Assembly: GCA_025558095.1 (NCBI GenBank)
Contig: JAIVFI010000036.1
Span: 186,001 to 250,000 of the forward strand
Reading direction: 5' to 3'
Length of the DNA: 64,000 nucleotides
DNA from: Hyaloraphidium curvatum
Lineage: Eukaryota; Monoblepharomycota; Hyaloraphidiomycetes; Hyaloraphidiales; Hyaloraphidiaceae
Shown here: positions 1 through 64,000 of the stretch, piece after piece
Layout: each line of letters starts with the position of its first letter
Numbering within the stretch: the stretch's first letter is position 1
Made by a program: the position numbers and the translations under genes
Notes under the pieces: generated by a model
Seen by the model: only the letters and a program-made list of their open reading frames with translations
The model's database searches: none
What the model was told of the DNA's origin: nothing

Positions 1-551
1 TTTGTCGTTGTCCTTGAGCCTCTGGGCATTGATCTCCCTGAACTTGCCCTTCACAAGATTCTCCACAGTCTCCTTGGGCCATGAGAAAGTGTCCTTCTCC
101 CACATCTCCCTCCCATCTTCGCTGCCATAGTATACAAGTAGTTCCCTCAGGAAGGCAGCCCAGTTCCAGGACCCCTTCAGTGCCTCGATCTTGAGCTCTT
201 TGTAAAGTAGGTACAGCGCAGGATCCGCTGTTTTGATGCGCATGAGGAACTTGAGTGCCGACTCGTGGTCATGAACTGCAAGGGGGTACTGGCCAGTGAT
301 CGCATACAGACAGGCCAGTGGGTAGACTTGGGCAGATGAGTGACGGCACGAAGAGCCATGCATGTCACTTTGTCCCTGGTGCTTTCCCCGGCAAGGTACT
401 CCTCCTTCGGCATCTCCACAATGAACGGGTTCCCATATTGGCCCACTGCCTTGACCTTTGTGTTGTAGAGCTTGAGCTGGAGGTCAGGACTCATCCCAGG
501 CTGCTCCCTGATGTCACGGAGCCAGAGCCCATAAGCACCGTTCATCTTGGC
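1..551 (-). mobile_element. LINE fragment, post-RT region, cut by window edge
   Basis: This stretch is nearly identical to 1256-1806, and the match ends abruptly after position 551. On the minus strand it encodes the region after the reverse transcriptase of a non-LTR element, recognisable by the peptide YGLWLRDIREQPGMSPD near 500-545. The frame breaks near 330 relative to the longer copy, so it is a dead fragment. The 5' part of this copy is missing at the right junction, and the rest may continue left of the window. Confidence 0.8.
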
Positions 552-589
552 CTCTCTAGAAAAATCATTTACGCAACCGAAAAGTCCTG

Positions 590-866
590 GGCGCGACCGG
601 CTACAGCCGTTTTGCTCCTGTGCGTGACCCGCTATTTCCCTTGCGCGACTTTTGCCTCATGGGCGTGACCGGTAAATTGAAAGTGATCATTGAGTCCCGC
701 CGCGCGCTTTTATCAGGGGCTGGGGAGCGTTTCCGATTATGTGGGGACGGTCACGGGCTATGGAGCCGGTCGCGCCCAGGAATACAGGGTCACGCCCAGG
801 AATGCCGGTCACGCCCATGAGCTACCGGTCACGCCCAAAATCCGAAAAAGACCGGTCACCCCCAGT
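590..866. repeat. Imperfect inverted minisatellite, about 20-nt unit
   Basis: Short units built on GGGCGTGACCGG recur about every 19-22 nt. Roughly four degenerate copies (for example near 591 and 660) read forward, and about five copies between 745 and 862 read in the opposite direction as CCGGTCACGCCC. The two arms face each other across about 70 nt, so the region could fold into a long imperfect hairpin. It lies just downstream of a LINE 3' end. No coding potential is evident. Confidence 0.6.
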
Positions 867-1176
867 AAATTAAGGGCGCGTAAATAGGGAATGCTAGTGC
901 TTCCAATCTAGTCTGCAGCTTCTGGCACCGCTCCGCATTTGCTGAACAGTGAAACAGAAAGTGTTGCTCGTCTCCAATGTGCTCAGGGTCATGCTTGCAC
1001 GTTCTCTGCTGTACCTCAAGTCCTTGGTGCCTGCCTGTCTCCGCCTCCAGGTCGTGGGTAGAGCACAGCAACTTTTGGACATCCCTCCGGTGCTTCTCCA
1101 CCCGGATCAAGGATGGTCTGTTAGACCACTGGACTAAAGAGAAGGTACCACGTCTCTGGCCCAAGTGGTCTGACGT

Positions 1177-1950
1177 CTAAGAGCATGTCACCATAGGGAA
1201 CCAACATGGTCCGATGTGGCCAAAGGTCATGTCACACATCCTCCAAAAGTGCAGTTTGTCGTTGTCCTTGAGCCTCTGGGCATTGATCTCCCTGAACTTG
1301 CCCTTCACAAGATTCTCCACAGTCTCCTTGGGCCATGAGAAAGTGTCCTTCTCCCACATCTCCCTCCCATCTTCGCTGCCATAGTATACAAGTAGTTCCC
1401 TCAGGAAGGCAGCCCAGTTCCAGGACCCCTTCAGTGCCTCGATCTTGAGCTCTTTGTAAAGTAGGTACAGCGCAGGATCCGCTGTTTTGATGCGCATGAG
1501 GAACTTGAGTGCCGACTCGTGGTCATGAACTGCAAGGGGGTACTGGCCAGTGATCGCATACAGACAAGCCAGGGAGGTAGACTTGGGCAAATGAGTGACG
1601 GCACGAAGAGCCATGCATGTCACTTTGTCCCTGGTGCTTTCCCCGGCAAGGTACTCCTCCTTCGGCATCTCCAAAATGAACGGGTTCCCATATTGGCCCA
1701 CTGCCTTGACCTTTGTGTTGTAGAGCTTGAGCTGGAGGTCAGGACTCATCCCAGGCTGCTCCCTGATGTCACGGAGCCAGAGCCCATAAGCAGCGTTCAT
1801 CTTGGCCTCTCTGCCATGCACATGGTCCTTGCTCCGGCCGGTTGAGGTCAGCTGATACCCCAGAAGCTTGAAGCTGTCAACCCTCTTCAGCTCCTGGTCC
1901 GTAGCCTGTACATGACCTTTACACGGTGAGGTATCCTCCTGGCCATCCAC
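1177..1950 (-). pseudogene. LINE ORF2 C-terminal half (thumb and post-RT region)
   Basis: A 257-codon open frame holds the longest uninterrupted post-RT segment of the locus. It contains the thumb-region peptide LKRVDSFKLLGYQL, then YGLWLRDIREQPG, and a Trp-rich region (SWNWAAFLRELL) before a stop at 1177. Its upstream continuation, with the FADD motif, lies in another frame at 1887-2222, and its downstream zinc knuckle is frameshifted at 856-1164. Read as one broken ORF2 of a non-LTR element. The array copies to the right carry a shorter version of this segment. Confidence 0.75.
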
Positions 1951-2222
1951 TCTGTCTTGCTGACGTTGATCTCCAGCCCATTGGCACTGGCATATGCAGA
2001 CAAAAGATCCAGCTGCATCTTGGCATCCTTCCCCGTCTTCGAGATCAAAGTGGTGTCGTCTGCAAAGAACAGAGCCAGCAAGCTGACCATCCTCTCCTGA
2101 TCCTCTTCCTCCTCAGACACCATGCCCAGATCCATCCCTTTTGCACCATTGGCCTCCATGAAAGCAGTGATGTCGTTGATGAACAAGATGAACAGCGATG
2201 AGAGGGGGTCCCCCTGTGTCAC
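1887..2222 (-). pseudogene. LINE reverse-transcriptase palm fragment (motifs B and C)
   Basis: The frame encodes TQGDPLSSLFILFIND (RT motif B) followed by LFFADDTTLIS, the catalytic motif C with two aspartates, and then a DLLSAYASANGLEINVSKTE segment typical of LINE motif D. Identical copies lie at 3126-3461, 4365-4700 and 5604-5939. The preceding frame (2113-2598) joins directly in front of QGDP, so the normal stretch carrying motif A and its catalytic Asp is absent. Confidence 0.85.
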
Positions 2223-2598
2223 TCCGTCCAGTTAGGAACTTGATGAAGTCCGACTTGGTGCAGTCCTCATCCCGGAGCCTTCCCCACACCCACCCAAACG
2301 CCATCTCGAACATATCAACAACAGCTTGCTTCAGCACAGTGGTCCGGTACTTGACGAACTGGAGCCTGATCCCATTCTCAGCCGCTGCCCTGCCGTTAGG
2401 AGCCTTCTTCAGGACCTTCTCGAGCTCCTTGAGGGTGATGGGGCACAGCAGGTTCCCAGGAGGCGTGATCGTGGCCTTGGGAAGCGGTGGGAACATGAGC
2501 CTGGGGTCTTCCTCGATCTTGGTCACGTACTTGGCGCTGGCTACCATCTCCATGTGGCAACATCTCCCTCCCCTCCTCTCCACCATAGTATAATACAA
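2113..2598 (-). pseudogene. LINE reverse-transcriptase N-terminal (fingers) fragment
   Basis: The frame shows the usual LINE fingers region, with LKELEKVLKKAPNGRAA followed by NGIRLQFVKY and a hydrophobic helix. It runs out of frame at the sequence encoding QGDPLS. Identical copies are at 3352-3837 and 4591-5076. The fourth copy (5830-6312) has lost one codon and has E to D and T-neighbouring changes. A full RT would have roughly 150 more residues before motif B, so these are deletion derivatives. Confidence 0.75.
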
Positions 2599-5500
2599 GT
2601 AGCTCCCTCAGGAAGGTGGCCCAGTTCCAGCACCCCTCCAGTGCCTCGATCTTGCGTTGAGCTCCTTGTAGAGCAGGTACAATGCAGGGTCAGCTGTTTT
2701 GATACGCATGAGGAACTTGAGAGGAGAGCCGACTCATGGTCATGAACTGCAAGAGGTGGTCTGCAAGAGGTGTTGAGGGTACTGGCCAGTGATCGCATAC
2801 AGACAAGCCAGGGAGGTAGACTTGGGCAAATGAGTGACGGCACGAAGAGCCATGCATGTCACTTTGTCCCTGGTGCTTTCCCCGGCAAGGTACTCCTCCT
2901 TCGGCATCTCCAAAATGAACGGGTTCCCATATTGGCCCACTGCCTTGACCTTTGTGTTGTAGAGCTTGAGCTGGAGGTCAGGACTCATCCCAGGCTGCTC
3001 CCTGATGTCACGGAGCCAGAGCCCATAAGCAGCGTTCATCTTGGCCTCTCTGCCATGCACATGGTCCTTGCTCCGGCCGGTTGAGGTCAGCTGATACCCC
3101 AGAAGCTTGAAGCTGTCAACCCTCTTCAGCTCCTGGTCCGTAGCCTGTACATGACCTTTACACGGTGAGGTATCCTCCTGGCCATCCACTCTGTCTTGCT
3201 GACGTTGATCTCCAGCCCATTGGCACTGGCATATGCAGACAAAAGATCCAGCTGCATCTTGGCATCCTTCCCCGTCTTCGAGATCAAAGTGGTGTCGTCT
3301 GCAAAGAACAGAGCCAGCAAGCTGACCATCCTCTCCTGATCCTCTTCCTCCTCAGACACCATGCCCAGATCCATCCCTTTTGCACCATTGGCCTCCATGA
3401 AAGCAGTGATGTCGTTGATGAACAAGATGAACAGCGATGAGAGGGGGTCCCCCTGTGTCACTCCGTCCAGTTAGGAACTTGATGAAGTCCGACTTGGTGC
3501 AGTCCTCATCCCGGAGCCTTCCCCACACCCACCCAAACGCCATCTCGAACATATCAACAACAGCTTGCTTCAGCACAGTGGTCCGGTACTTGACGAACTG
3601 GAGCCTGATCCCATTCTCAGCCGCTGCCCTGCCGTTAGGAGCCTTCTTCAGGACCTTCTCGAGCTCCTTGAGGGTGATGGGGCACAGCAGGTTCCCAGGA
3701 GGCGTGATCGTGGCCTTGGGAAGCGGTGGGAACATGAGCCTGGGGTCTTCCTCGATCTTGGTCACGTACTTGGCGCTGGCTACCATCTCCATGTGGCAAC
3801 ATCTCCCTCCCCTCCTCTCCACCATAGTATAATACAAGTAGCTCCCTCAGGAAGGTGGCCCAGTTCCAGCACCCCTCCAGTGCCTCGATCTTGCGTTGAG
3901 CTCCTTGTAGAGCAGGTACAATGCAGGGTCAGCTGTTTTGATACGCATGAGGAACTTGAGAGGAGAGCCGACTCATGGTCATGAACTGCAAGAGGTGGTC
4001 TGCAAGAGGTGTTGAGGGTACTGGCCAGTGATCGCATACAGACAAGCCAGGGAGGTAGACTTGGGCAAATGAGTGACGGCACGAAGAGCCATGCATGTCA
4101 CTTTGTCCCTGGTGCTTTCCCCGGCAAGGTACTCCTCCTTCGGCATCTCCAAAATGAACGGGTTCCCATATTGGCCCACTGCCTTGACCTTTGTGTTGTA
4201 GAGCTTGAGCTGGAGGTCAGGACTCATCCCAGGCTGCTCCCTGATGTCACGGAGCCAGAGCCCATAAGCAGCGTTCATCTTGGCCTCTCTGCCATGCACA
4301 TGGTCCTTGCTCCGGCCGGTTGAGGTCAGCTGATACCCCAGAAGCTTGAAGCTGTCAACCCTCTTCAGCTCCTGGTCCGTAGCCTGTACATGACCTTTAC
4401 ACGGTGAGGTATCCTCCTGGCCATCCACTCTGTCTTGCTGACGTTGATCTCCAGCCCATTGGCACTGGCATATGCAGACAAAAGATCCAGCTGCATCTTG
4501 GCATCCTTCCCCGTCTTCGAGATCAAAGTGGTGTCGTCTGCAAAGAACAGAGCCAGCAAGCTGACCATCCTCTCCTGATCCTCTTCCTCCTCAGACACCA
4601 TGCCCAGATCCATCCCTTTTGCACCATTGGCCTCCATGAAAGCAGTGATGTCGTTGATGAACAAGATGAACAGCGATGAGAGGGGGTCCCCCTGTGTCAC
4701 TCCGTCCAGTTAGGAACTTGATGAAGTCCGACTTGGTGCAGTCCTCATCCCGGAGCCTTCCCCACACCCACCCAAACGCCATCTCGAACATATCAACAAC
4801 AGCTTGCTTCAGCACAGTGGTCCGGTACTTGACGAACTGGAGCCTGATCCCATTCTCAGCCGCTGCCCTGCCGTTAGGAGCCTTCTTCAGGACCTTCTCG
4901 AGCTCCTTGAGGGTGATGGGGCACAGCAGGTTCCCAGGAGGCGTGATCGTGGCCTTGGGAAGCGGTGGGAACATGAGCCTGGGGTCTTCCTCGATCTTGG
5001 TCACGTACTTGGCGCTGGCTACCATCTCCATGTGGCAACATCTCCCTCCCCTCCTCTCCACCATAGTATAATACAAGTAGCTCCCTCAGGAAGGTGGCCC
5101 AGTTCCAGCACCCCTCCAGTGCCTCGATCTTGCGTTGAGCTCCTTGTAGAGCAGGTACAATGCAGGGTCAGCTGTTTTGATACGCATGAGGAACTTGAGA
5201 GGAGAGCCGACTCATGGTCATGAACTGCAAGAGGTGGTCTGCAAGAGGTGTTGAGGGTACTGGCCAGTGATCGCATACAGACAAGCCAGGGAGGTAGACT
5301 TGGGCAAATGAGTGACGGCACGAAGAGCCATGCATGTCACTTTGTCCCTGGTGCTTTCCCCGGCAAGGTACTCCTCCTTCGGCATCTCCAAAATGAACGG
5401 GTTCCCATATTGGCCCACTGCCTTGACCTTTGTGTTGTAGAGCTTGAGCTGGAGGTCAGGACTCATCCCAGGCTGCTCCCTGATGTCACGGAGCCAGAGC

Positions 5501-6906
5501 CCATAAGCAGCGTTCATCTTGGCCTCTCTGCCATGCACATGGTCCTTGCTCCGGCCGGTTGAGGTCAGCTGATACCCCAGAAGCTTGAAGCTGTCAACCC
5601 TCTTCAGCTCCTGGTCCGTAGCCTGTACATGACCTTTACACGGTGAGGTATCCTCCTGGCCATCCACTCTGTCTTGCTGACGTTGATCTCCAGCCCATTG
5701 GCACTGGCATATGCAGACAAAAGATCCAGCTGCATCTTGGCATCCTTCCCCGTCTTCGAGATCAAAGTGGTGTCGTCTGCAAAGAACAGAGCCAGCAAGC
5801 TGACCATCCTCTCCTGATCCTCTTCCTCCTCAGACACCATGCCCAGATCCATCCCTTTTGCACCATTGGCCTCCATGAAAGCAGTGATGTCGTTGATGAA
5901 CAAGATGAACAGCGATGAGAGGGGGTCCCCCTGTGTCACTCCGTCCAGTTAGGAACTTGATGAAGTCCGACTTGGTGCAGTCCTCATCCCGGAGCCTTCC
6001 CCACACCCACCCAAACGCCATCTCGAACATATCAACAGCTTGCTTCAGCACAGTGGTCCGGTACTTGACGAACTGGAGCCTGATCCCATTCTCAGCCGCT
6101 GCCCTGCCGTTAGGAGCCTTCTTCAGGACCTTATCGAGCTCCTTGAGGGTGATGGGGCACAGCAGGTTCCCAGGAGGCGTGATCGTGGCCTTGGGAAGCG
6201 GTGGGAACATGAGCCTGGGGTCCTCCTCGATCTTGGTCACGTACTTGGCGCTGGCTACCATCTCCATGTGGCAACATCTCCCTCCCCTCCTCTCCACCAT
6301 AGTATAATACAAGTAGCTCCCTCAGGAAGGTGGCCCAGTTCCAGCACCCCTCCAGTGCCTCGATCTTGCGTTGAGCTCCTTGTAGAGCAGGTACAATGCA
6401 GGGTCAGCTGTTTTGATACGCATGAGGAACTTGAGAGGAGAGCCGACTCATGGTCACAAACTGCAAGAGGGTACTGGCCAGTGATCATACAGACAAGCCC
6501 GGGAGGTAACGAGAAGGGCCATGCATGTCATGTTGTCCCTGGTTGTAGCTTTCCCTGGCAAGGTACTCCTCCTTCGGCATCTCAATAATGAATGGGTTTG
6601 CCACTGCCTTGACCGTGTTGTAGACCTTGAGCTGGAGGTCAGGACTCATCCCAGGCTGCTCCCTGATGTCGCGGAGCCAGAGCCCATAAGCAGCTGTAAT
6701 CCTGGCCTCCCTGCCATGCACATCGTCCTTGCTCCGACGAGTTGACATGAGCTGGTACCGGAGAAGCTTGAAGCTGTCGACCCTCTTCAGCTCCTGGCCC
6801 CTGTACAGGAGCTTCACACGGTGGGGTATCGTTCTGGCCGTCCACTCTGTTTTGCTGTTGACGTTGATCTTCAGCCCATTGGCACTGGCATATGCAGACA
6901 AAAGTC

Positions 6907-8429
6907 CAAGTGATAAAAGCCAAAGCATCTATGACACCGGTGACACAACCGACCGTTGATACAGCTGCAGTACCCCAGCAACCAACTTCAAATCACCTTG
7001 CTAGAGTGTTCCTAGTGTGTACGTGCAATGCAGCCCAACCACCACAACATGTGTATCACATGGATGAAATTCGCAAGACCTCCTTTCGGACTGCACCAAG
7101 CAATGCCTCTGGTATTGCCGAGTCACCGCAGGTCTTGTCCAGGCACTGAAGGTCTGCACCAACCTGTTTTTCGCACTTCTTCCATCAAAGCTTGCCCTGC
7201 TTCTTGGTTCTCCAGCTCAAGGGCCGATATCTTCTCCAGTTGCTCTGTCTCTGAAAGAGCGAGGTCGGGCAAGTGGGAAACCAAGACTTCAACTTGAAGA
7301 GCCTGCTTGGCCAGGTCAGATGCCCACTCAGGTACGTGCTGGGCAACTAGTGCGAGTCAGAAACACCAGACACGCTGCGGTCGAGGGGCTTCACCTTCTC
7401 TCGCTAGAGTGACCTCGTGATCGGTCATTGCCGGGGTAACAGGGATATTTGGATCCACCTGGATTCGTCCAGCATCGCGCTGCAGAACACCAAGGCTCGA
7501 GATGCATATCTCTGCCAGCTTGCACGGATGTCAAGAGGTGGCGCGCTGTGTGCACGGGACCAAGGAAACACACCCTGTCAACGGCGATTTGGAGCTGTGT
7601 CAGACTGGCCAAATGGGCAGTGAGCGGAGGCTTCCGAAGGCAACGGCGGAGCGGCACACCGATCCATCGTCCCCAGGCTTTCTTTGAGTTCGTCGCTCAT
7701 CAAGCTGCACTGCAACGTGATGAACGTTCGGCCGATATCGACATAGAGGCCTCGATTCTAGGTCCTGGAGACGGCGAAGTCAGCCTCAGGCTTCTGGAAC
7801 GTAACCACGAGCCGAATGGCCGCCATCAGCTCGGTTGGAACACATCAATCCCAGTTGACGGCTCAGGCCCCGGGTGAAGATGTTGCTCCCGAATCCGCCA
7901 GCCCGACGACGGTCTCCAGTCCGGGCGGCTCGGTGGAAGAGCTCCAGGGATGACGCGAAGAATCGCTTCCGCCAACCGCGTTGTCGTTCGTGCCTTTCCG
8001 CCCGAGCCCAACTCCGGCATCGCGCGGCCACGATCGATCTCCGGAACGCGGCGCTCCAGCAGCACGCGTCCCAGAAACCCACCGCTGCTATTCAGAACGT
8101 GCCAGCAGCCGGCATTGCTCTTCGTCTGCGTTTACGGCAGCCGCGGGGATCCTCGCCCGCGGTGCTATGATCACAGCGGTTGCACGGCCGGCACAGTCGC
8201 CGTCCGAAGCAGCGGGGCCCGCCAACCGGTCAGATCTTTTACTGGAACATCCTTGGCATCTCCAATGACGCGATTTGCGTCGTGTGGCCGCACAGGGTCT
8301 CCCCAACTCACATTTGTCTTTGAATGGTACACGCTTGTGCGAGGCTGATGGCGCGCGTCTGCGCGGCTCGTCAAAAGTTCCGACTCCCACTGAAGTCCCC
8401 CCCAACTTTTCCAACCTCGAACAGCAACG
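6907..8429. other. Region without a recognisable gene
   Basis: This 1.5-kb stretch lies between the end of the LINE array and the start of PEX5. Open frames up to about 190 codons exist on both strands, but none has a recognisable domain, and several begin at non-ATG codons. On the minus strand between about 8350 and 7650 there are fairly protein-like segments (for example LLERRVPEIDRGRAMPELG near 8060 and GLYVDIGRTFITLQC near 7760) in different frames with stops between them. They could be a decayed gene or one with introns I could not place. Confidence 0.4.
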
Positions 8430-10552
8430 ATGGAGTCCGGGGCCGACTGCGGGCCGGTGAACCCGCTCCAGAACATGATGAAGCAGTTCAACGCCGACAA
8501 GAGCCACCAGCGGGTCCGTGATGGCCCCGCCGCCCGGTGTCTCCCCCCCGCTGATCTGCCTTATTCCGCGCCATCGGACGCTAACAGGACCAGTTTCGCC
8601 CGGAGTTCGAGCAAGCGGGACCGAGCACGGTGGGTTTTCGCCGTCGCCGCACACCACACGCTGTAGCTAAGGCGTTTCTCCGACTACAGCGTCCTGGCCG
8701 CCAGATGGGCATGCGTGACCAGCAGGTTGTGCCTTTGGCACTGCTCCTGCGGCCCAGCTAACGCCTACAACAGCTTGTCGACGAGTTCTTCAAGCAGGAA
8801 ATGGGTCCGCGGCCGGAAGCTTTCCAGTTCCGGGAGATGCGCGGCCAGCTGGACCACATGATGCCGCCGGACCTCCACGCGCGGCCTGGTGCGTTCGTTC
8901 GGGCTCAGATGCCGGGTGCCACCCTTACAGACTCGGTGCAGACGATTGGACGGCCGAGTTCCACCGCATGGAGCCCCAGGGACCGAGGATTTCGGAAGAT
9001 CCCGAAATGATCAGGGCGTTCGAGCAGGCCTTTGCGCAGCAACAGCAAGGTGCCTCCTTTGCTGTGCTCGCTCTGCTACAACTCTTATCTGTGTCCTTCC
9101 CGCGTTCGTCAGGCCCGTGGGAAGCCGAGTTTCTGCAGCAGCCCCAGGGGCATGGACCGGTTCCCGAGGACTTCCGCGAGTTTGAGCAGGTCTACGCCCA
9201 GCACGGCGGAAAGACCGACTTCGGCCACTTCAGCGAGCAGGATTGGGCGGCGCAGTTCCACGCGGCGGAGCAAGTCATTGACAAGGGCAAGGGGAAGGCC
9301 GTCGAGGCGCGCACGTGGGAGGAGGAGTTCGCCAACACCGAGGGACTGTCGGCAGACCAGGACTTTGTCGAGCGCTTCAACGAGGCGTGGAAGGCGAGCG
9401 CGGGGGAGTTGGATGATCTCTCGGGTGGCGCAACCTCGGGAACCAAGTCCTGGGAGGACGATTACGACGACTTCCTGCAGACTCCGGCCACCCAGGTCGA
9501 TCCCGACCCGTTCACGGCACCTTTGGAGCCCTACCACTTCGAGAAGGAGAACCCGTTCCTGAACCACGAGAATCCGCTGGAGGAGGGGCTCCGGCTGTGG
9601 AACGAGGGCGGCCAGCTCAGCGCTGCTGCGCTCTGCTTCGAAGCCGCCGTTCAGCGGGACGAACACAGCTCTCGGGGATGGATGTATCTCGGGCAAGTGC
9701 AGGCGGAGAACGAGAAGGAGGAGCCCGCGATCGCGGCCCTTCAGCGTGCCGTGAAGGAGGCCCCCGACAACCTCCCCGCTCTTATGGTAAGCCGACCTTT
9801 GCGCTCGCCGATGCGACCAGAGCGCTTATCTCGAACGCCCAGTCTCTCGCTGTGTCGTACACCAACGAGGGCAGGGATCTGCAGGCCTACAGCACCCTCT
9901 CGCGCTGGCTTTCTACCCGTTACCCCGAAGTGTTTGCCGAGAACCCGCTTCCACCCGCGCCTTCCCTCAGTCCTCAAGAGTTCCACTCCCGGGTGACGCA
10001 GCTCTTCCTGAACAGCGCCCGCCGCGGTTCCGAAGTCGATGCCGACGTTCAGGTCGGGCTCGGCGTCCTGTTCTACAACTCTGGGGACTTTGACAAGGCC
10101 GTGGACTGCTTCACCGCCGCTCTCTCTGCGCGGCCCGGGGACTACGTGCTCTGGAACCGCCTGGGAGCCACGCTCGCGAATTCGGGCCGGAGCGAGGAGG
10201 CGATCGATGCCTACTACAAAGCCCTCGAGATCAAACCGACGTTTGTCCGCGGTCGCTACAACCTCGGTGTGAGCTGCATCAACATCGGCGTCTACAAGGA
10301 AGCTGCCGAGCACCTGCTGGGCGCTTTGAGCCTGCACGTCGTCGGGGGCGGCAACGGCTCCGACGCCGGCCAGGCCAACGTTAGCCAGAACCTCTGGGAG
10401 ACTCTCAGGTAACGTTTGTTCGACGAGCTTGCCGTCAAGACACCTCACCATCCCATTCCAGACGCACCTTCATCCTCATGGAGCGCCGGGATCTGGCGGA
10501 CTTGGCGCACAGCGGGACGCCCCTGGATGCCTTCAAAGAGTTCATGGGGTAG
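8430..10552 (+). CDS. PEX5: PEX5, peroxisomal targeting signal 1 receptor
   Basis: PEX5 binds cargo carrying a C-terminal SKL-type signal in the cytosol, docks at PEX13/PEX14 and is recycled by ubiquitination. The start (8430) is chosen because exon 1 encodes the family N-terminus, with the conserved cysteine in DCGPVNPL used for recycling. At least four WxxxF/Y-type PEX14-binding motifs follow (WTAEF, WEAEF, WAAQF, WEEEF). The C-terminal half is TPR repeats (such as GLGVLFYNSGDFDKAVDCF), ending in the typical LWETLRRTFILMERRDL. Clear introns are 9050-9112, 9787-9842 and 10409-10461, and three or four more lie near 8514-8970. Convergent with the next gene, 82 bp away. Confidence 0.95.
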
Positions 10553-10634
10553 TGGGCATCGTTGTGTTTGGAGCATTAAAAAAGGAGTGATACAATTCGT
10601 TGACAAAGCAAAAGAAACGTAAATGTTGCCGGTG

Positions 10635-11583
10635 CTACGCGCGCCCGACGCTCAGAACGGCATCCGGCGGCGCAGGTATTATGCCCAAGACAGTGTGCGA
10701 GGCGACCTTGCCATCCACGTGCGACAATGCGTAGAGGCTGACGCCCTCGTAGACGGTGCGAGGTACCCCGTTGGGATTGAACCCGGCGATCAAGGAGGCG
10801 AATCGCGATGTCCCTTCAAGCCGCCACCGGACCAGCAGGTGAATCCGGTTGCGCTCTTCGTCCGTTGCTCCCGCCGCGTCCTCCGTTTCCGGGGCCCTTT
10901 GATCTCCCCGCTCCGTGTCCGCTAGTTCGCTCTCGCGGGCCTGGCGGAAGCTGATGACGTGGAACAGTGGGCTGTTTCGTTCGAGCCAATCAAAACGAGC
11001 TCCCGAGGTGGGAACTAATGGCACGCCCACCTTTCGAAGTAGGCCAGGACAAGACCGCGAAACAGGCTTGCAGCCATCAGGTACGATTGAATCCCCTTGA
11101 GGTGGAGCTTGCTGTAGCGTTCCTCCCGGAAACGGATATCGGGGCTGTAGATGGTCGTGTCGGTGAAACCAGTTTCCAGGAACGAATCCAGATCATCGCG
11201 CTTTGAGCGTAGAAGAGAAAATAAGCGCGCTGGACGTGCCGTGTCCGACAAGGAAGGCGCACCAAGATACGGATCGAGTCTCCTACGCCCAGCTCCCATT
11301 CCGACGGCCCTTTGATCTTTTCTGGCTTATCGGGACCCTTTTCCTCCCCCGCAGAAGCTCTCACTCCATGCGAATACTCGGTGCCCCGCGTTGAACGCGC
11401 CCGCGGAGCGACCGGAGCCAGAGTACGCGTGCTCGGGGACGGGGGGAGACGTTCCCGCGTGGGTGGCGGGCGGCGCACCGCAGAGCACGATGCCGCGCTA
11501 CGGACCGCCGGAAATGTTCGCATCCCAGCAGAGATGGCAGCAGGACGCGCTGCTAGGCGCAGGGGTGGGCATTTGGGGAGCAT
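10635..11583 (-). CDS. C6orf136-like DUF2358 family protein, probably organellar
   Basis: Three exons were pieced together using introns 11201-11262 and 10972-11030. The mature part matches the DUF2358/C6orf136 pattern: a DDLDSFLETGF helix, then TTIYSPDIRF, a GIQSYL segment, an RWRLEG strand, and YALSHVDGKVASH near the end. The fold is expected to be NTF2-like and its biochemical function is unknown. The N-terminus from the ATG at 11583 is rich in Arg, Ser and Ala and lacks acidic residues for about 60 codons, which fits a mitochondrial presequence. The start and the first intron are the least certain parts. Divergent from the following gene. Confidence 0.7.
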
Positions 11584-11604
11584 TTCGCATGGGGAGCGGC
11601 TGTG

Positions 11605-12781
11605 ATGGCGCCCAGCGCCCGGACATCCGCCATCAACGCCTCCGTGAAGCTCTCGGACGAAAGGACAAGAGAAGGGCATAGGAGTCCGATTGGCACATGC
11701 GTCCACATTTATCCAGGCTGCGATCAGTACACCTGAAGGGTTTGGCGGGCGGGGAGGCGGGAAACGATCGGAGACGAGGCCTGGGGCAAAGGCGGAAGTC
11801 AGCAACACCTCCAGGGAACCGGAAAACGGCAAATCGATCAAGTTCGAGCGCAGGGTCTTCGTCGACTACCAACGAGCGGACGAGCCCTTCCTCGACACGG
11901 GGTGCATGTTCGTGCTCACGGCGACGCCGGAGGACGGGGAGGAGGACCCGATCGAGTGCCTCATCTTCGCCAACGAGCGCAAGCCGGGGCATCAGCTTGT
12001 TCTTCGGAAGCACTACTTCAGCACCGTGCTGGGTATCGAGGAACCCGACGCGGACGCAGACGGCTACGTCAAAGTTCTGCAGATCCGCAACATCATCAAC
12101 CAAGGCCCGACCGTAACCAGCGCGGTCCAACGGATTCATCTTCTCCGTCAAGGCTCCGGACGCCGCGTGGCTGGCCAACTTCGAAGAGTACAACGCAGAA
12201 ATCGACGAGGAGCTGGAGGGGATGCCGGAAAACCAGTTCGCGCAGGTGGGTTTCGCACGGCGATCGGGGATCGCGGCTCCATGTGACCGATTGCATCGCA
12301 GGACGTTCTCGCCAACCGCAAGGCCTTCAGGGAAGCTGCCAGGGAGGCTGCTGAAGAGCAGCTGGCGCTGCAGGAGGATGCTGGGGAGCAGCCGACGACT
12401 GCGGGAGCGCAGTCGACGGCTGGGGCGGCGGCAGCGACGGAGAACATCCCGCTCACGGCCGACGGTCCCTACAGGGTAAGTCGCCTTTGCGCTCCGTCGC
12501 GCGCATGCTGACAGCGACGCGACTTCAAGATGCCGCAGCTGGCGCTCAACGAGAAGGGCGAGATGACGTTCCCCCTCTGCGGCGACTGGGAGCTGCACGT
12601 CGCGGGTCACTTGAACAAAGGCCACCTGAAGAACACCGGAATCAAGATCGAGCGAACCTGCGAAGACTGCGGCTACACTTCGACCGAGAACCGGAACCCT
12701 AGCTTCTACCACAATGGGTTTGGGTTGTGGAGATGCGGGTTGGACCCGGCGCACACTCGGCGATCGGATTCTAATGCCTGA
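11605..12781 (+). CDS. Unrecognised protein with C-terminal Cys-rich segment
   Basis: I do not recognise the family. A consistent model starts at ATG 11605, splices at about 11644-11719 (donor GTGAAG), then uses introns 12113-12152, 12246-12301 and 12476-12514, ending at 12781. The central part is well conserved in style: FANERKPGHQLVLRKHYF, then an acidic stretch and VKVLQIRNIINQ. A glutamate/alanine-rich helix leads to ERTCEDCGYTSTENRNP and LWRCGLDPAH, which could bind a metal ion. The 5' portion overlaps a duplicated 157-bp segment (11674-11830). The last exon might instead splice near 12730. Confidence 0.5.
11674..11830 (+). repeat. Copy 1 of a 157-bp direct duplication
   Basis: This segment matches 13137-13293 over its full 157 nt without gaps and with about half a dozen substitutions. 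The match ends sharply at the 3' side after GGAAAACGGC and fades gradually on the 5' side (a diverged similarity continues for about 30-40 nt). Here it lies across the proposed first intron and second exon of the unrecognised gene. Confidence 0.85.
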
Positions 12782-12899
12782 CCGCGGGTGGGCGCTGCTA
12801 TTCCAAGCTCAAGAAGGCTGCGGCCCGCAGAACCAAGAACGCTGCGGCGGCGTGAAGGCTGTTGTATGTCGGACATGGATTGCCGGAGCTATGGAGGTG

Positions 12900-15784
12900 C
12901 TATTTTCGAGGACATTGTGTATACCCTACGGAGTGTATGGAGCAAAGATACCCCATCAATTCGATTCCTGGCGGCCATTTCGCAGAATAGTTTGAATTCC
13001 TGGGACCTTTGGCAGCCTCCGTTCGGGGTTTCGGGGCGTGGGGTATAGGTCGCGGAGAAGACTTCGATTGCCAAAGCGCGGACGCCTCCCAACGCAAGGG
13101 CCATTTCCGAGGTTTCGGACGATGCGGAGGGAAGAAGGGCATAGGAATCCGATTGGCACATGCGTACACATCTATCCAGGCGGCGATCAGTACACCTGAA
13201 GGGTTTGGCGAGCGGGGAGGCGGGAAACGATCGGAGACGAGGCCCGGGGCAAAGGCGGAAGTCAGCAACACCTCCAGGGAACCGGAAAACGGCCAAAAAC
13301 TCGCCCTTTTTACCGGGGGCACTGTCGAGCATTCCTTTTCGTCGAGGGTGTTCATCTCGACGGGCCGGTAGCCGAGCGTGACCTTGTCCGCGTCCGCGTC
13401 GAACCACGAGAGGGTGTGCTTCATCCAGTTCTTGTCGTCCCGTTCCTGCGGCGCGCACAAGACTCCGTCACCCCGCGCAAGCGCCCCCAGCACGAGGGAA
13501 TCCCACCGTAAAGTCCTCCCGGGCGTGGGCACCGCGCGACTCCTTGCGGGCCTCGGCCGAGTACATGGTCTGGGCCGCGCAGCCCAGCAGGTTCTGGAGC
13601 TCGAGAGTCTCGACGAGATCCGTGTTCCAGATCATGGAGCGGTCCGTAGTCTTGATGTCCTTGAAGTCCTTGACGACCTCGGTGATCTTGGTCACGCCCT
13701 CCTCCAGCGAAGACTGCGTGCGGAACACGGCGGCATCGCTCTGCATGACCTTCTGCATCTTCAGGCGCAGGTCCGCGGTGGGAGTACCGCCGGTGGCGTA
13801 GCGCAGCTTGTCGAGGTTGGCAATGGTCTTGGCACCCGCGTCGGACGCCAGGGGCTTGTGCGCCTTGCCCGGCTCCAGGGTCGAGGCAATGTGGTGCGCG
13901 ACGGCGCGGCCGAAGACGACAATGTCGAGCAGGGAGTTGGCGCCCAGGCGGTTGGCGCCGTGCACGGACACGCAGGCCGACTCGCCGGCGGCGTACAGGC
14001 CGGGGATGATCTTGTCCTCGCCGTTGATGTGCGTGACGACCTCGCCAGTGTACTTTGTCGGGATGCCACCCATGTTGTAGTGCACGGTGGGAATCACGGG
14101 GATGGGCTCCTTGGTGACGTCAACACCTGCCGAGGGCGGGGTTCAGAAACCGGTTCCTGAGTGGAGTCATCTGCAAACCCCCTCACCGGCAAAGATGGCC
14201 GCGGTCTCCGAGATACCGGGCAGGCGCTCGTGAAGCACCGACGCGGGCAGGTGGCTGAGCTGGAGGTAGATGTGGTCCTTCTCCGGGCCGACACCGCGGC
14301 CTTCGCGGATCTCCATGGTCATGGAACGCGAGACGACGTCGCGGGACGCAAGGTCCTTGGCCGTCGGCGCGTAGCGCTCCATGAACCGCTCGCCGTTCGA
14401 GTTGAGCAGGTAGCCACCCTCTCCGCGCGAGCCCTCGGTGATGAGGCAGCCAGAGCCGTAGATGCCGGTCGGGTGGAACTGCACGAACTCGAGGTCCTGG
14501 TTGGGCAGGCCGGCGCGCGCCACCATGGCGTTGCCGTCGCCCGTGCAGGTGTGCGCCGAGGTGCACGAGAAGTAAGCGCGGCCGTATCCTCCGGTGGCGA
14601 GGACGGTCTTATGCGCGCGGAACCGGTGGAGGGTGCCGTCCTCCATGCAAAGGGCAATGACACCGCGGCACTCGCCTTTCACACGTGTCAGACCGGCAGG
14701 GAGGCCGGTACGATCGATCCTCACCGTTCTCCATGATGAGGTCAAGGGCAAAGTACTCGACGAAGTAGGTGGCGTTGTACTTGAGCGATGCGCCGTACAG
14801 GGTGTGGAGCAGGGCGTGGCCGGTGCGGTCGGCAGCGGCGGCGCAGCGGTAGGCCTGGCCGCCTAGGGGACGAACACGAGCTCAGTATGCTTCCAATCTG
14901 CCCGCGTGGCCGCTACCGACCCTTGCCGAACTTGAGGCTCTGGCCACCGAAGGCACGCTGGTAGATCTTGCCTTCCTCGGTCCGGGAGAAGGGCAGACCG
15001 TAGTTCTCGAGCTCCAGCACGGTGTTGGGAGCCTCCCTGCACATGTAGTGGATCGCATCCTGGTCCCCGAGCCAGTCACTGCCCTTGACGGTGTCGTACT
15101 GAACGAGGGTCGCCCCGGTGTCAGCGAGAAAACGGATCGGCCCCTCGGCAGCGCAGGCAGAGGCCTTGCCAGCTTCGCAACCCACCATGTGCCACCTCCA
15201 ATCGTCCTCGGTCATGTTCCCCAGAGCGGCGTTGATGCCGCCCTGCGCGGCCACGGTGTGCGAGCGGGTCGGAAACAGCTTCGTGATGCAGGCCGTGTTG
15301 AAGCCGGCCTCGGCGAGACCCATGGCCGCACGCAGACCGGCGCCGCCAGCGCCGACGACCAGCGCATCGTAGGTGTGGTCAATGATCGGGTAGGCCTGGG
15401 TCGGCGCGTCCTGCTCCGGGAGACGGTCGTTGGTCTTCGACCAGACGTAGGTTCCCGGGTGCTCCGCACCTTCGCGACCTGCGCCCAGCGTGCACCGGTG
15501 GCTCCGTATCCCGAGATGATGCGGTGCGCAGGAGTGGTCGACGAGAAGAGCCGTGCCGAGGCCGGGGCTGCACATGGGGCGTCCGCGTGAGCCGAGGAAC
15601 GGCAGGTGTGGGAAGCAAGGCTCACCCTTCGGCGCCGCAGCCGTCTGCGTGGGCGCGCAGCAGTTCCGGTGTGGCGATGTGGATGGCGTCGGCAACCGGT
15701 GGCGTTTGGGAGGCGGCCCGTCAGGAGAGCGCGGGCCGGCGCGACCGAGGAACGCACGAGGCGAGAGGCGGCGAAGCGAAGCAT
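12900..15784 (-). CDS. SDHA: SDHA, succinate dehydrogenase flavoprotein subunit
   Basis: Catalytic FAD-bearing subunit of mitochondrial complex II, oxidising succinate to fumarate. The ATG at 15784 opens a basic presequence ([18 protein letters not shown]). The FAD fold is seen in [19 protein letters not shown], the FAD-linking His in SHTVAAQGG, and the active site in [19 protein letters not shown] and [16 protein letters not shown]. About five short introns interrupt it (for example near 15470-15400, 14930-14870 and 13540-13475). The family's C-terminus TVPPVKRA is reached at about 13300, but no stop follows. The frame stays open to 12900 through a duplicated repeat, adding about 130 unrelated residues. 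Confidence 0.95.
13137..13293 (+). repeat. Copy 2 of the 157-bp duplication, at the SDHA 3' end
   Basis: The same sequence as 11674-11830, in the same orientation, 1463 bp downstream. Its sharp boundary at 13293 coincides with the codon directly after the conserved C-terminus of SDHA on the minus strand, so the duplication seems to have removed the original SDHA stop codon. Confidence 0.85.
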
Positions 15785-15953
15785 CGTGTTCCAAAGTGCT
15801 TCGCGTCCACGGGGCGCTCTTGGGGTGGCCTGCGACAGCGGATCGGCCCTGGTGTTGATGGACGCTCGCTGCTAATTAGGCGGCGTCAAGCCCTACACCG
15901 TAAAAACTAGCAGGTACTATTTCGCTCGCGGCGCGTCGCGCGTCCGCCTCGGG

Positions 15954-16268
15954 ATGTCGGCTGCGCCGCAGACGCGCGAGAATTTCTACCACGAGCTCGC
16001 CGTTCGTGCGAACGCGTCCTCTATCCTGTTCGTGCGCGCGTGTGTGTCCACGATCGCGGGCGCGGCGGCCGGCATCCTGGGCCTCTCTGGACTCTACGGC
16101 TTCGTGTTTTACGCGGCCGTTTCCCTCCTTACGGGGGCATTGCTCTTTGTGCTGAAGACCGAGGGCAAGCCGCGGCTCTACTTCAAGGACTGGTCCGGCA
16201 TCTGGTTCGATGAAGTACTCGGCAACCTCTTCAGCTTCGTGCTTTTCTGGACTTTAGGTGGGCATTGA
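15954..16268 (+). CDS. EMC6: EMC6, ER membrane protein complex subunit 6
   Basis: A single-exon 104-codon gene of normal length for EMC6. The EMC inserts and stabilises membrane proteins in the endoplasmic reticulum. The protein shows a short polar N-terminus, two closely spaced hydrophobic segments (around FVRACVSTIAGAAAGILGL and VFYAAVSLLTGALLFVL), the polar KPRLYFKDW segment and a third hydrophobic stretch at the C-terminus (NLFSFVLFWTL). Divergent from SDHA with 169 bp between the start codons, and convergent with HRD3. Confidence 0.93.
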   Translation: MSAAPQTRENFYHELAVRANASSILFVRACVSTIAGAAAGILGLSGLYGFVFYAAVSLLTGALLFVLKTEGKPRLYFKDWSGIWFDEVLGNLFSFVLFWTLGGH

Positions 16269-16406
16269 TCGGCCACCATGGTTATCGAGGCTGACGGCCC
16301 GTTCCCACAGCGTTCAGCTTGGTGCATGTGTTCGAATGACCTCCGTCACGGTGGTGCAACAACGATACCCCTGCAAGAAGATCTACATTGCCCGACACAG
16401 GACCAT

Positions 16407-19400
16407 CTATCCTTCACCGGCTTCCCCAGCCCTTTGCTGGCGTTGACGCAGTCCGTTGTCGCCGGGAATCCCGACGGCCGGGGCAACAGCCCCACCCTCT
16501 CCCCCGCCCGCGGGTCCAGCTGCGGGGCCCATGAATCCGTTGGCGACCACCGGGGCTGCTGCTGGATATGGCTCCCCCCTCCGCCCGCGCACGTAGAGCA
16601 GCAAACCGAGGATACCGAGGAGCACGACGATGAGGACGTTCTCCGTCGTCGATTCCACCACGGCGCCCTGTTTCTCCCACCACTCCCAGCTGTCGCTGTC
16701 CGAGTCCTCGGCGGTCCGCGGCTCCGTTCGCTTCTCCCCCGGTGCGGGGAGGGAGTCTAACGGCACAACCACCTGCTCGTTCTGGGTCCGGGGTTTCTTC
16801 GGGGCGCCACGCCGTCCTGCCCCGCTCGACGCCGGAAGTCCGAACAGGGAGAAAAGAAGCTGCTTTGCCCGAAGCTTGGCGAGAGCGACGGTAATGGGCA
16901 GGTATCCCTCCGGATTGGTCGACAGAGAGCGGTCGTAGTACCGTTTCGCGAGATGAAAGTCCCGCTCCACGCCAATGCCGCACTCGTGCATCCAGGCCAG
17001 ATTCCACATCGCAAGAGAGCTGTGCTCCGAGTCGGCTGCCGTCTGGTAGTACATCGCAGCGCGCTCAAAGTTGGGCGTACCATCGGTCGGATGCCCGAGA
17101 AGATATGAAGTGAGTCGAGCCCACGCCGACTGCCGTGAACCGGGAGGTTTCGGCGCCGAAGCACGAGGCGGCTCCCGTTCCTGCTGCTTCTCTGTCTGGG
17201 CGCCTTCCTCCGCTTCGCCCGCCGACAAGGTGGCGGTGCCCGTCGCTGGCGTATTTGGTCTCGCGTGCTTCGCTCCAACAGACTGCACCGCCTCGTGGCC
17301 CAAGCCGTAGTAGTAGTAGTCTCCGACTTTGACCCTGGCATCGACGTTGCCCTGGTTTGCTGCCCGATTCCAGTAGACAAGTGCGAGTGCCCACGGATCG
17401 CGATCGGGTCCGAACACGGCGGAGTTGCCCGCAGGGTACAGCCCTGCAATCTCCGTGTCAGCAAAGACGGCTAGCACGTGTGCGCGTCGCGGGTTACCTT
17501 GGTCAACCATCCACGCAGCGTTTGACTGGGCCACTTCGTAGCCGCGTTCCGCGCTCAAGCTGTAATCAAGGAACGCCGTCTCCATGTCCTCGTCATAGTA
17601 GGCATCCAGCGCGTCCTCCATGAGCGGGTCGTGCCAATCGCCTCTTTCGCTAACGCTCTTGAAGAACTGCAATCAAGGGGTTAGCACCCAGCACATGGAC
17701 GAGAGATCGGACAAACGCACCGCAGCGGCAACCATGCAGTTGCTCTGTGTCCCTTGCCCTTCGAGATACATATCTCCGAGGCGGAACATCGCCAACAGGT
17801 GGCCTTGCCTGGACGCCAGCGTGAAGTACTTCAGGGCATTGGTGTATTCCTTCTTCCCTTGCCCTAAAGGAAGCATCGGAGCAAGCCTTAGGTGCTGCAA
17901 CAGTAGGAAGCTCGCTGAACCTACGCAGGTAGAGATCCCCCAGGTTGGCCTGCGCGTTTGCATTGTTGTGCTCGGCTGCTTTGAGGAACAGCTGGTAGGC
18001 CCGCTTCAGGTCCCTCGGGACGCCTCCCGTGCCTTCCAAATACATCGTGCCCAACCCATTGAGGCTGACGGCTTCGTTGTGCTGCGCGCCCTTCTCGAAC
18101 CACTGGCGAGCCGTCACGTTGTCCATGTCGACGCCCTCGCCACGGAGGTACATTTGCCCAACCTGGCCCGCCGCCTGTGCGGCCGCGTTGAGGCGCTGGG
18201 CATGGGCGTGCGTGATCTGCACAGGCCCGCCATTGGGGTTTGGCGGCGGAGGATCATACTGGGCTGCGGCAAGTTGGAAATAACGTAGCGCCTGTCGGTA
18301 GTCCTGAGCGACGGCCGCCGTTCCGCTGTGGTAGAGCTGGCCAAGCAGAAACTGCGCCGTAGCATCCCCACGTTCTGCGGTGTACTGCCAGTATTGTAGC
18401 ACGTCATCGGGCGTGAGGGCCCCGTCGCCCGTGTTCCGGCCGCCGGGGTTGGGGTTGCCCGCGCCCGACGCTCCGGATCCGAACGTGCCTCCTTCATCGT
18501 CAGCCAACCGGTGCTTTGACGGCGGCACAATGTGACCGCCGGGAGGACCCGTTTGCCAGTAGGCGATCGCTGTGGAGACGATCAGCCAGCCCTTCCGCAG
18601 CAGGCCACTACGGCGGACGTACCCTTCTGTGCGGCTTTACGGTAGTACCACACCGCTTCGTCACAATTCTTCTGTGTGCCGATTCCTGCAAGGTAACGGT
18701 ACCCCAAAGCCATCTCCGACGATGGGTCCTGTCCAAGGGCCGCAAATGTGTAGTAGAGCATAGCCTTGGCCTGGTTCTGCTTCGGCGCCCCGAACCCCGT
18801 GGCGTACATAAAACCCAGCATCCCTTGAGCTGTGGCATTCCCATGCTTGTCCGAGCACAGCGAGTACAGCTCGAACGCGCGGGTCAGGTTTCGCGGGTGC
18901 CCGAACGGCGCAAACTACGATTACGACACGTCAGCATATCACTGACAGAAGCAGGAACTTCAACCCACAAAATTGAGCTCCGCCAGCACGAAAAGCGCCT
19001 CCTCGTTTGCCTTGTCGAAGGCGAGCGTCTCCAAGGTCCTCAGCGCCTTCGCACGCTTCACATCGTCTGGATCCGAGTCCGCAAGCGCAGGGAGCTCCTC
19101 CAACCCGTCCGCTTTCGCAAATTTAGCGACTGGAGGTCCCTTATGCCCTCGGGCCCCAACGATACCGAGCACGGGGCCGACGACGCGGTTGAGGGTCTGC
19201 CAGTGCCGCTGACGCGAGGAAGAACCCGACCCGTCCACGCGCGGAGACAAGGAACGGAGGAGAGCAATCGAATCCTGGGCGAGCTCCGTGTAGTCCGCAG
19301 TCGCGTCCGATGAGGGAGGTTGGAGCTCCGCGCCTGGAGGTCGGGCATTCTCGTCGGACCCAGGCAAGCCGCCGCCACGACGACGTTTCTCACCGCCAAC

Positions 19401-19610
19401 GGCTCCGTCGCTCGGCACGTCGCTCGTATCGGTGCGTTCCGGCACTCCCTCTGCAGCTTCCGGGTGTCTGGATTCCGCTTCCCCCTCGACAATATCCTCG
19501 ACGCGCATGTGGACCGCAATCGCGCCCCGCAGAGCGGGACCAGACGCAAGCAAGACGCACAGGACGGCCCAGAGAAGCCATCGTCGGCGACTGCGGCCCG
19601 AGTGGCGCAT
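16407..19610 (-). CDS. HRD3: HRD3/SEL1L, ERAD adaptor with Sel1 repeats
   Basis: HRD3/SEL1L recruits misfolded luminal proteins to the HRD1 ubiquitin ligase in the ER membrane. The ATG at 19610 starts a cleavable signal peptide ([17 protein letters not shown]). A disordered luminal stretch follows, then many Sel1-like repeats, for example [25 protein letters not shown] and [19 protein letters not shown] transmembrane helix near the C-terminus ([19 protein letters not shown], about 16590) is followed by a short Gly/Pro/Ala-rich tail. The frame is split into several exons with gaps near 18950-18820, 18580-18530 and 17690-17660. Confidence 0.93.
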
Positions 19611-19765
19611 CGCGTGCTTCTGCGGAAGCCGGAAGCGCGGCGACGTGGCACTTATTGCGGCGGGACGTACCGAGCCGACGTGATATTCGCGCGCGACGCT
19701 ACCACAACAAGAACCTCGCCCAGCTTTCCCCGACCCCTTTGCCCCCGGTTCGGGCGGTCGGGACG

Positions 19766-21226
19766 ATGGCGAAAGCGGAGGGCAACAAGCGGAAATGGTT
19801 CAGCGATCTCGGGGTCATTGACCAGCTGTGCGAGGCGTGCCAGCGGCTCGGGTACAAAGAGCCCACGGAGATACAAGTGCAGGCCATTCCACAGGCGCTG
19901 GAGGGCCGGGATATCATTGGACTGGCTCAGACGGGCTCGGGCAAGACCGCTGCCTTTGCGCTGCCCATCCTCCAGGCGCTGTGGAATGCGCCGCAGCCGT
20001 ACTTTGCCTGCATCATGGCCCCCACCCGTGAGCTCGCTATACAGATCAGCGAGCAGTTCGAGGCACTTGGTTCCACCATCGGAGTGCGCTGTGCGGTGCT
20101 CGTGGGCGGAATGGACATGATGAGCCAGTCGATCGTGCTCTCCAAGAAGCCGCACATCATCGTGGCCACGCCCGGCCGGCTCGTGGACCACCTGGAGAAC
20201 ACGAAGGGCTTCAATCTGCGCAACCTTCATTACTTGGTGCTGGACGAGGCGGACCGCCTTTTGGACCTGGACTTTGGCGACGAAATCGACAAGGTGCTCA
20301 AGGTCATCCCTCGCGAGCGCAAGACCCTGCTGTTCTCCGCCACGATGACGAGTAAGGTGGAGAAGCTGCAGCGGGCTTCCCTCGTGAATCCGGTCAAGAT
20401 TGAGGTGGCGGAAAAGTGAGCGTGGTGCTTGAGATGATCGAGGCTCCAAAGCTGACCCATGACCCAAGGTACACGACCGTGGCGACCTTGCTCCAGTACT
20501 ACCTCTTCTTCCCCTTCAAGTACAAGGAGTGCTACTTGGCCTACGTGCTCAACGAGCTTGCTGGACAGACCGTCATTGTGTTTGCGCACACCTGCGCGCA
20601 CGCGCAGAAGCTTGCCCTGATGCTGCGCAACCTCGGGTTCCCGGCGGTGTGCCTTCACGGCCAAATGAGCCAGCCGAAGCGTTTGGGCGCCCTGAATAAG
20701 TTCAAATCAGGGGAGCGTACCATTCTGATTGCCACGGACGTTGCCAGCAGGGGCTTGGACATTCCGAGCGTGGACGCGGTGATCAACTACGACGTTCCGC
20801 AATCGTCCAAGGACTACATTCACCGCGTCGGCCGCACGGCACGCGCTGGGCGCTCGGGACAGGCCGTCACTTTCGTGACGCAGTATGACGTGGAGTGGTA
20901 CCAGCGGATCGAGACCGCGATCCAGAAGAAGCTGGACGAGTTTCCCATCGACAACAAGGACAATGTCCTTGTTTTGCAGGAGCGTGTGGCGGAAGCCGTA
21001 CGGTTTGCGCACATGGTGGGACGAAGTACGCCGTTCTCGATGCCGTACCTGACGCCGACTCCCTTGTTCTCAGCAAATGAAGGAGGAGGACTCCAAGTCA
21101 CGAAAGCGCGGCCGCGAAGACGGAGACGACAACCGCGATGCCAACGACGATATGGGCATGAGTGCAAAGGATCGCCGGGGCGGGAAGAAGAAGTTCAAGA
21201 CCGCCGGTGTGCGAAAGAGCAAATAG
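19766..21226 (+). CDS. RRP3: DDX47/RRP3, DEAD-box RNA helicase for rRNA processing
   Basis: Nucleolar ATP-dependent RNA helicase of the DDX47/Rrp3 family, needed for 18S rRNA maturation. The motifs are all intact: Q motif region [11 protein letters not shown], Walker [19 protein letters not shown] ([10 protein letters not shown]), SAT (LLFSATM), and in domain 2 TDVASRGLD and [13 protein letters not shown]. Introns are 20416-20468 and 21016-21073. The tail is Lys/Arg/Asp-rich ([16 protein letters not shown]), as in DDX47. [12 protein letters not shown] before the second intron is diagnostic. Divergent from HRD3 with 155 bp between the starts. Confidence 0.95.
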
Positions 21227-21365
21227 GTCAACCAGGCCTTGTCTGATGAATGTCGTGAATTTGAATGGATGTAAGCTACATTCTCCATGGGCCCGGGCAT
21301 TAGTGGATATCGTGTCATTCTGCCTCATTTTGCGTGGTCTTCTCTTGTCCGCGGCACGGCGCCGC

Positions 21366-23300
21366 TCAGTCCTTGGCATCCATGATTCCGCCCTCGCCGA
21401 TTCCGTAGACCTGCAAAAAGGTTCGCGTGGTCAATCAAGACCACGGCAGAGAGCCTAGGTAGCTTACGCATTCAGATTCCGGGAGATCGGGCGAGTCGTA
21501 GATCTGCAGACTTGGGTGAGCCTCACAAGCTTCTGCTGCCCGATATGCATACCTTGGCGATCCTCTGCTCTCCGCGTCCCTTCCGCAAGCTGAGCCGGGT
21601 GGTGCTCGCATGGGCAAGGACGTGACCACCGATGGGCTTCTTGGGATCTTGCACGAAAGTCTAGCAGAGCCGATGTTAGTGGGGCCCCCAACCGCAAGCA
21701 GCGATGACCACCATTCCCGCACCCTATATGCATGGCAATGCGATGGAAAAGGCAAAAGGGAGTTAGCAAAGCAGCTAGCGGGGCCCGATCGCGACTTGGC
21801 GCACCGGGTCAGAGCACATCTGCCAGAGGCATCAGCCGCCGATCATGCACCGGAAACCCTGTTGCATTTACCTGGTTCGTGATGAAGACCGCGACGTTGA
21901 ACTCCTCCGCAAGGCGCATGAGCTTCGCCATCATGATTCCTGATGTGGCGATTAGAGCATGGTGCCAACCCCGTGGCAATACGACCAACCGAGTTTCTGC
22001 TGCCTCTCCGCCAGCTCTCCGCGTCCGCTGTAGTCGGTCCTGAACAGAGCAATGATGGAATCGACGATCTGTGCAGATGTCAGCCACAAGTCAGCCAAGT
22101 TGATGCGAAAACCTCACCAGAAGCTTGAAGGCACCGCGTTCCTCGGCGAAGCGAGCTCCGAGTTCGTTGATCAGCTCCATCTGGTGCTCGCTGTTGAAGG
22201 CCCTTGCGACAATGATGTTCTCCTTGCATGCCTCCCCGTCGACACCGAAACGCTCGGCGATCTTTTCGATGCGGTCAGGCCGGAAGGTTCCTAAAAGAGA
22301 GAAATCAGCGCCATCAAGCAAGTGTGCGAACATAAGGAAACCTTCTGTGTCGATGAAAGCCTGGAAAGACCGGCAGGGTGGTCAGAAAGGATCGTTTGTG
22401 CATCGGACAACTACGCACGACTTTGCCGTTGGCTCCGCCGAGGCTGGTCGGAAGCTGGCACACGACGGCGAGAGTGTGGGCTGAGGAGAGAGATTAGACA
22501 GGCACGGTTGCATTGCCTGTACCGTTGTGTCTCACAGATCTGGGTTTTCTGGAAGCCGGGAGTGGCTTAGAATCGAGATGGTAAGAAAGTGGCAGAGCTA
22601 CAGCTTACCCCGGTTCTGAATTCGCCGAATGCCTCTGTTATGCTGAGGGACTGAATGCCTCCGCCGAGGAGTTTGCTGCAAAGGAACAGAGTGGCAGTCA
22701 GATGCATACGTAGGCAGAGTGCACTGAACCCACTCGAATTCCTTCGATCCGGTGGAAATCCTCACGACCTGCTGGCGGCGGACGCCCATCTCGGTTGCGG
22801 TGAGGAAGCTGTTCGAAATGAGCTTGGCAGCGGCCTGCGGAGGGAGAGTGTGAGCACCGATCGGCAGATCTGCCGTGCATGCGCACCTCGCGGATCTTCT
22901 CGACTTTGCTCTCCGACAGCCCCTTGATCTTCAGCAGAGACTTCGTAATCGTCATCTGGACGCCTGTTGAGGTGCGGAAGATTGATCAGCATGTTTTGAA
23001 CGGAGGCCCCGAGAGCCGTCCACGTACCGCGGACCGTGGCGATACCGGCCGCCTTGAGCTGCGATCGGCACATGAGTGAGACAAGGTTTGGAAACATCGC
23101 GCGGTGTGCGAGATCTGACCTTGGCAATGTCGGCAGCGCCGATCCCGGCCTGGCGACGCGTTCCGTGAACGAAGAGAACGCGCAGGCGTAAAGGAAGCTG
23201 CGCGGCTCACTTTCTGGAGTTCCTCTATCTCAATGAAACCGATCTCAGTTTCCTCGTCAAGGAGTTCTTCCTGGGGGATCTCCTGCTCCGCGAGGGCCAT
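21366..23300 (-). CDS. DMC1: DMC1, meiosis-specific RecA-family recombinase
   Basis: DMC1 forms filaments on single-stranded DNA and drives strand exchange between homologues in meiosis. DMC1 is preferred over RAD51 because of [33 protein letters not shown] and the ending EGGIMDAKD. The N-terminal helix-hairpin-helix reads [19 protein letters not shown]. The gene is cut into about nine exons, some very small. The Walker A region (GEFRTGKTQ) is split by an intron near 22490, and another intron follows FIDTEG. Its presence suggests a sexual cycle. Same strand as RPT5, downstream of it. Confidence 0.93.
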
Positions 23301-23607
23301 GGCGACGCTGGTTGATCGACGGTTCGGGTGGAAGCTGTGGCAGAATTGGGCCGGGTCGCGCGGCGCGACGACGTGAGATAGCGTGCAGTGCGACGCAGGA
23401 ATTGCCAGTACAGAGGCGGGCGCGGGAGTCGCGGTGGGCGCGGGAAAGGTGGATGTGGGATTATCGATGAGGCGCGATCTTGATGGCGCGCCTCACTTCA
23501 TTCGCTTTCCCGACGAACCCCAACAATTCCCTCGTGAAACTAACGAGCGACAACGAGATGCACAAATCGTGATGCCGTGTATTGAGCTCCCCGGTATTCT
23601 TCTTCTA

Positions 23608-25344
<1,737 letters not shown>

Positions 25345-25625
25345 CGCGACGGTGCCGGCGGAGAGACGGGGTTCCAAGACGGGCGAGCTTTAGGCCGATA
25401 CGACGACCTGGACACAGCGCGCTCCGCGCAGCCGCGCTGGCCCCCCAATCACAGCTCTCCAAATCTCCCCCCGAAGACTGGAACGGGCACTGCACGGACC
25501 GAACGAATCAGACAGGCATTGCGTTTCAGCACTTGGAAAGTGCCGTAGCTCCGCGTGGGACGGGAGGACGGAACCGGTGCCGCCGCTGGGGCAAACAAGC
25601 GGAGTTTGCTGGAGACGGAGCATAG

Positions 25626-28600
25626 ATGAACCGCAAAGCGGACGAGAATCTCGGAGGTGGAGCCTCGGAAGCCGATGATGAGACACGGCTAAGGGTCTGG
25701 ACGGAGAAGATCGAGGCGTGGAGAAGGGCCAAGGGAGCGTGGATGACAGCCGGTACGTCGCGGGCCGCCCCTCCTGCTGATGGTCCCTGCCTCAACCAAA
25801 GCAGATCAACAGTATGAGGTTGCGATGGAAATGGCACGGGAAGGAAAGGCAATCCCGCCGGACGACAGCAGGCGCGTTGCCACGATCCTACGCAACCGCC
25901 TACTCGACGAAGCCTTCGACTGGCTTAAGCAGCTCGCCATAGATCCAGAAGCACCGCATGCGCCGTCGCTGCTCTTTCTCGGGAAGCAGTATGCCGCAGA
26001 CCGCCGGTGGGCAGAAGCTCTGAAGCTCTACGTATTGGGGGCGGAGGTGCGTCGATCCCGGGCACGATCATTCAATGGCTGAGCGTTGTGCACAGGTCTG
26101 CAACAACCGAGAGAGCTGCTTGAAAGCAGCCGAGATCCTTGAGAAAGGTCCAGGGGGAGTCCGCAAGGATTCGAGGCGCGCCGCACTGCTACGCGAGAAA
26201 GCAACCCGTCTACCGTACGTCCCTCTTCGGTTGTCGCGACTTCCCTCATGGTCTCTGCCAGACTCTATCCTCCCCCTTCCTTGCCGGCCAAGACCGCACC
26301 GACGCTGCCTGCACGCTCCTTCAGCGAGTCCAAGGTTGCATCCAGCACGGAAGATAACGGGCCGCAAAAGGTTGCCAACCGGCCAGGCACCGTCACCAGT
26401 GCGGGGACGAAGGAGGAGAACGCATATTCCTCCCCTGCGCTAGAAGAAAGGCCCGGCCAAGTTGAAACGCAGCCACCGCCTGCTGTTTCCAAGGAAGCTG
26501 AAGCCATACCAGGGGCATTTCCTTCGACCCCGAAACATGTTGAGGCATCTGGCATCCTGTCGCCAGCGCCATCTTCCGCTCAGTTGGCCGGGGAGGTTAC
26601 AGTTCTGGAGTCGCGGGTCGGATCCATCAATCTAGAGGCTTTCTGCGAGGAGGACATACCGTTCAACAGCAACGACGAGGAGCCGGATGGCAGCAGGGAA
26701 TCGGGGCCGTGTGCACCGCTTCCGCCGAGCCGAAAGGGCACCCCGGCGGCTAGCATCGCCTCCAGAACCGAATCTCTTCGAGCGTCTCCCGTTTTGGGAC
26801 CCCACGTGGCACCAACTCTGCCTCCCCGATCCATGTCATCACTCAGTCTCTCCAGGACAGAATCGCCCGAGCCCGAAGCTGCACGGTTTTCAAGTGCCAA
26901 TGGGGCCAGTACAACGCATATAGCCAGGTCAACGTGCGTATCCCACGACTTGCTGGGATAGTGACCTTCATGCAATTCGTTGATTCCGGTTCCCGTTGGC
27001 AGATGGCCGGCGGATTCCCCCGGCAGTGCCGAGCCGCGCATTCTTTGGAATTCCGAGCAGTTCAAGGACCTGGATGCATGTAGGTGATTTTCTGCAGCGA
27101 GGATGAGGACAGCTGACTTTCGACGCAGATGTCCAGCATCTACCTGCCCCCACGGGGCTCAGTGTGGAGGTGTTTTGCAAGAAATACCTGCTGCGGACGT
27201 GCAAAACGCAGCTGGACGCCGTGCGAGCTGCTTTCGTTTGGATCACGGAGTTTGTGGCCTGGGACGAACAGCGCCAACGAGGCTATTCCAGCCGGACAGT
27301 CTCGCGTGCCAATTCGTCGTCGTCGATCGCGTCGGTAGAGAATCACGGCAGTCCAGAGGAGTCACAGGAAGTGCTTTCGACCCTCAAGGCACGCGGACCC
27401 GGCTTCGCGAACCTCTTTCTAGACATGTGCAGGGCGGCAAAGGTGCCGGCGCTGAGAGTGGACGGCTTCCTCAAAGGTTCGTTGCCATTGGAGGCCTGGG
27501 CTCGAATGCTGACTCGAGACATGCATGTACGCAGGTTCACAGGAAAGCCTTGGATGGTCATTGCTGCCCACTTCACCGAACCACGCATGGAACGTAGTCA
27601 ATTTGGACGGTGTGGCTTACGTCGTCGATTGTGCTCTCGGTGCCGCAAGTCATCCTTGGAACGGGCGTCCGAATGCGCTCTCCGCTCCGGAAGCCAAAGG
27701 GTCAAAGGGAACCCCCAACCCAAAAGCATCGGCCAACTTCCACTACTTCCTGATGCCGCCGCTACGAGCGATCTATACCCACTACCCTGCCGAGGACAGG
27801 TTCCAGTTTCTGGTGCGCAAAATGGACCCGGCCGCGTTTTGCTCGCAGCCCTGCTACAGGCCCGCATTCTTTGCAAATCGGTTTGCGATTCCAGAGGCTT
27901 CGGGGCGCACAGTGGAAGCATGCGGCGAACAGATCTACACGATCAAGCTCAACATCGGGGAAGACGTCATGGTCCGAGCCGAACTGGTAATGGACGCCTT
28001 CGAAGGAGATCGCGAGGCGTCTTTCGGATCGATGAGCCGCAAGACGTCAGTGGAGGTGGTCGCTCTTCCGTCATCCGGATCGGCTTCCACCGCCTCCTTG
28101 TTCGGAGGCTCCACTTCATCCTTGGGCTCCACTGTTGTCGAAGTACGGCGCAAGCGCCTCGCTCAGGCCCAAATTCTCTACGAGCTTGCCGCCAAGGTCG
28201 AGGCAACAGATGTGGATCTAGGGCAGCGGAAGGCCGCGATCGCCATCAAGATCGCGAACCGCGCTGGGCCGCAACGGCTGGGCGGCACCCTCATGATCTT
28301 TGCCGGAAGCAAGCAGTCTTTCGATCGAAACACTGTGGACCAAATGCCGCTCGCGATCATGTACCGGGTCATCCACCTTGCCCGCGACGAGGTTTCCGCT
28401 CATCTGCCGGTCAGCCTGCTTCCTATGCAGTTTGAATTCTTTGCCAGCCATCACACCGAGCCGGAATTCTACGTGATGGATCCGCTGGCTTACGCGCTGC
28501 AGCAGAACGACATTGTCACGTTCCGCTGCCGCCTCAGCAACCCGTGGGGCCACCACGCCAAGCTCCTCCCGCGGATGTGCCTGGACTCGGACGGGCGCCG

Positions 28601-28784
28601 AATCCTGGAAGGACCTGTCAAGGTTGTTCTCCTTACACCCAAGGAGGAGCGCACGCTTCCGTTCGACAACGAAGCAAAGACCTGGCAGCTGACGGTGAAG
28701 GCGATCGAGAAAGGACCGTACCTGCTTTCCGTCTACGTGACGCAGAAGAAGCTGCAATCCTTCGCGACGTGGAAGGTTGTGTAG
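25626..28784 (+). CDS. Sel1-repeat protein with Cyk3-like inactive transglutaminase fold
   Basis: The N-terminal third has Sel1/TPR-like repeats (such as APSLLFLGKQYAADRRWAEA and ESCLKAAEILEKGPGGVRKD), the middle is a long Ser/Pro-rich linker, and the C-terminal half is a transglutaminase-like domain. That domain shows CKTQLDAVRAAFVWITE, GFANLFLDMCRAAKVPALRV, NHAWNVVNLDGVAYVVDCA and YFLMPPLRAIYTHYP, a pattern close to fungal Cyk3 and KY-type proteins. The histidine and aspartate are present. The place of the catalytic Cys (normally C-x-G-Y/F-A) reads R-G-P-G-F-A, so it is probably not an enzyme. Yeast Cyk3 acts in cytokinesis and chitin-synthase activation; a similar role here is inference. 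Confidence 0.7.
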
Positions 28785-28898
28785 GCACGTCGCTCCGTCG
28801 AATGCAAAGAGCCGTGCGGAGCCTGATGGAAGCGGCCGGTCAAGCTGGTCAACCGGTCAACGGCTTGCCAAAGCCTCCAAACACCGTTGAAGCGCGCC

Positions 28899-29462
28899 AT
28901 GTCCACGCCGCACGGCCAGCTCTTCCACATCCCGGAGATTTACTCGTCGCCCGATGGCCTTGTCGGAAGGAGGGTCCGCATCCTGGGCCAGTGAGCGCCA
29001 GAACGTTGCCCGATGCGGGGGACCTGGGTCCCAACCTCTTCTCGCAGGCTGAAGCAGTACCTGCCGGGGGAGGACCTCATGGTCCTGGAATACCGAGATG
29101 CGTGCGTGCTCGTGGACTCCAAACTGCTAGATGTGTTCCAGCACAGGCTGAGGAGCGCGTACCAGATCATCGGAGACGTGGACGAGCTCGCGGTTCGTGG
29201 CCCGTCGTTCCCGTCGGCCCCGACTGAGGAATCGCAGGTCCTCCCGCCGCCATTCGAGGCATCTTCAAGCGCCTTGAAGCATCGGTCGCGGAACACCTAC
29301 CCGGTCCTCAGGGCCCAGGTCTTGCGATGCGTGGACGGCATAGACCTGACCCTGTACGCCAAGGCCATGGACATCTTCAGGGAGCAGTTCCCGTCAACAT
29401 CAGATCGTGCGAGTGTGCATCAGCCTCGCAGGTACACGGGCGGCGGTATCTCTGGTATATAG
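28899..29462 (+). CDS. TEN1: TEN1-like subunit of the telomeric CST complex
   Basis: A small OB-fold protein in two exons joined across intron 28991-29047. The peptides GRRVRILGQLKQYLPGEDLM, ACVLVDSKLLDVF and VLRAQVLRCVDGIDLTLYAK line up with the strand order of TEN1 (glycine-rich first strand, central LVD, final RVLTCVEGMNL-like helix). CST (CTC1-STN1-TEN1) caps telomeres and recruits DNA polymerase alpha. The start at 28899 gives a short family-like N-terminus. The last 43 nt overlap the end of NUP42 on the other strand. A 42-nt intron near 29396 is possible but not needed. Confidence 0.72.
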
Positions 29463-31034
29463 CGGTCAAAGTCTTTGGCGTTGTACGCGGCCAGATCCTC
29501 TGGCGACAGCGCCACATCCGGCTCCCCTTCAGAGGCAGGTGCCGGATTTGCGAACGACGGCGGGCCGGACGACGAATGGCCGAAAGCCGACTGGCCAAGC
29601 GCGGATTGGCCGAACGCCGATTGACCAAATGCCGATTGGCCAAATGCCGATTGGCCAAATGCCGATTGACCGAATGCCGACTGGCCGAAAGCGGAGGGTT
29701 GGGAAGCGGCAAAAGCGGAAGCTCCGAACGAAGAGGTCGGCCGTTGCGTTGCAGGGGCCTGAGCCGGGGGCGGTCCAAACGCAGATTGCGTTTGCTGGTT
29801 GGTTGCGCTTTGGAACGACGGAGTAGGCGCGCTTGCGGCAACGGTAGCGGCGCCCTGCATAGCAGCAGCGCTCTGGAAAGAGAAAGCCGAACCAGATGGC
29901 AACCCGGAGAAGCCCGCGGGTCGCGAAGGCTGCCCGAACGCAAGGGGGCCGACTCCTGTCGGCTGACTTGCAGCCGATGGAGCAGGCGCCCCTTGAAAGG
30001 CGTTGGCGGCACCACCGAAAGCGGGCGATCCGAAAGTTGTACCAGCGCCTCCCACCGCTTGCGACGCCCAGTTGGTGAACGCGCTGCTCGGTCCCGCCTG
30101 CAGCGCTTGCTGGCCGGCAAACGCTGGTGCGGCATGCAGTCCACCTCCGGGGGTTGCAGATCCGAAAGTCCCTGTTCCGGAAGATGGTTGGCTTGCAACT
30201 GTAGAAGCTGCAAAGGCCGTCGACGGCCCGAGCGAAGGCTGGCGACACAACAGTCAGCGCGCCATCCCCGCAGCACAACCAGCACCTTACGTTGGCCACA
30301 ATACCGCCGAATGCGCTTCGCGGCTGTGATGCTGCTGACGAAAACGCAGAAGTGGTGCCCAATGCGGCGTTGGATGATGCTGCCGCGGGCGCCTGCAACC
30401 CTCCGTCTCTCCAGTACAGCCCGGGAACCTCCAACGGCTGCTGGGGAGGCCGGTGGCCTCGAACGATCTCTTGAGGTCGGGCAAGCAGTGTCCGCACCCT
30501 GTTCTCCATTTCTCTGTGCACTCCGACCCACAGCTGGTGCTTTGGGGGAGGGTGGGACAGGGAAGCACGCTTAACCGCAGAGTGCTCACATAGCCGTGTG
30601 CGCTTCCACTCTTCCTCTCGCGGTAATAGAGCTCACGCAGCTCCTCGGCGCTCACATCGGTCCCCGAGATGTCGTTCCCCGGCTCGTCCTTCGTGTGGTT
30701 GAAACAACTGATTTTCCAGTTCGGTCGATCCACCCCCTCCAAATCGATCCTCAGCGCCTGGATCTTTGCGGCCTCGTCACCGTAGGCCGCCGGAGCTCTC
30801 CCGGAATCCCGTTGGAACGCGGAGTGCTGGCCAACGCCCGCATTCCGATCTCCAAAGGCGGAAACAGCGCTCGGGGCCGCGGAGAACGCGCTGCGCTGGC
30901 TCGGGATCGCATGGGAGAAGCGGCACGAGTTTCCGTATCGGCAGTTCCCTAGTAGATCGTCAGTTGGACACCTGGGCCGACAGCGGCGATGTCATCGTGC
31001 CTTGCTGGAAGTACTTGCAGATCCCGGCACTCAT
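29420..31034 (-). CDS. NUP42: NUP42-like nucleoporin (CCCH finger, FG repeats)
   Basis: NUP42 (hCG1/Rip1) sits on the cytoplasmic face of the nuclear pore, where it supports Gle1 and Dbp5 in mRNA export. Exon 1 (31001-31034) and exon 2 together give one CCCH zinc finger, CKYFQQGNCRYGNSCRFSH, split by intron 30949-31000. The C-terminal half is rich in FG/SAFGQ repeats, with seven near-perfect SAFGQ units around 29590-29690. The tail FDRYIPEIPPPVYLRG matches the Pro-rich C-terminus of the family (Gle1-binding). Two more introns lie near 30530-30580 and 30240-30290. The stop is at 29420. Confidence 0.83.
30949..31000 (-). other. Probable GC-AG intron inside the NUP42 zinc finger
   Basis: Joining CAAG to GGAACTGC restores a continuous CCCH finger. 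The 52-nt sequence removed begins with GC rather than GT and ends CTACTAG after a CTGAC branch-like site. No GT donor in the region gives the finger in frame with a workable intron length. Confidence 0.6.
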
Positions 31035-31195
31035 GCTATCCGGAAAGTGAAGGACGTGCTTCTCAGCTGTACATTTGGTTCAAAGGGCCTCCGAATCGCT
31101 GCCCGAATCGTTGGGACCCGCTCTTGTCGCCGCCGCACCCGCGCGTCGATCGCGTCCGCGGACGACGACATCACGGTCCGTCAACAAAGACGACA
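31035..31195. promoter_or_regulatory. Shared divergent promoter of NUP42 and DBP5
   Basis: Only 161 bp separate the two start codons, so both 5' untranslated regions and promoters must lie here. There is no obvious TATA box. The two products act in the same step of mRNA export, which makes co-regulation plausible. Promoter activity itself is inferred from position. Confidence 0.55.
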
Positions 31196-32951
31196 ATGGC
31201 AGCGAACGGGGCTGATGGTGCGATGCGAGATGCCTGGTATCGGCTGAAAGACTCGCCGGGAGCTGACGCGTTCTCCGGGCCTCCCAGGCGCCAAGGAGCC
31301 GGCCGGCGAAGAGGCCCTCACGGCCGGGCTCGCCAAGCTGAGCACGGCTCCGTCCAAGACCGCATGGGCGGATGTGGTGGACGGCGATTCTCCGACCGCG
31401 GAGACCCCGAAGGAAGCTGCGGACTCGAAAGAGATGGACGCTTCCGCGGGCCCCGCCAGGGCGGAGGAGTCGCGGCTGCGGGAGGTCAGGGACGGCGCTC
31501 GGGAGGTGGAGGTGGAGCTGAACGAGGAAATCCGGGGCAACGACGTGCTATACCGCGGAATGGCCACGTTCGAGGAGATGGGCCTGACTCCGGAGCTGCT
31601 GAAGGGGGTCTACGCGGCCGGGTTCGAGGCGCCATCCAAGATCCAGGAGAAGGCGATCCCCTTGCTGCTGCACAACCCGCCGCAGAACCTCATCGGACAA
31701 TCGCAATCGGGGACGGGAAAGACGGCTGCTTTCAGCCTTTCGATCCTCTCCCGCGTGGACCCGAAAGTGAAGGCCACCCAGGCGCTAGTCCTGGCCCCGT
31801 CGCGGGAGCTCGCGCGCCAAATCTACGACGTCATAAAGGAGCTGGGGAAGTTTACCAGCGTGGACATTGCCCTGATCGTCAGGGACTCGTACGATCGCGA
31901 CGGCAAAATCGACGCCCAGGTCGTGGTTGGCACGCCTGGGACCGTCATCGATGTCGTCCGGAAGCGGACGTTGAACGTCCAGAAAGTGCGCTTCTTTTGC
32001 CTCGACGAGGCGGACAACATGTTGGATCAGCAGGGTCTCGGCGATCAGAGCGTGCGCATACGGGGGTGGGTGTCGGGAGTGCGGGGACCGGCGCTTCGCG
32101 GCTGATTGGAAATGGTGCGCTCGCAGGCTCCTCCCGAAAAACACGCAGGTCGCTCTGTTTTCGGCAACGTTCCCCCCGGCCGTCCGCGCCTTCGCGGAGA
32201 AGGTCGCCCCGCAGGCGAACAAGCTCACGCTGAAGCAGGAGGAGCTCTCGGTCGACGGCATCAAGCAGCTGTATATGAACTGCACCGACGAGGCGCACAA
32301 GTTCGAGACGCTTGTGAATCTCTACGGGCTTTTGACCATCGGGCAGAGTATCATCTTTGTCAGCGTGAGTGCTTCGAAGTCTCAACCATCGGACCGGGCT
32401 AACTTGCAATTAGCGACGAGACGTTGCGGACCGCATTGCGAAAGAAATGACCGAGCAGGGCCATAAGGTCATCTCCCTGCACGGCGGCTTCGATGCTGCG
32501 GAGCGAGATAGCGTCATGGACGCCTTCCGCAGCGGCAAAGCCAAGGTGCTGATCACAACGAATGTCCTCGCGCGGGGCATCGACATTCTGATGGTATGCT
32601 CCACTTCTTGTTTTTCGCTTGCTACCGCTAATCTCTCTTTCTCAGGTCAACGTCGTCATCAACTACGACATGCCGACGGATGCGCAGGGCCGGCCCGACC
32701 CGGAGACGTACCGTGGGTTGCAGCGGGAGGACTTGCTTATGCCGTTCTGATCGCAGCCCGCATTCGCAGTGCACCGCATTGGTCGCACGGGGAGGTTCGG
32801 CCGCAAAGGCATCTCCATCAACTTTGTGCACGACCGAAGATCGCGCGAGCAGATGAGGTACATGGAGGATTACTTCCAGCGCCCGATCACCGAGGTCGAC
32901 GCCTCGTCGCTTGAGCATATCGAGGAGATGCTGAAGAAGTTTATGTCCTAG
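31196..32951 (+). CDS. DBP5: DBP5/DDX19, DEAD-box helicase for mRNA export
   Basis: Dbp5 remodels messenger ribonucleoproteins at the cytoplasmic side of the nuclear pore, activated by Gle1 and IP6. The start (31196) begins [18 protein letters not shown]. The helicase motifs are [11 protein letters not shown] (Q), [12 protein letters not shown] (Walker A), [42 protein letters not shown] and [13 protein letters not shown], with the family ending EEMLKKFMS. An N-terminal Ala/Glu-rich extension precedes the core. Introns lie near 31252-31290, 32050-32120, 32365-32415, 32593-32645 and 32708-32770. A tandem direct repeat follows the stop. Confidence 0.96.
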
Positions 32952-33078
32952 CTGTAGCTGTACTCGATATGACACATGCCCGGGACCCCTGCATGGCGAT
33001 CACTTGAGTGCTGTAGCTGGTAGCTGTCGCTCGAATGACATGCCGGGGACCCCTGGCGATCACGTTGGGGCGTGCTGT
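32952..33078 (+). repeat. Two imperfect direct copies of about 65 nt after DBP5
   Basis: Starting at the DBP5 stop codon, the block with GACCCCTGCATGGCGATCAC and GTGCTGTAGCTG is repeated with small indels (GACCCCTGGCGATCAC, then CGTGCTGTAA). This is a local duplication in the DBP5 3' untranslated region. The rest of the stretch up to 33289 holds nothing recognisable apart from the promoter region of the kinase gene. Confidence 0.6.
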
Positions 33079-33289
33079 AAAGGTGGCGGTCCCAGCCCGC
33101 TGCGAGTGAGGCAAAACCAGGTGTCGATACTCGAAAACAGGTCGAACAGCGTTGTTCTCCATAGCCGATGCCCGGTGCGCCGACCCGATAAGCTCGGGAC
33201 CGCGCTCGGCTTCAGCAGCAGACGGGGGGACGCCGCCGCGGGCCGGGGAGCAGCGGCCGGCAGCCCCGCCTGAGGCAGCGGGGGGCGCC

Positions 33290-35530
33290 ATGAGCGCCGT
33301 GGCCGCGTGCCCGCCGCCCGCCAGCGAGTACCGCGAGCCGCTGGCATACGGTGAGTGCGGCCGCCGCGCGCGGTGCGGCGGCGCTGAGCGGCCCGCAGCC
33401 TTTGCATCCCGGCCGGTGCCCGCGATGCCCGACAGGCCGCCCGCCAAGCGCAAGCGCGCAAAGACGCCGCCCGACGTCATCGTCATCTCCGACTCGGACT
33501 CGGACGGCGACGATGCCCGGCCGCCGCATCGGGCGCCGCCGGCGCAGAGGGGGCCGCACCCCGCGGACGCGGGCCTCGCAGCGCAGCGGGAGGCCGCCTC
33601 GCTCGCCGCGGCTAGGCACGCCGGGCCGGTCGCCGCGGGGTACCGCCCGCAGGCAATGCCCCGCACGGACTCTTCGCACGGGCATCCGCGGGTGGCCGAC
33701 GCCCAGCCGGCGTCGCACGGGACGCACGCCGCCCAGCACGGCAGCTTCCTGCCTTCGAGGGTCGATTCGGGAACGAGCACACTCGTCAACTCGTCGAGGG
33801 TGTCCGGATACGGGTACGGCTCATCTTCCAAGTCGTACGCCACCCAGGCCGATGCCGCGTCGGACCGGAGGTCGGACTCGGCAGGGATGCACCCCAGCAA
33901 ACGGCAGAAGAAGCAGACCCCTCCGAAGGCGTACTCGGTCGAATCTGACGACGGTGCAGAGGTGGCTCCGAAGGGGACGGGACCACAGAGCACGGCGGCG
34001 TCGTCGACGGTCTACACGCCAAACAACAACGTGGGGCACGGCGTCGCCATTTGACCGCCATCGGTCGCTCACGACGTATCCCTTGCATTCGCAGTCTTCG
34101 TCCGTTAGATCTCGGGCTCCGTCGTGCGACGACAAGGAGGGGCACTACAAGATCGTCACCAACCAGCTCTTTGGACCCAGGGATCGCTGTTGGTTCCCGC
34201 CACTTCTGGTGCACCTCGCCAACGTGCTCACGCGGGCGTTCTTTTGCAGACAAGATCATCTCGCTGATTGGGCAGGGAACTTTTGGCAAGGTCGTGAAGG
34301 CGTGGGACAGGGAGGCGCACACGTTCCGGGCGATCAAGATCATCCGTGCGGTGCAGAAATACCGGGAGGCGAGCTTCGTGGAGATTCGCGTGCTGAAAAA
34401 GCTCAAGGAGCGGGATCCGGGCAACGAGAGGTTCGTTTCCCGCGCTCTGGGCGGCTCGAGGGTGAACAGGATCTGAGCAGCGCGATTTCCAGGCGGTGCA
34501 TCCATCTGCTGGATCATTTCGATCACCGGAATCACGTGTGCATGGTCTTTGACCTGCTGGACAAGTCCATCTTCGATTTCCTCAAGGAGAACGACTTCAA
34601 CCCGTTCCCGTACAGGCAGATCAAGGACTTTGCCTACCAGCTCCTCCGCGCCGTCGCGTTCCTGCACGACGAGCTGCACTTGGTTCACACGGATCTGAAG
34701 CCGGAGAACCTGATGCTGGTGAACGCGAGCGCGAGCCACAACCATCTGAGCAAGGTGAGATGATCGAGCAGAACCGACAATGGGGCGTGCCGGCATCGAG
34801 TCCAGAGGATACAAAAACTGATTTAATGAGACGGAATCTTCTGTCGACAACATACCTTCGATGATGGACTGGCACCGGCTCGTTGGCTACGGTTCTGGAG
34901 AGCGGACAGCTGACCTCGCCCCCTTCCGCAGCGCACGCCGCACAAAGGCCAGCAGGAGCTGAGGAGCACGGAGATGCGCCTGATCGATTTCGGATCCGCT
35001 ACCTTCGATTCGGACTACCATTCGTCGATCGTCTCCACGCGCCACTACCGCGCGCCCGAGATCATCCTCGGAATGCGGTGGTCGTACCCCTGCGACGTGT
35101 GGTCGGTCGGCTGCATCCTGGTCGAGTTCCTCACCGGCGACGCGCTGTTCCAAACGCACGACAACCTGGAGCACTTGGCGATGATGCAGATCATACTCGG
35201 TGACTTTCCCAAGGAGTTTCTGCGCAACGTGGGTCCGCAGGGTGCCAAGTACTTCCGGAAGGACGGCAAGGTCGATTTTCCCAACGCCGAGACGCCCAAA
35301 TCGAGCATCAAGTTCGTCAAAGGCCTTAAGCCGCTGGCCGTGGGTTGACTGCATGTGGCGAGCGCGGTGACGCGCTTCTGACGCCGGGCCATTCTTTCCA
35401 GGAGATTTTGCAACCGTCGGACCGACAGTCTTTGGAGTTTTTGAACTTGGTGAAATCGCTGGTGCACTACGATCCTTCCCGCCGGATCACGGCCGCTAGC
35501 GCGCTGAAGCACCCCTTCTTCATTGACTGA
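33290..35530 (+). CDS. LAMMER (CLK/KNS1-type) dual-specificity kinase
   Basis: LAMMER kinases phosphorylate SR splicing factors and cell-cycle regulators. A long disordered Ser/Pro/Arg-rich N-terminus (including [13 protein letters not shown]) precedes the kinase domain. The glycine loop is [14 protein letters not shown], the catalytic loop [11 protein letters not shown] with the family's Thr in place of Arg, then [10 protein letters not shown] and [13 protein letters not shown]. The signature motif reads [11 protein letters not shown] instead of EHLAMMERILG. The first intron begins GTGAGTGCGG near 33353. Others lie near 34050-34240, 34435-34490, 34755-34930 and 35330-35400. The ATG at 33290 was chosen because upstream in-frame codons are non-ATG. 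Confidence 0.95.
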
Positions 35531-35711
35531 AATTTGCGCAACGGCCGGTGGAGGATCGTGCGCGGCGGAAACGGGACCTTTGGGTATTGATCGGGGCGGC
35601 GCCGCGGCGCGTGGGGCATCTCTTTGACTGCGACCTGGAACCTTTCGGATGGACTTCACTCTGTCTGGCACGCTGTGTACCAAAGCATCATCTCAATTCC
35701 AGATTGATGGC

Positions 35712-37103
35712 TCAATCTATCGCCTGGGGCGAATTCCTCATGCGCTCCAGAACGTACTGGAGCGGCGCAAGGTCCATCTCGGGAACGCCCCGCGCGAGCA
35801 GCTCGGCGACGTCCTCCTCCAGCAGCCGCAGGTCGCACGGCATGCTGGATTCGACGGCGCGGTAGAGCTGCGCGCGGCCCTGGATGTGCCTCGACCCCGA
35901 GAGCAGCACAAATGCCCACAGGGCGCCGACCTGGATCGCGTTGCTCTGCGGGGTCGCGAAGGCATCCCGGCGCTCCACGTTTAGGATGTTGCGCGCCATG
36001 CGCACGAGCACCTCGATGTCGGTCGCGGGGCGGAGGTAGTCGTCCAGATCGACGCCCATCAGGGGCTGCGCGGCCAGCATGGCGCGCACGTCGGCGCGCG
36101 AGAGCAGGGCACCGCCGCGGTACATGTCGACGAAGACGTCGTCATCGCTCGGCGGGTCCGGCAGCCCGTCCTCGGCGGGCTGTGACGCGAGCTTGGTGAG
36201 CATGTGGCCCGGCGAGGAGATCATGTCGATCGGCACACCGCATCGGTCCGCGACCACCTTGAAGACGAGCCCGAGTGTGATGGGGATGCCAGTCCTGTCG
36301 GCCACGACGCGGTCCAGCATCGAGTTCTTGGCCGTGTAGAAGCCGACCGATTCGGCGCCCTGGAAGCGCTCGGTCTCTGCCAGATACGAGGCGATGGCCT
36401 CGGCGCGCGCGACCGGGGTGGCGTCCGGCGGCAGCGGCAGGTCGCGGGCGTTTGCGGCAAAGGCCTCGATTTTGGACTCGATGTCTTGCTGGTAATCGAC
36501 GTGCGGGTGCGCAAAGAGCGTGAACAGCGAGGCGGCCAGCAGCAGCGGCACCGGCTCCTCGGCCACGTCCCCGCCGGCGGCCCGGATTTCTGCGTGACGG
36601 CGAACCGTTCTCAGCTGGCGAATGACCCAGCCCCTGCGGATCGAGCCCAGGGCGGTCTCTGCCGCCTCGCGCAGCAGCTGCAGGTGCGGGTGCCCGTACG
36701 ATCCCTTTATCGCGGCCAGCAGCGCGTCGAACGCGTCCAGGCCGAACTCGGCGGCGAACTCGCCGATTCGACGCGTCCGATCCTGGGTCGGTGCGTTGAC
36801 GATGGCGCGCAGCTCTGCCAGGGCGCGCCTGTCGGCGAGGTGGCGGGCGCGGTACAGCAGAAACTCGGCCGAGTAGGCGAACGGCGCGGGCGGCGGCGGG
36901 TTTGCCAGGATGGGCGCGCCGTGTCTCCAACGGCGGGCGGCGAGCTCCGACCAGCGCCTGCGGGGGGCGGGTGCACCGTCGACTGCGCCGCACACGAACT
37001 CCCGCCACGCGGCGCACGTGCCCGACAGCGCTGCGAGCTCGGCATGGCCTAGCTGGGAGACCAGCGGCGACCAGAGGTCGGGCGGGAAGCGAGGATGTGC
37101 CAT
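35712..37103 (-). CDS. FBXO21-like F-box protein with SirB1/transglutaminase-like domain
   Basis: An intronless 463-codon gene. The N-terminal F-box (DLWSPLVSQLGHAELAALSG) would bind SKP1 in an SCF ubiquitin ligase. The C-terminal half has the SirB1/transglutaminase-like domain found in FBXO21: NSMLDRVVADRTGIPITLGL followed by DMISSPGHML and DVFVDMYRGGALL. Vertebrate FBXO21 also has a YccV domain, which is absent here. The absence of introns is unusual among its neighbours, and the coding GC content is high. Divergent from the SWIRM gene with 125 bp between the starts. Confidence 0.87.
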   Translation of the reverse strand: MAHPRFPPDLWSPLVSQLGHAELAALSGTCAAWREFVCGAVDGAPAPRRRWSELAARRWRHGAPILANPPPPAPFAYSAEFLLYRARHLADRRALAELRAIVNAPTQDRTRRIGEFAAEFGLDAFDALLAAIKGSYGHPHLQLLREAAETALGSIRRGWVIRQLRTVRRHAEIRAAGGDVAEEPVPLLLAASLFTLFAHPHVDYQQDIESKIEAFAANARDLPLPPDATPVARAEAIASYLAETERFQGAESVGFYTAKNSMLDRVVADRTGIPITLGLVFKVVADRCGVPIDMISSPGHMLTKLASQPAEDGLPDPPSDDDVFVDMYRGGALLSRADVRAMLAAQPLMGVDLDDYLRPATDIEVLVRMARNILNVERRDAFATPQSNAIQVGALWAFVLLSGSRHIQGRAQLYRAVESSMPCDLRLLEEDVAELLARGVPEMDLAPLQYVLERMRNSPQAID

Positions 37104-37228
37104 GTAAATGTTTGTTTGGCCTTCGGCTAACCGGGGGTTTATTCGGGTATCACGCGGTTAGGATCCCCCAGGGCCATCCGCAGCGGCCGCAGCAGTTCGG
37201 GGGACCGCTGACGACGCCGCAGTCCCCG

Positions 37229-38782
37229 ATGCCGATGCCGACGCCCGCGATGCCCTCCGCGGGAATGGCCGGCGCGGCGTGGGACGGCGGCGGCGGCTCG
37301 CAGCGCCTCCTTTTCCGCGGCGATTCGCGCCCGGCGTCCCCGCGCGCCCGCTTCGGCTCGCCCGCCGACGCCGATGCCGACGCCGCCGGCGGCGCGCGGC
37401 TGCGCAGTCCGGCCCGCGAGCCGCCCGGCCACGCCTCGCCGCGCTCGCCCGAGTCGGCCGCGCGCTCCGACGACGAGAAGCTGCTGACGCCCGGCCACCG
37501 CCGCAAGTCGCTGAACCCCACGCGGTCGCTGCCGGCCGCGCCCGCGGACGAAGAGGCGCGTGCGAAGGAGGGCTTCGTGGTGCTGGACGTGTACACGCAG
37601 CTGCGGTGCGTGCATGCGCCATGCGCCTGTCAGATCGCCTGACTCGCCCCTCCCTTTGCATTCCGCCGCCGCCAGCACGAATCCCAACGATCTGCTGTAC
37701 GACAGGGACCAGCGGAGGCGGGAGGACGAGTACCAGAAGCGGATGGACTACACTTTCAACCCCGTGCCGGCCCCCGCACCGGGCGGCCCCGTGCCGGGCT
37801 CGGCACCGAACTCGGCGACCCACAGCCCCGCAAAGCCGGGTTCGTCGACCCCCGCGATGGGCTCGTCGCCGCCGGCCGGCACGCAGCCCTACCGCCGCGC
37901 GCGGATCGCGGAGGACGGCTTCCCCCCCCATCCCCCCGTGCACACGTCGCATCGGGCCGTCGACGCGCACCCGCGGCGCGATCGCGCCGACAGCGGCCCG
38001 CGCCGCGCATCCTCGCCCCGCCGCAGGCAGTCCTTCTCCCACGGCAGCTCGAGATCTCCGCCGGGGGCCGAGAACGACGACGACTCGGAGGACCGCTCGC
38101 TGTCATCCGAGTCCTCCTCCTCCGGCGGGTCGCCGAACAGCGCCCGCCCCCCCGCCCCGCGGAAGCGCAAGGACAGTGCCGGCGAGGCCGGCGGGCCTCC
38201 GAAGCGACGAGGCCGCAAACCCAACGTCAGCAAGCTCGTCCGCGAGTTCCTTCCCAACCACACCAAGGTCCTCAACGGCGTGGACCAGCTCAGCGCAAAC
38301 TTGAGCGACTTCCAGAAGCTCAAGAGCGACGCATCCGAAACCGCGGGCGCCCCCATGGTGACCTGGAAAGGTGCGTTCGGGCGCGTTGACAGATGCATGC
38401 GGGGAGCAAATGACTCATTCTCCTTTGCCACCGCACGTCAACCGTCATCCGTCGCCGCCTATCCCGCAAACCGCAACCCATAGGCCACCCGCTTCCCGTC
38501 GACGAGGGCCAGGAAGGCTACTACCTCCTGACCGAGGAGGAGAAGCAGATCTGCTCGATCCTGCGGCTGCTCCCCGTGCAGTACCTGGCCATCAAGGACG
38601 CACTCCTCTCGGCGTACGAGCAGCGCAAGACGCCCTTCAAGAAGCGCGAGGCACAGAAGATGTGCCGCGTCGACGTCAACAAGACGGCAAAGGTATACGA
38701 CTGGTTTCGGTACCTAGGCTGGCTCCCTCCGGAAGTCTTCGGTGCGCCGCCCGCGCCGCCCGTCCGCCGTGCGCGCCGCTGA
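37229..38782 (+). CDS. SWIRM-domain protein, FUN19-like
   Basis: A long Pro/Ser/Arg-rich, low-complexity N-terminus includes RRRGRKPNVSK-like basic patches. The C-terminus is a SWIRM domain: LTEEEKQICSILRLLPVQYL, AIKDALLSAYEQRKTPFKKR, CRVDVNKTAKVYDWFRYLGW. SWIRM domains bind chromatin or DNA in histone-modifying complexes. The lack of ZZ and SANT domains argues against ADA2 and for the fungal FUN19/Laf-type proteins. Introns lie near 37602-37676 and 38370-38485. The ATG at 37229 is the first clear one, but the first exon could start further upstream. Chromatin function is inferred from the family. Confidence 0.78.
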
Positions 38783-39101
38783 TCCCGCATCTTCCGCGCA
38801 GGCCGGGTCGAAGAAGACGAGCTGTAGCGTGCGGCGCACGCTCGGACTCGGGGGCCGCGGTCTGCGACCACGCCCCACACACCAGCACTCTGTCCAGTAG
38901 CACTCTCTTGCTTCGTCGAGCTCCTCTCTTCGGACTCTTTCATCTCCTTCTTTTGGCGGATTCCCGGGGCGCATGCGGGCGCCCCGTTTCATTGGCAGAC
39001 CGATCGTTTGATGGCTCAATTCCCCAGTACCACCAGGCCACGAAGGCGGCTGGGCAAAATATCCTTCCCAACGTGTACATAGTTCGTACCCGGAATCGAA
39101 T
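38783..39101. other. Convergent intergenic stretch, nothing recognised
   Basis: The 319 bp between the stop codons of the SWIRM gene and the Ssk1-like gene hold no plausible ORF or RNA gene. They presumably contain both 3' untranslated regions and terminators. Confidence 0.5.
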
Positions 39102-42100
39102 CTACTGGAAACTGCCGTGGTCCACCCGGATCCCGTTCTGGTCGTGCGCATCGTCCGGCGCCGCGCGGTGCGCGCCCTCGGCGCCGCGCAGCCCGCCCGC
39201 CGCGATGAGGCGCTCCATCAGCTGGCGCTGCGACATCTTTGCCCCTCCCGCGGGCTCGTCCTCGGCCGCGGCGTCGCCTGCGCCGTCGGCTTCGGGTGCC
39301 ACGCCGGAGACGATGGGCCCCGACGTGGCGCGGAAGGGCCGGGAGAGGTCGCCCGAGGACCCGGCGTGCGGCGGCGGCGGCGGGGCCAAATTGAAGAGCG
39401 CCGACGACGCGGCGTCCCCGGGCGAAAAGTTCATGGAGGAGGCGAGGTCGATGAGGGCTTGCATGCTGCCCCACTCGATGATCTTGCGCTCAAGCCAGAC
39501 CTGGCGACCGATCGCCGGTCAGGGACAACACACTGGGTAACAGCAGCGAATGACGCACCAAGCTGACGGGCTTGGTAAGGAAATCGTTGCACCCCGCCGA
39601 CAGCGCGGCGTCGCGGTCTTGCGGCAGCGACGAGGCCGTGAGGGCCACGATGACCACGTCCGGGGACAGGAACCCGAACATGCCGGTCTGCGCCTGCTCC
39701 TCGCGGCGCTGGCGCTCGAGCTCGCGGATCGTGCGCGTGGCCTCGATGCCGTCCATCACGGGCATCACGATGTCCATCAGCACGAGGTGGTAGCGCCCGT
39801 TCTTCCACTTTTCCACGGCTTGCGCGCCGTCGTTGGCCACGGAGCAGTTGATACCGCGCTTCTTGAGGAACGTCGACAGGATGGTCTGGTTGATCGGGTT
39901 GTCTGGCATGGGGAAAGCCGTCAGCCGGAATGACCCTTGCCCCCTTACTTAACCCACCTTCGGCGATCAGCACGTTGATGGGCGGCCGCACCGGCGCCGA
40001 CGCCGCCTGCACCGCGTCCCCGCCCGCCGCATCCGCGCCCTCGGCCGCCTTCTTCCCCTTCTTGGATGCCCGGTGCGCCTTGCCCTCACCCGCCGTCTTG
40101 CCGTCCTTTGCCGCCTCCTCGGCCGGCGCGGGCACCGCCGCCGCCGCCTTGTCCTCCGCCGGCGCCGGCGCCTCCGCGGCTTTGGCCACCTCCCCCTCCT
40201 TCTTGCGCCTCGCGAGCGACGACACCGCCCTCCCCTCCTCCTCGTCGTCCGACTGCGGCGCCTGCGCCTCGCCCAGGTTGCCCAGCACGTGCCGCAGCGC
40301 CGCGAGCAGCTTCCTCGGGCCCACGGGCTTGGTGACCACCAGAATCCTCCCCGCGAGGCTGCTCTGTGCGGCCTCGGTGGACTGCAAAAACTCGTACGCG
40401 CGCAGCTCGTGCGAGGGCGAGGCGAAGCACACCACGACCGACTGCGATTTCGAGTCGGCGCGGTGCTGGATGGCGGCGTCTAGGAGGGAAAAGTCGTCGT
40501 CCACGAGGATGGCGGACTGCATGCGGCGCTCGCGCGCGGTGCCGCGGAGGCCCGAGGAGGTGACGGTGGCGCGGTTGTCGAAGACGTCGAGCTGCTTGTT
40601 GATCTCGGACACCGAGTTGGTAGCGAGGTACGTCAGGTCGGTCCCTGGAAAGCGCACGGCTGTCAGCACACGGTTTTCCAGCGGGCCGCAGGCACCGCCC
40701 ACCAAGGTTCTCCAGGTACTGCGTCAGGTTCTGCGTGAACTGCGAGTGGCTCGGGGTGAGCAGCGCCACCCTGAACCCTTCGAGCACCCCCGCGAACCCC
40801 AGCAGCTCCTCCGGGGTGGGCTGCACCAGGGGATCCTCCTTCCGCCCGAAATCCTTGCCGGCGGCGGGCACCTCGCGCTGCACCACCTCCATCTCGCATT
40901 CGAGCTCGATGGTCGAGTTGTCGGTGCGCACGGCGCGCTCCAGGCGGCCGCCGACAAACTCGACCAGCACGTCCGTGATGGCCGCGCCGACCTCGGAGAC
41001 GCGGTCCTCGAGGGTGGGGTCGGGGTTGAAGACGATCTGGAAGGTGACGGTGGTGAGGAACTGGTTCGAGAGGGGGGTGGGGGGGGCCGGGGCCGAGCCG
41101 GAGGGGGCATCGGCGCCGGCGCGGGCCGAGGAGAGGGAGGGGGATTTGTCGGCCGCGGTGCCGGGGCCCTCGGTGGGGCTGTCGCGGGCCAGCCGCGGGG
41201 GCGAGGTGCGCAGGTTGAGCTCGACGCGCGTGTCGGCCTGCGCGAGCTCGAGCGCCGACCCGAGGAGCTGGGCAAGGCGAGGGGTAAGCACGATCTCACT
41301 GGCGGCAGGGTGGAGCCCACCTTGAAGAGGATCTGGGTCATCAGCTCCTTGTCGCCCACGACGAGGTACAGGTGCTGCCTCCCCCGCTCGACCGGGCAGC
41401 TGACCACGAGCTCGAGCCCCTTTTCGTCCGCGACGCCCGACAGCGCGTCGCCGATGTTTTCCGCGACGGACGCGAGGTCAAACTCGGTGTGCCTGGGGCC
41501 CCATTCCATGGCGTGCAGCCCAAACTCGTCCGCGTCCACGTCGTGCATCCGCGTGAGCAGGTCCGCGAGGTGGCGCACGTTGCCCAGCGACGTCTCGACG
41601 GCCGCGACCACGCGGGCGTGGTGCAGGTTCAGGGCCGGGTTCATGGGGTGCAGCGAGGCCGTGTGGTGGACCGTCGTCGAGACGGCCTTGAGGGTCTCGC
41701 GGACCTCGGACATGAGCGCCTGCAGCGACGAGCGCTGGTGCACTGCGGCGGCGTAGAAGCGGTCGCGGGTGGCGTCGACCTCTGCTGCGTGCAGGTCGAG
41801 CGTGGCGCGCGACGCGGCCAGCACGGCCCACAGGCCGGCGTGCACGAACGCGACCGACAGGTCCATCGCGACGACGACGCCGATCGCGACGGGGCGGAAC
41901 AGGCCGGCCAGCACGAGCACGACCAGCGCGGCCAGGCGCGCCAGGGCTGCGGCGGCGTCGAGCAGCGAGGCGTCGCCGGGGTCCAGCGCGCCGCCGGCGA
42001 CCAGCCGCACCGTGCGGTGGGCGACCGCGGCGCTGGCCGACGCGAGCAGCAGCGTGAAGAGCGCGGCGAGGCGAGCGTGGCCGCGCGCGACCAGCGAGCA

Positions 42101-42559
42101 CACCGAGATCGGGCCCGATGCGGCGAGGCCGTGCGAGGGCGGCGAGCACCACAGCATCGACGCGGCGACGGCCAGCGCGCACGCCGAGCGCAGGCCGGCG
42201 GCGGCGGCGAGCCCCACGCGCGTGCGCACCGCGGCGACCTCGAGGCGGCGGGCGGCGCCGCCCACACCGGGCCCCGGGGCGCGCAGCCGCGGCGGCAGGA
42301 AGCCGTCGAGCCACGCGAGCGCCGCCGCGAGGGGCGCCGGCGGGTCGAGCGCCGCGCGCGCCACAGAGTCGGCGAGCAGCCGCGGCAGCGCGTCGAGCAG
42401 CCGCGGCAGCGCGTCGAGCAGCGAGTGCGATCGCGGCTCCGCGGCATCGCCCGGCACAGCGCGCCCCGCCGCGCCCTCCGGCGTCGCGGAGCCGCCGCCC
42501 GTGGGACGCCGTCGGTGCCGCAGCGCGGGGCTGGCGCGGCCCCCGCCGGCGACTTCCAT
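39102..42559 (-). CDS. SSK1: Membrane-anchored degenerate hybrid histidine kinase with Ssk1-type receiver
   Basis: Ssk1 relays osmotic and oxidative stress from a phosphorelay to the HOG MAP kinase cascade. The C-terminal receiver is clearly Ssk1-like: INVLIAEDNPINQTILSTFL, phospho-Asp in LVLMDIVMPVMDG, ALTASSLPQDR and CNDFLTKPVSLVWLERKIIE. In front is a second, degenerate receiver (AILVDDDF, ILVVTKPVG). Further N-terminal are several hydrophobic helices and a kinase-like region. The HisKA-like helix reads ALMSEVRETLKAV, lacking the His of SHEIRTPL, and the N-box is LLGSALELA with Ser for Asn. Introns lie near 39495-39550, 39908-39958, 40647-40706 and 41288-41338. Confidence 0.83.
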
Positions 42560-42755
42560 CGGGCGGCGTTGGGGTTCTCGGGCAGAGGGACCTCAATCGG
42601 CAGTCAGGGGACGACGCGACCGCAAACATCGACCGCCGCCTTAAACATGTCCCGCCACTTCGAGGCCGATTCCAAGGCACGCACCGCCGCATCGTGCTCT
42701 CCACACCGCCGTCCCGCTGACCCGCCCGCGCCCGCCCCGCCGCGGAACCCCCTAC

Positions 42756-44640
42756 ATGGCACGTGACACCGGTCCCACCCTTCGCGCCCCTCCACAACCC
42801 CTCAAGTTCTGGCGGATCGCCGTCGACGGCTCTTCCACGCTCGTCGAGTACGGCGCCATCGGGGCCGCCCCGAGGCCGTCCAAGAAGGACCACGCCGACG
42901 CAAAGGCGGCCCAAGCGTTCGCGGGTACCTCGAAGCGCCGCACGCTCCTGCGACCAGGGGAACTCATCGCCTTCCATCTCCCCGCTGTGCCAGACAAGAT
43001 GATCAAGGAGAAGCTGGGCAAGGGCTACGTGGAGGTCGGCGGCGGGGCGGAGGCCACCGCGTCTCCCGCGGACTCAGCACCGGCCAAGCGCAAGCAGGGG
43101 GCCAAGAAGGCCAAGGAGGAGCCCATCGAGATCGAGGACGACGACGAGGAGGAGGAGCCCAAGACTGGAAAAGGCAAGGCGAAGCGCAAGGCCGCGCCGG
43201 CAAAGGCCAAGGCCCCGCCCGCGAAGCGCGCCAAGCCCGCCGCCCCGGCCCCCGCGGACCCCACCCTCGAAGACGACGACGAGGACGGTCCGCAGGACCT
43301 TGCCCCCCCGTCGGACATCCCTCCGCCCAAGGCGCTCCCCAACCCCGGCGACACGATGAAGGTCGCCTCGCACTCCTCCTCCGCCCAATACGTCCTCAAG
43401 CACCACGCCGACGGCTCCTTCTCGTGCTCCTGCCCCGCGTGGCGCAACCAGGGCGGCGCCCCGCCCGATGCGCGCACGTGCAAACACCTCCGTGAGGCGG
43501 TCGGCGACGCGCACGAGGACGCCCGGCTGCGCGCGAGGGGTGCCGATCCGGAGAAGCCCGTCTCGCGCAAGCCGGCCGGCTCGTCGTCGTCCGCCGGAGG
43601 GGGAAGCAAGGCCAAGAAAAAGGCCCCCGCGCTGCTCCTGGCAAACACCTACGACGGCGCCGACCCCGCGGGCTTCCACCTCTCCGAGAAGCTCGACGGC
43701 GTGCGGGCGTTCTGGGACCCCGCGGCCCGCCTCCTGCTCTCGCGGCTGGGCAACCCGTTCCCCGCCCCCGCGTGGTTCCTCGACGCCCTGCCCGCCGATC
43801 GGAGCCTGGACGGGGAGCTGTTCCTCGGCCGGGGCATGTTCTCGCGGACCGTGTCCGCGGTCAAGACCGCGGGCGGGGCGTGGGAGGGGGTCGAGTACAG
43901 GCTGTTCGACGTGCCGAGCGAGGGCGCGAAGCCGTTCGAGGAGAGGATGGAGGTGCGTTTCCCGCGCGGCCGGCCGGTGTTGGTGCGATCGCTGAGGTGC
44001 TCGGCCGCAGGTGCTCAAGGGGATCGTCAAGGCCGCCTCGGGCTCCCGCGCCAAGCTCGTCTTTGTCGAGCAGACGCCCTGCACGTCGCGCGAGCACCTC
44101 GACGCCGAGCTCGCGCGGGTGCTCAGGCTCGGCGGGGAAGGGCTGATGCTCCGCAAGCCGGGATCCAAGTACGAGGGGAGGCGCTCCGCAACGCTACTGA
44201 AGCTCAAGAAATTCTACGATGCTGAGGCCAAGGTGGTCGGGTACCAGCCGGGGAAGGGCAAGTACAAGGGGATGACGGGCAGCCTCGAGGCCGAGATGGA
44301 GTGCGGCAAGCGGTTTTTTGTCGGATCGGGCATGTCGGACGCCGAGAGGAAGTCGCCGCCGAAGGTGGGAAGCGCCACGACGGCGTTCGGTTTACAGGCT
44401 GACCGGGTCGTCCACAGATCGGCACCATCATCTCGTACGCTTTCCAGGAGCTCACGGACGACGGCGTGCCGCGCTTCCCAACGTACCGAGGTCCATCCTC
44501 CGTGGCCGCTCGCGATCGGCATTCCACTAACCGTCGACCCGATTGCAGGCGTCGCACTGGACAAGAAAAAGGCCAAGGATGCGGTAGTACGCACCGTCTC
44601 CAAGGCGGACGACGACGAGAGCCTCGAGGACGAGCAGTGA
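42756..44640 (+). CDS. ATP-dependent DNA ligase with WGR and SWIM domains
   Basis: Domains in order: WGR (KFWRIAVDGSSTLVEYGAIG, completed as AQAFADKMIKEKLGKGYVEV after removing intron 42925-42993); a Lys/Ala/Glu-rich linker; a SWIM zinc finger (FSCSCPAWRNQ then CKHLREAV); and a compact ligase core with lysyl-AMP motif SEKLDGVRAFWD, GELFLGRGMF, EYRLFDVP, EGLMLRKPGSKYEG and LLKLKKFYDAEAKVVGY, followed by an OB domain. It is smaller than replicative LIG1. WGR and SWIM suggest targeting to damaged DNA or PARP-like partners (inference). Introns also lie near 43950-44012, 44374-44420 and 44495-44550. Confidence 0.87.
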
Positions 44641-44693
44641 TATACCGGACGCGTGATCTACATCTACAGCCGTGCTACGTCGAAAAAGATGCG

Positions 44694-46278
44694 TCACACC
44701 TGCGCCAGCAGGTTCCTAACGAGTTCGACCTTTGCCTTCCAGGAATCCACCAGCCGGCGGCCCTCGGCCTCGAAAGTAGCCTTCTCCTTGTCGATCAGCG
44801 ACCGCAGGAATTCCTCCACGGTCATGTCCAGCTCCTCGGGTGTGAGCTCGCGCGGCGCGGCCTTGCGCACCGTCCGCGCAGCGGCAGGAGAGGCGGCCTT
44901 CTGCGACCCGGGGGCTTCCCCGAGGCGCTTGAGCGAGTCCAGCACCTTGCTGCCTTCCTGCGCAATGGATTCAACTGCCGCGTCCACGTCCATGGCGTCG
45001 GCATCCTCGGCCTCCTTCGCCGCGTCCTTTGCCCCCTCCTTCGCGGGCCCCTTGCCGGCGGCCTGCTTCTGCGGCCCCCTGGAACGACCCTGGCTCTGGC
45101 TCAGCTCGGGCGCATTCTCGTCCAGCTGGGCCGGCGCCTCCTCCTCGGCCGCCTTTTTGCCGGCCTTCCCCTTCCGCTTGGCCTTGCCCTTCTTGCCCGC
45201 CGGCGGGGACGGTTCGGGCTTGGGATCGTCCTCCTCGGCGGCAGCCTCCGCCACCTGGGACCACTCCGCCGCCTCGGGCTGCGTGGCTCCGACGGAAGGC
45301 CGGCCCGATTCCTGCGAGGGGGCAGGATCCGCAGGTGCCTCCTCCGCCGCGACCTCCTTCTCCTCCTCCTTCTCCGGCTCGGCCTGGCTGGCACCCGCTT
45401 CCGCCTTGTCCTCCCTGGCCTCCTTACGGGCCGCCCTCTTGCGGACGGGCTTGGCTTTGGGCTTCTCCTTCTCGGTCGGGGCCGGTACGGGCTCCGCCTC
45501 CTCCGCCGGCGGCGCGGACTTGGCAGTTTTCGGGGCCTTGGACGGCCCTGCTGCCTTCGTTTGCGCCGGAAAGCGGAAGTAGAGGCAGTTCGGGGTCCGT
45601 TTGCGGTGCTCGTGTCTTCAAAAAGACGCGCCAGTCAGCGAAGCTTTCCAGTTGGACTAGCACCGAGAACGCTCACACTGGGTCGTCGTCCTTTTCCCAG
45701 CCAGCCAGTCCGAGGTTGCAGCAGAGACATTCGGCAAAGTCCGAAGATTCCTCGTTAGGCCGGAAGGAGAAGCCCGCCGCTGCAAGCTGCGAACACGCTT
45801 AGGTCGAGTTCTGCCGGGTGCCGGCGGACGCACCTTTTCCGCCGTGCAGTTCCACCCCTCCTCCGTGTGCGGCCACCCCTTTTCGAACGTCGCGAGCCGC
45901 GCTGCCAGCATCCTCTCGGTGTTGGCCGCGAACTCGACGTGCTCCGCACCCGACGACTCGACCCAGCGCCTCATGCGCACGCGCAGCAGCACCAGCGGGC
46001 ATTCCGGGCAGTCCTCCGCGTGCGCTTCGAGCGGGTCCGCGTCGGTAGGCGCCTCGTCCGTCGAGCCGCGGCACAGGTAGCAGGTGATCCGCTTGGGGTT
46101 GCCCGTCTTGCCCTCGTAGAAGAACCCGGCCTCGGCGAGCTGGCGCCAATCCCGTCAGCGGGTCATGGGAGCATGCGGCCAATGGCCGTACCTTCTGCGG
46201 CGCGAGCTTGCCCTTCTTCTTGGCGTACCAGGCGGGCTTGGCCGCGAAGGACTTGACGCGGTCCTCAACGAGCTCCAT
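44694..46278 (-). CDS. BIR1: BIR1/survivin-like chromosomal passenger protein, two BIR domains
   Basis: Bir1/survivin targets Aurora B and INCENP to centromeres. BIR 1 starts near the ATG (VEDRVKSFAAKPAWYAKKKG) and continues QLAEAGFFYEG with zinc ligands in CYLC, DPLEAHAEDCPEC. BIR 2 has RLATFEKGWPH, LAAAGFSFRPN, CLCCNLGLAGWEKDDDP and EHRKRTPNCLYF. A long acidic/Lys-Ala-Pro-rich region follows. The C-terminal MTVEEFLRSLIDKEKATFEA resembles the conserved tail of fungal Bir1. The first BIR lacks the usual Trp before its Asp-Pro. Introns lie near 46150-46200, 45790-45840 and 45610-45670. Divergent from FNTB with 188 bp between the starts. Confidence 0.85.
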
Positions 46279-46466
46279 CCCTACGCCCCCGTCCGGGACC
46301 GCAGAGTCCGCCTCTCGGCAAAAAAAACACCACGCAGAGGGCCGGACGAGAGCCGCCGGCTTCCGAGGAGGCTCGTGAGTCGACCCTGAATTCGTGTTTA
46401 GCGATTCGAGTTCGAACCGTTCAGAAACACCAGCGTCTCCCAACTTCGGATGCCTCCCTGACGCGT

Positions 46467-48233
46467 ATGGCGGCCGCGGCGGGCGAGATGAGCCGCGTGC
46501 GAACGCATTTTGATGACGAGGGCGTCTCGACGGTGACATCGGAGGACCAGGTCGGGAGGACGGGCTTGGGAGGGGGGACGGAACTCTGACGACCTAGGCA
46601 CCAGATCGCGGTGGAAAACAGCGTGGACCAGCTCTACACCGAGATTCCGCCAGAAGAAAGGTTGGAGGCTCAGCGATACCGACGATCGCGGTCGTTGAAG
46701 CTGCGGACCAGGCTGGAGCTCGTCCGGGACGCGCACGTCCGCTTCCTCATGAAGGGTCTGGGGACTCTGAGCAAAGGATACACCTCCCTGGACGCCAGCA
46801 AACCATGGATTTGCTATTGGATTCTGCACAGCTTGGATATGCTGGGCGCTCTTCCGCCGCGGGACGTGCTGGAGAGGTGCGAAAGACCCTGTCGACATCC
46901 GGACGCGTCGCAGATCGTCTTCCTTCTTCAGAGTGCTGGACACGCTCCTGCTGTGCCAAAATGAGACTGGAGGCTTCGGTGGAGGCTTCGGGCAGATCTC
47001 TCATCTCGCGACGACCTATGCCGCGACCCACGCGATCGCTGTCATCGGGCTTGACCGCGGTTTCGAGTCTATAAAGAGGTTGGCCAATGACTGTTTGCTG
47101 TCCAGGACTCCCGCTTACGGAACCGTAGACCGGAGATGCTGAGTTGGCTTCTGTCGTTGAAGCAGCCAGACGGCAGCTTCATCATGCACGACGGCGGAGA
47201 GGTGGACGTCAGGTGGGGCGGCCTTCGTGCGTGGCACTGCAGATCTCCAACAGTTCCACGACAGAGGCTCGTATTGTGCAATGACCGTGGCGAAGCTTCT
47301 GGGAATCTTGACGCCCGAACTCACACAAGGAGTTTCCGATTTCGTTGTTCAGTTAGTGTGTCGAAGTTGCTCAATTCCGGCGAGCTGACGCCAAGCAGAT
47401 GCCAGACGTTTGAGGGAGGGATCGGCGGGACGCCCTTTGTGGAGGCACACGGCGGGTACACATTCTGTGGCCTGGCCGCGGCAACCTTGCTCGGACAGGC
47501 AGATCTGCTGGACACGCCGGCCCTTTTGGTTGGTGACTGCTGCTTAGTTTGCGGTCGTCAAGCTCAGCGATGAGGGCACCGTAGCGTTGGGCCGCTGCCA
47601 GGCAAATGGACTACGAGGGTGGCTTCCAAGGACGAACCAACAAGCTTGTTGACGGATGCTACTCGCTGTGGCAAGGAGGCGTTTTCCCTCTGTTGCGTGC
47701 CTCGACGGTGTTGAATTCAACAGGTGTGTTCCGCCTTGAAAGGCAAAGCAGTGAGGATCTGACATCACCTTGCACCGAACAGCACCAAACTGGGATTTCA
47801 ATCGAGGTTCGGCCGAGCTTACGTCGCCCAATTCATGTCTCACACGATCAACAGATGCACTGAGTGAGTATGTCCTCGTTAGCGGTCAAAATCGGAAAGG
47901 GGGGCTTCGGGATAAACCGGATAAGTGCGTGCTCTCTTCCGAAAGGAAAGCCACAAACCAACACTTCTACCAGGTCCCCCGACTTCTACCATACTTGCTA
48001 TTGTCTGAGCGGCTTGTCGCTCACGCAGTACGATTACTCCTGGGATCCCGTCAACTTGGAATTCTCTTGCACGCCCAGGGAGGGCCGGACTGATACCCTG
48101 GTGGGCGACGACAGGGCATTTGTGCAAGGATCTTGTTGACCACGACGTTCCGCAGCGTCCAACGCATCCCATTCATAACGTCTGTATCGATCGAATCAGC
48201 AAAATGATGCTACACACTTCGTCAGTCAGATAG
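46467..48233 (+). CDS. RAM1: FNTB/RAM1, protein farnesyltransferase beta subunit
   Basis: Zinc-dependent catalytic subunit that farnesylates CaaX proteins such as Ras and fungal mating factors. Recognised by DASKPWICYWILHSLDML, NETGGFGGGFGQISHLATTY, SLKQPDGSFIMHDGGEVDVR, EAHGGYTFCGLAAATLL, GGFQGRTNKLVDGCYSLWQ and DFYHTCYCLSGLSLTQYDY, which carry the Asp, Cys and His zinc ligands and the polyprenyl-pocket residues. Exon 1 starts MAAAAGEMSRVRTHFDDEG at 46467. At least seven introns interrupt it. The last exon (48156-48233) encodes RPTHPIHNVCIDRI, and its final 12 nt overlap the end of RMD1. Confidence 0.94.
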
Positions 48234-49971
48234 CAGGTCGAATGACATTGTAACTAGCGCAATGACGATCTCCAGGCCGATCAAGATAATGACAATCCAC
48301 TCGAGATATTCCGAGTGGGACGTTTGCGAGTAGTCCTGTCCGCACGAAGCGATTAGGTGGGATCACAACCGCCGCCGGCGACCAATCTACCTTCAGCATT
48401 TCCAGGAGGTCGCTGATGACGCCCACGCGCTGATTCAGCACGTCTACCCGCTGACCAATTTCCAGATATCCGCGAATGGCCTTGTAGAAAGGCTCAAGGG
48501 CAGGTTCACTCCAGAAGATGTCGGGCGTGTCCAGGAAGCCCTCGACCAGGTTGATGTTGATCCGCTGGATGAACAGCTCCCCGATCTTGCGCGTAATGTC
48601 GCTATTCGACATCTGCACCTTCCCCGTGTCGGCCATATTCCGCGGGAGGTGCTTCGTGGACTCGATGGTCTCCTCGACCTGGCCCTCGAAGAGCGCGAGC
48701 TTGACGCTTTGCGCCATGGCGTGAGAGATGCTGGAAGTTCGGTGCGAATAAGCCAAATGGTACACAATGACCCGCGCCACACTCACGTAAGAAGGATCAT
48801 GTAGTTGTTGGGGTTCTTGAGGAGGATGATGTCGTTCCATATCCGAGGCTGGAAAGCCCCCGAGACGAAGTGGAAATCTTCCGTCTCGACGTCGTCGGGG
48901 CCCAGTTTGCCGTCCAAATATGGCTCAATCTCCTTGAGCACCGCCGTCTCCTCAGCTACCATCTTTCGTCAGCGAATGCCAGAGTCGCCGCGACAGCAAC
49001 ACTCACGCAGCGTCAAGCCCCACATCACGACGACGCCGTACTCGAACCTGCCATTCACATCAGCAAAGGCATTGGGAGGATATCGCCAAGAACACCAACA
49101 AGAAGAGGTGGCCGACAGACACAGAAGGAGGGTCAAATCTGAGGTTCTCCTTCTCAAGAGGAGATGGGGAGAAGGGCTCGGGAACGTCGTCGGCTGACGG
49201 TGATCTCGTCATTGCCGAGACATCCGCCGCCTCGTCCAGGAATGTCGACGGATCCGGCGCGCTGCTGACGATAGCGGGCGTGTACGGCTCCTCCGCCTCC
49301 GGCGTCTCGATGACCTGCGGCCGTGCTTTTCGATTCAAGACGTTGGTAATGGGGGTATAAATCACTGGAGGGCGAGAACAACGGTGAGCGCGAACGGACG
49401 GATTCCACACGGCTGGGACAGCGGGCACCTTCGTCGAAACGCTTCGGCGCGCAACCATTCGTCGTCCGCTTAGTGATAAAGTAGTTCAGCACGCCCTCCA
49501 GTTTGATCCCACTGCGATGCGGCTTGTGAGCAAAGGTCGGGCCCTGGGGCCAGACAGGGTCCACGGACCTCGAAACGCAGTAGGCCGTCGACCGGGGTAA
49601 CCGCGCCTTATCCAGGTCCGAGAGCATCTTCTGGGTCTCTGTCCGTGCCGTGGCAAACGATGACGGTGTCCCATCGCTCCGTCCGACCGTTTCGAGGTCG
49701 GCAGCAGACTGCGTCGGGAAGAGCGCGAGCTTCTGGCTCACGCGGGTCGTCCTGGCCACATCGCGGCCGGCAATCGCGCAAAGCACGTCAGATGCCAACG
49801 TTCCGACATATCTGCACCGCCAAAGACCCACCGCTTTGCCGGATACTGCTTCTGGCCCGGGAACGCGGCACGATCGCGCTGCCGATTTGCGGGCGGCGCG
49901 GCGACGACCGGAGAGGTGGGCGCGGGCATCGCGGCCTCCACGTCCGTGCCCGTCCTTATCCGTCGGCTCAT
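48222..49971 (-). CDS. RMD1: RMD1/Sif2 family (DUF155) membrane protein
   Basis: Fungal relatives are RMD1 (required for meiotic nuclear division) and Sad1-interacting factor 2; the human relative RMND1 supports mitochondrial translation. The sequence shows [98 protein letters not shown] and [18 protein letters not shown]-terminal transmembrane helix ([20 protein letters not shown]) follows a last intron near 48350-48405. The ATG at 49971 was chosen as the first in frame. About seven introns were placed by motif continuity. Confidence 0.9.
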
Positions 49972-50093
49972 CGCGTCTAGAGAGACGTTTCACGTCGCCA
50001 GCGGCGCGATTCTCACGCCGATCGGCGCCGCCCTTCGGGGTCTGTTTGCGGTCAAACCTTTGGACCTCGCTGGCCGGCCTTTTTCTGCTCCCA

Positions 50094-51188
50094 ATGGCGG
50101 ACTCGTTCCTGCATCTCCCCCTGGCGGGGAGCCTGACGGCTTCCGTGTCGGTCAACCCGACGACCTTCTTTGCGATCCTGGACCACTATCTCCGGCGGCC
50201 CGATGGCCAGGCCAGGGCGGTGGGCGCGCTCCTGGGCGTGCGGTCCGAGGACGGCTCCGAGGTCGAGATCCGCAACTCCTTCGCTGTGCCGCACAAGGAG
50301 CCGGAGGTGGATATCTTGTCTATTCGGGCGTGTGGCTGCAGGGACCGTGGCTCAATGTGGTGGCACCGCTTCGGCAGGGTCTCATCGACAAGGAGTACTT
50401 TGACGACATGTACACGCTCCAGCGGCGGGTGAACGCCAAGGAGACTCCCATTGGCTGGTATGGGTCCGCGATGTGCCGTGCCCGCCGGGAGTTTTTAACG
50501 CGTCGCGCAGGTACGCCACCGGTGCCGACATTGACGACACCGTCGTGCGGCTGCACGACCTCTTTGCCGCCGAAACGGCACCCCACCCTCCCATCCTCCT
50601 CCTCGTCGATACCTCCTTCTCCAACGACAACCTCAGCATCAAGGCGTTCGTGCGGACGCACCTCGGCGTGCCGCCGGAGGAGCGGGGGAGCATCTTCACG
50701 CAAATCCCCTGCGATTCCAAGTTCTTTGACGCGGAGCGGACAGGACGTGGGTCCCCTACGTCGATGGTGCGCAGAAATGGCGCTGATGTGGTTGCTTGTC
50801 CGCAGTGGACATCATCGCCATGGCCAAGGACTCGGCCGAAGGAGCCGGCCTCCTGTCGGACATTGAGAACCTGGAGCGTTCCGTGCTGCGGTTGATGGAG
50901 ATGCTGGACAAGGTGTTGGACTACGTCAACCGGGTGGTGGTACGTTGGCGAAAGGCCTAGTATCCGCGAAACATCTGACACCCTTCGCAGGCTGGGTCGG
51001 AGCCCGTGAACAACACGATTGGGCGCTTCCTGATGGACACCGTTTCGTCGATACCCAAAATGAACGGGGCGGACTTTGAAAAGGCCTTCAACGGCCACCT
51101 GCAGGACATTCTGATGGTCGTGTACCTGGCGAACCTCACGCGCACGCAGCTGTCGATTGCGGAGCGGCTGAACGGGCTCGAGCTGTAG
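50094..51188 (+). CDS. EIF3F: eIF3 subunit f (MPN-domain translation initiation factor)
   Basis: Non-catalytic MPN subunit of the eIF3 scaffold on the 40S ribosome. Conserved peptides include [90 protein letters not shown] and [20 protein letters not shown]. The JAMM metal ligands of active deubiquitinases are not present, as usual for eIF3f. Four introns lie near 50308-50380, 50466-50512, 50745-50806 and 50940-50990. Divergent from RMD1 with 122 bp between the starts. Confidence 0.93.
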
Positions 51189-51276
51189 CTAATGAGACTG
51201 TATAGATTCTGCATGTATCGACAGAGAGCAGCGCTTGTTCCATGCCGAAGGGTATAGACCGAGCCCGTGCCGTAGA

Positions 51277-52009
51277 TCACTTCTTCCCAAGGTTCCGGTT
51301 CTGGATGCGATCCCGCTTCCGCAGCTTCCGTAGCTTGTGTTTCCTGGAACGACGTCAGCGAGCGCGGAGAGCGGCGCCCGGAAGGACCCACTTGATCTTC
51401 TGATGCCGGATCTTCTTGATGTTGGCCCACAGCCGCGCGGCCTGGATCACCTCCCGCGCAAGCCTCAGCTCCTCCTCTTCCGCAGCCTGCGCCTCCTCCG
51501 CGACCACCTGCTCCTCCGCCGCAGCCGCTTCCGGGACAGTCCTCTCCTCGCCGCCCCGCAGGGTCATCCTCTGCCAATTGGACGCGTCCTCCGGCGGCGG
51601 CGCCGGCGTGCGGAACGGCACGAAGCCGCCGAACATGGACGCCAGCTGGTCCATGTAGATGTCTGGCGGGGCGCCCGTCAGCGTGGGCGGCGGCGGTGCC
51701 GGGCGGCCCACCTCTGTTCGGCTGCGGCTTCTGTGGCGCGGGCTGCGACGCGGCGGCGTGGCGGTGCGCGGCGGCCAGCGACTGCTCGCTCAGCGGCGCG
51801 TGCTGCACGAAGAACGAGTCGAGCGCGATCTTCGACGGCAGCGCGACGGCCGGCGGCCGCGGGGTGCGCGCCGGCGGGGCCGCCCGCGGCGCGGTCGACG
51901 ACAGCCCGAACGCGCGCATCGCCGCCGCGGGCCGCGCCGCGCCGGCGCCGCAACCGGTGCGCGCAAAGAGCGGCCGCAGCGGCAGCCGCGCGAGGTGATT
52001 ACGGGACAT
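51277..52009 (-). CDS. mS38/COX24-like mitochondrial small-subunit ribosomal protein
   Basis: The N-terminus is a basic, Ala/Arg/Ser-rich presequence (MSRNHLARLPLRPLFART). A low-complexity region follows, and after an intron near 51662-51710 comes DIYMDQLASMFGGFVPF. The C-terminus is diagnostic once a last intron (donor GTGGGT, about 51348-51395) is removed: IKKIRHQKIKKHKLRKLRKR then DRIQNRNLGKK, the highly basic DUF1713 tail of mS38 (AURKAIP1/COX24/Qri5). mS38 binds 15S/12S rRNA near the mRNA channel. The middle is longer than in most relatives. Confidence 0.75.
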
Positions 52010-52305
52010 CGGGGGTGGATGGGGTCACGGGGGCAGCCGCGCCTCCTCCGCGCGGAATCCATCAGTCGAAATCACCTGCAATTCTAGACGCTCCTCCCCG
52101 GGCCAGATTCCACCTCGGCCTCGGATCTCGGGCGGGTTCGGATAGACGTACGTGTCACGGCCATCCTGCGGGCCGGCAAGTCGCGGGAGAGAGGCGCCGT
52201 TGGCCAGGGCCAGGGGTCTCACAACAGCTACCTCCCGCCCACCCCCGGCTACACCCGGCCGTTGGCGACCACCGCAACTTCCATCGGGCCGACAGAGCCT
52301 CCAAC

Positions 52306-53812
52306 ATGGGCTTGTGTATGAGCGCCGAGGATGCGGAGAACAAGAAGCGGAACGACGAGATTGATCTGCAGCTGAAGAAGGAGAAGGCGGACCTGAAGAA
52401 CGAGATCAAGATGCTGCTGCTGGGGGCCGGCGAATCCGGTGAGAGGAGTCTTGCAACAACGCTCGTTCTCTGCTTACGGAGGTTGGTCGGCTGCCGACAG
52501 GGAAGTCCACCATTCTGAAGCGTGGGTCGCTGTTGCTCCGCCTCGCTTGGCGACGCTTAACCCGCACGTTCACCAGAGATGCAGCTCATCCACGGGAGCG
52601 GGTATACGACGGAGGAGAGAGAGGCTTTCAAGGAGATCATCTTCTCCAACACCGTGCAGTCCATGCGGGTGATCATGGACGCGATGGAGACGCTCCAAAT
52701 CGAGCTCGAGAAGCCCGAGAACGCAAAGCACCGGGACGTCATCCTCAGCCTGCCGAACCAGATCGAGGCCGACACGTTCCCGGCCGATGCGGCGGCGGCC
52801 GTGAAGGCGCTCTGGGCCGACGCGGGGGTCAAGGCCTGCGTTGCACGGTCGCGGGAGTACCAGCTCAACGACTCGGCGCGATAGTGGGTGGGCTTGCACT
52901 CACTGCATGCCACTTCTCTCAAGCTTGCTCTGCACAGCTACTTCGATGCCATCGATCGGATATCGGCGCCCGACTACCTCCCGACTGACCAGGACGTGCT
53001 CCGGTCTCGCGTCAAGACCACGGGCATCACGGAAACAACCTTCCACATCGGCGAGCTCACCTACCGGTTCGTTACAGCGGTAACCGGTCGCCGGTCTCTC
53101 GCTCAAATGGCCCATGGATGCCAGGATGTTCGACGTCGGCGGCCAGCGGTCCGAGCGCAAGAAGTGGATCCACTGCTTCGAAAACGTGACCTCGATCGTC
53201 TTCCTGGTCGCCATCAGCGAGTACGACCAGGTGCTGGTGGAGGACGAGAACGTCGTTAGTTCGCGCCGAGCCCTGTCCGGACGGCGATCGTTTGCTGACG
53301 AGGATCCGGATCAGAACCGCATGCAGGAAGCCTTGACCCTCTTCGACTCGATCTGCAACTCGCGATGGTTCACAAAGACCTCAATCATCCTCTTCCTCAA
53401 CAAGGTCGACCTGTTCAAGGAGAAGCTCAGCAAATCCCCCCTGCAAAAGTACTTCCCTGATTACACCGGTCGGTTCCCTCTTGGCGCTGTCTTCGTTGTT
53501 TGACACTCACTTGGGCAGGCGGCGATGACTACGAGGCGGCCTGCGAGTACTTCCAAAGGCGTTTCGTCAGTCTGAACCAGAACGAGGAGAAGCAAATATG
53601 TGGGCTTCCCGTTTCCGAGGCGCGCATGCTCCGCTGACATCCCACGCTCCAGACACTCACTTCACGTGCGCAACGGACACGACGCAAATCAAGTTCGTCA
53701 TGTCTGCGGTAGGTTGACGTCTATCGCGGGGCCCCGGAAAGATCTCACCTGCCGCTTCCAGGTGAACGACATCCTCATCCAGGGCAACCTCCGAGATACC
53801 GGACTCATCTAG
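52306..53812 (+). CDS. Heterotrimeric G-protein alpha subunit
   Basis: GTP-binding switch coupling seven-helix receptors to effectors. MGLCMS gives an N-myristoyl Gly2 and a palmitoylatable Cys4. The P loop GAGESGKST is split by an intron after GAGESG (near 52440-52500). The arginine finger is in [11 protein letters not shown], switch II is [19 protein letters not shown], the base-specificity motif is LNKVDLF, and TCATDT with [14 protein letters not shown] closes the fold. The C-terminal receptor-contact residues are GNLRDTGLI, with Thr where Gi-class subunits have the pertussis-toxin Cys. About seven introns are present. The exact fungal Gpa group is not assigned. Confidence 0.96.
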
Positions 53813-53901
53813 ATACACATGGCGATTGGAATACCTCGGGGCGATGCCGTCTAGACCGAGATTTTGTACAGTTGACGACCAAGAGATATCGTTTTGGCGG
53901 T

Positions 53902-55361
53902 CTAGTCGTCGGCCTCCGGGTCGGCATCGTCGTCGCCCTCCACCTCGGCGTTCTCCCGCTCGACCTTGGCCATGAGCTGAGCGAGCTCTTGCTCGTCGGT
54001 TTCGCTGACTGCCTTGGGCTGGAAAAGGGTTTAATCAACACACGATCTGTCGAGGTTAACGAGCAGGACGAACCTTCATCTTCACGTTCAAAATGCCCTG
54101 GCTCTTGGTAATGACCGCCTCGATTTGAGACAGGGCCTTTTCCATGACCTCCAGGCCGATCGTTTTGTCCACGCAGTGCGTCGTCATGACGTAAAGTGGC
54201 GGGGCGATGAGCTTGATCTGCCGTCAAAAAGCTTTCAGAAAACGCCCGAAACGGATCCTGCTCGGGCGCAAGCACCTTGATTGGTGCGTCCTCCGTCGAA
54301 GCCTCCTCCCCAGCCGTCAATGCTGCCTTGACGGCATCGATACCCTCGTACGCGAAGCACGTAACTTCAATGTCTAGAAGCGACTGTGTCAACGTCTGCA
54401 GTGCCCGTTAACCTTGAAAGGCAGCTCACCAGAGCGAAACTTGATCGGTTGCGGCGTAAGCCTGCGCCGGATGTTGGCAAAGAGCTCTTTCTTGATCTCG
54501 TCCGTCATCTCAATCCCCTCAAACACCTTGTCCGGCTCACTGCGACCCGAAGATGCCGTCAGACAGCAGCACCATTCAAAACAAAGTTCAAAGCCCACGT
54601 GATGGCAAGTTTGAAAGCGTCATAAGCGTGGCCGTACTTTTCGTACAGCGGCCATCCGACACTCTTGTAGAGATCCTCGAGCGGCATGTCAAGCCGTTCG
54701 GCCACGTGCCCCAAGATAGAGTGGACCTGAATGACACCAATCAATCACGGCCTGCGATCCCGTACGGCCCAGGAGTGCCCACCGCCTTGGACTTGTTGAA
54801 CTTTTCCTCGCACTTCACAATCTCCTCAGGCGACACCCTCCGCTTCGAAAGATCAATATAGCCTGAGGGAAAACGCGTTACTCATGCCGTTGAATGAGCC
54901 CGGCGAGGAACATGCCCACCTTTGTCCTTGTCCACCCTCATCACCACCACGACCTCGTTCCGCCCTATCCGAATCAGCTTCTGCACCGACCGGATACGTC
55001 TCCGCGAAAGCTCGCTGAGCAGAATCATGCCCTCGATGTTGTTGTACTCCAGCAGGTGAACGTAGGCGCCCATCTCCTTAATCGCCCGCACGTTCACCAT
55101 GACCAGCTCGTCGATGTCCGGGAACTGCTTCTCGTACTGCAGCGGCAATCCCAGTTACTGACCGGCCCTCCGATCCCGCCATTCATGCCGATTCGCACCA
55201 TTCGGCACTGGAATTTTGACCGGTCGATGCCCTGGGCTGCGAGCTCCAGCTCGGCGCGGAGCGCGGCCTCGTGCTCGTCCTCCTCGGGCTCAGCCTCCCC
55301 GTTGGCCTTCACATGGAAATCCTCCTGCTCATCTCCGCTCGACTCATCATCGTACGGATCC
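53902..55361 (-). CDS. SUI2: eIF2 alpha subunit (SUI2)
   Basis: Regulatory subunit of the eIF2-GTP-initiator tRNA complex. After intron 55137-55198 the S1 domain reads [16 protein letters not shown] and [18 protein letters not shown], with the Ser51 phosphorylation loop ELSRRRIRS intact. Helical and alpha-beta domains follow ([57 protein letters not shown]) and the acidic end [13 protein letters not shown]. The ATG at 55361 adds about 45 acidic residues ([20 protein letters not shown]) before the usual start near SKFQCRM. No closer ATG is in frame. Several introns at 54020-54880. Confidence 0.95.
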
Positions 55362-55487
55362 ATTTTGCGGTCGAGCGGCGGCCCCGCACGTCTGGGGCGC
55401 GCTGGAGACGACACGGGGAGTTTGCTTTTCGGCGGCGTCTCGGCGCGCGGCGCGGGCGTCGCTCATGCTTCGAGTACAACAACCGCT

Positions 55488-56910
55488 TTAGGTCCCCAAT
55501 CTCGTACACTCCAGCTCTTCCTTGAGCTTTCTCTCCTCCTGCAGCTCGTTTTCGAGCGCAGCCAACAGATTTCGGTGGTAGGTTGCCCTCCTCGTCGCCA
55601 CCGCCTTCTCGATCGCCTGCCGCCGATCTGCTTCCGCCTCGGCTTCTTTCTCCCTCCGAGATCGTTCTTCCTCTGCCTTTTTCTCGACCTCCGCGAGTCG
55701 GTCCATCAGGGCGGCGTGCGTGTCCTACACAGGACCCTGTGTCGGTATGTGTGTGATGGGAAGCGACGATCTGTCCGCTCACGTTTAGCTTCGTTAACCG
55801 TCTCTTGCTGGCCTGCAGGTTCCCGTTTGCCTCCTCGATGCGCTTCTTTAAGACGACATGGTTGTGCTCGATCATCTCGGCGCCGAGAAGGTACTCCAAC
55901 TTTGCCTGACGGAAGCTTCGTCAAGGTCAGGCACACTACTGGAGCGGATAGTCTCACATCCAGCAGATCAGACTCCATTTCGTGGAGCCTACTGTTGAGC
56001 TTGTCCTGCATGCCCTTGAAGTCCACTTCGCTCTTTTGTTCCAATGCGCGAAGCTCGTCTGCGGCCTTCGTCAACCGATCAAGCCTGTCCTGCAGCATTT
56101 GCCTGAAGAAACAGGTCATTAGGGGCTGGTGAGGATGCGTCATTGGTGGATACTGACTCCTGCTCGTCCTGATGGGCCCGAAGGAGTCGCTCGAACTTGT
56201 CCGCGGCGTCTTTCCCGATCCCATCAAGCTTCGCCTGGAATACTTCCAGCATTTTGTCCAAAGTGGTGATATAGAACTCTCGCAAACATCCCTCAGCAGC
56301 CTGCGCACGACTCAAGTATGCGTCTGGAAGAATATGAGCCTTGCAAGCACAAGCTGGGATAAATGCCCCTCACCAATGTCTCTCTGCTGATCTAGGATCT
56401 CCTTCTCATGCTACTTCAAGCTGCTTTAGCAGCTTCGCACTACTACCCGCAGCCCATTGCGTACCTCCTCGTCCTGAGCCAGCAGGTCGGCCTTCAGATC
56501 CAGCACGAATGCGTTCCGCTCCGCCACAGCGTCCTCGGAAAGCTTTGTCGCCTGTGCCAGAATCTAATGCATCCGCCAGAGCAGTGAGGAGGCCGTCTGA
56601 TTCCGTGACACGGAAGAAGGCGGACCTCTTGAAGCTTCACCTCGTCGTCGAGGTCCTGCCACCCGGCAACACTGTCCTCGATGCTTGTCGCCCATTCTGA
56701 CCCCGTCTTGGCACTAAAGATAGCCTGGGCCCGGCGGTTGGCCCTTCTCCGCGCAGCAGTGGCCCTGCAGCACTCCCGCTCCAGGGCCGCCGGGAGCACG
56801 TCGTCGGCAGGCGGGGGACAGCCCACGGCCAGGAGTTCGAGTCCAAACTCGTCCCCTGCAAATGAATCTTCCATCTCTTTCCGGCGGGAAACCGCTGCAG
56901 CCTCGGCCAT
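55488..56910 (-). CDS. Coiled-coil protein, probably DRC1-like (axonemal nexin-dynein regulatory complex)
   Basis: Almost entirely predicted coiled coil. Several segments follow the order of dynein regulatory complex protein 1: GSEWATSIEDSVAGWQDLDD, AERNAFVLDLKADLLAQDEE, LREFYITTLDKMLEVFQAKL, then NHVVLKKRIEEANGNLQASK and RRLTKLND, comparable to the VLKKRDEEN...KSQQKRKINRLQD core of DRC1. The C-terminal DRC1 region is missing: the frame stops at 55488. Exon joins near 56440 are not clean (a few extra bases disrupt the frame), so the gene may be decaying or mis-assembled there. A further in-frame ATG exists at 57000. If correct, the organism has a motile flagellum. Confidence 0.5.
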
Positions 56911-57071
56911 AGTCGCGCCGGAATTGCAGCGACGCCAGGGGTTTCGCGGGCGCGGTAAGCAATCAGCGAACCGGTCGAACGCGCCCGCGCTTCGCGGCAT
57001 CTCGAGCCGTCGTTCAACGCGTTTAGCGCGTACATCTCGCTCTTGAATGGTCTATCGGCCGCGATAGCGCG

Positions 57072-57871
57072 ATGGCCTCTCCGCTGCTGCCGCCGCAGCC
57101 CAAGAACGTGGTCCACGAACTCGGAGCGATCAAGAAGCAGCTTGAGCTGCTTCAGGTCCGTCATCGGGCCGGTGCCGCCAGCAGGAAGGATTCTGAATCA
57201 TTGGGAACAGGAATCGCTCGCCGCTTTGTACAACGTGCCCGCACAGGCGAACTGGTGGGTTGGTCCGCTCTCCAGCTTCCCCAAGTGTCTGACGCTAGGC
57301 AGGCCGGAGGTTCTCTCGCGCTTCCAAATCCTCAACATTCGCTACGGCCAGGTCCTCGATGAGATCTCGAGGAGCTCCGTCGCGAATTATGTGGCGTTCC
57401 CCTTTGGCTTGCCGGAGGACCCGGAGTTCAGTGAGTCCGACCTGGGAAGAGGCGTTGGACGTCGTTGACTCCGGGCAGTTCCTCGAGTCCTGCTGCGGAC
57501 GAAGCTGATTCCGGAAATCGAGGCGGAACAGCAGAAGATATGGGAGAAAGCCAAGAAGGATCTCGACGAGAGCGGGGCAGACGTCAAGGTGAAGCGTGAC
57601 CTTGCGGATCATTCTATGTCCGATCTCACCTTTTATCTAGGAGCTCGTGCGGCGCCACGACGAAGTCGCAAAGGCGGCGGCGTCTTTCGTTCGGAAGTAC
57701 ACGCGCTACGACGACGCGGGCGAGGACTACAGGCAGGAGCTGACGGGACGCACCACGCCGCCTCCGGCGCTGGCAAAGATGAGGAAGCTCGACCCACACG
57801 TGGCCAAGAAGGATCTGGAGGCGATTTTGCGGTTCCAATCCCAGAACGTCTTTGGACCCCCGAGAAGATAA
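57072..57871 (+). CDS. Unrecognised helical protein
   Basis: I do not recognise this family. Spliced across introns near 57156-57195, 57432-57480 and 57590-57640, it encodes a protein of about 200 residues: MASPLLPPQPKNVVHELGAI, NHWEQESLAALYNVPAQANW, WWVGPLSSFPKCLTL, LNIRYGQVLDEISRSSVANY, IPEIEAEQQKIWEKAKKDLD and a basic C-terminus ending SQNVFGPPRR. There are no membrane helices or signal peptide. Divergent from the DRC1-like gene with about 160 bp between the start codons, which hints at (but does not show) a shared role. Confidence 0.55.
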
Positions 57872-58071
57872 AGCGGGGAGGGCTGGACATCTTGGCGATC
57901 GTGCGTCGGCCGACAATCCTTGAATGAGATACCAACAACGAATCTGTACATATCAATACCTCAGAAACCCAGCTGCAGCTCCGGCTCCCCGCTATTTCTC
58001 CCAAACCAGAACAGCATCGACCTAACGAAGTCATACCATTAACGCTCGTCCGTCGCCACTCCTCGCCTTAC

Positions 58072-58750
58072 CTACCCAGCAAAGATCAAAACGTTCTGCG
58101 CCACGATCATGAAGCCCCCGTACGCGTCCTCGCCCGTGTATCCGGGGATAATGTACTTGAGGCTCATGATGGCCAGCGAGCCGCCCAACGCTCCCTGGTA
58201 TGGACCTTCAGAACTTCCGCGATCGATCGTAAATGACGACAGACTGCGCACCAGTGCCATAGTCACTCCCAGGAAGGCCCACAGCCGTGCCTTGAACGCC
58301 ACGTAGCTGCCGTCGTGGGTGAACTCGGTCGCGTTCAGCGCCGTCTTGTCGATCAGGTTGACCATGATGAGCGACACCGTGCTGAGCAGGCCGGGCACCC
58401 AGTCCTCGAACTTGATCGCGACCGGCAGCGGCGGGTCGTGCGAGCCGGAGTAGATGACCGAATCGATGAAGGCCCACCACCCGAGCGTGAACTGGGGGCG
58501 ACGCGTCGCGATGAGACGCGCCACTGGATCTCTTGCTCAGCGGTCTCACCAGCGCGCCGGCGGTGTATCCGACGACCGCCTTGATCGGCAGGTGCTCCCG
58601 CGCCCACGCAATGACCGGGTCGAAGCAGTTACATTTGAAGTACCACGGTGAGACGGGCGAGACTCCTCCGCGGTACGCCCTCTGCGGCGGTGCCACACGG
58701 TCCGTCTCGCCCTCCGTGCCGACAGAGAGAGGCGCGTAGCGGGTGGGCAT
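58072..58750 (-). CDS. VPS68: VPS68/TMEM50-family membrane protein (UPF0220)
   Basis: Four-helix membrane protein; yeast Vps68 works with Vps55 in endosome-to-vacuole traffic. The start is the ATG at 58750 (MPTRYAPLSVGTEGETD). After an intron at about 58505-58562, the helices read YTAGALFTLGWWAFIDSVIY, FEDWVPGLLSTVSLIMVNLI, FKARLWAFLGVTMALVRSL and GGFMIVAQNVLIFAG. The D-W-V-P-G and V-N-x-I-D-K elements match fungal UPF0220 members. Some 20 residues at the intron site between SSFTI and GALGGS may come from a second, unspliced intron. Only 69 bp separate its start codon from that of MIPEP. Confidence 0.84.
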
Positions 58751-58819
58751 CGCGGGCGGAAGACGTGCACCTGGGCGGCGCAAAGGTTTGACGCCACGCT
58801 TGTCTCGTCGGCCTCATCG

Positions 58820-61430
58820 ATGCTCAGCGCAGGGCGGGCTATTGCCCGGCTGCCCGCCGCGAAGTTAATCGTAGAGCCTTCTGTACCGTGTACTGCTCGG
58901 AAGGCCTCCCGGAATGTCCCTTGGACTTGCCATGGGCTCGGACGTAGCTTCGCGCCCCGGCACGCCACACGGAGCTTTACGACCAGCGGAGGCCCGCAAA
59001 GAGCCTTGCGGGGACCGATAAAGCAGGCTGTAATTAACACGGATCGCGTGGGGCCCTCGGACGATGGCTCAAGGAGCCAGTTTCACGACCCTCTGGACGA
59101 GGACCTCCGGAGGCTCTTTGACGATCCTTCTCCGCCGTCGCGGGGGGCTGCTGGCCGCCTTGGCAGGCGTGGAAAACAGACTGGACTCTTTGGCGATCTC
59201 GCCTTGACTTCACCTGATGCCCTGCTGAAGCACTCGCGGCGCGCGCTCAAACGGGCAAACGCGATCGTCGAGCGAGTCTGCTCGCCGCCCTCGGGTCCGG
59301 AGGACCTGTACAGGGTTGTCAGGCGCCTCGACAGGCTTAGCGACGTCGTTTGCTCCGTCGTGGATGCTGCCGAAGTGATCCGGAACATCCACCCGGATCC
59401 GCGATGGGTGGCGGCCGCGGACGAGGTCCATGCGCAGCTCTCGAGCTATTTGAACCAGCTAAACACGCATCAGGGACTCTACGAGGTGCGCTGTTTTAAT
59501 GCACTTATTGCCTCGCGCAGTGCCTAAACTAGGTTCTCTCTTCAGGCCCTCAAGCGGGCCAACTCTGTTCTGGAGGTCCGCAGCAGCTGGTCGCCGACAG
59601 AGAAGCGGGTCGCAGACCTGCTGCTATCTGACTTTGAAAAGTCGGGGATCCACATGGCCGAGAAACAGCGCCTCGCCTTTGTTCATCTGCACGACGAGAT
59701 CCTGCGTGTTGGACACCGGTTCACCCTGAACGGCGGACCGGGCGTACGGGACGTGGACGTGGCCGACCCGTGGAACAAGCTGCGCGGAGTGCGATCCGAC
59801 GTGATCCGGTCTCTGATTCAAAAGACGCCATCGGGCGAGGTGGCGCGGATACCCACGGCCGGTTACCCTGCGCAGCTGGTGATGCGGACAGCTCGAGATG
59901 AGGATGTGCGGCGCCGCCTTTATCTGGCCATGAACTCAGCGACCGAGGACCAAGTGGAGGTGCTCGACAGGTTACTGAGGCTGCGTGCAGAGCTCGCGCG
60001 TTTGCTGGGGAAGCGGAGCTACGCCCAAGTTTATCTTGAGGACAAGATGGCTCGCGATCCCGGTGAGTTGATTCTTGTCGAAGCGGGAAACGCTCGGCTC
60101 AATCACCGGTGTCGAAAGCCCGGGTCATGCAGTTTCTGAAGGCGTTGTCGGACGTGCACAAGCCGAGAGCCCAGCTGGAGATGGATAACCTCAGGAAACT
60201 CAAGCAGCTACATGGTCCGAAGGGCTCGGGAACCGATTCTCCCACGTTGGAAGCGTGGGATCGCCAGTTCTACTCCCAGTTTCTCCCGCAGCCTCCCGCG
60301 GATGCCGTCTTCCCCGCCATGCACATGCCTTTGGCGCACCCCGTAGCCCACGGGGCCCGCTCAACCTCGGGCGGCGTCTCGCTCGGAACCGTGATTGCGG
60401 GTCTGTCGCGGCTGCTGCACATTCTCTACGGCATCCGCCTCGTACCAGCTACCGCCGAATCCGGGGAACTCTGGCACCACGGCGTGCGCCGCATGGACGC
60501 CGTTCACGACGTCGAAGGTCGGGTAGGCACAATTTACTGCGACCTGCTCTCGCGCGAGCGCGAAGGCAGTCGCAAGTACGAGAACGCGGCCCATTTCACC
60601 GTGCAGTGTTCGCGCCGCATGGACTGGGATGTGGAGGACCCCATCGTTCCGGCTGACGGGATCGAGGACAGCGTCGTCGTACCGGGGAGGGAGGGAAGGT
60701 TCAAGCTGCCCGTTGTGGTGCTCGTCACCAACTTCAACCCCGGGAGCAAGCTGACGTGGGTCGAGGTGGAGACGGTCTTTCACGAGATGGGCCATGCCGT
60801 TCACTGTGAGTGATTTGGCCGAGGTCGCATGCACCGCGCACTCATTCTCGGCTCGCCTGCGATGCAGCCATGCTTGCGCGAACCGATTTCCAGCACGTAG
60901 CGGGCACCCGGTGCCAGATGGACTTTGTCGAAGTGCCTTCGACATTGATGGAGTTTCTGCTCCGCTACGTCGGGATCCCTGGCGTCGCCGTGCCGCCGTT
61001 CCAGCGGGATTCCCTCGACCTGCAGACCCAGCTGCGACTGGCTGTTCTGGACCAGGTCTACCATTCGGACGCTGCGCTGTCGCCGGACTTTGACAGCACG
61101 GAAATTGGCGCCCGCATCCAGCGCCAGTTCGATGTGCTACCTTACGTGACCGGCACTGCCTGGCAGGTGCAGTTCGGACACCTTTTCTCATACGGCTGCG
61201 GCTACTACACATATTTGTGGTCGCGACTGTGGGCGGGACGCATATTCCGGAAGCTCTTTGCAGGCAAGGGCGAGCAGGAGATGCGGGCGGGCGGGGACAG
61301 GCTTAGGACCGAGGTCCTCGAATGGGGCGGGGGCCGAGATGGCTGGGAGTCGCTCAAGGCGCTGGGCATCGTCAAGGATGAGGACGAGTCGGGGCTGAGC
61401 AAGGTGTCGTTGGAAGAGCTTGGGATGTAA
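58820..61430 (+). CDS. OCT1: Mitochondrial intermediate peptidase (OCT1/MIPEP)
   Basis: M3-family metallopeptidase that removes an octapeptide from matrix preproteins after MPP cleavage. The ATG at 58820 opens a presequence lacking acidic residues (MLSAGRAIARLPAAKLIV). The N-terminal domain includes LKRANAIVERVCSPPSGPED. The zinc site HEMGHAVH (about 60782-60805) is split from the next exon by an intron, followed by TRCQMDFVEVPSTLMEF. The substrate-binding GHLFSYGCGYYTYLWSR is near 61180. Introns lie near 59487-59545, 60064-60118, 60320-60400 and 60806-60880. Length (about 740 residues) fits the family. Confidence 0.95.
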
Positions 61431-61713
61431 TGTGGTCAATTCGAGAGTGCCTCTTGCGATGCTACCCTCATGGCTCTGCCTTTAATGAAGAGGAATCAGG
61501 GCATGGATCCATCACCCGTTGCCAGCCTTGAATCCGACCGAAAAGGCCGGGGTTGTGGGCAGGGGGCTCATGCCTCGAAAGTCAAGTTCAAGTCCCTCGC
61601 ACGAGGCATCTATACCCCACCCTCCTGGACATGCTTGGCGTCCAAGCGGCCGGAGAAACAGAGGCTCCGAGCACTAAAACGGTCGAAGCACCACCGATGG
61701 TGGACAGGCACGT

Positions 61714-62582
61714 GTTTTGGCCTCCCCGGCGGCGGAGAAGGGGTGCTCACTGAAAGGGTGTCCGTGCAGAGAGGAGGCCGATGCGGCCCCGCTTCTCAAA
61801 GAAACGGGTTCCGAAAACGGGCATGGCGATGCGACGGAGCCCGTGGAGCAGGAGGAGCCCGAGGAACCCCGGAGAGACAAGGGGAAGCGGAAGCTGACGG
61901 ACGAGGAGGTGGACGCGGACGCGTCCCGCAAGCGTCGGGACGTCGGAGGTGCGTCTCTGCGCCCGATTGCCTCGATTTACATTGGTTAATGAGCTCCGGA
62001 TGCGAAGAATCGGCCGAGGAAGGTGCCGAAGAGCTGGGAGTCGGACTCGAAGAGGAAGACGAGGAAGAGGAGGCCGTCGAGACTTCCGAAGGCGAAGACG
62101 ACAGCGAGGACGGCTCGGAGGAAGATTCGGACGAAGATGACGAGGAGGAGGACGACGAAGAGGGGCCGAGCAACGCGGGAAAGAAGGGCAGCTCGAGCGC
62201 GGTGCGCCGATTGGTCTTTGCCGACTGTTTCCAAGTCTGACCCCGATCTGGCCGATTCAGATGGCCGAGGATCTCGACGAGGAGCTGACGGAAGAGCAAG
62301 AGCTGCAGGAGCTCCGTGAGCTCTCCGTCTTCGCCTCCAGCGGCCCTGCGCTGACCTTCCCGTCCTGCAGTCGAAGACTACGACGACATACCCGCCTCCG
62401 AGATCCTGACCACGGGCCGGCGCACCCGCGGCAAGCAGATCGACTTTGTCGCCGCCATGGAGCGCGATCGGCTCGAGCGCGGCGCGGGGTCCAGCAGCGC
62501 CACGGCGCCGGCCGAGGCCGGGTTGGAGTTGGAGAGCGAGGATGACGGGTTCGACGAGGACTTCGAGGACGGATCCGAGTAG
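61714..62582 (+). CDS. CHZ1-like histone H2A.Z chaperone (start uncertain)
   Basis: The C-terminal exon encodes DIPASEILTTGRRTRGKQID followed by FVAAMERDRLE and an acidic end (DDGFDEDFEDGSE). The N-I-I/L-x-G-R-R-T-R-G-K-x-I-D pattern is the Chz1 motif that binds H2A.Z-H2B. Upstream exons encode a Lys/Asp-rich segment (RRDKGKRKLTDEEVDADASR) and a very acidic stretch of Glu, Asp and Ser (about 62020-62200), as expected for a histone chaperone. Introns lie near 61945-61990, 62207-62262 and 62320-62372. The first exon and ATG lie upstream; 61503 is one candidate. Confidence 0.62.
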
Positions 62583-62845
62583 GCGACATGGCGGAAGATA
62601 CCCCGTAGGACTCGGACATGGACGTGGGAGTGCAATGCAGAAGAAAGTTGAGAAGTGCGCGAGAAGTCCGCGCGAAGTCCTCCTCAAGACGTAGACCGGA
62701 CTCGGACTTGAGCGGGAGCGAAGATACTGCACATTCCGAATCTATCTTTTTCCCACCGCGACGCCTATGTACAAGGCAATAAGACCTCAGATCTCTATCC
62801 TGCAATGGCAATCCCAGATGCAGACACCATGACAAGACGCTCAGT

Positions 62846-64000
62846 TTAGTCTGCGAGAGAAGTAAAGTCAGCTCCGGTCCGCAAAGTCCCAAGTCGGCCG
62901 CTCAAAACTCACCGACTTCCTCGACCGTGGGGCCACCGCTGCCGCCGGCACCGCCCTCGCCGCCGGCACCGGGGAAGCCGCCCGGGAAGCCGCCGCCGGG
63001 GAACCCTCCGGGTCCGCCGGCCCCGCCCGCGCCGCCGGCGTTCTGGTACAGCCGGCGCATGATCGGGTTGGCCACCTCCTCGAGCTCCTTCTGCCTGCCC
63101 TCGAACTCCTCCTTGGAGGCCTCCATCGAGTGGTCGAGCCACTTGATGGTCTCGTCAACCGCCTTCTCGAGCTTCTCCTTGTCCTCGGGGTCGAACTTGT
63201 CCTTGAGCTTGTCGTCGTTGAGCGTGTTGCGCAGGTTGAAGGCGTACGACTCGAGGCCGTTCTTGGCCGTCACGCGGGCCGTCGCCTCCTCGTCCTCGGC
63301 CTTGTACTGCTCGGCCTCGTTGACCATGCGCTCGATGTCCTCCTTCGACAGGCGGCCCTTGTCGTTGGTGATGGTGATCTTGTTGGACCGCCCGGTGGTC
63401 TTGTCGACGGCCGAGACGTTGAGGATGCCGTTGGCGTCGATGTCGAAGGTGACCTCGATCTGGGGCACGCCGCGCGGCGCGGGCGGGATGCCCGTGAGCT
63501 CGAACTTGCCGAGGAGGTTGTTGTCCTTGGTGCGCGCGCGCTCGCCCTCGTAGACCTGGATCAGCACGCCGGGCTGGTTGTCCGAGTAGGTCGAGAAGAT
63601 CTCGGACTTCTTGGTCGGGATGGTGGTGTTGCGCTTGATCAGGGCGGTCATGATGCCGCCGGCGGTCTCGATGCCGAGCGACAGGGGGGCGACGTCGAGC
63701 AGGAGCAGGTCCTGGGTCTTCTCCGACGTGGTGCCGGTGAGGATGGCGGCCTGCACGGCGGCGCCGTAGGCGACGGCCTCGTCGGGGTTGATCGACTTGT
63801 TGGGCTCCTTGCCGTTGAAGAAGTCCTGCACCAGCTTCTGGATCTTGGGGATGCGGGTGGAGCCGCCGACGAGCACGATCTCGTTCACGGAGCCCTTGTC
63901 GATCTTGGAGTCGCGCAGGACCTTCTCGACGGGGTCGAGGGTGCCGCGGAAGAGGTCGGCGCACAGCTCCTCGAAGCGGGCGCGGGTGATGGAGGTGTAG
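62846..64000 (-). CDS. Cytosolic HSP70 (SSA type), 3' part, cut by window edge
   Basis: The substrate-binding half and the end of the ATPase domain are visible: [85 protein letters not shown] and a GGFPGG-rich tail. In the unspliced frame the protein would end PTVEEVGEF. Removing the 62-nt intron 62851-62912 changes this to PTVEEVD, the EEVD tail of cytosolic HSP70 that binds TPR co-chaperones. The final coding exon is five bases long including the stop. The N-terminal ATPase half lies beyond the right edge. Convergent with the CHZ1-like gene. Confidence 0.96.
62851..62912 (-). other. Terminal HSP70 intron splitting the EEVD aspartate codon
   Basis: Reads GTGAGTTTT at the donor, has a GCTGAC branch-like site 19 nt before the acceptor and a pyrimidine tract ending TCTCTCGCAG. 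Splicing joins EEV plus G to AC and TAA, giving Asp then stop. If retained, translation ends three codons later as Gly-Glu-Phe. Confidence 0.9.

Follow-up and report, generated by a model that had tools for sequence, protein, structure and literature searches.

An Ssk1-type response regulator with the predicted body of a dead membrane hybrid histidine kinase in Hyaloraphidium curvatum

We have analysed a gene at positions 39102..42559 of a 64,000-nt stretch of Hyaloraphidium curvatum DNA, referred to here as the window, and conclude that it is the sole detected Ssk1 orthologue of its assembly and that it probably preserves the ancestral form of this response regulator, a dead membrane hybrid kinase. 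Its predicted product has the domain order membrane helices, DHp, CA, pseudoreceiver and receiver, and the kinase-like part would be catalytically dead, as judged from the residues that are missing. Ssk1 most likely descended from a membrane hybrid histidine kinase, and the distribution of the architecture across fungal groups fits such a descent, although its direction, from kinase to regulator rather than by fusion, is argued from parsimony. All coordinates below are those of the window and refer to the (-) strand unless otherwise noted.

The dead-kinase architecture of Ssk1 is real, conserved and, as far as the literature searched reaches, undescribed: no description of Ssk1 as a degenerate hybrid kinase, or of a membrane form, was found in a search of titles and abstracts in the accessible literature. 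The accessible portions of PMC11706498, PMC11224324 and PMC6944256 are silent for or against a dead-kinase Ssk1, and membrane prediction for some Ssk1s may already have been tabulated in PMC8510515, which has a figure of transmembrane percentages per receiver type. Our observations give an identity, dead kinase plus pseudoreceiver, to the upstream region of non-ascomycete Ssk1, which in early branches usually also has a predicted membrane anchor, and they provide a response regulator with a definite ancestor. They also suggest that what yeast-based pathway models portray is a reduced end state, and from them follow predictions for the location and mode of dimerisation of Ssk1 in chytrids, mycorrhizal fungi and mushrooms.

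The gene model and its Ssk1-type receiver

The gene was modelled in 5 exons (42559-41321, 41267-40703, 40644-39958, 39902-39559 and 39500-39102), separated by four GT-AG introns of 53-58 nt that were placed by eye. Splicing yields a single frame of 1077 aa, in agreement with the limits given for the gene in the earlier note; the start is the first ATG, and the frame is open for just 11 codons upstream of it. The closest relative among the best 120 of 616 homologues is P0001, a metagenome protein of 943 aa (371 identical of 896 aligned residues), and the alignment to it spans all four exon junctions, which lie at aa 413, 602, 831 and 945, each within a conserved domain. Identity to P0001 is 120/146 in the last receiver, 61/149 in the first receiver, 58/172 in the CA-like region, 28/75 in the DHp and 31/149 in the poorly conserved anchor.

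The last receiver, REC2 (aa 824-966; 39438..39979, introns 3 and 4 inside), was matched by Pfam PF00072 over aa 826-948 (E 1.7e-23), and its best PDB sequence match was Saccharomyces cerevisiae Ssk1 (5kbx_B, E 1.9e-35). We observed the acidic residues E830 and D831, the phospho-acceptor D874 (39772-39774), the sequence ALTA, a KP motif in the form TKP, and the terminal EWGSMQALID; a crude pattern for the receiver motifs (acidic pair, phospho-Asp, Thr, Lys) fits 100 of the 121 rows in our alignment of Ssk1 proteins. A REC tree separated 23 Ssk1 receivers, as a single clade (100/99), from 8 receivers of hybrid kinases of the same genome; the sister of this clade was not resolved, so that no parent kinase group is named. 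The complete Ssk1-type receiver described in the earlier note is upheld. According to the accessible part of PMC8510515, Ssk1 carries an insertion of 38 +/- 16 aa in the alpha3-beta4 loop; by PDB alignment, REC2 appears to have such an insertion, shorter than that of yeast.

Several genes flank this one. A divergent neighbour on the (+) strand, 42738-44225, begins ~180 bp from the Ssk1 start; no Pfam family matched it at E 0.001, and parts of it resemble an ATP-dependent DNA ligase in their motifs. Just downstream, on the opposite strand, 38414-38782 (+) is an exon encoding a SWIRM domain (PF04433, E 8.5e-14), which also matches the Ada2b C-terminus weakly. At 35712-37154 (-) lies a gene of the transglutaminase-like superfamily (PF13369, E 4.8e-29).

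The kinase-like region, the first receiver and the predicted membrane anchor

In the window protein Pfam recognized the last receiver alone, and neither a kinase nor a further receiver N-terminal to it. Across 28 aligned relatives, its matches N-terminal to that receiver were isolated ones, each in a single member and none better than E 0.037. The upstream part is described here from alignments, from HMMs and from structural models. The putative DHp hairpin occupies aa ~268-343 (41531..41758), where a model of exon 1 has helices at 235-302 and 309-343 and where the histidine kinase (HK) HMM match begins, at aa 281-282. Within it, the HMM alignment places a degenerate H-box, LMSEVRETL (aa 282-290; 41690..41716), at the site of the xSHEIRTPL of kinases, with Ser284 at the phospho-His position; His was found at this column in 0/121 Ssk1 rows. 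The HATPase-like (CA) domain (aa ~350-560; 40827..41512, intron 1 inside) is without an ATP lid, a low-complexity stretch standing in its place. Its degenerate N-box, VVGDKELMTQILFKLLGSALELAQAD (aa 400-425; 41232..41362, spanning intron 1), was located by HMM and row alignments and has K413 and S417 in the 2 Asn columns, of which the first retains Asn in 7 and the second in 3 of the 121 rows. The DxGxG motif (G1 box) is absent from the catalytic region of the window protein and is present in 1/121 rows, and the GDE Asp is kept in 99/121. Since the catalytic boxes are missing though the region is conserved, self-phosphorylation appears very unlikely on these alignments. The earlier note had reported the HisKA-like helix without its phospho-His, as MSEVRETL, and the HATPase-like region with Ser for the N-box Asn and without G boxes; both descriptions hold, with the addition of K413.

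We seeded an HK HMM with hybrid kinases taken from this assembly. It matched the window protein at E 2e-6 over aa 282-446, from the H-box to just past the N-box, and a larger version (66 rows, covering the two strands of the loci and with no row from the Ssk1 locus) matched it at E 5.8e-8 over aa 281-444; the source file of the latter had included the Ssk1 locus, and a rerun without it gave identical numbers. Applied to the upstream regions of 121 Ssk1s, the larger HMM detected 31 at E<1e-3 and 57 at E<1e-2, with 64 of the 121 falling short of E 1e-2. Of the 121, P0001 scored 0.0008 (0.53 with the first version) and the Gonapodya protein, P0010, scored 6.0. In controls, the best of 121 reversed sequences reached E 1.8 and the best of 1210 shuffled sequences 0.032; the best ascomycete upstream regions reached E 7.0 in Pezizomycotina (n=120) and E 1.5 in Saccharomycotina (n=120). 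Comparison with a kinase profile gave a probability of 95.4 (E 1.7e-8) over 228 columns; in it, the window protein's LVEFVGGRLE falls opposite the kinase ELAVLFGGEIG, past the site of the lost ATP lid.

The best Foldseek match of an AlphaFold2 model of P0001 was full-length ShkA (6qrj; E 1.6e-19, 623 columns), so that the kinase-like fold for which structure prediction had earlier been proposed as a check is found, at least in this close relative. The DHp and CA folds are supported by this model together with the profile and HMM matches. The exon 1 model of the window protein, which covers the DHp and the first part of the CA domain, gave non-significant kinase matches when used alone (best E 0.044). 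The VIA rows were taken up mainly by the last receiver, and REC1 and the anchor were barely probed there.

The segment that follows, REC1 (aa ~577-724; 40277..40778, intron 2 inside), is by prediction a receiver fold without the key residues. The five-fold beta-alpha order of a receiver is seen in residues 480-630 of the P0001 model, and the acidic pair is lost in the 121-row alignment, in line with the degenerate first receiver of the earlier note. A profile of REC1 did not match one of the Ssk1 REC2 (prob 0.5), and the receiver call for REC1 accordingly rests on the model. According to the accessible part of PMC7010744, pseudoreceiver modules, eg, that of RcsC, can be recognizable from structure only, which fits the negative profile comparison. 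Several REC1 positions are strongly conserved: K707 is retained in 121/121 rows; column 676 is Thr in 112/121 (Ala in the window protein); and D651, of the Asp triplet D650-D652 at the end of strand 3 (40493..40501), is present in 120/121, its conservation without a Mg site suggesting a role other than phosphorylation. REC1 is joined to REC2 by a low-complexity linker (aa 725-820; 39989..40276) that corresponds to a low-confidence stretch in the P0001 model.

To the N-terminal side of the DHp, a membrane anchor of ~four hydrophobic helices is predicted at aa ~101-255 (41795..42259). With the cut-off set to 1.4, Kyte-Doolittle hydropathy gives four segments, beginning at aa 115, 162, 212 and 230, of which three persist at 1.6; these segments are Ala-rich, in a gene that is GC-rich. 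The exon 1 model has helices at 101-138, 154-188, 198-221 and 235-302 in this region, the last of which joins the final hydrophobic segment to the DHp without interruption. The several N-terminal hydrophobic helices noticed earlier are recovered by hydropathy and model alike, and the protein may lie in a membrane. The anchor of P0001 was modelled at low confidence, and no extracytoplasmic sensor domain was seen.

Distribution among fungal Ssk1s and probable origin of the architecture

Our homologues, the best 120 of 616, were obtained with the window sequence from pseudokinase to receiver; because the query held the upstream part, this list is biased towards proteins that retain it. The ascomycete lists, the best 120 of 7201 for a mould receiver and the best 120 of 1926 for a yeast receiver, were drawn with the receiver alone and so are without that bias; they were taken as Pezizomycotina and Saccharomycotina by names, some rows bearing none. 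Among the names in the lists we saw none from Mucorales, Mortierella, Blastocladiomycota, Rozella or Taphrinomycotina, and Schizosaccharomyces pombe Mcs4 lies outside the ascomycete sample.

An HMM of the upstream part, built from 10 chytrid-type rows, matched 16/16 zygomycete-grade rows and 94/94 of the other listed rows (basidiomycete or unnamed), with a worst E of 2.4e-8. At E<1e-3 it matched none of the 120 listed Pezizomycotina and none of the 120 listed Saccharomycotina (best E 1.2 and 0.81), and two further HMMs, one of the 16 zygomycete-grade rows and one of these combined with the chytrid-type rows, likewise matched 0/240 ascomycetes (best E 0.0028). The Gonapodya protein, whose alignment at the H-box appeared faulty, was kept out of all sets. 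A first HMM of 29 rows had held P0054 and P0056, unnamed rows that the tree placed among basidiomycetes; versions that dropped these two, or that used chytrid-type rows alone, gave the same outcome. Profile-profile comparison likewise detected no dead-kinase or REC1 remnants in the N-termini of the listed Pezizomycotina and Saccharomycotina.

BLAST coverage had given the impression that most relatives share the receiver only, which the profile searches overturned. In one Pezizomycotina Ssk1, P0123, a different block stands upstream of the receiver; by eye it could be ubiquitin-like, and Pfam sees nothing in it.

Hydrophobic segments before the DHp were found in 24/27 early-diverging rows (at least 2 segments in 16 of them) and in 1/94 others; before the receiver, they were found in 3/120 listed Pezizomycotina and 0/120 listed Saccharomycotina. 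A 41-protein tree joins the window protein to P0001 (SH-aLRT 93) inside a set of 11 that includes Gonapodya and Spizellomyces-type chytrids, and, with midpoint rooting, segment-bearing rows lie on both sides of the branch dividing this set from the rest.

Read from these comparisons, a putative dead kinase with pseudoreceiver is the form of the listed chytrid, zygomycete-grade and basidiomycete Ssk1s, and the soluble textbook Ssk1 is the ascomycete state. The earlier note had described Ssk1 as normally soluble, which stands for ascomycetes but not as the general form, and had offered the present gene as one that keeps an intermediate form, or its lineage as one with a membrane-tethered HOG input module. 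The architecture is instead widespread among the listed rows, and membrane insertion and a role as HOG input are possibilities. The same domain order, which it had proposed to seek in zoosporic fungi, occurs in the listed chytrid-type Ssk1s; and its proposed comparison of N-termini divides, with the upstream part present in the non-ascomycete rows listed and absent from the ascomycete ones. Its derivation of Ssk1 from a hybrid kinase is favoured by the retained kinase body and by the distribution.

On balance we favour a history in which the central HOG regulator started out as a membrane hybrid kinase and, once catalytically dead, came to serve as a dimeric MAP3K switch, bound to the membrane and controlled by phosphate. 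In chytrids and other early-diverging fungi this form would still work. The anchor would have been lost and the dead kinase retained in Basidiomycota, as a soluble protein, and anchor, dead kinase and pseudoreceiver would all have been lost in Ascomycota, leaving the receiver only in the group from which the pathway is known.

Proposed function, alternatives and comparison with known systems

The assembly (31.9 Mb in 55 contigs) contains one detected Ssk1-type receiver. The seven next-best receiver matches each share an open frame with an HATPase_c match and are thus assigned to hybrid kinases. A single HPt frame was detected; it has an H-xx-KGSS motif and is compatible with a Ypd1-type phosphorelay. 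One frame, at most a candidate Ssk2, carries a MEKK4 N-terminal (MEKK4_N) match of 69 residues; the stretch scanned there yielded no kinase domain. We also noted 39 listed HATPase_c matches against the single HPt match, a count of exons in which a gene may appear twice and non-kinase HATPase proteins may be included; a single HPt may be shared by many kinases.

We propose that the DHp-like helices hold Ssk1 as a dimer at the membrane. The protein would generate no phosphate of its own, its last receiver being phosphorylated via the single detected, Ypd1-type HPt, and the unphosphorylated dimer would activate an Ssk2-type MAP kinase kinase kinase. Dead kinase and pseudoreceiver would then serve as dimer scaffold and docking platform, and might relay a membrane signal. 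We infer dimerisation, membrane location and function alike from the predicted architecture.

A possible, though less likely, reading of the upstream part is that it acts as a sensor, its helices reading osmotic or membrane state and gating REC2 phosphorylation or MAP3K contact through the DHp and REC1. The continuous helix from the last hydrophobic segment into the DHp would suit such a role, as would the conserved D651, column-676 Thr and K707 of REC1; but no extracytoplasmic sensor domain was seen, the anchor sequence is poorly conserved, and basidiomycete and ascomycete rows are nearly without hydrophobic segments and yet keep the receiver. In a variant, REC1 would bind a ligand as does the pseudoreceiver of ShkA, which binds c-di-GMP according to the accessible part of PMC7010744. 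A sensor role in either form is compatible with our preferred explanation. The conserved residues of REC1, with the GDE Asp of the CA domain, could also be taken as signs that the kinase-like part retains some unusual activity, such as the binding of nucleotide, a phosphatase function or kinase activity of another kind. The pseudokinases DivL and RetS, both among the Foldseek hits, do have regulatory roles. We consider residual activity improbable in view of the complete loss of the phospho-His, the near loss of the Asn and DxGxG residues, and the low-complexity stretch in place of the ATP lid.

As regards origin, fusion is an unlikely alternative: a free Ssk1 receiver of long standing would have been linked to a separate membrane hybrid kinase (DHp-CA-REC1) before the fungal lineages compared here diverged, and the kinase would then have decayed. 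The separate clade of the 23 tested REC2s, away from the 8 hybrid-kinase receivers of the genome, and the dissimilar REC1 and REC2 profiles are in its favour; but the order DHp, CA, pseudoreceiver, receiver already exists in active bacterial kinases, ShkA, GacS/BarA and RcsC, according to the accessible part of PMC7010744, and a fusion is therefore unnecessary. That our gene model joins two adjacent genes by paper splicing could be entertained, since the introns were placed by eye on the DNA sequence, but this is most improbable, given that single annotated proteins of other fungi have the same order, that the P0001 alignment is continuous through every junction and that the junctions fall inside conserved domains. 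We retain descent from a membrane hybrid kinase as the preferred explanation.

The window protein may be compared with several known systems. Ascomycete Ssk1 (S. cerevisiae; Mcs4 type) shares with it the REC clade and the EWG-MQALID end, and the receiver of the P0001 model is 54% identical to 5kbx_B over 140 aligned residues; the N-terminal regions differ, those of the listed ascomycetes being without trace of DHp, CA or REC1 in HMM and profile searches. Phytochrome A and the catalytic domain of ETR1 are also among the matches of the P0001 model. The phytochromes and subfamily II ethylene receptors of plants have a kinase fold without the full His-kinase residues; to our knowledge they have no Ssk1-type receiver, and their input domains differ. 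RetS and DivL are bacterial pseudo-histidine-kinases in which the kinase fold regulates by contact, with different partners. ShkA (6qrj), GacS/BarA and RcsC share its domain order and, according to the accessible part of PMC7010744, hybrid kinases in which a pseudoreceiver separates CA from receiver occur widely among bacteria. ShkA, GacS/BarA and RcsC are active and have the phospho-His, whereas the window protein is without the catalytic boxes and ends in a receiver for output, to which a separate HPt presumably passes phosphate.
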